From the NCBI GenBank assembly GCA_016190205.1, contig JACPQZ010000021.1, positions 1 to 30,946 of the forward strand: a DNA stretch of 30,946 nucleotides. The letters are read 5' to 3'. Under the pieces are notes generated by a model, which was given only the letters and a program-made list of their open reading frames with translations, was not told where the DNA came from and did no database searches. Below are positions 1-30,946 of the stretch, piece after piece. Every line of letters begins with the position of its first letter. The stretch's first letter is position 1. The position numbers and the translations under genes were made by a program. Source of the DNA: Candidatus Omnitrophota bacterium. Its GTDB lineage: Bacteria; Omnitrophota; JACPQZ01.

Positions 1-1517
1 GCGGTGCCCGTCTTGCCCGATATGGCCAGCCCTTCCACGTGGGCATTCTTTCCGGTCCCGCTCGGATCATTCACCACCCGGAAAAGCCCCTTCCGAACCG
101 TTCGGATTGCGGCCGGGTCCAGAGAGATCGGGCGCGGCTTTTCGGAACTACCCTTCACTACATAGGGACTCACCAAATACCCGCCGTTTGCAAAACACGA
201 TACGAAACGCGCGACCTGAATGGGCGTGACGGCGATATAACCCTGACCGATGGCGAAATGAGCGGTCTCACCGTCGTACCAGGGTTGATTGAGCGCCGAC
301 TTTTTCCAGCGCTTGGACGGAACAAGGCCCTTCGCCTCCTTCCCCAACAAAATGCCGGTAGGCTGGGACAAGCCAAACGCCAATGCGCCCTGGCTTAAGC
401 GGTCCGGGCCCAGGGCCAGTCCCAGGTTGTAAAAATAATTATTGCAGGAAACGGTGAGGGCCTCCAAGAGATCCACATCTCCGTGCCCTCCTTCCTTCCA
501 GCAGCCGAATTGGGTATTGCCCAGCCTGAACGAACCCGAACAGTGGTAGGTGCGCGAGGGATCCATTTGCGCCGCGAGCGCCGCCGCCGCGGTGATCATT
601 TTAAAGGTCGATCCCGGGGGGTATTCCCCCATCGTGGCGCGGTTAAAAAGCGGCCTCTCGGGGTTGTTGAGAAGCCCCGCGCGGAGAGCCCCACGCGAGG
701 GTTCCACAAAGACATTCGGATCATACGCGGGGCTGCTCGCGAGGGCCAGGACCGCGCCATCCCGCGGATCCATGACGACGATCGCTCCCCGAAACCCCGC
801 GAGGAGGGCCTGCGCCAGGCGTTCCAGCTCGAGGTCCAGCGTGAGCTGGACTTCATCACCCTGCTGCGGCACCCTTATCCCTAAAAGCCTCTGCCTCCGC
901 CCGCGGTTGTCCACCTCGAGCTCCTCGCCACCCATGACACCCGTTAAACGGTCATTCAATCCCTCCTCCACCCCCATCACGCCTTCAGGAAGATCCGTGT
1001 GAACACCATAAAACGTTTCGAGCGCCTCGCGGTGCTCTGCCACGAGACCCACATACCCGACCACGTGTACCCCCACCGCCCCCTGGGGATAAAAGCGTAT
1101 CGGAACGCTTTCAACCCAGACCCCCTTGAGGTCAAGCCTTTGTTCTTCCAACCGAATAACCTGCTCTTTCGTCACGTCCCGGGCGAGCCGCACAGGGAGC
1201 AAGGGAGATTCCCGCCCTGCGCGTTCCATCTCCTCCGCCGCCGAGGGCCCCAAAATGGGCAGGAGACGTGACCGCGACTCGGGAGTCACCTCTTCCGGTA
1301 TGGAGTAGACATCATAGGAAGCGCGGGTGTCTGCGAGGACTTCACCGTTTCGGTCGCGTATCGGCCCCCGGGCCGCGGGGATCGGTACCAGACGAATTCG
1401 GTTTTTCTCCGCGAGAGACGAAAAGTAGGAGCCGCGGACAAACTGAAGCTGGACCAGTCCCGTAAAAAGCACCGCAAAAAACAGGAAATACACCGCGGTG
1501 ATGACCCGGATTCTCAT
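1..1517 (-). CDS. mrdA: Penicillin-binding protein 2 (peptidoglycan D,D-transpeptidase), 3' end cut by window
   Basis: Elongasome transpeptidase that cross-links peptidoglycan during lateral wall growth, anchored in the inner membrane with a periplasmic catalytic domain. The frame is open for 505 codons from ATG 1517 to the window edge. Visible in order: an N-terminal membrane segment at about residues 5-22, a dimerisation-domain motif ARGPIRDRNGEVLA at about 48-61, the active-site SxxK as PPGSTFK (Ser303, Lys306), the SxN motif as SCN (Ser357-Asn359), and the KTG motif as SGKTGT (Lys502-Gly504), just before the edge. All three catalytic motifs are intact; only the C-terminal part after KTG is missing. 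Family members are usually near 600 residues. The start overlaps the mreD stop by 4 bp (ATGA), so it is translationally coupled in the mreBCD operon. FtsI/PBP3 is the alternative, but mreBCD context argues for PBP2. Confidence 0.93.
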   Translation of the reverse strand, partial: MRIRVITAVYFLFFAVLFTGLVQLQFVRGSYFSSLAEKNRIRLVPIPAARGPIRDRNGEVLADTRASYDVYSIPEEVTPESRSRLLPILGPSAAEEMERAGRESPLLPVRLARDVTKEQVIRLEEQRLDLKGVWVESVPIRFYPQGAVGVHVVGYVGLVAEHREALETFYGVHTDLPEGVMGVEEGLNDRLTGVMGGEELEVDNRGRRQRLLGIRVPQQGDEVQLTLDLELERLAQALLAGFRGAIVVMDPRDGAVLALASSPAYDPNVFVEPSRGALRAGLLNNPERPLFNRATMGEYPPGSTFKMITAAAALAAQMDPSRTYHCSGSFRLGNTQFGCWKEGGHGDVDLLEALTVSCNNYFYNLGLALGPDRLSQGALAFGLSQPTGILLGKEAKGLVPSKRWKKSALNQPWYDGETAHFAIGQGYIAVTPIQVARFVSCFANGGYLVSPYVVKGSSEKPRPISLDPAAIRTVRKGLFRVVNDPSGTGKNAHVEGLAISGKTGT

Positions 1518-2011
1518 CTGACAGCCCTAAAACGCGGATCCATTCCGCCCAGTATTAAAAATGTAAACCACGCCGCTCCCGTGCCGAGGGCGAGCTGTTT
1601 CGCCATGACGAGAACCAGAAACCGGGCCCCCGCCCACTCCCCGCCCTCCAGCACAAACCCCAGGAAATCCAGCCCGCCCCTGATGAGGACGGCGGCGATG
1701 GCCAACCCCATAAAATGCAGCCGGTCTTCATACATAAAAATTTGTTTAAAAAGCGCGGCCAGGACAGCCAATACACCATTCGACAAAAGGCCCAGCCCGA
1801 AGGGTCCGGCCGAGAGCAGGTCTTCCAAAAGACCTGCCGGGACCGCAGCCATGAGGCCGGGGGTAAGCCCCTCCCTCCAGGCAAACCAGATAACCGGCAT
1901 CATGGCGAGCGAGGGAAGCCAGGGCACTCCCCAGGCGGACTTTGCAAGCGTGTGCAGGCTGAAGTAGGCAAAAACAATCAGTAGGATTCTGGCGACAGCG
2001 GGGGAACGCAC
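1514..2011 (-). CDS. mreD: Rod shape-determining protein MreD
   Basis: Small integral inner-membrane protein of the elongasome, linking MreC/MreB to PBP2 and RodA. The 165 residues are almost wholly hydrophobic, with about five to six predicted membrane segments and a C-terminal GGMDPRFR tail; no catalytic motif is expected in this family. The start is GTG at 2011. It is preceded by a strong Shine-Dalgarno sequence, GGAGGAGG, four bases upstream, which lies inside the end of mreC and decides the start. That gives a 34-bp overlap with mreC. At the 3' end the stop overlaps the mrdA start by 4 bp. Sequence identity in MreD families is low, so the call rests on hydropathy, size and position between mreC and mrdA. 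Confidence 0.9.
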   Translation of the reverse strand: MRSPAVARILLIVFAYFSLHTLAKSAWGVPWLPSLAMMPVIWFAWREGLTPGLMAAVPAGLLEDLLSAGPFGLGLLSNGVLAVLAALFKQIFMYEDRLHFMGLAIAAVLIRGGLDFLGFVLEGGEWAGARFLVLVMAKQLALGTGAAWFTFLILGGMDPRFRAVR

Positions 2012-2793
2012 ACGACCTCCTCCAGACGGGAAAACTCGACGGCCGGGTCGACGCCTGCGATTCTAAAAAGTCCGCTGGGATGCGTTCGAACAGACTCCAC
2101 GGTACCGACCCGTACACCCTTCGGGAACACCCCGCCGAGCCCTGACGTGATGACTTGATCCCCCGGCTCAACGTCGGCGTCCCGTTCCAGGTACTCAATC
2201 CAGCCGGTCCCGTCGGGTCTGCCCTGAAACACCCCCTGGGCCCGGCTCCTTTGTATCATGACCCCCACCCGGGATTCGGGGTCGGTGATGAGCAGCACCT
2301 GGGCCGTGTTTTTCCCTGCGCCGATGACCTGGCCGACCAACCCCGCATCGGTCACCGCCACCCACCCCTTGGCCAGGGTATCACTCTCTCCGACCCGAAC
2401 GACGAGCTCGCGGTGCCACGCATCGGAGCGGTTGAGAATAACCTGGGCCGCCACCGAAGGACCTGCCTGGCTCATGCCGAACCCAATCACTTGCCTCAAA
2501 CGCACGTTCTCCATTTCGAGTTCATCCAACCTCACCAGGGTGCCCTCCAGCCGGGCAATCCTGGCCTTCAGGTCATCGCGCTCATGGATCAGGGCGCGCA
2601 CCCGCAGAACGTGCATTTCCTCGAGCGTGTTAACATTTTGGACACCCGCGGTGTGAAGCCAGCTTAAGAAGGGGAAGAAGAGTTCGAAGGCCTTTTGACG
2701 CAGGGCCTCCACCGGGGCGCGCGCAGGCCGCAGCGAGAAAAAAAGAACGCTCATGAGTAGACAAAGCAAAAAACCCTTCTTTGTCAACGTCAC
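1978..2793 (-). CDS. mreC: Rod shape-determining protein MreC
   Basis: Bitopic membrane protein that connects cytoplasmic MreB filaments to periplasmic PBP2. The 271 residues show a short cytoplasmic start (TLTKKG), one membrane segment at about 7-25, a coiled coil at about 58-100 (RALIHERDDLKARIARLEG and following), then the MreC beta-barrel domain with DAWHRELVVRVG, a GLVGQV segment, ITDPESRVGV and GVFPKGVRVGTV. Length is normal for the family. The start is GTG at 2793, with a weak GAGG about 11 bases upstream; an in-frame ATG 13 codons later would cut into the membrane segment, so I kept the GTG. It follows mreB after 34 bp and overlaps mreD by 34 bp. Confidence 0.94.
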   Translation of the reverse strand: MTLTKKGFLLCLLMSVLFFSLRPARAPVEALRQKAFELFFPFLSWLHTAGVQNVNTLEEMHVLRVRALIHERDDLKARIARLEGTLVRLDELEMENVRLRQVIGFGMSQAGPSVAAQVILNRSDAWHRELVVRVGESDTLAKGWVAVTDAGLVGQVIGAGKNTAQVLLITDPESRVGVMIQRSRAQGVFQGRPDGTGWIEYLERDADVEPGDQVITSGLGGVFPKGVRVGTVESVRTHPSGLFRIAGVDPAVEFSRLEEVVCVPPLSPESY

Positions 2794-2827
2794 GAGCGTA
2801 AGAACCTCAAAGCGGAAACTTCAAACT

Positions 2828-3871
2828 TCAGTGGTGATTGAGGGAGTTGGTCGCCACCTTCCTCAAAACATCTATTTCTGTGAGCGCCTTGCCCGTCCCC
2901 AAGGCTATGGCGGTCAGGGGATCATCCGCCACGTGCACCGGAAGCCCTGTCTCTTCGCTGATCAAGGTATCCAGCCCCCTCAACAGGGCCCCACCCCCCG
3001 CCAGGACAAGCCCGCGGTCCACCAGGTCCGCGGACAGCTCCGGCGGCGTGCGCTCGAGGGCGATGCGCACCACCTCTAGAATTTCGGAGAGCGGTTCGCG
3101 CAGCGCCTCGCGGATTTCCTGGGACGTGACCGATATAGTCTTGGGGAGCCCGGCCACAAGGTCTCTCCCCTTGACCTCGATCTTGAGTTCCTCTTTCATA
3201 TCGGTTGCAGACCCGATGCGAATCTTGATTTCCTCCGCGGTGCGCTCCCCAATCATCAGATTATAATTTTTCTTGAGATGCTGGATGATGGCCTCATCCA
3301 TTTCATCTCCGCCGATACGAATGCTCCTGGAATACACGATGCCTGCAAGGGAAATGACAGCGATCTCTGTGGTGCCGCCCCCCACGTCGATGACCATGTT
3401 GCCCACAGGCTCTTCAATAGGAAGGCCCACCCCGATGGCAGCCGCAATGGGCTCCTCGATCAGATAGACGGGCGGGCGGGCCCCCGCATGTTCCGCAGAA
3501 TCCCGCACGGCCCTCTTTTCCACTTCGGTAATCCCGCTGGGAACCGCAATGACGACGCGCGGGCGGATAAAGTTTCGGCGGCGGTGCGCCTTGCGGAAAA
3601 AATAACGGAGCATCGCCTCGGTCACCTCAAAATCGGCGATCACCCCGTCTTTCATGGGACGAATCGCAACGATATTGCCGGGCGTGCGGCCGAGCATGCG
3701 CTTGGCTTCTTCTCCCACCGCCAGCACATGATTGGTCCCCCTCTGTACCGCCACCACGGAGGGTTCACACAGAACGATCCCCTCCCCCTTCACAAATACA
3801 AGCGTATTGGCGGTACCGAGATCGATCCCTATGTCTGTAGAGAAAATACTTAGCAGCTTATCAAATATCAT
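2828..3871 (-). CDS. mreB: Rod shape-determining protein MreB (bacterial actin)
   Basis: Actin-like ATPase that forms membrane-bound filaments and directs the lateral wall synthesis complex. Clear family motifs: phosphate-1 loop [13 protein letters not shown] near residue 13, [16 protein letters not shown], phosphate-2 loop [13 protein letters not shown] near 160, and adenosine motif [11 protein letters not shown] near 290. Length is 347 residues, normal for MreB. A TTG at 3874 could add one residue, but GAGG lies seven bases before the ATG at 3871, so the ATG is preferred. First gene of mreBCD-mrdA, transcribed from the promoter at 3936-3965. The ribosome-binding site is good, as expected for the most abundant product of the operon. 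Confidence 0.98.
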
Positions 3872-3935
3872 CAATGATCCTCAACAAACGAGGAAGGAGA
3901 ATCGGCAGGATGAACGGATCTTTTTGTCGGACTTG

Positions 3936-3965
3936 ATGATAGCAAATGATTACCTGTAATGTCAA
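3936..3965 (-). promoter_or_regulatory. Sigma70-type promoter for mreBCD-mrdA
   Basis: On the minus strand, TTGACA (3965-3960) is followed by an 18-bp spacer and TATCAT (3941-3936). The base pattern TGC directly before TATCAT also fits an extended -10. Transcription would begin near 3929, leaving a leader of about 58 bases before the mreB ATG. A perfect -35 and five of six -10 bases make this one of the two best promoters in the window. The gap between aroA and mreB (3872-4044) holds no other recognisable feature and no clear aroA terminator. Confidence 0.8.
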
Positions 3966-4044
3966 GTATTCATTGCAGGCCTGGAAATAGCTTACGCAGC
4001 ACTCTGAAACGTGTAACCTAAATTATTACAGGAAGTTATAACAC

Positions 4045-5343
4045 TTACCCAGCGGTCATACCGGCCACCTGCTTTAACAGACTTGGGAAGCTGGGAAACG
4101 AGGTGCGAATGCAGTCTGTATCGTGAACCGTGGTCGTACCGCGTGCGCTTAGGGCGGCAACCGCCAGGCTCATGGCCGTTCGATGATCTCCAAAACTTTG
4201 GACGTTCGCTCCAGCCAGCTTTCTCACCCCTTGAATCTCGACCCCATCCTCAAGCTCCTTGATTTGGGCATCCATGCGATTCAGGCCTGCTGCCATCGAG
4301 ACGATGCGGTCTGTCTCCTTCACCCTAAGTTCGCCGGCGCCACGAATGGAGGTGGTCCCGCTGGCAAAGGCACACGCCACCATGAGAATGGGGAGTTCAT
4401 CAATGATGCCGGGGATGTCTTCGGGCCCGATCTCCACAGCCTTCAGCGCAGACGAACTGGCCTCAATATCTCCAAAGGGCTCACCCGCTGTTTCCCCCTT
4501 TACCTTTACGTCGATCTGGGCGCCCATGCGGCGAAGGACTTCTACGAAACCCGTACGTGTGGAGTTTAGATTCACGCCTTCGACCGTTACCCGGGAATGC
4601 GGCAGGATGATAGCCGCCACGAGCAGAAAGGCGGCCGAAGAAGGATCTCCCATCACCGTGAGTGTTTGCGGTTTCAGACGCGCCGGCCCTGTCACACTCA
4701 CGCGGGCCCCGTCTTGAACGATGTGCGCACCGAATGCCTTCAGCATCCGTTCGGTGTGATCCCGCGAAGGCCGGGGCTCGATGACAGTCGTTACCCCCGA
4801 CGCATAAAGACCCGCGAAAATGATTGCAGACTTGACCTGCGCGCTGGCCAGGGGGGTCTCGTACGTAATAGGCTTAAGGCGCGCGCCCTGAATAAACATG
4901 GGCGGAAGGTGGGGCTCAATCAGCCCTCTCACCGTAGCCCCCATCTTCTCGAGCGGGATGGCCACCCGGTCCATGGGCCTTTTGGAAAGCGACTCATCTC
5001 CGTGGAGCTCACACTGAAAAGGCTGGCCCGCCAAGACGCCCAGGAGGAGCCGCATGGACGTGCCTGAATTGCCGAGATAAAGGGCCTGCGCCGGCTGCTC
5101 CATGCCAAAAAGGCCGGTTCCATCGATCGTGACCGAGCCGTCTTGTGCCCTTCCAGCCGAGACGCCCAGCTGGGATACCGCCTTTAACGTGCATTCCACA
5201 TCCTCTCCCGCCAGGCAGTTCTTCACCACCGTCCGGCCCTCCGCCAAGGACCCAATTAGGATGGCGCGGTGCGATAGGGATTTGTCGGGGTCGACCGTGA
5301 TGTTGCCGGAAACGGATGGGACGGGTTTTATCGTGAGGTTCAT
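4045..5343 (-). CDS. aroA: 3-phosphoshikimate 1-carboxyvinyltransferase (EPSP synthase)
   Basis: Sixth step of the shikimate pathway: joins phosphoenolpyruvate to shikimate-3-phosphate in the cytoplasm. The 432 residues carry the family landmarks in order: PDKSLSHRA at 19-27, YLGNSGTSMRLLLG near 90, RPMDR near 122, SAQVKSAI near 165, RPSRDHTERML near 190, DPSSAAF near 232, NLNSTRTGF near 260, DELPILMVACAFA near 315, RVKETDRI near 342 and FGDHRTAMSLA near 385. Lys21 and the RDHTE, SAQVK and NSTR motifs match the class II (glyphosate-tolerant type) pattern. The usual glycine before DK is proline here. No Shine-Dalgarno sequence is visible before ATG 5343; the upstream bases are a heptamer array. 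It stands alone, 258 bp from the upstream cassette and 173 bp from mreB. Confidence 0.96.
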   Translation of the reverse strand: MNLTIKPVPSVSGNITVDPDKSLSHRAILIGSLAEGRTVVKNCLAGEDVECTLKAVSQLGVSAGRAQDGSVTIDGTGLFGMEQPAQALYLGNSGTSMRLLLGVLAGQPFQCELHGDESLSKRPMDRVAIPLEKMGATVRGLIEPHLPPMFIQGARLKPITYETPLASAQVKSAIIFAGLYASGVTTVIEPRPSRDHTERMLKAFGAHIVQDGARVSVTGPARLKPQTLTVMGDPSSAAFLLVAAIILPHSRVTVEGVNLNSTRTGFVEVLRRMGAQIDVKVKGETAGEPFGDIEASSSALKAVEIGPEDIPGIIDELPILMVACAFASGTTSIRGAGELRVKETDRIVSMAAGLNRMDAQIKELEDGVEIQGVRKLAGANVQSFGDHRTAMSLAVAALSARGTTTVHDTDCIRTSFPSFPSLLKQVAGMTAG

Positions 5344-5344
5344 A

Positions 5345-5584
5345 GGATTGGGAGACTGAAGACTACAGACTTAAACGACTTGCACGTATCTCGTATCTTG
5401 TGAAGCGTATCTCGCAATTCAACCGACCGACCACTTCGGTCATCGGTGTTCGGTGATCGGTTATCGCAAGAAAAAGAAACATGACGGGCCTTAAGCTTTC
5501 GGCTTTTGCGGATGGCTGAAAGCTGACGGCTTCACGCTTCACGAGCGATTGCTTTTTGCCAGCGACAAGCGACCAGCGACTGAA
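5345..5584 (+). repeat. Composite heptamer-repeat array
   Basis: This fills the aroA upstream gap. Words of about 7 bp change family along the stretch: GACTGAA/GACTACA near 5352-5370, CGTATCT units at 5385-5415, ATCGGTG/TTCGGTG/ATCGGTT at 5442-5466, GCTTTCGG/GCTGAAAG words at 5494-5530, and AGCGACA/AGCGACC/AGCGACT at 5561-5581. A 31-base stretch, 5449-5479, is identical to 21923-21953. Another, 5385-5415, differs by one base from 26547-26577. There is no coding sequence and no clear promoter. Confidence 0.8.
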
Positions 5585-5601
5585 GTGTTATTACGTATGA
5601 G

Positions 5602-5814
5602 TTACGGATTACCCAGAAGCTGGTCCAGCTTCTGTAAGATGACTTCCTGATTGGCCAGGACCTGGTCCACCTTCTCGGAGAGCCTGACGATATCTGCGTT
5701 GATCTTGGCCCTCGTCTGGGCTACGGCGGGCTCGTTCCCGAAAAGAATCCACAAAAGTCCGGATAAAGCTAACACCAGCGCCAATGCCATCCTAAAGGAC
5801 TTGGGTACATTCAT
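5602..5814 (-). CDS. Small anchored or secreted protein with C-terminal coiled coil, function unknown
   Basis: I do not recognise this 70-residue product. It has a basic start (MNVPKSFR), a hydrophobic stretch at about 9-26 that could be a signal peptide or membrane anchor, an AVAQ sequence near 30-33 that could be a cleavage site, and then a helical, heptad-like tail (INADIVRLSEKVDQVLANQE, LQKLDQLL) likely to form a short coiled coil. The ATG at 5814 has GAGG six bases upstream. It follows the 38-residue membrane peptide by 13 bp and is third in a cassette behind the 256-residue coiled-coil protein. Coding confidence comes from the ribosome-binding site, the coherent signal-plus-helix design and tight spacing. 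A lipoprotein is unlikely because there is no cysteine. Confidence 0.72.
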   Translation of the reverse strand: MNVPKSFRMALALVLALSGLLWILFGNEPAVAQTRAKINADIVRLSEKVDQVLANQEVILQKLDQLLGNP

Positions 5815-5827
5815 GTTTCACCTCGAG

Positions 5828-5941
5828 TTACAGCCAATACAAAATCAGTTCGTGAAATTGGAAGATTAACGTCAGAATGCCCAACGCCACCGCGGCCCAG
5901 AGAATCCAGGCCGTCCATTCCGACTTAGAGCTTGCGAACAT
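5828..5941 (-). CDS. 38-residue single-span membrane microprotein, function unknown
   Basis: This is a very short reading frame from ATG 5941 to TAA 5828. It begins MFASSKSEWTAWILWAAVAL and continues with a hydrophobic helix ending in QFHELILYWL. One membrane span of about 20 residues is rich in tryptophan and leucine and flanked by polar residues, as expected of a real bacterial membrane peptide. The ribosome-binding site AAGAGGG lies five bases before the ATG, inside the 3' end of the upstream coiled-coil gene. The frame overlaps that gene by 17 bp and ends 13 bp before the next start, so it fits exactly between two co-directional genes. No homologue comes to mind. A partner subunit of the coiled-coil protein is possible but is inference. 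Confidence 0.6.
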   Translation of the reverse strand: MFASSKSEWTAWILWAAVALGILTLIFQFHELILYWL

Positions 5942-6695
5942 AGTCGCCCTCTTGAATATCGATCGGACGGCCCTCGGGCAAAATGGTCGCGGCGCTCATG
6001 CTCTCATACAGCTTCTCCACCTGCACCTTGGCGACGGCGCGCTCCTCCCGAACCACTTCCAGGGAATCTCCCAGGGCTAACTCATCCCGCTTACCCAGGT
6101 TGGTGATGACAAAGTTGAATTCCTTGTTCACAACCAGCACCCGGCCGGAAAGCGACGAGGGCTGGACCTTAACGACAATCGGCTCAAGCTCCACGCCCTT
6201 CCCCCCTTCCGGGACGGCGGGCCGGTCGAAGCGGGCCTCCAGGGCCTCTTTGGCCTGCCGGATTTCACCCAGCTGACGCTTGAGCTCTTCGGCCTCTTTC
6301 CTCTGACGGTCTATGTCATTCGAAAGGTTATCTTTGTGCGTCCTAAGCTCCGCGAGCTCCGACTGCAGCCGGTCAACCTGCTGATCCCTCTGTGAAGCGC
6401 TCGCCAAGAGCTCGTTTTCCCGGCGCCTCAATTGCTGGGCCTCGGCCTCGAGTCCGGCGACCTGGTTCTGCTTTTCCAGCACCTTCTGCTCGGCCTTCTG
6501 CTGGAGGTCCCTCGTCTTTTCCAAATCCCGCTCCACCACCCGCCGGCTCTCCATCTCGGACTCGAGCCTTTTTTCCGCATCCAGCCGAGCCCTTTTCTCA
6601 TCGGCCTTCTGTTGATAGAGCGACCAGCTCACCAGAAACGCGGCCAGACTGATGAAGAAAATGAGCACAATGCCTACACGCATGGTCTTCGTCAA
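5925..6695 (-). CDS. Membrane-anchored coiled-coil protein with C-terminal beta domain, function unknown
   Basis: 256 residues. Layout: one membrane span at about 5-26 (VGIVLIFFISLAAFLVSW), a long charged coiled coil at about 28-155, a short linker (RPAVPEGGKGVELEP), then a beta-rich domain of about 80 residues with GRVLVVNKEFNFVITNLG, ELALGDSLEVVR and VAKVQVEKLYESMSAATIL. The last domain resembles the small FlgT-C-like or SH3-like domain often placed after coiled coils in envelope proteins; this is a resemblance, not a firm identification. The start is TTG at 6695, decided by AGGAGG eight bases upstream; the ATG four codons later has no such site. First gene of a three-gene cassette, with a promoter at 6723-6751. 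Probably an envelope structural protein. Confidence 0.82.
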   Translation of the reverse strand: MTKTMRVGIVLIFFISLAAFLVSWSLYQQKADEKRARLDAEKRLESEMESRRVVERDLEKTRDLQQKAEQKVLEKQNQVAGLEAEAQQLRRRENELLASASQRDQQVDRLQSELAELRTHKDNLSNDIDRQRKEAEELKRQLGEIRQAKEALEARFDRPAVPEGGKGVELEPIVVKVQPSSLSGRVLVVNKEFNFVITNLGKRDELALGDSLEVVREERAVAKVQVEKLYESMSAATILPEGRPIDIQEGDYVRKL

Positions 6696-6722
6696 GACGC
6701 AATCCTCCTAAGTCCGTTCCAG

Positions 6723-6751
6723 AGCATAGCATACACTGTAATCAAATGCAA
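6723..6751 (-). promoter_or_regulatory. Sigma70-type promoter for the coiled-coil cassette
   Basis: On the minus strand, TTGCAT (6751-6746), a 17-bp spacer and TATGCT (6728-6723), with TGC just before the -10 as in extended -10 promoters. Transcription would start near 6716, leaving a short leader that holds the AGGAGG site and the TTG start at 6695. Confidence 0.65.
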
Positions 6752-6802
6752 CCCCAATTACCAATAGGAGTGTTAAACCAAATCTACGCGGGCTCCATAC
6801 CC

Positions 6803-7000
6803 AAGAAACCAGATACCAGTTACCAGTAACCAGAAGATACCAGAGACCAGAAACCAGATAAATCCGGAATTCGAAATTCGAAATCTCCAAACCCGGCTTA
6901 AAATATTCGAATTTAGGTCATTCGAATTTGTTCGCGCTTCGTATCTCTCTGGTTTCTGGAATCTATCTGGTAACTGGTTTCTGGTTTCTGGTTTCTTCTT
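6803..7000 (+). repeat. Inverted-repeat heptamer element, copy 1 (198 bp)
   Basis: The element fills most of the 337-bp gap between the divergent genes at 6695 and 7033. The left arm is a run of ACCAGAT/ACCAGTT/ACCAGTA heptamers (6805-6857), followed by ATTCGAA words (6870-6890). The right half carries the inverse words (TTCGAAT near 6905-6930, then CTGGTTT/CTGGAAT/CTGGTAA to 7000). The first 43 bases (6803-6845) are identical to 19561-19603. The last 45 (6956-7000) match 19785-19829 at 43 positions. It looks like a non-autonomous element with degenerate terminal inverted repeats beginning AAGAA. The rest of the gap holds two putative promoters. Confidence 0.8.
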
Positions 7001-7015
7001 ACAGTCCATACCGTG

Positions 7016-7021
7016 TATAAT
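7016..7021 (+). promoter_or_regulatory. -10 box for the PpiD-like gene; very short leader
   Basis: A perfect TATAAT lies 11 bases before the ATG at 7033. The matching -35 position falls in the last bases of the repeat element and is poor (TTCTTC at 17-bp spacing). With a start about seven bases after the -10, the leader would be about five bases long. No Shine-Dalgarno sequence is present. Confidence 0.5.
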
Positions 7022-7032
7022 ACTCACTTGTT

Positions 7033-8580
7033 ATGATGAATTACGTCCGCCGAAACTTGCAGACGATCATGTGGATCCTGGTCATCCTCATCGTCCCCAC
7101 ATTCATCCTTTGGGGAGTGGGAACCCGGTCCCGGGCACAGGGATACCCTTATGCCGGGATCCTTTCGGGCAAGAAGGTATCCTGGGAGGGCTACAGGCAG
7201 AGCTGGCTTGCATGCAGAAATCAGCTTTTTTATACCTACGGGCCCTCCTTCCGGGATCTCGTGCAGTCGGTCGATCTGGACGAAGAAGCCTGGACCCGTC
7301 TGACGCTTCTGCAGGAGGCCGGGCGGCGCAATATCCATGTACCCGACGATTGGGTCCGTAACGAAATCCTCGCCATCCCCCTGTTCAAACAAAGCGGGGC
7401 CTTCCGGCAGGACCTCTACCAGGAATGGGTCGAGCGCTCCCTCCAGATGAGCCCCAGGGCATTTGAGGAGGAACTGCGGGACACCCTGGTCCTCGAGGTC
7501 CTGCGCCAGCAAGTCACGCAGGAAGTATTCGTGAGCGACTCCGAAATTCTCAAGGAATATAAGAAGCGCTGGGGGCGCGCAAAGCTTTCACTCGCGGTAC
7601 GGGAGACGCAGTCCCTCGCCGACGCGATCCAACCCACAGACGCAGAGCTCGCAGACTGGTACGCGCGGAACGGCGAACGCTTTAAGACGGCGGGGCAATG
7701 GGATATTGCCTACGTCGCCTTCCGTTTTGCGGAATTCGAAAGCCAGGTTGAACTGCCGAAGGAGGAGGGCGGCGCTCTCCAAGATCCCACCTCCGGAACA
7801 GCCCCTGACGAGCTCCTTCAGGAAAAAGTCCGGGAATTAGCCCGGACCAAGGCCCGGGAGGCAGCGGACCGCGTCTTTCAGGGCATGCTTGAGGCCGATG
7901 ACCCCGCGGCTTACCTCGCCGAACAAGGGCTGGTGCGGGTGGAGACAGGTCTCGTCTCCGAAGACTCCACGCTGGAATCGATCGGTTCCGCCTATAGGTT
8001 TTTCCGGGCGGCAAAGGAGCTTAAAGCCGGCGAGATGAGCGACCCCATCACCAACGAGACCGGCGTTTTTATCATCACCGATATCGTGGAAAGCCTTCCC
8101 CCGGCGATCCCTCCCTTGGATGCCGTCCGGTCTGAAGCCCTCACCCGGATGAAAGAAGAGCTGGCGCTCGCTCAAGCGCGCAAGCAGATGGACCAGGACC
8201 GGGCCGAGATAGATTTCAAGATGGCGCAGGGGGTTTCCTTTGGAGAGGCCGTCCAGGCCCTGGATGGGCTCACCCTCATTCAAACCGATTGGATATCGCA
8301 GCTGGACGAAATCCCGGGGTGGGGCCGGGACTTAAGCCTCTTGGAAAACGCTTTCAATTTAGAAGAGAAAACATTGAGTCAGGCGATCGAGTCTGAAGGC
8401 AAGCTCGCGCTGGTGTGGCTGGAGGCCTTTGAGGCCGTAGATGAGGAACAACTGGCCTCGAAACGGGATGAGCTCCTCGAAGACCTCAAGACGCGAGCCT
8501 CGCTCGTCTATTACAATGCATGGGTTGAAGAGCTCAAAAAGAAGGCGGATCTCAAAAGCTTCGTGGATGAGGCGACTTAG
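7033..8580 (+). CDS. PpiD/SurA-like membrane-anchored periplasmic chaperone (peptidyl-prolyl isomerase family)
   Basis: Likely periplasmic folding factor held by an N-terminal anchor. The 515 residues begin MMNYVRRNLQTIMW with a membrane span at about 13-30, as in PpiD. A SurA-N-type helical region follows (about 45-190; EAWTRLTLLQEAGRRNIHVP, FRQDLYQEWVERSLQMSPRA, VLEVLRQQVTQEVFVSDSEI). The second half has a parvulin-like segment ending ELKAGEMSDPITNETGVFII near 345. The GGDLG-type core of active parvulins is not visible, so isomerase activity is doubtful, as is accepted for E. coli PpiD; a chaperone role is more likely. It is the only plus-strand gene here and converges on nrdR with an 8-bp gap, leaving no room for a separate terminator. 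The start is ATG 7033 or the adjacent ATG 7036. Confidence 0.83.
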   Translation: MMNYVRRNLQTIMWILVILIVPTFILWGVGTRSRAQGYPYAGILSGKKVSWEGYRQSWLACRNQLFYTYGPSFRDLVQSVDLDEEAWTRLTLLQEAGRRNIHVPDDWVRNEILAIPLFKQSGAFRQDLYQEWVERSLQMSPRAFEEELRDTLVLEVLRQQVTQEVFVSDSEILKEYKKRWGRAKLSLAVRETQSLADAIQPTDAELADWYARNGERFKTAGQWDIAYVAFRFAEFESQVELPKEEGGALQDPTSGTAPDELLQEKVRELARTKAREAADRVFQGMLEADDPAAYLAEQGLVRVETGLVSEDSTLESIGSAYRFFRAAKELKAGEMSDPITNETGVFIITDIVESLPPAIPPLDAVRSEALTRMKEELALAQARKQMDQDRAEIDFKMAQGVSFGEAVQALDGLTLIQTDWISQLDEIPGWGRDLSLLENAFNLEEKTLSQAIESEGKLALVWLEAFEAVDEEQLASKRDELLEDLKTRASLVYYNAWVEELKKKADLKSFVDEAT

Positions 8581-8588
8581 ATCTACGC

Positions 8589-9044
8589 TCAATGCTTGGC
8601 GAGAATCCCTTTAAGCTCATCCATAAACTGGTTGATGTCGCGAAATTGGCGGTAGACGCTCGCAAAACGCACGTAGGCCACCTCGTCCATCTGGGCCAAA
8701 CCCCTCATCAATAGTTCCCCGATGTCCGACGAGCGCACCTCTCGCTCGAACTCCCGCTCGCATGCCTGCTCGACCTCCGCGACCAGGGCCTCGATCTTTT
8801 CCAGGCTCACAGGGCGCTTCTCGCAGGCCTTGACCACCCCCGTTAGGATCTTACCGCGGTCGAAGGGCTCCCGCCGGCCGTCTTTCTTGATGACCATCAA
8901 GGACACCTCTTCGACCCGTTCATACGTGGTAAAGCGCCTGTGGCATCCCAGGCATTCCCTCCTCCGCCGGACAAGCAAGCCCTCCTGGGAAGAGCGGGAA
9001 TCCACGACCTTATCTTCCTGGTGGTTACAAAACGGACATTTCAC
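8589..9044 (-). CDS. nrdR: Transcriptional repressor NrdR
   Basis: Zinc-ribbon/ATP-cone repressor of ribonucleotide reductase genes, which senses ATP/dATP. The 151 residues include the zinc ribbon Cys3-x2-Cys6 and Cys31-x2-Cys34 (MKCPFC ... CLGC), the [18 protein letters not shown] segment and an ATP-cone domain from about residue 46 ([18 protein letters not shown] ... SVYRQFRD). Length is typical. The start is GTG at 9044, required to include Cys3, with GAGG about ten bases upstream. It is the last gene of the glyA-side run, separated from glyA by a 99-bp repeat-filled gap. No ribonucleotide reductase gene and no obvious NrdR box are in the window. Confidence 0.97.
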
Positions 9045-9060
9045 GGTAGCTTTACCTCAA

Positions 9061-9143
9061 TAATAAATTCGAAACTCGAAATTCGAAGCACGAACAAATT
9101 CGAATTTCGAATTTCTTCGGGTTTCGATATTCGGATTTCGGAT
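9061..9143 (+). repeat. ATTCGAA-type heptamer array
   Basis: Short degenerate array of ATTCGAA/ACTCGAA words followed by inverse TTCGAAT/TTTCGAT words. The core (words AAACTCG, AAATTCG, AAGCACG) is nearly the reverse complement of 19255-19291. It fills the glyA-nrdR gap. Confidence 0.8.
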
Positions 9144-10403
9144 TTAAGAAAGCAGCTTCTTCCTATAACCGTCATACAGAGGAAACTCCCTCACGAGCTT
9201 CAAGATCTCCGTTCGAACCCCGCGGATGGCTCGCGGCTCCTTCAGGTGGGAGATCACCTTGTCGATCGCGCGCGCAATTCTTTTCATCTCACCCACCCCC
9301 ATTCCCCTCGTGGTCACGCTGGGGGTCCCTATGCGAATCCCCGATGCCGTGAGCGGCGGCTGCGGGTCGAAGGGAATCAGGTTTTTGTTGACGGTAATAA
9401 GGGCCTCCTCCAACACCCCTTCCGCCTCTTTGCCTGTCACTGATTTCGGCCTTAAATCCACGAGGAAGAGGTGCGTGTCCGTTCCGCCCGAAACGATCCT
9501 AAAGCCCAGCGCGGCCAACTCCTGGGCCAGGGCCTTCGCATTCTGAACGATACGGCCTTGGTACTTCTTGAACGATGGTGAAAGGGCTTCCTTAAGGCAA
9601 ACGGCCTTGGCCGCGATGATGTGCATGAGCGGCCCGCCCTGCGTGCCCGGAAACACGGCGCGATCGATCTCGCGGGCGTATTTTTCCTTGCATAGAATGA
9701 GACCCCCGCGAGGTCCCCTCAAGGTCTTGTGGGTAGTGGTGGTTACGAAATCGGCGTAGGGGACCGGCGACGGATGAAGGCCCGCAGCCACAAGTCCCGC
9801 GATATGTGCCATGTCCACAAAGAGCATGGCCCCCACCTCATCCGCGATCTCGCGAAAGCGCTTGTAGTCCATCCGGCGGGGATAGGCGCTCGCCCCCGCC
9901 AGGATCATGCGCGGGCGCTCGCGCCGGGCAATCTCCAACACCTCGTTATAGTCGATTTGTTCGGTCTCTCGCGAGACCCCGAAAAAGACAGGCTTAAAAT
10001 AGCGCCCGGAAATATTCAGCTTGTACCCGTGACTTAAGTGCCCGCCGTGATCCAACGAGAGGGCCAGGACCTTGTCCCCGGGCTCGAGGGCAGCGAAGTA
10101 CACCGCGAGATTCGCCTGCGCCCCGGCATGAGGTTGGACATTGGCGTGCTCGGCGCCAAAAAGCTTCTTGGCCCGCGCAATGGCCAGGGCCTCCACCGTG
10201 TCCATGTTGCGGCAGCCGCCGTAGTAACGCCGGCCCGGGTAACCTTCCGCGTATTTATTGGTCATGACCGACCCGCAGGCCTCGAGGACAGCCTCCGACG
10301 TAAAGTTCTCGCTTGCAATGAGCTCGATATTTTCCTCTTGGCGTTTGAGCTCTTCGCGGACCGCCTTCCAAACCTGGATATCCGTTTTTCTTAAAATATT
10401 CAC
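9144..10403 (-). CDS. glyA: Serine hydroxymethyltransferase
   Basis: PLP enzyme that converts serine and tetrahydrofolate to glycine and 5,10-methylene-THF, which feed purine and thymidylate synthesis. The 419 residues show [19 protein letters not shown] near 24-42, [16 protein letters not shown] near 49-64, [10 protein letters not shown] near 89, the substrate-site [18 protein letters not shown], the PLP lysine in [14 protein letters not shown] near 225, and [10 protein letters not shown] near 355. Length matches the bacterial family. The start is GTG at 10403, overlapping the rpiB stop by 4 bp (GTGA), with an AGGGG-type ribosome-binding site eight bases upstream. Its place at the end of the purine run fits its role in supplying glycine to PurD and one-carbon units for the formylation steps. 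Confidence 0.98.
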
Positions 10404-10870
10404 TCGCGCTTCCCCTGGCCCCGGTCTAACTCCAATCGTTCCAGTCTCATGATCTCGCGCACCCTGCGCGCATGCCGGCCCCCGCTCGCTCGCGTCTTAA
10501 GCCAGACGGACAAAATGCGCTTGGCGTCACGGGAGGTGGACTTTAATGAGGAGAGCACCATGACATTGCTGTCGTTGTGCTCCCTCGACAGGCGGGCGGC
10601 CGTCGCGTCGGTTACGAGGGCCGCTCGGACTCCCCGCACCTTGTTGGCGACAATGGATTGCCCGATCCCGCTGTGGCAAACCAGAACGCCCCGGTCCGCG
10701 CCTCCCCGCGCCACCGACCGGGCCACTTCCCAGCCATACCGGGGATAATCACAGGGGTCCGGCGTGTGGGTCCCTAAGTCCAGAACCCGGTGCCCCTTGG
10801 ACCTTAAATACTCCACGAGGGCCTGCTTCATCTTGTACCCGCGGTGATCGGCCCCGATGGCGATGCGCAT
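10400..10870 (-). CDS. rpiB: Ribose-5-phosphate isomerase B
   Basis: Interconverts ribulose-5-phosphate and ribose-5-phosphate, the precursor of PRPP. The 156 residues show the RpiB/LacAB fold signature: [16 protein letters not shown] at 3-18, [13 protein letters not shown], the catalytic-cysteine motif [20 protein letters not shown] near 65-84, and [13 protein letters not shown] near 95-107. The usual motif is CG(S/T)GIG; here the residue after Cys is His. The start ATG overlaps the upstream stop by one base (TAATG). Position between sua5-ywlE and glyA matches the B. subtilis ywlE-ywlF-glyA neighbourhood and puts ribose supply beside purine synthesis. Confidence 0.95.
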
Positions 10871-11925
10871 TAAACCCAGCCTTTCTCGCGACCGAGCTTC
10901 TCCTTAATGGCCGCCATGCATTCCCTATACACGTGGATGGGCTGACCGATGGGGTCCTTGATCCCCAAGACGCAGATCTTCGCATGAGACTCCGGGACGC
11001 GTGTCACGATCACCTCCCGGTGAAACTCTTCCATGACGAATATGACGCCGGCTTCGCGGATTTCATCGTCCGTCAAACTTTTGGCGGAATGGCTCGAGAG
11101 ATCCAGCCCCTCTTCCTTGGCCACCAACATGGCCTCGTGCGTGGCCCCCATCCCCGGAAGCGGCGACACCCCCCGTGAGAGGACCCGCGCGCCGCCCTTG
11201 CCCCGCTCCCTCAACATTTGCCTGACGTAGACTTCAGCCAGGGGGCTGCGGCAGCTGTTCCCGGTACAGACAAAAAGGATCAGCGTATCCTTTTTAAGGG
11301 ACCCTGAATCGGCGACCCCGACCGGACCCAGTTTTTCTTCGATCTCAGCCCGGGACAAAACCCCCTCTCGCAAAATGCGAGGTCTCGCCTCCGTCAAATC
11401 CAAAACCGTCGAAGGACCTCCGAAAACAGTCCTCCCGGCATCCAGAAAAAAATCGGCGCGTTCAGCCAGGGCGGGGGGAACCTCATCTGCCGTCACAGCG
11501 GGTCTCGCCCCGCTCACGTTGGCGCTGGTGGCAAGCACAGGATGACCCACGAGCTCCACGAGCGCCCGGGACACGCGGTCCGACGGAACCCGGACGCCCA
11601 CCGTATCCATAAAACGGCCTTTCAGGATCAGCGTGAGGGGTCCGGGCAAGAACGCCTTCACCGCCCTTTCGACCAGGCCTCCCGAAAAGGGTGCCGCCAG
11701 AGCGGGGATCCCGCTCACATCGGCCAGGTGGACCGTCAAGCGCTTGTGGGGATCTCTTCCCTTGATGTCATTAATCCGCTGAACAGCCTTCGGAAAACCC
11801 AAAACCCCGCCGATCCCGTACACGGTGTCGGTGGGGAAAAGGACCACGCCTTCCTGTCGCAGCACCTCGGCCGCCCGCTTGAGAACTTGAGGGTCAGGCT
11901 TTTCAGGGTCTACTCGCACGCGCAC
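10870..11925 (-). CDS. Fused threonylcarbamoyl-AMP synthase (Sua5/YrdC) and low-molecular-weight protein phosphatase (YwlE-like)
   Basis: Two enzymes in one 351-residue chain. Residues 1-200 are a YrdC/Sua5 domain that makes threonylcarbamoyl-AMP for tRNA t6A: PTDTVYGIGG near 31, KGRDPHKRLTVHL near 55, PGPLTLILK near 94, VRVPSDR, TSANVSG near 135 and GGPSTVLDL near 168. Residues 213-351 are a low-molecular-weight phosphatase: P-loop VCTGNSCRSPLAE near 219-231 with the Cys-x5-Arg signature, and the general-acid segment IKDPIGQP near 325. In B. subtilis these are separate neighbours, ywlC and ywlE. YwlE is an arginine phosphatase with Thr where this protein has Ser (GNSCR), so arginine-phosphatase activity is plausible but unproven. 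The GTG start at 11925 has AGAGG six bases upstream and overlaps purE by 23 bp. Confidence 0.93.
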   Translation of the reverse strand: MRVRVDPEKPDPQVLKRAAEVLRQEGVVLFPTDTVYGIGGVLGFPKAVQRINDIKGRDPHKRLTVHLADVSGIPALAAPFSGGLVERAVKAFLPGPLTLILKGRFMDTVGVRVPSDRVSRALVELVGHPVLATSANVSGARPAVTADEVPPALAERADFFLDAGRTVFGGPSTVLDLTEARPRILREGVLSRAEIEEKLGPVGVADSGSLKKDTLILFVCTGNSCRSPLAEVYVRQMLRERGKGGARVLSRGVSPLPGMGATHEAMLVAKEEGLDLSSHSAKSLTDDEIREAGVIFVMEEFHREVIVTRVPESHAKICVLGIKDPIGQPIHVYRECMAAIKEKLGREKGWV

Positions 11926-12412
11926 GCTTTACCTCTCGGTTTTTGGCGAGTACCTCCGTCTCGAGCTTCCGCTTGTACCGAATCAGCCGTTTCCGGATGG
12001 ATCCGTCATGGAGGGCAAGTATCTCGACGGCGAGGAGGGCTGCGTTCACCGGACCCGCCTTCCCCACCGCTACCGTCGCCACAGGTACCCCGCTCGGCAT
12101 CTCGACCGTGGATAGATACGAATCCAGCCCTTTAAATACAGGGGTTTCGACCGGCAGTCCAATGACGGGCAGCGGCGTAAGCGACGCGATCACGCCGGCC
12201 AGATGAGCCGCTCCCCCTGCGCAGGCGATGATCACTTGAAGCCCTTGCCGGTGCGCAGCTTGAGCAAAACGGCGTGCCGCGTGCGGCGAACGGTGGGCCG
12301 AGAGAACTTCCACGCGCGTCTGGATGGCGAAATGGTCCAGCGTATCCAGGGCGGGACGGATCCTTTCCAGATCCGAGGCGCTGCCCATCACAACAGCCAC
12401 CTTTTCTCTCAT
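11903..12412 (-). CDS. purE: N5-carboxyaminoimidazole ribonucleotide mutase
   Basis: Converts N5-CAIR to CAIR in de novo purine synthesis. The 169 residues carry the PurE landmarks VVMGSASDLERI near 7-18, VEVLSAHRSPHA near 34-45, ACAGGAAHLAGVIASLTPLP near 63-82 and GVPVATVAVGKAGPVNAALL near 108-127. The SAHR and GVPVATVA patterns fit class I, the mutase that normally depends on PurK; purK is not in the window, so it should be elsewhere. The ATG overlaps the purD stop by 4 bp (ATGA). The C-terminal tail (KRYKRKLETEVLAKNREVKR-like) is basic and probably helical. Confidence 0.95.
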   Translation of the reverse strand: MREKVAVVMGSASDLERIRPALDTLDHFAIQTRVEVLSAHRSPHAARRFAQAAHRQGLQVIIACAGGAAHLAGVIASLTPLPVIGLPVETPVFKGLDSYLSTVEMPSGVPVATVAVGKAGPVNAALLAVEILALHDGSIRKRLIRYKRKLETEVLAKNREVKRARASRP

Positions 12413-13704
12413 GCGCTCCTCCTCAAGCCCGGGGCCTTAGAACGGTCCGAGATATCGCTGCGGTAGATCATGTTTTCGAATGATAGTTCTTTGAGTGCAG
12501 AATAGACCCGCGATCGCGCGGCCTGAATATCCCGCCCCATACCCGTAACGGACAAAACCCGGCCTCCGTCCGTCACGAGTCTTTTAGTCTCGGGATCGCG
12601 GCATGTCCCGGAGTGAAAGATCATGAGGTCCCGCAATTGGGCGGCGCGCTCAAGACCCTCGATCAGTTTTCCCTTTTCGTATTTACCCGGATACCCGCCG
12701 GATGCGGCCACCACGCACACAGCCGCCCGCTCATCCCACTCGAGATGCTCTTGGGCAAGACGGCCCTCACACACGGCGAGCATGTGCGCAAGGAGATCGC
12801 TTTTCAACCGGGGCAGGACGGCCTGGGTCTCCGGATCCCCAAAGCGACAGTTGAATTCCAGAACCTTGGGACCTTCCTCCGTCAGCATAAGCCCCGCGTA
12901 GAGGACGCCCCGATACAGCGTTCCGCGCCCCGCCAGCGCGTCCACCACCGGAAGAAATATTTCCTCCTGGATGGCCTTTTGCAAGGCATGATTTATAAAA
13001 GGCACGGGAGAGTAGGCCCCCATCCCGCCCGTGTTGGGTCCCATGTCCCCGTCGTGAAGACGCTTGTGATCTTGAGACGGCTCAAGCAATACACAGGTGT
13101 GCCCGTCCACCAGAGCGAGGATGGAGCACTCCTCGCCCGTCAGATATTCTTCAATGACGACTTTTCTTCCCGCGTCGCCGAAACAGGCTTTCTCCATCAT
13201 ATCAGAAAGCGTTTGAGAAATCTCATCCTCCGTATGGCAGATGCGAACTCCCTTTCCCTGCGCCAGGCCGTCGGCCTTGACCACGACGGGAAGGCCAAGC
13301 CCCCTGGCAAACTCCTGTGCCTTGCGCCTTTCTGTAAAAGTTTGAGAGCGGGCGCAAGCCACGCCGGCCTCCTGCATAACACCTTTGGCGAATGATTTGC
13401 TCCCTTCCAATAGGCTTGCCGCCCGGCTGGGGCCGAAGGCGCGCATGCCGCTTTCCGCGAATGCATCCACGATTCCCGAAACCAACGGGGCCTCCGGACC
13501 TATGACCGTAAGATCCACCCTATGCTCGCGGGCAAACCGAACCAGGGCCGGAATGTCGCCCGCCGAAATCGGCACGCACTCCGCCTGGTCCGCTATACCG
13601 GCATTGCCGGGCGCTGCGCAAAGACGCTTGACGCCGGGGCTCTTGGCCAGGGTCCAGACCAGGGCGTGTTCCCGGCCGCCGCCGCCCACCACTAATACGT
13701 TCAA
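12409..13704 (-). CDS. purD: Phosphoribosylamine-glycine ligase (GAR synthetase)
   Basis: ATP-grasp enzyme joining phosphoribosylamine and glycine to GAR. The 431 residues show VVGGGGREHALVW near 5-17, GPEAPLVSGI near 70, GSKSFAKGVMQEAGV near 106, the ATP-binding VVKADGLAQGKGV near 146, EEYLTGEECS near 190, QDHKRLHDGDMGPNTGGMG near 214-232 and the metal-binding LEFNCRFGDPETQ near 288. Length is typical. The start is TTG at 13704: GGAGG lies seven bases upstream, and no ATG precedes the glycine-rich loop. It is separated from purM by a 112-bp gap containing the palindromic repeat, and overlaps purE by 4 bp. Confidence 0.97.
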   Translation of the reverse strand: MNVLVVGGGGREHALVWTLAKSPGVKRLCAAPGNAGIADQAECVPISAGDIPALVRFAREHRVDLTVIGPEAPLVSGIVDAFAESGMRAFGPSRAASLLEGSKSFAKGVMQEAGVACARSQTFTERRKAQEFARGLGLPVVVKADGLAQGKGVRICHTEDEISQTLSDMMEKACFGDAGRKVVIEEYLTGEECSILALVDGHTCVLLEPSQDHKRLHDGDMGPNTGGMGAYSPVPFINHALQKAIQEEIFLPVVDALAGRGTLYRGVLYAGLMLTEEGPKVLEFNCRFGDPETQAVLPRLKSDLLAHMLAVCEGRLAQEHLEWDERAAVCVVAASGGYPGKYEKGKLIEGLERAAQLRDLMIFHSGTCRDPETKRLVTDGGRVLSVTGMGRDIQAARSRVYSALKELSFENMIYRSDISDRSKAPGLRRSA

Positions 13705-13718
13705 GACAAGACCTCCAG

Positions 13719-13794
13719 CGTCATTGCGAGCCCCGCAGAGCGGGGCGAAGCAATCTCATGGGATTGCTTCGTCGCTCCGCTCCTCGCAATGACA
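13719..13794. repeat. Palindromic REP-like repeat (GTCATTGCGAG family)
   Basis: Outer arms GTCATTGCGAG (13720-13730) and CTCGCAATGAC (13783-13793) are perfectly complementary. Inside are two further hairpins: CCCCGC-AGA-GCGGGG (13731-13745) and GAAGCAATC paired with GATTGCTTC (13747-13755 with 13762-13770). The whole could fold as a branched stem. Repeats with these words are widespread in several bacterial groups, from memory. It lies between purM and purD in the purine run. Confidence 0.9.
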
Positions 13795-13816
13795 TAGCGC
13801 ACTTGTTAAACCGCCT

Positions 13817-14824
13817 TTATTCTATGAATTGAACTTGTGGCTCTCGCTGCTTTCGTCGGACGATACGTCCCACATCCCACGCCCGGACGTTCCGAAGTCT
13901 CATAAACCGAACCACAGCGCCTGCCTCTCGCGGGGGTACCACGAGAATCATTCCGATCCCCATGTTAAACGTTGAAAACATGGCCTGCTTTGACAGGCGG
14001 GCCCTGCGCTCAATCTTGGCGAATATCGGCTTGACCGGCCATGAACCGAGTGTGATGAGGGCCGCAAGGCGGTCCGGTAAGACGCGGGGGATATTCCCCT
14101 GCCAGCCGCTTCCCGTCACATGCACTACGGCTCGCACCGTGTGCCGCCGCATGGCGGCAAGCACCGGCCGCACATAAATGGCCGTAGGCTTGAGGAGCTC
14201 GTCCTTTAAGGAGGGTGTAAGCGACCTTCCCCAAAGCCTGCGGACCAGCGAAAACCCGTTGGAATGAACCCCCGTCGACGCAAGCCCTATCAGACAATCG
14301 CCCTCCCGGGGCGGACCTTGAAGCCGCGTCTCCGGCCTGACGACACCCACGCAAAAGCCGGCCAAATCGAAATGCCCCGGGCGGTAGAGCCCCGGCATTT
14401 CGGCCGTCTCACCTCCCAAAAGGGTGCAGCGGGCTTCTTTTAAACCCCGGCAGATGCCGCGCATGATGGCGATGGCCTGGGGAATGCGCAGGCGCGAGGT
14501 GGCGAAATAGTCCAGGAAAATGAGAGGTTCCGCACCCACAGCCAGGCAGTCGTTGACGTTCATCGCCACGAGATCAATCCCGATCGCCTCGAGCTCCTTC
14601 GGGCGCGCGGCGAGCAAGATCTTGGTACCCACTCCGTCAGATGATGCCGCCCAGACAAGACCGGAGCGGGAGCGCGCGTCACGAAAAAGACCGGCAAAAC
14701 CGCCGACGCCGGCGATAATCCCTTTTTGATGCGTGCGGCGGGCGAGCCGGGCAAGTTCTTCAACGAAACGGTCAGCGGTGGTAACGTGCACGCCGGCTTT
14801 GGAGTACGTGAGGCTCCCCTTCAT
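13817..14824 (-). CDS. purM: Phosphoribosylformylglycinamidine cyclo-ligase (AIR synthetase)
   Basis: ATP-dependent ring closure of FGAM to AIR. The 335 residues include LTYSKAGV at 5-12, ASSDGVGTKILLA near 60, DLVAMNVNDCLAVGAEPL near 83-100, DYFATSRL, LGGETAEMPGLY near 135, IGLASTGVHSNGFSLVRRL near 178, and FNMGIGM near 285. The loop usually read as HITGGG-NIPR is here HVTGSGWQGNIPR, a small departure at a conserved site. Length is near the family norm (about 345). The ATG overlaps the purF stop by 4 bp (ATGA). The C terminus ends in basic residues (GRIVRRKQREP). Confidence 0.96.
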   Translation of the reverse strand: MKGSLTYSKAGVHVTTADRFVEELARLARRTHQKGIIAGVGGFAGLFRDARSRSGLVWAASSDGVGTKILLAARPKELEAIGIDLVAMNVNDCLAVGAEPLIFLDYFATSRLRIPQAIAIMRGICRGLKEARCTLLGGETAEMPGLYRPGHFDLAGFCVGVVRPETRLQGPPREGDCLIGLASTGVHSNGFSLVRRLWGRSLTPSLKDELLKPTAIYVRPVLAAMRRHTVRAVVHVTGSGWQGNIPRVLPDRLAALITLGSWPVKPIFAKIERRARLSKQAMFSTFNMGIGMILVVPPREAGAVVRFMRLRNVRAWDVGRIVRRKQREPQVQFIE

Positions 14825-16239
14825 AGGGTGCGCAGGATCTCCATGGAGAACTTATCGACCCCCTCGCGGATGGTGGTGGGATATTTGCCGGTCCAGCACG
14901 CGGTGCAGTACTTTGAAGGCGGATGCCCTGCGGCGCGCAGGGCTCCTTCTATGGAGAGGTAACCGATCGAGTCGGCATCCAGAAACTTGCGGATCTCATC
15001 CAGATTTTTGTTGGCCGCGAGGAGCTGGGCACGGTCCGGAAAATCAATGCCGTAATAACAGGGGTTCTTGTGAGGCGGGCAGCTGACGCGCATATGGATC
15101 TCTTTGGCACCTGCCTTGCGCAGGGATTGGATGCGCTGCTTGCAGGTTGTGCCCCGGACGATCGAGTCATCCACCACCACCACACGCCTGCCCTCCAAAA
15201 CCTCCCGTACGGGATTGAGCTTGATCTTGACCTTAAGATCCCGTACGAGCTGGGACGGCTGGATAAAGGTCCTCCCCACATAGTGGTTGCGGATGACGCC
15301 ATCCTGCACCGGAATCCCCGAGACGCGGCTGAACCCTAAGGCCGCGCTGTTGCCCGAATCAGGAATCGGGATGACGACGTCGGCCTCTACCGGATGCTCG
15401 CGCGCGAGCTCCTCGCCCAGACGCTCCCGCACGATGAGCACGGTCTTTCCAAAAACGCGCGAATCCGGCCGGGAAAAATAGATGTGCTCAAAAAGGCAGA
15501 AGGCCTGCGGCCCTTCTTGCGAGCGGCCGAATGGATACCGGGACTCAATGCCCTTATCGTTGATGACTACGACCTCGCCCGGCTCGATCTCGCGCACGAA
15601 CTCGGCCTCGATGAGGTCCAGGGCGCAGGTCTCCGAAGCCAAGACATGGGACTTGCCCACGCGCCCCAGGACCAAGGGTCTAAAACCCAGGGGATCGCGC
15701 ACCCCGATCATCTCACTCTCTGTGAGGAGGACCAGGGTATACGCCCCCTCCACGCGCTCCAAAGCCTGGGTGAGACCCTCCAGGCGGTTCCGGTAGCTTG
15801 GCTTCGCCATGAGGTGAATGATGATCTCCGAATCGGTGGTCGTCTGGAAAATGGCCCCATAGGCCTCGAGCTCGTCGCGCAGACGCTTGGCATTGGTGAT
15901 ATTTCCGTTGTGGCCGATGGCCACCTTTCCATGCGAATAATCAAAAAGGAGAGGCTGGGCATTCTTAAGAAGCGTCGAACCGGTCGTGGAATAGCGCACA
16001 TGACCGATCGCGGCGCGGCCCACAAGCGGTTTCAGATCCTCGTCCGTCTTAAAGACATCGCTTACGAGCCCTAAGCCCTTGTGAATAAAGAGCTTCTCGC
16101 CGTCCGTCGAGACGATGCCGGCGCTTTCCTCCCCGCGGTGCTGTAAGGCGTAGAGACCCAAGTATACGAGTCTCGCGGCATCCGGATGATTCCAGACCCC
16201 GAACACCCCGCAGTTTTCCTTTATTCCCTCACCGGACAT
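14821..16239 (-). CDS. purF: Amidophosphoribosyltransferase (PurF, probable 4Fe-4S type)
   Basis: Committing step of purine synthesis: PRPP plus glutamine to phosphoribosylamine. The 473 residues begin [15 protein letters not shown]; Cys10 would become the N-terminal nucleophile after removal of a nine-residue propeptide. Glutaminase motifs include LQHRGEESAGI, GHVRYSTTGS and GHNGNITNA; the PRPP site is VVVVDDSIVRGTT. Cysteines in ETCALDLIE, NPCYYGIDFP and YCTACWTGKYPT correspond to the four cluster ligands of the B. subtilis enzyme, so a 4Fe-4S cluster is likely. The frame is open 55 codons further upstream, but those residues are purL in another frame; GGAG six bases before ATG 16239 and the conserved N terminus fix this start. 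It overlaps purL by 11 bp. Confidence 0.96.
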   Translation of the reverse strand: MSGEGIKENCGVFGVWNHPDAARLVYLGLYALQHRGEESAGIVSTDGEKLFIHKGLGLVSDVFKTDEDLKPLVGRAAIGHVRYSTTGSTLLKNAQPLLFDYSHGKVAIGHNGNITNAKRLRDELEAYGAIFQTTTDSEIIIHLMAKPSYRNRLEGLTQALERVEGAYTLVLLTESEMIGVRDPLGFRPLVLGRVGKSHVLASETCALDLIEAEFVREIEPGEVVVINDKGIESRYPFGRSQEGPQAFCLFEHIYFSRPDSRVFGKTVLIVRERLGEELAREHPVEADVVIPIPDSGNSAALGFSRVSGIPVQDGVIRNHYVGRTFIQPSQLVRDLKVKIKLNPVREVLEGRRVVVVDDSIVRGTTCKQRIQSLRKAGAKEIHMRVSCPPHKNPCYYGIDFPDRAQLLAANKNLDEIRKFLDADSIGYLSIEGALRAAGHPPSKYCTACWTGKYPTTIREGVDKFSMEILRTL

Positions 16240-18451
16240 GGGTTTCTCCCAGGCGTCTCGTGAACGCCCCCTCGTACAGATGACGCATCTCTTCCACAGA
16301 GCGCTGGAGCACTCTTTCGATAAGGATCTCGCGTCCGTGACAAATTCCGATTCGCCGCGCGGGAAGCCCGTGGCGGGACGCGGCCTCCAGCACTTCTTTC
16401 TCATGCTCTTGTTTTGCGGTCAGAAGCATGCGCCCGGCCCCCTCTCCAAAGAGCAGGGCATCCCAGCCCAGACCTTGAGTCCAGTGCCCCGCTTCAATCT
16501 TAACACCCACGCCTTCGGAACTTTTGATCGCGCACTCCGCCAGGGCCACCGCAAGCCCCCCTTCAGAGAGATCATGGCTGGAGCGCACCAGCCCGCGTCC
16601 GGCCAGGTCCAGCATCAAACTCCCGAGGGCCTTTTCTTCCGGCAGATTCACCATCGGGACTGGTCCCAGTTTCCGGCCGAAGATGACCTTCAGATATTCG
16701 CTGGCCCCAATCTCATCACGCAGGTGACCCACCAGCAGAACCACATCCCCCTGCTCCTTGAAACCGGTCGTCAGGATACGGTCCGCATCCCTTAAAATGC
16801 CGACCATCCCCACGATGGGCGTGGGGTCCACAGCCCCCGCGGGGTTTTCATTGTAAAAACTGACGTTACCCCCGGTGACCGGCGTCTCCAAAACGCGGCA
16901 GGCCTCGGCCATGCCCTCGACACAGCGCTTAAACTGCCAAAAGACCTCGGGCTTCTGGGGGTTGCCGAAATTAAGCCCGTTCGTGATCGCGAGAGGTTCC
17001 GCCCCGCAGGCGGCCAGATTGCGGTAGCTTTCAGCAACCGCCAAGAGCCCTCCGCGGTAGGGATCGAGGGCGGTGTATCTCCCGCTCCCGTCACACGTGA
17101 CGGCGAGTGCCATGCGAGTCCCTTTGAGGCGCAAAACCGCTGCGTCCGCCCCGGGAGGGACCACGGTATTCGTTCTCACCATATGATCGTACTGCTCCCA
17201 TACCCAGCGCTTCGAGGCAATAGTGGGCGAATCCAAGAGACGGTCCAGGACCGCCCCCCAGTCGCGCGGCTGAGGGAGTTTGCGGCGCTCCTCATCGGAT
17301 AGAACAGGCTGGGGAACTTCCCTCGCCTCGCGCTCATAGACCGGCGCCCCGCGCGTAAGTAGAGAAACTGGGACATCGGCAGCCACCTCCGAACCATTCA
17401 TGACGAGGAAACGATCGCCATCGGTGACGCGGCCGATCTCAACCGCTTCGAGATCCCATTTTTCAAAAATGCGCCGGGCGCGCTGTTCCTCTCCCTTCCG
17501 GATAACCAGGAGCATCCTCTCCTGGGATTCCGAGAGCAGGATCTCATACGGGGTCATGCCCTGGGCCCGCCGGGGCACTTTTTCGAGATCGATTTTCATC
17601 CCCACTCCCCCCGCCGCTGCGCTCTCTGAAGTGGAACAAACGAGGCCTGCCGCCCCCATGTCCTTCATGCTCACCACGACCCCCTCCTGGATAAGTTCCA
17701 AACAGGCCTCGAGGAGGAGTTTTTCAAGAAAGGGATCTCCTACTTGTACCGCCGGCCTGTCGGCAGAGGAGGCCTCGCTTAAATCGCGGGAGGCAAAGCT
17801 GGCCCCGCCCAGACCATCGCGCCCGGTCGTGGCGCCCACGTAAAACACCGGGTTGTGCTCTCCTTCAGCCCGCGCGCGCGTTAATTCCTCCGCCTTCATT
17901 ACACCGACGCACATCGCATTCACCAGGGGGTTGCCGTCGTACGTTTCGTCGAAAACCACTTCGCCCCCTACCGTAGGGATTCCCATCACATTGCCGTAGA
18001 AACCAATACCCCCAACCACGCCCCTGACCAGCTGCTGGGTGCGCGGACTCTCCAGGCGGCCGAAGCGCAGGGAATTGAGCAGGGCTATGGGGCGCGCCCC
18101 CATCGTAAACACGTCGCGTATGATGCCGCCTACCCCGGTCGCCGCCCCCTGAAAGGGCTCCACTGCTGACGGGTGGTTGTGGCTCTCGATCTTAAAGACC
18201 AAGGCCAGCCCTTCGCCGATATCGATGACCCCGGCATCTCCCTCTCCCGCGCGCACGAGGAGACGCGAGCCTTCGGTCGGAAAGACCTTGAGGACCGGCT
18301 TGGAACTCGCATATGAACAGTGCTCGGAATACATGACGCCGAACATCCCGAGCTCGGTCACATTCGGTTCCCGGCCGAGGACGCCGGCAATCTTCATGAA
18401 GGCCTCTTCGGTCAATCCCAGCGACTGCGCAACGTTTTGTTCCATCATCAT
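16229..18451 (-). CDS. purL: Phosphoribosylformylglycinamidine synthase, small-type PurL subunit
   Basis: ATP-dependent amidotransferase catalytic subunit that makes FGAM from FGAR, using ammonia from PurQ with PurS as linker. At 740 residues it is the short form that requires separate PurQ and PurS, both encoded just upstream. Motifs: [16 protein letters not shown] near 45, [20 protein letters not shown] near 90-109, [12 protein letters not shown] near 115, MKDMGAAGL near 258, [19 protein letters not shown] near 450, [17 protein letters not shown] near 485, [10 protein letters not shown] near 525 and [18 protein letters not shown] near 640. Three ATGs in a row (18451, 18448, 18445) could start it; the first overlaps the purQ stop by 4 bp. 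The Shine-Dalgarno site is weak, consistent with coupling to purQ. Confidence 0.97.
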
Positions 18452-19140
18452 GTTTTCAGGGAATGGATGAGAGATTCAAAAAGACGCCGGCCATCCTCTC
18501 CGCCTAAGGCCGCCTCGCTGGCACGTTCCGGATGCGGCATGAGGCCCAGGACATTACCCCGCTCGTTTACGATTCCGGCGATGGAAGCCAGGGATCCGTT
18601 CGGATTGTCCCGCTCCGTGAGCTCCCCTTCCGGCGATGCATACCGGAGTACGATCTGCCGGCGCCCCAAAAGGCGTGCCAGCGTCTCCGAATCCGCGTAA
18701 TAATTCCCCTCGCCATGGGCGATGGGCATGCGAATGACCTCGCCGGCGCGGTAGAGCGAGCTAAAGAGGGTCTGCGCATTGTCCACGCGCAGGGTCACAT
18801 CCCGGCAGATAAAGGAAAGGGTGCGGTTTCTCAACATGGCCCCGGGCAAAAGCCCCGCCTCCAAGAGGATCTGAAACCCGTTGCAGATCCCGATCACGGC
18901 CCCGCCCCGTTCCGCATACTGGATCACCGTCTCCATCACGGGTGAAAAGCGCGCGATGGCGCCTGTGCGCAGATAGTCCCCATAACTAAAGCCCCCGGGA
19001 AGAACCAGGCAATCAAAACCCGCCAGTCCGGTTTCCTTGTGCCAGACGGGCCTCGCTTCCTGTCCCAGGACTTCACGCAGGACCTGCAGGCAGTCGTGAT
19101 CGCACTTGGTGCCCGGGAAAACAATCACTCCAAATTTCAA
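18448..19140 (-). CDS. purQ: Phosphoribosylformylglycinamidine synthase, glutaminase subunit PurQ
   Basis: Class I glutamine amidotransferase that supplies ammonia to PurL. The 230 residues show [13 protein letters not shown] near 5-17, [20 protein letters not shown] near 45-64, the nucleophile elbow [15 protein letters not shown] with the catalytic Cys near residue 86, and the His-Glu pair in GLMPHPER near 204. All triad residues are present. The start is TTG at 19140, with GAGG eight bases upstream; no ATG lies at the right place and the second residue pattern (KFGVIVFPG) needs this start. It is separated from purS by 162 bp of repeat. Confidence 0.96.
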
Positions 19141-19159
19141 GAGCCATCCCTCACTGAAA

Positions 19160-19292
19160 AATCCGAAATTCGAATGTCGAAATCCGAAACAAATTCAAAA
19201 TTCGAATTCAGAAATTCGAAACCGAGAGCTTCGTATTTCGAATTTCGGTCATTCGAATTTGCTTCGTGCTTCGAATTTCGAGTTTCGAATTT
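19160..19292 (+). repeat. ATTCGAA-type inverted heptamer array
   Basis: This fills the purS-purQ gap. The left half has ATTCGAA/AATCCGAA words, the right half the inverse TATTTCG/AATTTCG words, with a core (GCTTCGTGCTTCG) shared with 6925-6941 and 19728-19740. It could fold into an imperfect long hairpin in the purine transcript. Confidence 0.8.
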
Positions 19293-19302
19293 AACCTTTG
19301 AC

Positions 19303-19545
19303 TTATGTTACCCATTCGATCCGGTAATCTTCGATGACCGGATTGGCCAAGAGTTTCTGGCACAGCGAGTCCAGCTCGCGGCCCCTTTCCGCAGGATCGC
19401 CGTCGGCAAGCTCAAGGTCGAAGAATTTTCCCTGGCGAACGTCTTCGATACCTTTCAAACCTAAGGTTTCGAGCGCGCCCCGCACGGCCTTGCCCTGGGG
19501 GTCTAACACTGACCGTTTTAAACTAACAAAAACTCTAGCGTGCAT
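19303..19545 (-). CDS. purS: Phosphoribosylformylglycinamidine synthase subunit PurS
   Basis: Small linker subunit of the PurLQS complex that helps channel ammonia. The 80 residues (MHARVFVSLKRSVLDPQGKA start) show the family core: LDPQGKAVRGALETLG at about 14-29, VRQGKFFDLEL near 37-47 and the C-terminal ANPVIEDYRIE. A TTG six codons upstream would lie in the flanking repeat and has no ribosome-binding site, so ATG 19545 is chosen; the ribosome-binding site there is also weak. Gaps on both sides are filled by repeat arrays, so purS is isolated from its partner genes although transcribed the same way. Confidence 0.93.
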   Translation of the reverse strand: MHARVFVSLKRSVLDPQGKAVRGALETLGLKGIEDVRQGKFFDLELADGDPAERGRELDSLCQKLLANPVIEDYRIEWVT

Positions 19546-19560
19546 CTCGCAGCACCCGCT

Positions 19561-19829
19561 CAAGAAACCAGATACCAGTTACCAGTAACCAGAAGATACC
19601 AGATGCCAGACACCAGGACGAGTCCGAAATCCGAATACCGTCCGCCTCGGGCAGAAATACCGAGCCATGTCGTAATTTGAACTTAGAAGTTCAAAACCCG
19701 GGGTTCAACATTTCGGATTTCGAATTTGTTCGTGCTTCGAATTTCGTATTTCGAATTTTATCCGTTCGCTCTGGTATCTGGTTACTGGAATCTATCTGGT
19801 AACTGGTTACTGGTTTCTGGTATCTTCTT
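19561..19829 (+). repeat. Inverted-repeat heptamer element, copy 2 (269 bp)
   Basis: This occupies nearly all of the 301-bp purC-purS gap. Order: ACCAGTA-type arm (19563-19615), CCGAAAT words, a central perfect 9-bp stem with a 2-base loop (19677-19696), TTCGAAT words with the GTTCGTGCTTCG core, then the inverse CTGGTAT/CTGGTTA arm to 19829. Both ends match copy 1 at 6803-7000 (43/43 and 43/45 bases), while the interior is longer and diverged. Confidence 0.82.
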
Positions 19830-19846
19830 CATGGCAGAAGTACAGT

Positions 19847-20557
19847 TCATGATTCCACCCTTTTAAGCATTTCCTGGTACGCCTCTTCGATGCCGCCCAG
19901 GTCGCGCCTGAACCGGTCTTTATCCAGCTTCCGGCCTGTACCGACCTCCCAGAACCTGCACGTGTCCGGAGAAATTTCGTCGCCCAGAAAGATCCTGCCC
20001 TTGTAGCGGCCGTACTCAAGCTTAAAATCAATGAGATCGATGCCCTTAGGGCTGAAAAACTCGATGAGATAGCGATTCACCCGGAGGGAGCGCTCTTTTA
20101 GGGTAGCCAGCTCTTCCGGAGCCGCCAAGCCCATGGCGACCGCATGCTCCTCGTTCATCAGAGGATCATGCAGGGGGTCGCTTTTGTAATGTATCTCATA
20201 CACAGGCTGCTTGAGCCTTTTTCCTTCCTCCAACCCGAAGGTGCGGGCCATGCCCCCGGCCACCACGTTCCGGACCGTCACCTCAATAGGGATAATGGCG
20301 AGCCTTCTCACCAGCATGGTGCGATCACCCAAAAGGCGCACAAAATGAGTGGCTACCCCCCTGTCTTCGAGGGTGCGAAACAGCACGGCAGAAATCCTGT
20401 TGTTGACGATCCCCTTGTCGTGAATGACACCCCTCTTGGTCGCGTCAAATGCCGTGGCATCATCCTTAAACTCCTGAATCAAAAGATCAGGGTCGGCCGT
20501 CTCGTAGAGGATCTTCGCCTTTCCTTCATATATCTTCTTGCCGGCCTTAAACTCCAT
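19847..20557 (-). CDS. purC: Phosphoribosylaminoimidazole-succinocarboxamide synthase (SAICAR synthetase)
   Basis: Joins CAIR and aspartate to SAICAR with ATP. The 236 residues show KIYEGKAKILYET near 8-20, FKDDATAFDATKRG near 30, KGIVNNRISAVLF near 47-59, PIEVTVRNVVAGGMARTFG near 90-108, LIDFKLEYGRYKGRIFLGDEISPDTCRFW near 178-206 (DE of the SAICAR signature included), and DKDRFRRDLGG. Length matches the bacterial family. An open upstream extension of 21 codons is the end of purB read in another frame; ATG 20557 overlaps the purB stop by one base (TGATG), and GGGG lies seven bases upstream. Confidence 0.97.
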   Translation of the reverse strand: MEFKAGKKIYEGKAKILYETADPDLLIQEFKDDATAFDATKRGVIHDKGIVNNRISAVLFRTLEDRGVATHFVRLLGDRTMLVRRLAIIPIEVTVRNVVAGGMARTFGLEEGKRLKQPVYEIHYKSDPLHDPLMNEEHAVAMGLAAPEELATLKERSLRVNRYLIEFFSPKGIDLIDFKLEYGRYKGRIFLGDEISPDTCRFWEVGTGRKLDKDRFRRDLGGIEEAYQEMLKRVES

Positions 20558-21852
20558 CACGTTACCCCGCACCGCTTGAAGATTCGTTTGATGTTCTTTC
20601 CGTACGAATCGAGTCGGCATAGCCTTTCCACCCCCTTTCTGCCCAAAAGCCTGCTCACCTTCCGGTCAGACAGCAATGCATCCTGAAATGGAATATCCTC
20701 GGCGCATACACGCTGCGCTTGGAACTGGACGATGCGGTAGGCCTCTTCCCGGCTCATCCCGGCCCGGACAAGCGCCAAGAGCACTGCCTGGGAAAAGATG
20801 AGCCCGCCGTTTGCCCTTAAGTTTGCGCGCATGCGTCCAGGATATACGGACAGGCCCTCCAGCACCCCGACGAGCTTTTGCGTCATGTAGTCCAGGAGAA
20901 TCGAGCTATCGGGCAGAATAATGCGCTCCACTGAAGAGTGTGTGATATCCCTCTCATGCCACAGGGAAATATTCTCAAGACCCGCCAGCGCGTTTGCGCG
21001 CAGGACGCGCGCGAGCCCCGCAATGCGCTCGCACAAGATCGGGTTTCTTTTATGCGGCATGGCGCTGGACCCTTTTTGACCGGACCCAAACGGTTCCTCC
21101 ACCTCACCCAGCTCGGAGCGCTGAAGATTGCGAATCTCCGTCGCGATTTTTTCAAGCGTGGAGCCGATGATTGCCAAAACGGTAAGGAATTCTGCGTGAC
21201 GGTCCCGCTGAATGATCTGGGTGGAGGCGTGCGCAGGCACAAGCCCGAGCCGGCTTAGGACCCTGCGCTCTACGGAGGGACTCACCTGAGAATACGTGCC
21301 GACCGCCCCGGAGAGTTTGCCCACACGTATGCGCCCCCGCACCGCCCCCAGGCGCTCCAGGCCGCGCTTCACTTCCTCGTGAAAAACCAGAAATTTAAGC
21401 CCGAGCGTAACGGGTTCTGCATGCATGCCGTGAGTGCGCCCAGCCATGTAAGTCAGCATGTGTCTGCGCGCCCGAAGCCTCAAGACCTTCAGAAGCAACT
21501 CAAGATCTTCCTTTAGGACATCGGCCGACTCGACCATTTGCAGGGCGAGCGTGGTATCGAGGATATCGGACGAGGTGAGTCCAAAATGGAGATAGCGCCC
21601 GCTGGGACCGATTTTTTCGCTGAGGGCAGTTAGAAAGGCTATGACATCGTGATTGAGGTGGGCTTCCAGCTTCAGCATCCGCTTCGGGCTTACAACAGCC
21701 TTCCGCCGGATGATTGCCAGATCACGCCTGGGGATGACACCCGCCTGTGTCAGGGCCTCGCATGCGTAGACTTCGATCTTGAGCCAGATGGAGAGCTTGT
21801 TCTCTTCAGACCAAATCCCGCCCATGCGGGGCAAGGTGTAACGAGCAATCAT
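20557..21852 (-). CDS. purB: Adenylosuccinate lyase
   Basis: Removes fumarate from SAICAR and from adenylosuccinate. The 431 residues begin MIARYTLPRMGGIWSEENKL. Landmarks: RYLHFGLTSSDILDTTLALQ near 87-106, AGRTHGMHAEPVTLGLK near 137, GKLSGAVGTYSQVSP near 180, the superfamily signature GSSAMPHKRNPI near 262-273, and WHERDITHSSVERIILPD near 300. The frame stays open 55 codons upstream, but that stretch translates the heptamer array (words like NRSPKTDKR), so it is not part of the protein. AAGGG lies just upstream of ATG 21852. First gene of the purine run; the only strong promoter found upstream is that of tRNA-Glu. Confidence 0.96.
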   Translation of the reverse strand: MIARYTLPRMGGIWSEENKLSIWLKIEVYACEALTQAGVIPRRDLAIIRRKAVVSPKRMLKLEAHLNHDVIAFLTALSEKIGPSGRYLHFGLTSSDILDTTLALQMVESADVLKEDLELLLKVLRLRARRHMLTYMAGRTHGMHAEPVTLGLKFLVFHEEVKRGLERLGAVRGRIRVGKLSGAVGTYSQVSPSVERRVLSRLGLVPAHASTQIIQRDRHAEFLTVLAIIGSTLEKIATEIRNLQRSELGEVEEPFGSGQKGSSAMPHKRNPILCERIAGLARVLRANALAGLENISLWHERDITHSSVERIILPDSSILLDYMTQKLVGVLEGLSVYPGRMRANLRANGGLIFSQAVLLALVRAGMSREEAYRIVQFQAQRVCAEDIPFQDALLSDRKVSRLLGRKGVERLCRLDSYGKNIKRIFKRCGVT

Positions 21853-21870
21853 GCATTCCCTTATATCACT

Positions 21871-22062
21871 GCTTCGCTTATCGGTGTTCGGTGATCGGTT
21901 ATCACCAATTCGTTTATCGGTTTTCGGTGATCGGTTATCGCAAGAAAAAGAAATACGATGGGCCTTCAGCCCCCAGCTTACAGCTGACAGTGCTTGCGAT
22001 GACCGACAAACGATCACCGATAAACGATCCTGCGATCACCGATGACCGATCAACGAGCGACG
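21871..22062 (+). repeat. ATCGGTG-type inverted heptamer element
   Basis: About 190 bp between purB and tRNA-Glu. The left arm is TTATCGG/TGTTCGG/TGATCGG units (21878-21942), the right arm is the inverse ATCACCG/ATAAACG/ATGACCG/ATCAACG units (21997-22055). The middle holds GGGCCTTCAGCCC-type words. Bases 21923-21953 are identical to 5449-5479. Confidence 0.8.
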
Positions 22063-22101
22063 AACAAGTCGCAGTTCGCTGTGTTGGGCGGCGCGGCTCA
22101 C

Positions 22102-22155
22102 TTCGAATCCCCATGGGCCAAGCAGCCCCGTAAAATAGCCCCATGGGGATTCGAA
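22102..22155. repeat. Inverted repeat formed by the tRNA-Glu 3' end and a downstream copy
   Basis: Bases 22102-22117 are the exact reverse complement of 22140-22155, which are the T-arm loop and acceptor-side bases of tRNA-Glu. The stem is 16 bp with a 22-base spacer. There is no T-tract, so it is not a standard terminator. Confidence 0.85.
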
Positions 22156-22210
22156 CCCCAGTCTCCGCGCTGAGAACGCGGCGTCCTAGGCCGGGCTAGA
22201 CGATAGGGCC
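22136..22210 (-). tRNA. tRNA-Glu (anticodon CUC)
   Basis: The 75-base gene folds as a cloverleaf. The acceptor GGCCCTA pairs with TGGGGCT (two wobble pairs), the anticodon stem CCGCG/CGCGG encloses loop TTCTCAG with anticodon CTC, and the T arm is TGGGG-TTCGAAT-CCCCA. The D arm contains GTCTAGCCCGGCCTAGGAC. CCA is not encoded. A strong promoter lies 16 bases upstream. Confidence 0.95.
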
Positions 22211-22226
22211 TCGTAAGAACATCCTT

Positions 22227-22255
22227 ATTATATGGATAGATAGAAGATAGGTCAA
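22227..22255 (-). promoter_or_regulatory. Sigma70-type promoter for tRNA-Glu (possibly also the purine run)
   Basis: On the minus strand, TTGACC (22255-22250), a 17-bp spacer and a perfect TATAAT (22232-22227). Transcription would start about nine bases before the mature tRNA 5' end. No better promoter is visible between here and purB, so read-through into the purine genes is possible. Confidence 0.8.
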
Positions 22256-22327
22256 TTTACAGACAGGGACTTGTACCGCGCCTTACGATTGCAATTTACA
22301 ATTTATGCGCTGAAATGTCAATAAAAA

Positions 22328-22411
22328 TGCGCGGGACAGGACTTGAACCTGCAAGGGATTGCTCCCACCAGCCCCTCAAGCTGGCGTGTCTGCCAATTCC
22401 ACCACCCGCGC
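22328..22411 (-). tRNA. tRNA-Leu (anticodon GAG)
   Basis: 84-base class II tRNA. Acceptor GCGCGGG pairs with CCCGCGC (discriminator A, no CCA encoded). D-arm bases GTGGAATTGGCAGACAC are typical of tRNA-Leu. Anticodon stem CCAGC/GCTGG encloses loop TTGAGGG with anticodon GAG. The long variable arm (GGGAGCAATCCC) forms its own stem, and the T arm is GCAGG-TTCAAGT-CCTGT. A TTTTTAT run follows the 3' end. Confidence 0.95.
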
Positions 22412-22433
22412 CCTTTAATGTTTAGCGAGCCCG

Positions 22434-22620
22434 GCTCGTACTGCGTTGTGCGTACTGCGTACTGCGAGAAAAATACCTGTTACAAATACAAAAACCCCGT
22501 GACTACCCGTTCTGTGTTGTGCGTGAAAAACCATGTCCGCAAAATGTGCACCGTTAACTTTTAATTATTTTTGAGAACAGGGCTCGCATCCCTTACGCTG
22601 TACGCAGTACGCTGTACGAA
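22434..22620 (+). repeat. TACTGCG-type inverted heptamer element
   Basis: About 187 bp between PEPCK and tRNA-Leu. The left arm has TACTGCG/TTGTGCG units (22438-22466), the right arm the inverse TACGCTG/TACGCAG units (22594-22619). The 125-bp middle is AT-richer and holds no reading frame I believe. The right arm reaches the PEPCK stop codon. Confidence 0.75.
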
Positions 22621-24411
22621 TCATATGTGTAGGCGTTTCTTTTGCGCTGCATGCTCATCACGAATGGCCTGCGGCAAACGGTCGAACATGCCAAAAAACT
22701 TATCGCGGCTGGTCATGTCGGGTTTCCATATGCCCGGATCCACCCGGAGCAATTCTGCCAGATCGCTCCCCGAAACATGAGTGCCTTTTGTAGTAATCGC
22801 ATCTGCGGCGGGGACAAAACCAATGGGGGTCTTGACCGCCTTTCCGCTGCCCGCGCAGCGCTCCAGAATCCACTGGATCACCCTCAAGTTCTCCCCAAAA
22901 CCAGGCCAAAGAAATTCCCCCTGCGAATTCTGGCGGAACCAGTTCACATGAAAAATCTTGGGGTGCCGGGTGATTCGCTTCCCCATCTGAAGCCAATGTT
23001 CAAAGTAGTCGCCCATGTGGTAGCCGCAAAAAGGAAGCATGGCCATCGGGTCATGGCGCAGTTCCCCCACCGTGCCTTCCGCGGCAGCCGTGCGTTCCGA
23101 AGCCACGGTGGCGCCCACGTAGGTCCCGTGCGGCCAGTCGAAACTTTCAAAAACCAGCGGGACCACGCTCGCGCGCCGGCCGCCGAAGATGATGGCGCTT
23201 ATAGGAACCCCTTCCGGGTCCTCCCAATGCGGGGAAAGGGACGGGCATTGTGACGCCGGCGCCGTAAAGCGGCTGTTGGGATGCGCCCCTTTTTCGCCTG
23301 ACGATGGAGTCCACTTCTTACCCTTCCAATCAATACCTTCCTGGGGCGGGGGAATATCCATCCCTTCCCACCACACCCCCCCTTCCGGGGTACGCACGAC
23401 ATTGGTAAAGAAACTGTTCCTTTGAATCGTTTTCATGGCATTGGGATTGGATTTCATGCTGGTCCCCGGAGCCACGCCAAAAAATCCGTTTTCAGGGTTT
23501 ACCGCCCACAGCTGCCCGTCCTTGCCCACCCGAAGCCAGGCGATGTCATCGCCAACAGTCCACACCTTGTATCCCTTCAAGGATGCGGGCGGGACCAGCA
23601 TAGCAAGATTCGTCTTGCCGCATGCGCTGGGGAACGCGGCGGTAATATAGGTCGTCCTTCCCTGGGGATCTTCAATTCCCACGATCAGCATGTGCTCGGC
23701 CATCCAGCCCTCCCGGCGGCCGAGGAAGCCCGCGATTCTCAAGGCCAGGCACTTTTTGCCCAGGAGGGCGTTTCCGCCGTACCCAGAACCCACACTCCAG
23801 ATCGTGTTGTCTTCCGGGAAATGACAGATGAAACGCCTGTCGATATTGAGATCGGCCTTACCATGCAGGCAGCGGGTAAAATCGTTCGAATCGCCCAACT
23901 GGCCCCAAGCCACGTTCCCCATCCGCGTCATCATGCGCATATTAAGGACCACATAAAGGCTGTCGGTGAGCTCGATTCCCACCTTACTGAAGGGAGAGCC
24001 GGCCGGCCCCATGATAAATGGAATGACGTACATCTGCCGGCCTTTCATAGAACCCTTAAAAATCGCCCCGCATTTTCGATAGGCCTCGTCCGGGGCCATC
24101 CAGTTATTAGTCGGGCCGGCGTCGGACTTACTGCGCGTACATATAAAGGTAAGCCCCTCCGTGCGTGCCACATCATTTTGGGCGGAACGGTGGAGGTAAC
24201 AGCCGGGAAGGAGCTCTTGATTGAGCTCCTCAAAATCGCCTGCGCGCACGGCATCACTCATGAGACGCCGCCGCTCTTCCTCCGAGCCATCGCACCAGTA
24301 GACCGCGTCAGGTTGACAGAGGTCGCGCATTTCCTCCACCCATTTTTTTACGTGCGCATTAGGCTCCCCATGAACGTTCGTCATCTTCTTCTCAGCTTCT
24401 TTGACGCCCAT
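22621..24411 (-). CDS. pckG: Phosphoenolpyruvate carboxykinase (GTP)
   Basis: Interconverts oxaloacetate and phosphoenolpyruvate with GTP/GDP: gluconeogenesis or anaplerosis. The 596 residues match the GTP-dependent family in length and motifs: GRQMYVIPFIMGPAGSPFSK near 124-143, GSGYGGNALLGKKCLALRIA near 208-227, the P-loop with hyper-reactive cysteine FPSACGKTNLAML near 260-272, kinase-2 WTVGDDIAWL near 286, ENGFFGVAPGTS near 308 and WFRQNSQGEFLWPGFGENLRV near 488-508. AGGA lies five bases before ATG 24411. It is flanked by tRNA genes and makes no operon with them. The ATP-dependent family has different motifs and is excluded. Confidence 0.97.
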   Translation of the reverse strand: MGVKEAEKKMTNVHGEPNAHVKKWVEEMRDLCQPDAVYWCDGSEEERRRLMSDAVRAGDFEELNQELLPGCYLHRSAQNDVARTEGLTFICTRSKSDAGPTNNWMAPDEAYRKCGAIFKGSMKGRQMYVIPFIMGPAGSPFSKVGIELTDSLYVVLNMRMMTRMGNVAWGQLGDSNDFTRCLHGKADLNIDRRFICHFPEDNTIWSVGSGYGGNALLGKKCLALRIAGFLGRREGWMAEHMLIVGIEDPQGRTTYITAAFPSACGKTNLAMLVPPASLKGYKVWTVGDDIAWLRVGKDGQLWAVNPENGFFGVAPGTSMKSNPNAMKTIQRNSFFTNVVRTPEGGVWWEGMDIPPPQEGIDWKGKKWTPSSGEKGAHPNSRFTAPASQCPSLSPHWEDPEGVPISAIIFGGRRASVVPLVFESFDWPHGTYVGATVASERTAAAEGTVGELRHDPMAMLPFCGYHMGDYFEHWLQMGKRITRHPKIFHVNWFRQNSQGEFLWPGFGENLRVIQWILERCAGSGKAVKTPIGFVPAADAITTKGTHVSGSDLAELLRVDPGIWKPDMTSRDKFFGMFDRLPQAIRDEHAAQKKRLHI

Positions 24412-24467
24412 GCTCTTCCTTTGTTTTTGTTTTGTCTAATCTCTAATGCTTCAATCTCAAATGCCCT

Positions 24468-24496
24468 GCCAATTTTTGGCAAAGCCAAAAATTGGC
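24468..24496. repeat. Perfect 13-bp hairpin merging with the tRNA-Gln 3' end
   Basis: On the plus strand, GCCAATTTTTGGC, AAA, GCCAAAAATTGGC: a 13-bp perfect stem with a 3-base loop. On the tRNA strand its first four bases are the discriminator G and CCA of tRNA-Gln. It may terminate or help process the tRNA transcript, but no T-tract follows it on that strand. Confidence 0.85.
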
Positions 24497-24566
24497 TGGG
24501 GGACTTGGATTCGAACCAAGACTAACTGGTCCAGAGCCAGTTGTGCTACCATTGCACTATCCCCCA
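24493..24566 (-). tRNA. tRNA-Gln (anticodon CUG), CCA encoded
   Basis: 74 bases including CCA. Acceptor TGGGGGA pairs with TCCCCCA, discriminator G, then CCA. Anticodon stem ACTGG/CCAGT encloses loop CTCTGGA with anticodon CTG. T arm is CTTGG-TTCGAAT-CCAAG. The U1-A72 closing pair is typical of tRNA-Gln. It is the only one of the three tRNAs here with CCA encoded. Confidence 0.95.
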
Positions 24567-24591
24567 TTCTAAGGTTTAAGAAATATCTCCA

Positions 24592-24790
24592 TGTTGGAGG
24601 AAGGACGATGGAAGAGAGAGGAAAACGAAAAATCGCTGTCCGCTGTTAAATCGCCGAACCCGCACGGCCGCTCCCAGATACCCCAAAGGGCGTTCCTTTC
24701 CATTCTTTCCTCTTGTTTCTTGCTTATTTTTTTACTTCTTTCCTCCTTCCTCCTTCCTCCCTCGTACCGGTGTCTCCCTCTCAAATCGTC
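24592..24790 (+). repeat. GGAGGAA-type purine-rich inverted array
   Basis: Most of the 214-bp gap between tRNA-Gln and the HEAT gene is low-complexity. Plus-strand GGAGGAAGGACGATGGAAG (24594-24612) is answered by the inverse TTCCTCC heptamers at 24739-24762. The array runs into the 3' end of the HEAT-repeat gene. A 71-codon frame here is purely repeat-derived. Confidence 0.65.
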
Positions 24791-25956
24791 TCTCCTCCCT
24801 CCTCCTTCGTCTCTCGTTCCATATCGTGCTCCGGCGAGCCGGCGCTGATGAGATTCATGATCTCGTACGCCCTTTTCCGGATGTGCCCGCTCTCATCGTT
24901 TGCGACCCGTGTGAGCGCCCGGCGTGCCTCATCCGTTCCGATCGCTCCCAGGGCCTCCACCGCCGCCATACGAACCACGGTATCTTGATCCCGAAGCATC
25001 TCGGCCAAGCTCGAAATAGAGGCGGGGTCCTTGATCTCGCCCAGTCCCCTTATCGCATGAACACGCACGTTAATATTTTCGTCCCTTAGGAGCTCCTCTA
25101 AAGGACGGGTAGCGCGCTTATCCCCAATGGCGCCCAGTGCCAGGGCGCACGCCATTTTATAGTTTTTGTCCTCCGAGTCAAGTGTTTCCAACAAAGGTCC
25201 CACACCGGCCGTATCGCCCACAGCTCCCAGCGCCTGAACAGCCTCAATGCGCACAGACGCCTCGACATCGCGAAGCGCAGCCAATAAGGCTTGGACCCCC
25301 TTGCCCGAACCAATGGAACCCAGGGACCTCGCGGCACGCTTGCGTACTTCTTCATCGGGGTCCTTGAGAAGCGGCTCAACGCTGGGAATAGCCCGCTCGC
25401 TCTGGATGGTACCCAGGGCATCCAGGGAGGCTATCCGCACGTCGGTATCTACATCCCCCAAGAGCTGGATAAAGGCCGATTCCGCCTCCTGGCTTCCGAG
25501 CCGATTAAGGGCGCGCGCCGCTTCCAGGCGGACGGACGGGTGGGCATCCTGAAGGGTGAGGACCAGGTCCTGCGCCGTCGAGGGCTCGCCAGCCTCGCCG
25601 AGCGCCCTTGCACTCTCCCTCCGGATGGCCTTATCGCTATCCTTGAGCAAAGCCACGAGCGTCCGGGCGGCCTCTTCACCCCCGATTCTACCCAAAGCGA
25701 TGATACCGGCCTCACGAGACGCCCGATCTTCCTCCGGATTCAATACGAGGGCGGAGATCTCCCGCACAGCGGGCTGGCCGATCGTGTCGAGCTCCACGCG
25801 CGCACGGTCCCGCACCCGGGCGCTCTGATGCCGGAGCTCCTGAACCAGCCTGCCCACCCGCGCGGAGGGTACCGCCCCCTCGCCGCCTCCCGCCAGGGCC
25901 GGTCCGACAACTCCCGCAATGAGCACAGGCAATACAAGCATGCGTAATAACTTCAT
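24781..25956 (-). CDS. Secreted HEAT-repeat (PBS-lyase-like) protein
   Basis: Scaffold-type repeat protein, partner unknown, probably periplasmic. The 391 residues begin MKLLRMLVLPVLIAGVVGPALAGGG, a clear signal peptide with possible cleavage after ALA. From about residue 40 to 370 the chain is a run of roughly ten HEAT-like repeats of about 31 residues, with recurring patterns such as VRLEAARALNRLG, VRKRAARSLGSIG, VRIEAVQALGAVG and VRMAAVEALGAIG. An ATG seven codons upstream (25977) exists, but GAGGGGGG lies eight bases before ATG 25956, which decides the start. The last dozen residues (ERETKEEGGETI) are acidic and encoded by GA-rich repeat DNA. No catalytic motif is seen; the phycobilin-lyase label is only a repeat-family name. 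Confidence 0.88.
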   Translation of the reverse strand: MKLLRMLVLPVLIAGVVGPALAGGGEGAVPSARVGRLVQELRHQSARVRDRARVELDTIGQPAVREISALVLNPEEDRASREAGIIALGRIGGEEAARTLVALLKDSDKAIRRESARALGEAGEPSTAQDLVLTLQDAHPSVRLEAARALNRLGSQEAESAFIQLLGDVDTDVRIASLDALGTIQSERAIPSVEPLLKDPDEEVRKRAARSLGSIGSGKGVQALLAALRDVEASVRIEAVQALGAVGDTAGVGPLLETLDSEDKNYKMACALALGAIGDKRATRPLEELLRDENINVRVHAIRGLGEIKDPASISSLAEMLRDQDTVVRMAAVEALGAIGTDEARRALTRVANDESGHIRKRAYEIMNLISAGSPEHDMERETKEEGGETI

Positions 25957-25977
25957 AAGCGTTACCCCCCTCTTCAT

Positions 25978-26135
25978 TGTTCGTACTGCGTACAGCGTAC
26001 TGCGTACAGCGTACTGCGTAATGCGTGGAACGTGAAGCGTGGAGCGGATAGCGTATAGAATAAACCCCCCTTTCCTATACGCTCTACGCTATACGCTCTA
26101 CGCTACCCGTTGCGTACTGCGTACCCCGAGATTCA
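25978..26135 (+). repeat. TACTGCG/CTATACG drifting heptamer array
   Basis: This is the clearest heptad array in the window: TACTGCG, TACAGCG, TACTGCG, TACAGCG, TACTGCG, TAATGCG, TGGAACG, TGAAGCG, TGGAGCG, GATAGCG in unbroken 7-bp register (25984-26053). A CCCCCC-containing centre is followed by CTATACG/CTCTACG units (26076-26104) and TGCGTACTGCG. It fills the gap between the HEAT gene and the PilZ gene. Confidence 0.85.
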
Positions 26136-26140
26136 CGAAA

Positions 26141-26524
26141 CTACTGGTTCCTTGCAGCCCAGTCCTCGATAGACTTAACATCTTCCGGCTGAATCTGGGT
26201 AAATTCCACACCCACGCGGTAATTCCGCTTGGCCACCATGCGCGAGAGCACGACGCGACCCTTGGCCGCGATGGCTCGACCCAGACCCTTCTCCTCTTGA
26301 GCTGCCCGAATATTCAAAACAACACCGACCCCGCGCGGAAGATACACCCCCAAGCGTAAGCCCGCTCCGCCACGACTTAAATCCAGCACCTCCCCATCGG
26401 CTTTGGGAATATGGAGCTTCACCTGGCCCTCAAAGGCAGGATCGATCTCGACGAGCGCAGGGAAGGAACACCCAACCCTCTGATGCTTGCGCGTATCGTG
26501 ATCTAACCGTCCCGCCTCACCCAC
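26141..26524 (-). CDS. PilZ-domain protein (probable c-di-GMP binding)
   Basis: Single-domain PilZ protein, expected to bind cyclic di-GMP and act on motility, envelope or polysaccharide functions. Both ligand motifs are seen: RxxxR as TRKHQR and DxSxxG as DLSRGG, about 32 residues apart, followed by the beta-barrel (GAGLRLGVYLPRGVGVVLNI, YRVGVEFTQI). The reading frame allows two GTG starts. 26536 has no ribosome-binding site, while 26524 has GGAGG five bases upstream, so I chose 26524 (127 residues); the longer form adds only MEES. No signal peptide. It is surrounded by repeat-filled gaps, so its promoter is not clear and no partner gene is indicated. Confidence 0.85.
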   Translation of the reverse strand: MGEAGRLDHDTRKHQRVGCSFPALVEIDPAFEGQVKLHIPKADGEVLDLSRGGAGLRLGVYLPRGVGVVLNIRAAQEEKGLGRAIAAKGRVVLSRMVAKRNYRVGVEFTQIQPEDVKSIEDWAARNQ

Positions 26525-26536
26525 AGACTCCTCCAC

Positions 26537-26687
26537 CTATCGTGCGCGTATCTCGTATCTCGTGAAGCGTATCTCGCTAACCATCGCTCGTCAATCGCCT
26601 GTCGTGAGGGGTGTGTGATGGGTGCTGAGACAGTCGCATCACTCACCACTCAGCACACACGACAGACGTTGCTTGCTGAAGTGCGCT
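26537..26687 (+). repeat. TATCTCG-type array and GTGCTGAG inverted words
   Basis: Gap between PilZ and gltX. Bases 26547-26577 (CGTATCT units) match 5385-5415 at 30 of 31 positions. From 26597 to 26668, words such as CTGTCGTG, GTGATGGGTGCTGAG and their inverses (CTCAGCAC, CACGACAG) form an imperfect inverted repeat. Confidence 0.72.
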
Positions 26688-27995
26688 TCACGAGCCGGCG
26701 GCCCGACGAAGGCGCGCGACGGTACGCTCCCGCCCCAATAACGCCATGACCTCAAAGAGCCCCGGGCTAACGGTTTGACCTGTGATCGCGGCCCGCGCCG
26801 GGTGGATGACGTCCTTTCCGCTCACGCCCATCTTTTCGATAAGAGACCGCGCGTCACGCTCCACCGTCACCTCGTCGAACGGCTCGGTCTTTTCAAGGGC
26901 CTCGGCCAAGGCCTTCAGCACACCCTTCGCTTGAGGGCCGGCTACGACCTCCTCCGCCTGGGGAGTAACGCGGGGCTCATCCACGAAAAAAAACTCGGCA
27001 AAATCGGCCAGCTCGCCCAGGGTCTTGATTCGCTCCTTGAATAATAGTACCACCCTCTTTACGTAAGAGGGAGTGCACCCGGCCATCCGGGTTGTCAATG
27101 GTAAAAGATACGGCCGTGCCGCCTGAACCAGCTCATCCAGGTCCATAGCCTTGAGATGCCGGGCATTCACCCACGCCATCTTGTCAAAGTCAAAACGGGC
27201 GCTTTTCCTGGCGATTTTTTCCAGCGCGAAAGTCTCTACGAGTTCCGAACGCGTCACGAACTCGCGGTTTGCGCCAGGCGAAAACCCCAGAAGGGCCATG
27301 GCGTTCACAAGCCCCTCCGGCGTAAAGCCCAGCTCCCGGTAGTGGCGAATCCCCTCCGCCCCCTTCCGTTTCGAGAGCCGGCCGCCCCCCTCTTCGTCCG
27401 AGAGGATCAGGGGGATATGCGCAAATTGCGGCACCTCCCAGCCCAGCGCCCGGTAGAGGGCCACCTGCTTGGGCGTATTGGGCAGGTGGTCATCGCCGCG
27501 GATCACATGCGTAATAGCCATCTCGTGGTCATCTACCACGCACGCAAAGTTATAGCTGGGGCTTCCGTCCGATTTCAGGAGTACGAAGTCGTCGAGAAGC
27601 TCGTTGTCGAAACAGACCTCGTGGTGAATGAGATCCCGGATCTCAATCCTTTCCTTGGGAACGCGGAACTTAACCGCCTCGCCCTTCCCCTCCTCCGTAT
27701 GCGTGTAAGCGCGGTCCTGCGAGAGTAGGAGCTGGGCGATCTTCCTGTAATTCTCAAGGCGCTGGGATTGCAAATATGGCCCCTCATCCCAGCTTAAGCC
27801 CATCCATTGAAGGTCATCCAGAATCCCCTCCAAAAGCCCGGGGCGGGAGCGGACCCGGTCGGTGTCCTCAATGCGGAGGACGAAGACGCCCTGGTGCCTG
27901 CGTGCAAAGAGCCAGTTAAAAAGTGCGGTCCGCGCGCTTCCCAGGTGCAGCGTCCCCGTCGGGGAAGGTGCGAAGCGGACTCTTGTTGAATTCAT
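26688..27995 (-). CDS. gltX: Glutamate-tRNA ligase, short form
   Basis: Charges tRNA-Glu with glutamate. The 435 residues begin MNSTRVRFAPSPTGTLHLGS, which carries the class I HIGH-type motif (HLGS), then LRIEDTD near 41, DGSPSYNFACVVDDHEM near 153, RGDDHLPNTPKQ near 176, the KMSKS equivalent LSKRKGA near 217 and the anticodon-binding domain from about 300. It is about 40-50 residues shorter than usual: the segment after AYTHT, where many GluRS enzymes carry a CxC...CxxxC insertion, is only EEGKGEAVKFRVP. The frame is open 28 codons further upstream, but those residues are indolepyruvate oxidoreductase read in another frame. The ATG has no clear ribosome-binding site and lies 80 bp inside that gene. 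Confidence 0.95.
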   Translation of the reverse strand: MNSTRVRFAPSPTGTLHLGSARTALFNWLFARRHQGVFVLRIEDTDRVRSRPGLLEGILDDLQWMGLSWDEGPYLQSQRLENYRKIAQLLLSQDRAYTHTEEGKGEAVKFRVPKERIEIRDLIHHEVCFDNELLDDFVLLKSDGSPSYNFACVVDDHEMAITHVIRGDDHLPNTPKQVALYRALGWEVPQFAHIPLILSDEEGGGRLSKRKGAEGIRHYRELGFTPEGLVNAMALLGFSPGANREFVTRSELVETFALEKIARKSARFDFDKMAWVNARHLKAMDLDELVQAARPYLLPLTTRMAGCTPSYVKRVVLLFKERIKTLGELADFAEFFFVDEPRVTPQAEEVVAGPQAKGVLKALAEALEKTEPFDEVTVERDARSLIEKMGVSGKDVIHPARAAITGQTVSPGLFEVMALLGRERTVARLRRAAGS

Positions 27996-30946
27996 GGATG
28001 TTGTCCAATAGGGTGCGGCCCTGTTTGTACGCGTATTCCATATGCGGGTAGCGCACTTCGCGGTAGCCCCGAACCTCATCAGGGAGTCTCAAGACCTCGC
28101 ACCAGGCGTGATAGGCGCGCTCGTCCCTCCACTCGAACCGGGATACCAGTTCTTGGTACCACGCCCGGAAATCCCTTTCGCGGCGGTGCCAGCCGACGAG
28201 AAGGTGCCTTAAAAATTTCATCCCGCGCATGAGCTTAAGCTGCCAGTTGCGGGTTTCCATATCAAATTCGACATTCCACCTGAACAGGGTAAATTGGGGC
28301 CGGTTGAAATGCCTGTACCGGATACGGTCCCCCCGCTCGGGGTCGATCCCGAAGCGCAATTGGTCGCGCTTAAGCTTTTCAGGACGCGTCAAAAGATAAG
28401 AGACATAAATCTCGTCCTTAATCAGCATGACCTTGGCGAGATTGTGTATGACGGCCCGCGTGGCCTCCCACCCCAGGCGGTCATCGTCTCGAACGTAAAC
28501 GGACTGGACACCCTTGATAAACCCTTCGGCGTATTTCAGATTTTCATATTGGACGAGGTCATAGCCCCGGAGGACAAAATCCTTCTTGAGATCCTCATCC
28601 AAGCTCATGCCGTCCAAGGCCTCGCGCAGGCGCCTCCGGAATTCGACCGCCACCCGGCCGTGCATCCCGCCCGGAAGGTTGCGGCACTTGGCATCCAAGA
28701 GTCCCATCGGCGTGAGGACCTCGTCCTCGCAGCCGAAGAGGGCGGGCTCGAGCACCCACTTGCGGCCCAGCGCAAAGGCAAGCTCGTTCTGCTTAAGATC
28801 CGACTTAGGAATGGAGCTCCGGATGGCCCACTCCAAGGATTCGAGCCCAAGAGGAAAAAAACCCTTCTGATAGCACACGCCCAGGAGGATGAGATTGGCA
28901 AAGAGCTTGTTTTGGAAAAACTTCTCCGCGAGGGCGAAAAGATCGCAGGCTATCGTCCTCGCCGGATCCGTGCGGCTGAAGACAGCCTCCTCCAAATCCA
29001 TGGACCCCAGCGGGTCTTTCCCCGTGAGCACACGGGTGGTCGGAGTCTTGGAGCTGTTCAAAACCGCGGCCGTCCGCGCCGGATGCGCGACGCACGTGTG
29101 ATTCTCCGGGGCGAGCGCGCGCGCCGATTCCACAAGGTCCAGCCCCATTAAGAGATCCGCCTTCCCGTAGGGAATAATCGGAGAATCCTTGATGCCGTTC
29201 CGGTGATAGGTGATGTGCGAATAGATGCCGCCGTTGCGGATGGCGAGACCCTTGCGGTCGGAAAAAACCACTCGGTAGCCTTCTTTAAAAGCCGCCCGAA
29301 CCAGGATGGCCGTCATCGTCCCGACGCCCATGCCCCCCACCCCCGCGATGTACCCGCGCCACGAGCCGTTCATCTGAAGCGGGGCCTGCGGAGGGGGCAG
29401 ATGTTCCAGCTTGAGCTCCTTGAGGGGGTCCGGTAACGCCGCACGCCTCGTGATCATCACCTCTTCAAAGGCGGGGCAGGCCTTGATGCGGTGGCAGGCC
29501 CCGTCGGATTCGCAGGCCGAGGGGTCGGTATCCACCTTTGTTCCATAAGGGGTCTCTACGAAACGGAGCGCCGGGCACCCTGTGGAACGCGTGCACTCCA
29601 GGCAGAACTCGCAGACCTCATGCGTCGTTTGAATCTTACGGTCCTGGGGAAGGAATCCCATTTCCCGCAAGATCTTCCGCTGACCGGCCTTCTTGCGCCT
29701 TTGGAATGTAATACCACATTCCTTATCGGCGATAATCACCTTGACGCCCGCTTTGAGCACCGTGGTTTCCAAAAGTGATTTGTAGGCCCTGCGCCCTTCC
29801 GGGTTAACCCGCACCACGTGGGAGGCGGTGCCCCCCAGCATCCCGTCCAGGATCCGCCCGATGTCCTGCACGCTGGTGGGACGGCCCAAGAGGTCGGACG
29901 CGGTCGCCGAAGTGGGTTGATGACCCGTCATGGCCGTCGTTTTATTCTCCAGGATGATGTAGGTAATGTCCTGATTCTGCTTGACGGAGTTGGAAATAGC
30001 CGCCTGGCCACTGTGAAAGAAGGTGCCGTCGCCCATGAAAACCACCTGCTTGTTCTCGATGAAGGGATCGATGCCGGCCCCCGTGGCCCCCCCGAGACCC
30101 ATCCCGGAATAATTGTGCATGAGCTCCTGATAAGGTTCGAACATGAGCATCGTATAACAGCCGGTATCGCCGTGGAAAACGAGGTCCACCGAGCCACGGC
30201 GGTGTACGCGCTGCATATAGGAAGCATCCCTAAAGTCCTTCTTGACCTCTTTGAGAACGCTCGCCGAATCCCGGTGCGGACAGCCCGGGCAAAAATTGGG
30301 GGTGCGATCGGGTATGTCCGCGATGGGCTTCAGCGCCCCGCGGATGAGCCGCGCCTCCTGCTCCAAACGGGCCCCGTCATAGCCCGTCTCGCCGACCGCC
30401 CCGGACCGAAAGAGCGCGATGAGGCGCTCCATCACGATGGACGGATTGAGCCCCTTGGTTTGGGGAAATCCCTCGAGACCCCGTGGAAAATTTTTACCCC
30501 ACACCTGCACGGGATGGCGAAGCCCGCCCTCCTGCGCCAGATCCTTCAGGATGAGTGCAACTTGAGACTCAATGAAATCCCTCTTCTCCTCAACAACCAC
30601 GACATGAGATGCCCTGTGTGTGAGCCTTTCCACAAGGACCGGGTCCGCAGGGTGGGGTAACGCGAGCTTGAGTACGGGAAACTTTCCCAAGAGTCCCAGT
30701 TCCGTCAGGGCGTGCTCGAGATAGCTGTGCGCGAGTCCGGAAGCGATGAAGGCGACGGGCGCGCGGCCGTCTTCGTATTCAATGCGGTTCACATGCCGTT
30801 TGCGCGCTTCATCAAGAAGCCTTTCGTAACGGTCCTTGAGATCCGCCTCCCGGTACGCGGTACGCGGGGACAGGATGACCGTCTCCTTCAGATATAAATT
30901 CTGGGTGTCAATCGTGACACGCTGATTCACGTTGACGTGAGGATAA
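27916..30946 (-). CDS. Indolepyruvate:ferredoxin oxidoreductase, fused alpha-beta form, 5' end cut by window
   Basis: Oxidatively decarboxylates aryl (or related) 2-oxoacids to acyl-CoA with ferredoxin. About 1,010 codons are visible and the frame is open to the window edge; a GTG at 30930 is unlikely to be the start because the usual N-terminal domain is missing. Numbering from that GTG: transketolase-like C region to about 200, FCPGCPHR at 213-220, the thiamine diphosphate site GDG at 300-302 with Asn329, a ferredoxin-like region with Cys440, 443, 446, 452, then Cys473, 479, 485, and the gamma/beta subunit domain from GYIAGVGGMGVGT near 526. A C-terminal region of about 250 residues matches the extra domain (DUF6537, from memory) of fused enzymes. 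The three-cysteine second cluster is also usual in the fused type. The stop lies 80 bp inside gltX. Confidence 0.93.
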   Translation of the reverse strand, partial: YPHVNVNQRVTIDTQNLYLKETVILSPRTAYREADLKDRYERLLDEARKRHVNRIEYEDGRAPVAFIASGLAHSYLEHALTELGLLGKFPVLKLALPHPADPVLVERLTHRASHVVVVEEKRDFIESQVALILKDLAQEGGLRHPVQVWGKNFPRGLEGFPQTKGLNPSIVMERLIALFRSGAVGETGYDGARLEQEARLIRGALKPIADIPDRTPNFCPGCPHRDSASVLKEVKKDFRDASYMQRVHRRGSVDLVFHGDTGCYTMLMFEPYQELMHNYSGMGLGGATGAGIDPFIENKQVVFMGDGTFFHSGQAAISNSVKQNQDITYIILENKTTAMTGHQPTSATASDLLGRPTSVQDIGRILDGMLGGTASHVVRVNPEGRRAYKSLLETTVLKAGVKVIIADKECGITFQRRKKAGQRKILREMGFLPQDRKIQTTHEVCEFCLECTRSTGCPALRFVETPYGTKVDTDPSACESDGACHRIKACPAFEEVMITRRAALPDPLKELKLEHLPPPQAPLQMNGSWRGYIAGVGGMGVGTMTAILVRAAFKEGYRVVFSDRKGLAIRNGGIYSHITYHRNGIKDSPIIPYGKADLLMGLDLVESARALAPENHTCVAHPARTAAVLNSSKTPTTRVLTGKDPLGSMDLEEAVFSRTDPARTIACDLFALAEKFFQNKLFANLILLGVCYQKGFFPLGLESLEWAIRSSIPKSDLKQNELAFALGRKWVLEPALFGCEDEVLTPMGLLDAKCRNLPGGMHGRVAVEFRRRLREALDGMSLDEDLKKDFVLRGYDLVQYENLKYAEGFIKGVQSVYVRDDDRLGWEATRAVIHNLAKVMLIKDEIYVSYLLTRPEKLKRDQLRFGIDPERGDRIRYRHFNRPQFTLFRWNVEFDMETRNWQLKLMRGMKFLRHLLVGWHRRERDFRAWYQELVSRFEWRDERAYHAWCEVLRLPDEVRGYREVRYPHMEYAYKQGRTLLDNIHEFNKSPLRTFPDGDAAPGKRADRTF

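Follow-up and report, generated by a model that had tools for sequence, protein, structure and literature searches.

That heptamer repeats are in excess in bacteria has been on record since at least 2007, and no cause is generally accepted (PMC4692102). The GGGAATC repeats of Xanthomonas follow the pattern GGGANTN with conserved and variable positions, consist mostly of four units and are mostly intergenic, and 70-75 cases per genome form convergent inverted pairs; G-quadruplexes are the explanation offered there (PMC4692102). Three heptamers reported from Calothrix are cited in the same text (PMC4692102). TAACTGA repeats of marine Beggiatoaceae, cyanobacteria and Bacteroidetes are likewise intergenic tandem heptamers (PMC4679880). 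Rickettsia palindromic elements (RPEs) are ~150 bp long, encode a conserved peptide and form many small dispersed palindromic families per genome, which lie in gaps and in frame within unrelated conserved genes (PMC10969869). The BrickBuilt MITE of Porphyromonas gingivalis occurs as 19 copies of one family, with a 23-bp tandem unit between a leader and a tail (PMC4596501).

The DNA analysed here, referred to as the window, is a stretch of 30,946 nucleotides (contig 7) from the draft genome G000 of an Omnitrophota MAG (1.65 Mb, 76 contigs, 92.8% complete), from which 1.11 Mb of sequence was analysed. The nearest named relatives of the glutamyl-tRNA synthetase in the window were Omnitrophota MAGs, at 44-53% identity. 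Heptamer arrays fill many of the gaps, and they appear to resemble RPEs most closely in behaviour and the Xanthomonas repeats most closely in structure. Like RPEs they comprise several dispersed palindromic families in one genome, with many word families, inverted pairs and block copies. The likeness is one of behaviour; the arms are heptamer arrays whose period of 7 keeps no frame, and the in-gene units of a second genome, G056, are single runs. STRR heptamers of filamentous cyanobacteria, with which the initial annotation had compared the arrays, share the period of 7, the tandem arrangement and the intergenic location; we know of no inverted pairing or two-ended copies in STRRs. That comparison is apt for the period only, and the Xanthomonas repeats, which also form convergent inverted pairs, are closer (PMC4692102). 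Related words (CGGGAATC) with the same polarity are present in the Omnitrophota arrays. However, one word family per genome is described for Xanthomonas, against well over ten in G000, and neither two-ended dispersed copies nor in-frame insertions are reported in the available part of that text (PMC4692102). G-quadruplexes cannot cover the G-poor words of the Omnitrophota arrays. TAACTGA is one base off the Omnitrophota word ACCAGTTA, but its repeats are nearly all direct, consist of one word and stand immediately upstream of start codons, and related words are rare (PMC4679880). The arrays share with BrickBuilt a dispersed, intergenic, MITE-like character and a tandem repeat, and differ from it in unit, layout and number of families (PMC4596501).

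Results

Seven-base periodicity

The ten gaps of the window described in the initial annotation as built from words of about 7 bp were re-examined by lag analysis and, independently, by TRF. Lag-7 identity was 0.42-0.63 in these gaps and 0.24-0.26 after dinucleotide shuffling; in each gap 0 of 500 shuffles matched the real value. TRF reported a period of 7 in 10 of 10. The stretch 25984-26053 keeps its 7-bp register (lag-7 identity 0.76), and all the word families that had been listed exist. The autocorrelation of intergenic DNA, which had been suggested as a check, gave 0.329, 0.306 and 0.294 at lags 7, 14 and 21 in G000 over a background of ~0.257; no lag-7 peak was seen in its coding DNA (1.11 Mb sampled). 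Of the 323 sampled gaps of 60 bp or more, 115 held lag-7 arrays, 203 in all, and each of the other lags from 4 to 11 yielded 1-11 arrays. By a strict window test, arrays covered 17% of intergenic DNA.

The arrays are intergenic tandem 7-bp units, as in heptameric SSRs, with 4-5 constant and 2-3 variable positions per word and often four words per arm. The observation of 7-bp arrays is real and no artefact, and local drift does not explain them. Heptamer arrays, as between 26039 and 26359, were frequently open in several reading frames, so that automatic annotation may call spurious ORFs across them.

Inverted pairing and fixed polarity

The arrays of the window are arranged as inverted pairs, forming long stems broken by evenly spaced mismatches; in predicted RNA stems a mismatch occurs about every seven bases. 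The features are collected in the table below.

Table. Heptamer arms, blocks and hairpins in the gaps of the window, and loci of in-frame runs in G056
Feature	Position	Strand	Evidence
CGTATCT / TCGGTGA heptamer blocks, gap upstream of EPSP synthase gene	5384..5466	.	TRF period 7; lag-7 0.48, 0/500 shuffles
Opposing GCTGA / GCTTCAC / AGCGACA blocks, gap upstream of EPSP synthase gene	5519..5584	.	TRF; raw sequence
ACCAG arm, end type E1: 4 words, linker AAGAT, 3 words	6803..6858	+	arm alignment
Inner CGAAATT-type arm, nested in ACCAG element	6859..6886	+	TRF 6860-6884
Inner TTCGAAT arm, inverted partner of 6859..6886 arm	6905..6931	-	sequence
CTGGT arm, end type E2, inverted partner of 6803-6858	6948..6997	-	inverted repeat I6/I11, 88-96% complementary; fold z -11.1
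CGAAATT hairpin, 41-nt arms, 1-nt loop	9064..9146	.	inverted repeat I2, 80% complementary; fold z -7.1
CGAAATT left arm	19159..19221	+	TRF; inverted repeat I3
TTCGAAT right arm	19228..19292	-	TRF; inverted repeat I3; fold z -4.0
ACCAG arm, end type E1, word order as in 6803-6858	19561..19616	+	arm alignment
Inner TTCGAAT arm	19710..19758	-	TRF
CTGGT arm, end type E2	19770..19829	-	inverted repeats I12/I15/I16; fold z -9.7
TCGGTTA left arm	21868..21944	+	inverted repeat I1, 77-nt arms
TAACCGA right arm	21993..22069	-	inverted repeat I1; fold z -11.4
CGTACTG left arm	22436..22466	+	TRF
CAGTACG right arm	22594..22620	-	TRF; predicted fold
GGAGGAA-type left arm	24596..24632	+	inverted repeat I5
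TTCCTCC right arm	24724..24761	-	inverted repeat I5; TRF
Outer CGTACTG/CGTACAG array	25982..26023	+	TRF score 78
'Morph' arm CGTGGAACGTGAAGCGTGGAGCGGATAGCGTATAG	26024..26058	+	inverted repeat I8; ordered series recurs at L012:15934-16160, related series at L026:10402-10639
CTATACGCTCTACGC right arm, pairs with 26024-26058	26075..26109	-	inverted repeat I8; predicted fold
CGTATCT block	26547..26576	+	TRF
GTGTGATG...CACTCACC hairpin	26602..26668	.	raw sequence; family also at L024:8661
G056 loci with in-frame ACCAG runs	L246 1264-2403; L240; L243; L251; L252; L255

In two gaps of the window CGAAATT arms are enclosed concentrically by ACCAG arms. Polarity was fixed across G000: 5'-ACCAG..CTGGT-3', CGTAC..GTACG, TCGGT..ACCGA, and others alike. 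Two or more inverted pairs were seen for 22 core 5-mers, of which 21 kept a single orientation and one stood at 5:1; the cores overlap and represent fewer than 22 independent families. In a strict 5-mer test an inverted partner was present in just 51 of 170 gaps with a lag-7 repeat. The median fold z was -3.8 in 60 array gaps and -0.9 in 60 other gaps; it was near chance in the window gaps starting at 5345, 24592 and 26537 and in the stretch 25984-26053. The copy of the hairpin family at L024:8661 has a predicted fold of -41.7 kcal/mol. The convergent inverted pairs are of the Xanthomonas type. Inverted pairing, fixed polarity and insertions in genes were missed by the initial annotation.

Dispersed copies and inherited word order

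About 60 ACCAG arms share a common layout of four words, a step of 10-11 nt and three words. Identity of the spacers was 0.65 at the same position across copies and 0.36 across positions within one arm. Two end types, E1 and E2, were distinguished. With a linker rule based on the second half of the arm alone, 18 of the 26 pairs joined E1 with E2; the remaining 8 came out as E1/E1, and among these several had E2-like spacers. Matching within pairs of arms was 0.35, compared with 0.58 ± 0.045 for shuffled partners; thus, the E1 end tends to face the E2 end. Such poor matching argues against hairpin-templated correction between the arms and in favour of copies of an asymmetric ancestor. In nearly every CGTACTG pair one end carries a deviant third word. 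Counted from the outer end, the third word was deviant 14:2 in CGTACTG (14 of 16 four-slot arms) and 7:1 in ACCAG (7 of 8 four-slot arms); as a rule for all families, the odd third word failed outside these two.

Several families had full-length copies that lay among unrelated genes, in both orientations, and agreed at 80-95% over 150-200 bp. At L012:15934-16160 the series TACTGCG > TGGAACG > TGAAGCG > GATAGCG is found again, its order kept and its orientation reversed; this locus is 91% identical to positions 25978-26110 of the window over 56 nt and 74% over 139 nt. Because word order is common to copies at separate loci, the unit-to-unit change is mostly inherited and not fresh local drift. 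The initial annotation was right that the words change from unit to unit, but what it called drift is mostly a fixed order held in common with copies elsewhere. It had also set against its own reading that the arrays might be decayed copies of one longer unit; in part this is so, as the arrays are arms of longer dispersed elements, with the 7-bp peak present.

Terminal inverted repeats and dispersed non-coding copies, as in MITEs, were both found. Five aligned copies showed no evident target-site duplication, and no gene-sized element was noticed between the arms among the listed ACCAG arms (1.11 Mb of G000 covered). Near-identical TCGGT elements at L047 4129-4588 and L063 1-439 (93% over 192 bp, one 7-nt indel) each lie directly downstream of a putative tRNA gene. 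Two non-heptameric dispersed repeats were also seen: GGCGCCCTTCGGAGCGAACCTCATTTTTTG..., ~180-200 bp and 90% identical, at L013 14438-14723, L024 12470-12670 and L032 1-266, and GGACCAAAGGTCCTCAACGTAG..., at least 92% identical, at L068 3861-4264, L071 15898-16069 and L018 17363-17726.

Slippage in 7-nt steps and local expansion

Indels between aligned copies measured 7 nt in 21 cases and 4, 5, 6, 8 and 9 nt in 17, 4, 9, 5 and 1, a tendency rather than a rate, as the pairs are non-independent. The closest long copy pairs differed by single 7- or 14-nt steps. The excess of exactly 7-nt indels supports the 7-bp slippage that had been proposed as a copying process; judged from the aligned copies, unit slippage appears to be real but secondary.

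Independent expansion in each gap would begin with polymerase slippage, 7 bp being favoured by the polymerase footprint, and later drift with hairpin-templated correction would yield the inverted arms. Besides the 7-nt indels, this agrees with the heptamer SSR excess across bacteria, for which a polymerase-footprint cause has been proposed (PMC4692102), and with similar words elsewhere, such as the perfect (ATACCAG) array of a Klebsiella plasmid and the AATGTATAATG arrays of a Cloacimonadota genome. However, separate loci agree in word order, in position-specific spacers and in having two distinct ends, full-length copies are found at several of them, polarity is fixed, and correction predicts matching arms where paired ACCAG arms match less than random pairs. 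Local expansion is quite unlikely as the explanation and is already largely refuted for the ACCAG, CGTACTG and TCGGT families; as a full account, local slippage with drift is ruled out for the main families, in which loci share word order and carry block copies. Local expansion could still apply to small families and to how the first arm arose.

Arrays within genes and gene context

In-frame arrays deep within the conserved genes CarA, GltB and KdsB of G000 coincide with residues that solved homologues lack; KdsB, with a replaced loop, is the weaker case. The in-frame array of PolA falls in the exonuclease domain, within a stretch that the printed Taq alignment does not cover. G056, which belongs to another Omnitrophota family, carries four-word ACCAG runs of ~30 nt in frame in PheS and MetG, with two insertions of 11 and 15 extra residues in PheS. 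In-frame insertion in conserved protein genes, the RPE behaviour, was found in all of these. Going by reading frame alone, ACCAG runs are also present in a putative PolA of G056 and probably in CobQ, RfbD (twice), CysS, HemB and YidC, which we take to be these genes by inspection. The PolA loop that holds the run in G056 also holds the heptamer run of G000, and the two runs are unrelated. All in-gene runs of G056 lie in the sense encoding the hydrophilic peptide NQKPxTxNQK, as expected of survivors. They are single runs of about four words and not palindromes, and the inserting unit may therefore be one arm rather than a hairpin. The in-gene insertions represent protein-level empty sites and are the best evidence for arrays entering new places. 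PPDK at L066:4531-7230 first looked like an insertion and was discarded in view of the normal PPDK sequence.

Arrays were found in 33% of co-oriented, 20% of divergent and 14% of convergent gaps. In co-oriented gaps they began at a median of 5 nt past the upstream stop, gene starts being approximate. This position and the strong predicted stems would suit functional RNA or transcription elements kept by selection, either bidirectional terminators or mRNA stabilisers, with the words as interchangeable blocks. However, arrays are rarest between convergent genes, the opposite of what is expected of a bidirectional intrinsic terminator, and convergent terminators are ruled out by this gene orientation. 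Selection for such a function also leaves the insertions within essential genes unaccounted for, and array density inside the one phylum runs from zero to ~40-60 per 100 kb in 23 sampled relatives, some samples being small or picked near matches. We consider this explanation very improbable.

Transposase and reverse transcriptase genes

REPINs have inverted paired arms, an intergenic bias and fixed polarity. The arrays share all of these as intergenic paired inverted units, and four Y1_Tnp genes are present in G000, which would fit mobilisation by RAYT (Y1) transposases. However, the array nearest to each lay at 101 nt, 1.3 kb and 2.7 kb, with none within 4 kb of the fourth, so that the genes are generally not flanked by arrays, and no GTAG-type REP foot was noticed. 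Copy number was likewise unlinked to array density in relatives: G012 had 6 Y1_Tnp genes and zero arrays in 23 kb, G005 zero Y1_Tnp genes and 5 arrays in 23 kb. We give the REPIN/RAYT explanation hardly any credence. At L144 1-3200 a Y1_Tnp (RAYT-like) gene is flanked by partly duplicated RHS-type sequences. Reverse-transcriptase-templated addition of heptamers was rejected, as no RVT_1 match was found in G000 (92.8% complete), G056, G035 or G026.

Relatives, viruses and plasmids

The 17-mer GCGTATAGCGNATAGCG was present in 44 of 285 Omnitrophota genomes (reversed control, 4). The ACCAGWW run was abundant only in G000 (52 sites) and G056 (55 sites), with a control of 0; by genome count there was no excess (6 against 4). 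Direct ACCAGWW arrays occur in 22 IMG/VR viral contigs (L208-L229), in many cases a few bases ahead of a start codon, and contigs L221, L224 and L226 carry ACCAGTA and TGATAAC (the TAACTGA word of Beggiatoa) in opposing directions. ACCAG heptamers on Klebsiella plasmids are direct; pC957_2 (L231 782-865) has a perfect array of about twelve ATACCAG units in the gap between a hok-type and a hypothetical gene. The Cloacimonadota genome G285 (L132, L232-L239) contains many AATGTATAATG-type and CTCTAAA-type heptamer arrays, some morphing between words. Xanthomonas words were found in 0 of 229 sampled Gammaproteobacteria genomes, which says nothing on Xanthomonas itself.

Discussion

The gaps are probably occupied by a multi-family population of dispersed, non-coding, quasi-palindromic mini-elements that are copied as blocks and undergo slippage of 7-bp units. 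Each arm would be a short run of a 7-bp word facing an inverted partner of fixed polarity. Whole elements would be duplicated to new chromosomal sites in either orientation with word order and two distinguishable ends kept, a pattern shown for ACCAG and clear for CGTACTG, and slippage would afterwards add single 7-bp units to the copies or remove them. Insertions, in-frame ones among them, would survive in gaps, at open gene ends and in protein loops that tolerate them. The copying machinery may be a transposase acting in trans, or ectopic recombination or template switching between hairpins. Most copies are presumably selfish or near-neutral; any effect that they have as mRNA hairpins between co-oriented genes would be secondary.

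It is conceivable, if rather doubtful, that these elements belong to an undescribed mobile-DNA system of Omnitrophota. In such a system short runs of 7-bp words would be the unit inserted, and a mechanism specific for length but not for sequence, tolerant of word change, would write or copy about four heptamers into gaps and, with the frame kept, into essential proteins; neither RAYT nor reverse transcriptase would take part. The heptamers of Xanthomonas, Beggiatoa and cyanobacteria would be further manifestations of this system. No description of such elements in Omnitrophota was found in the part of the literature covered. The many families with their fixed polarity, two-ended copies and 7-nt indels, together with the insertions kept in frame within aminoacyl-tRNA synthetases and DNA polymerase, make it testable whether the 7 bp come from slippage or from an insertion machinery. 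The insertions also suggest a second case, after Rickettsia, in which essential proteins gain peptides from small repeats.
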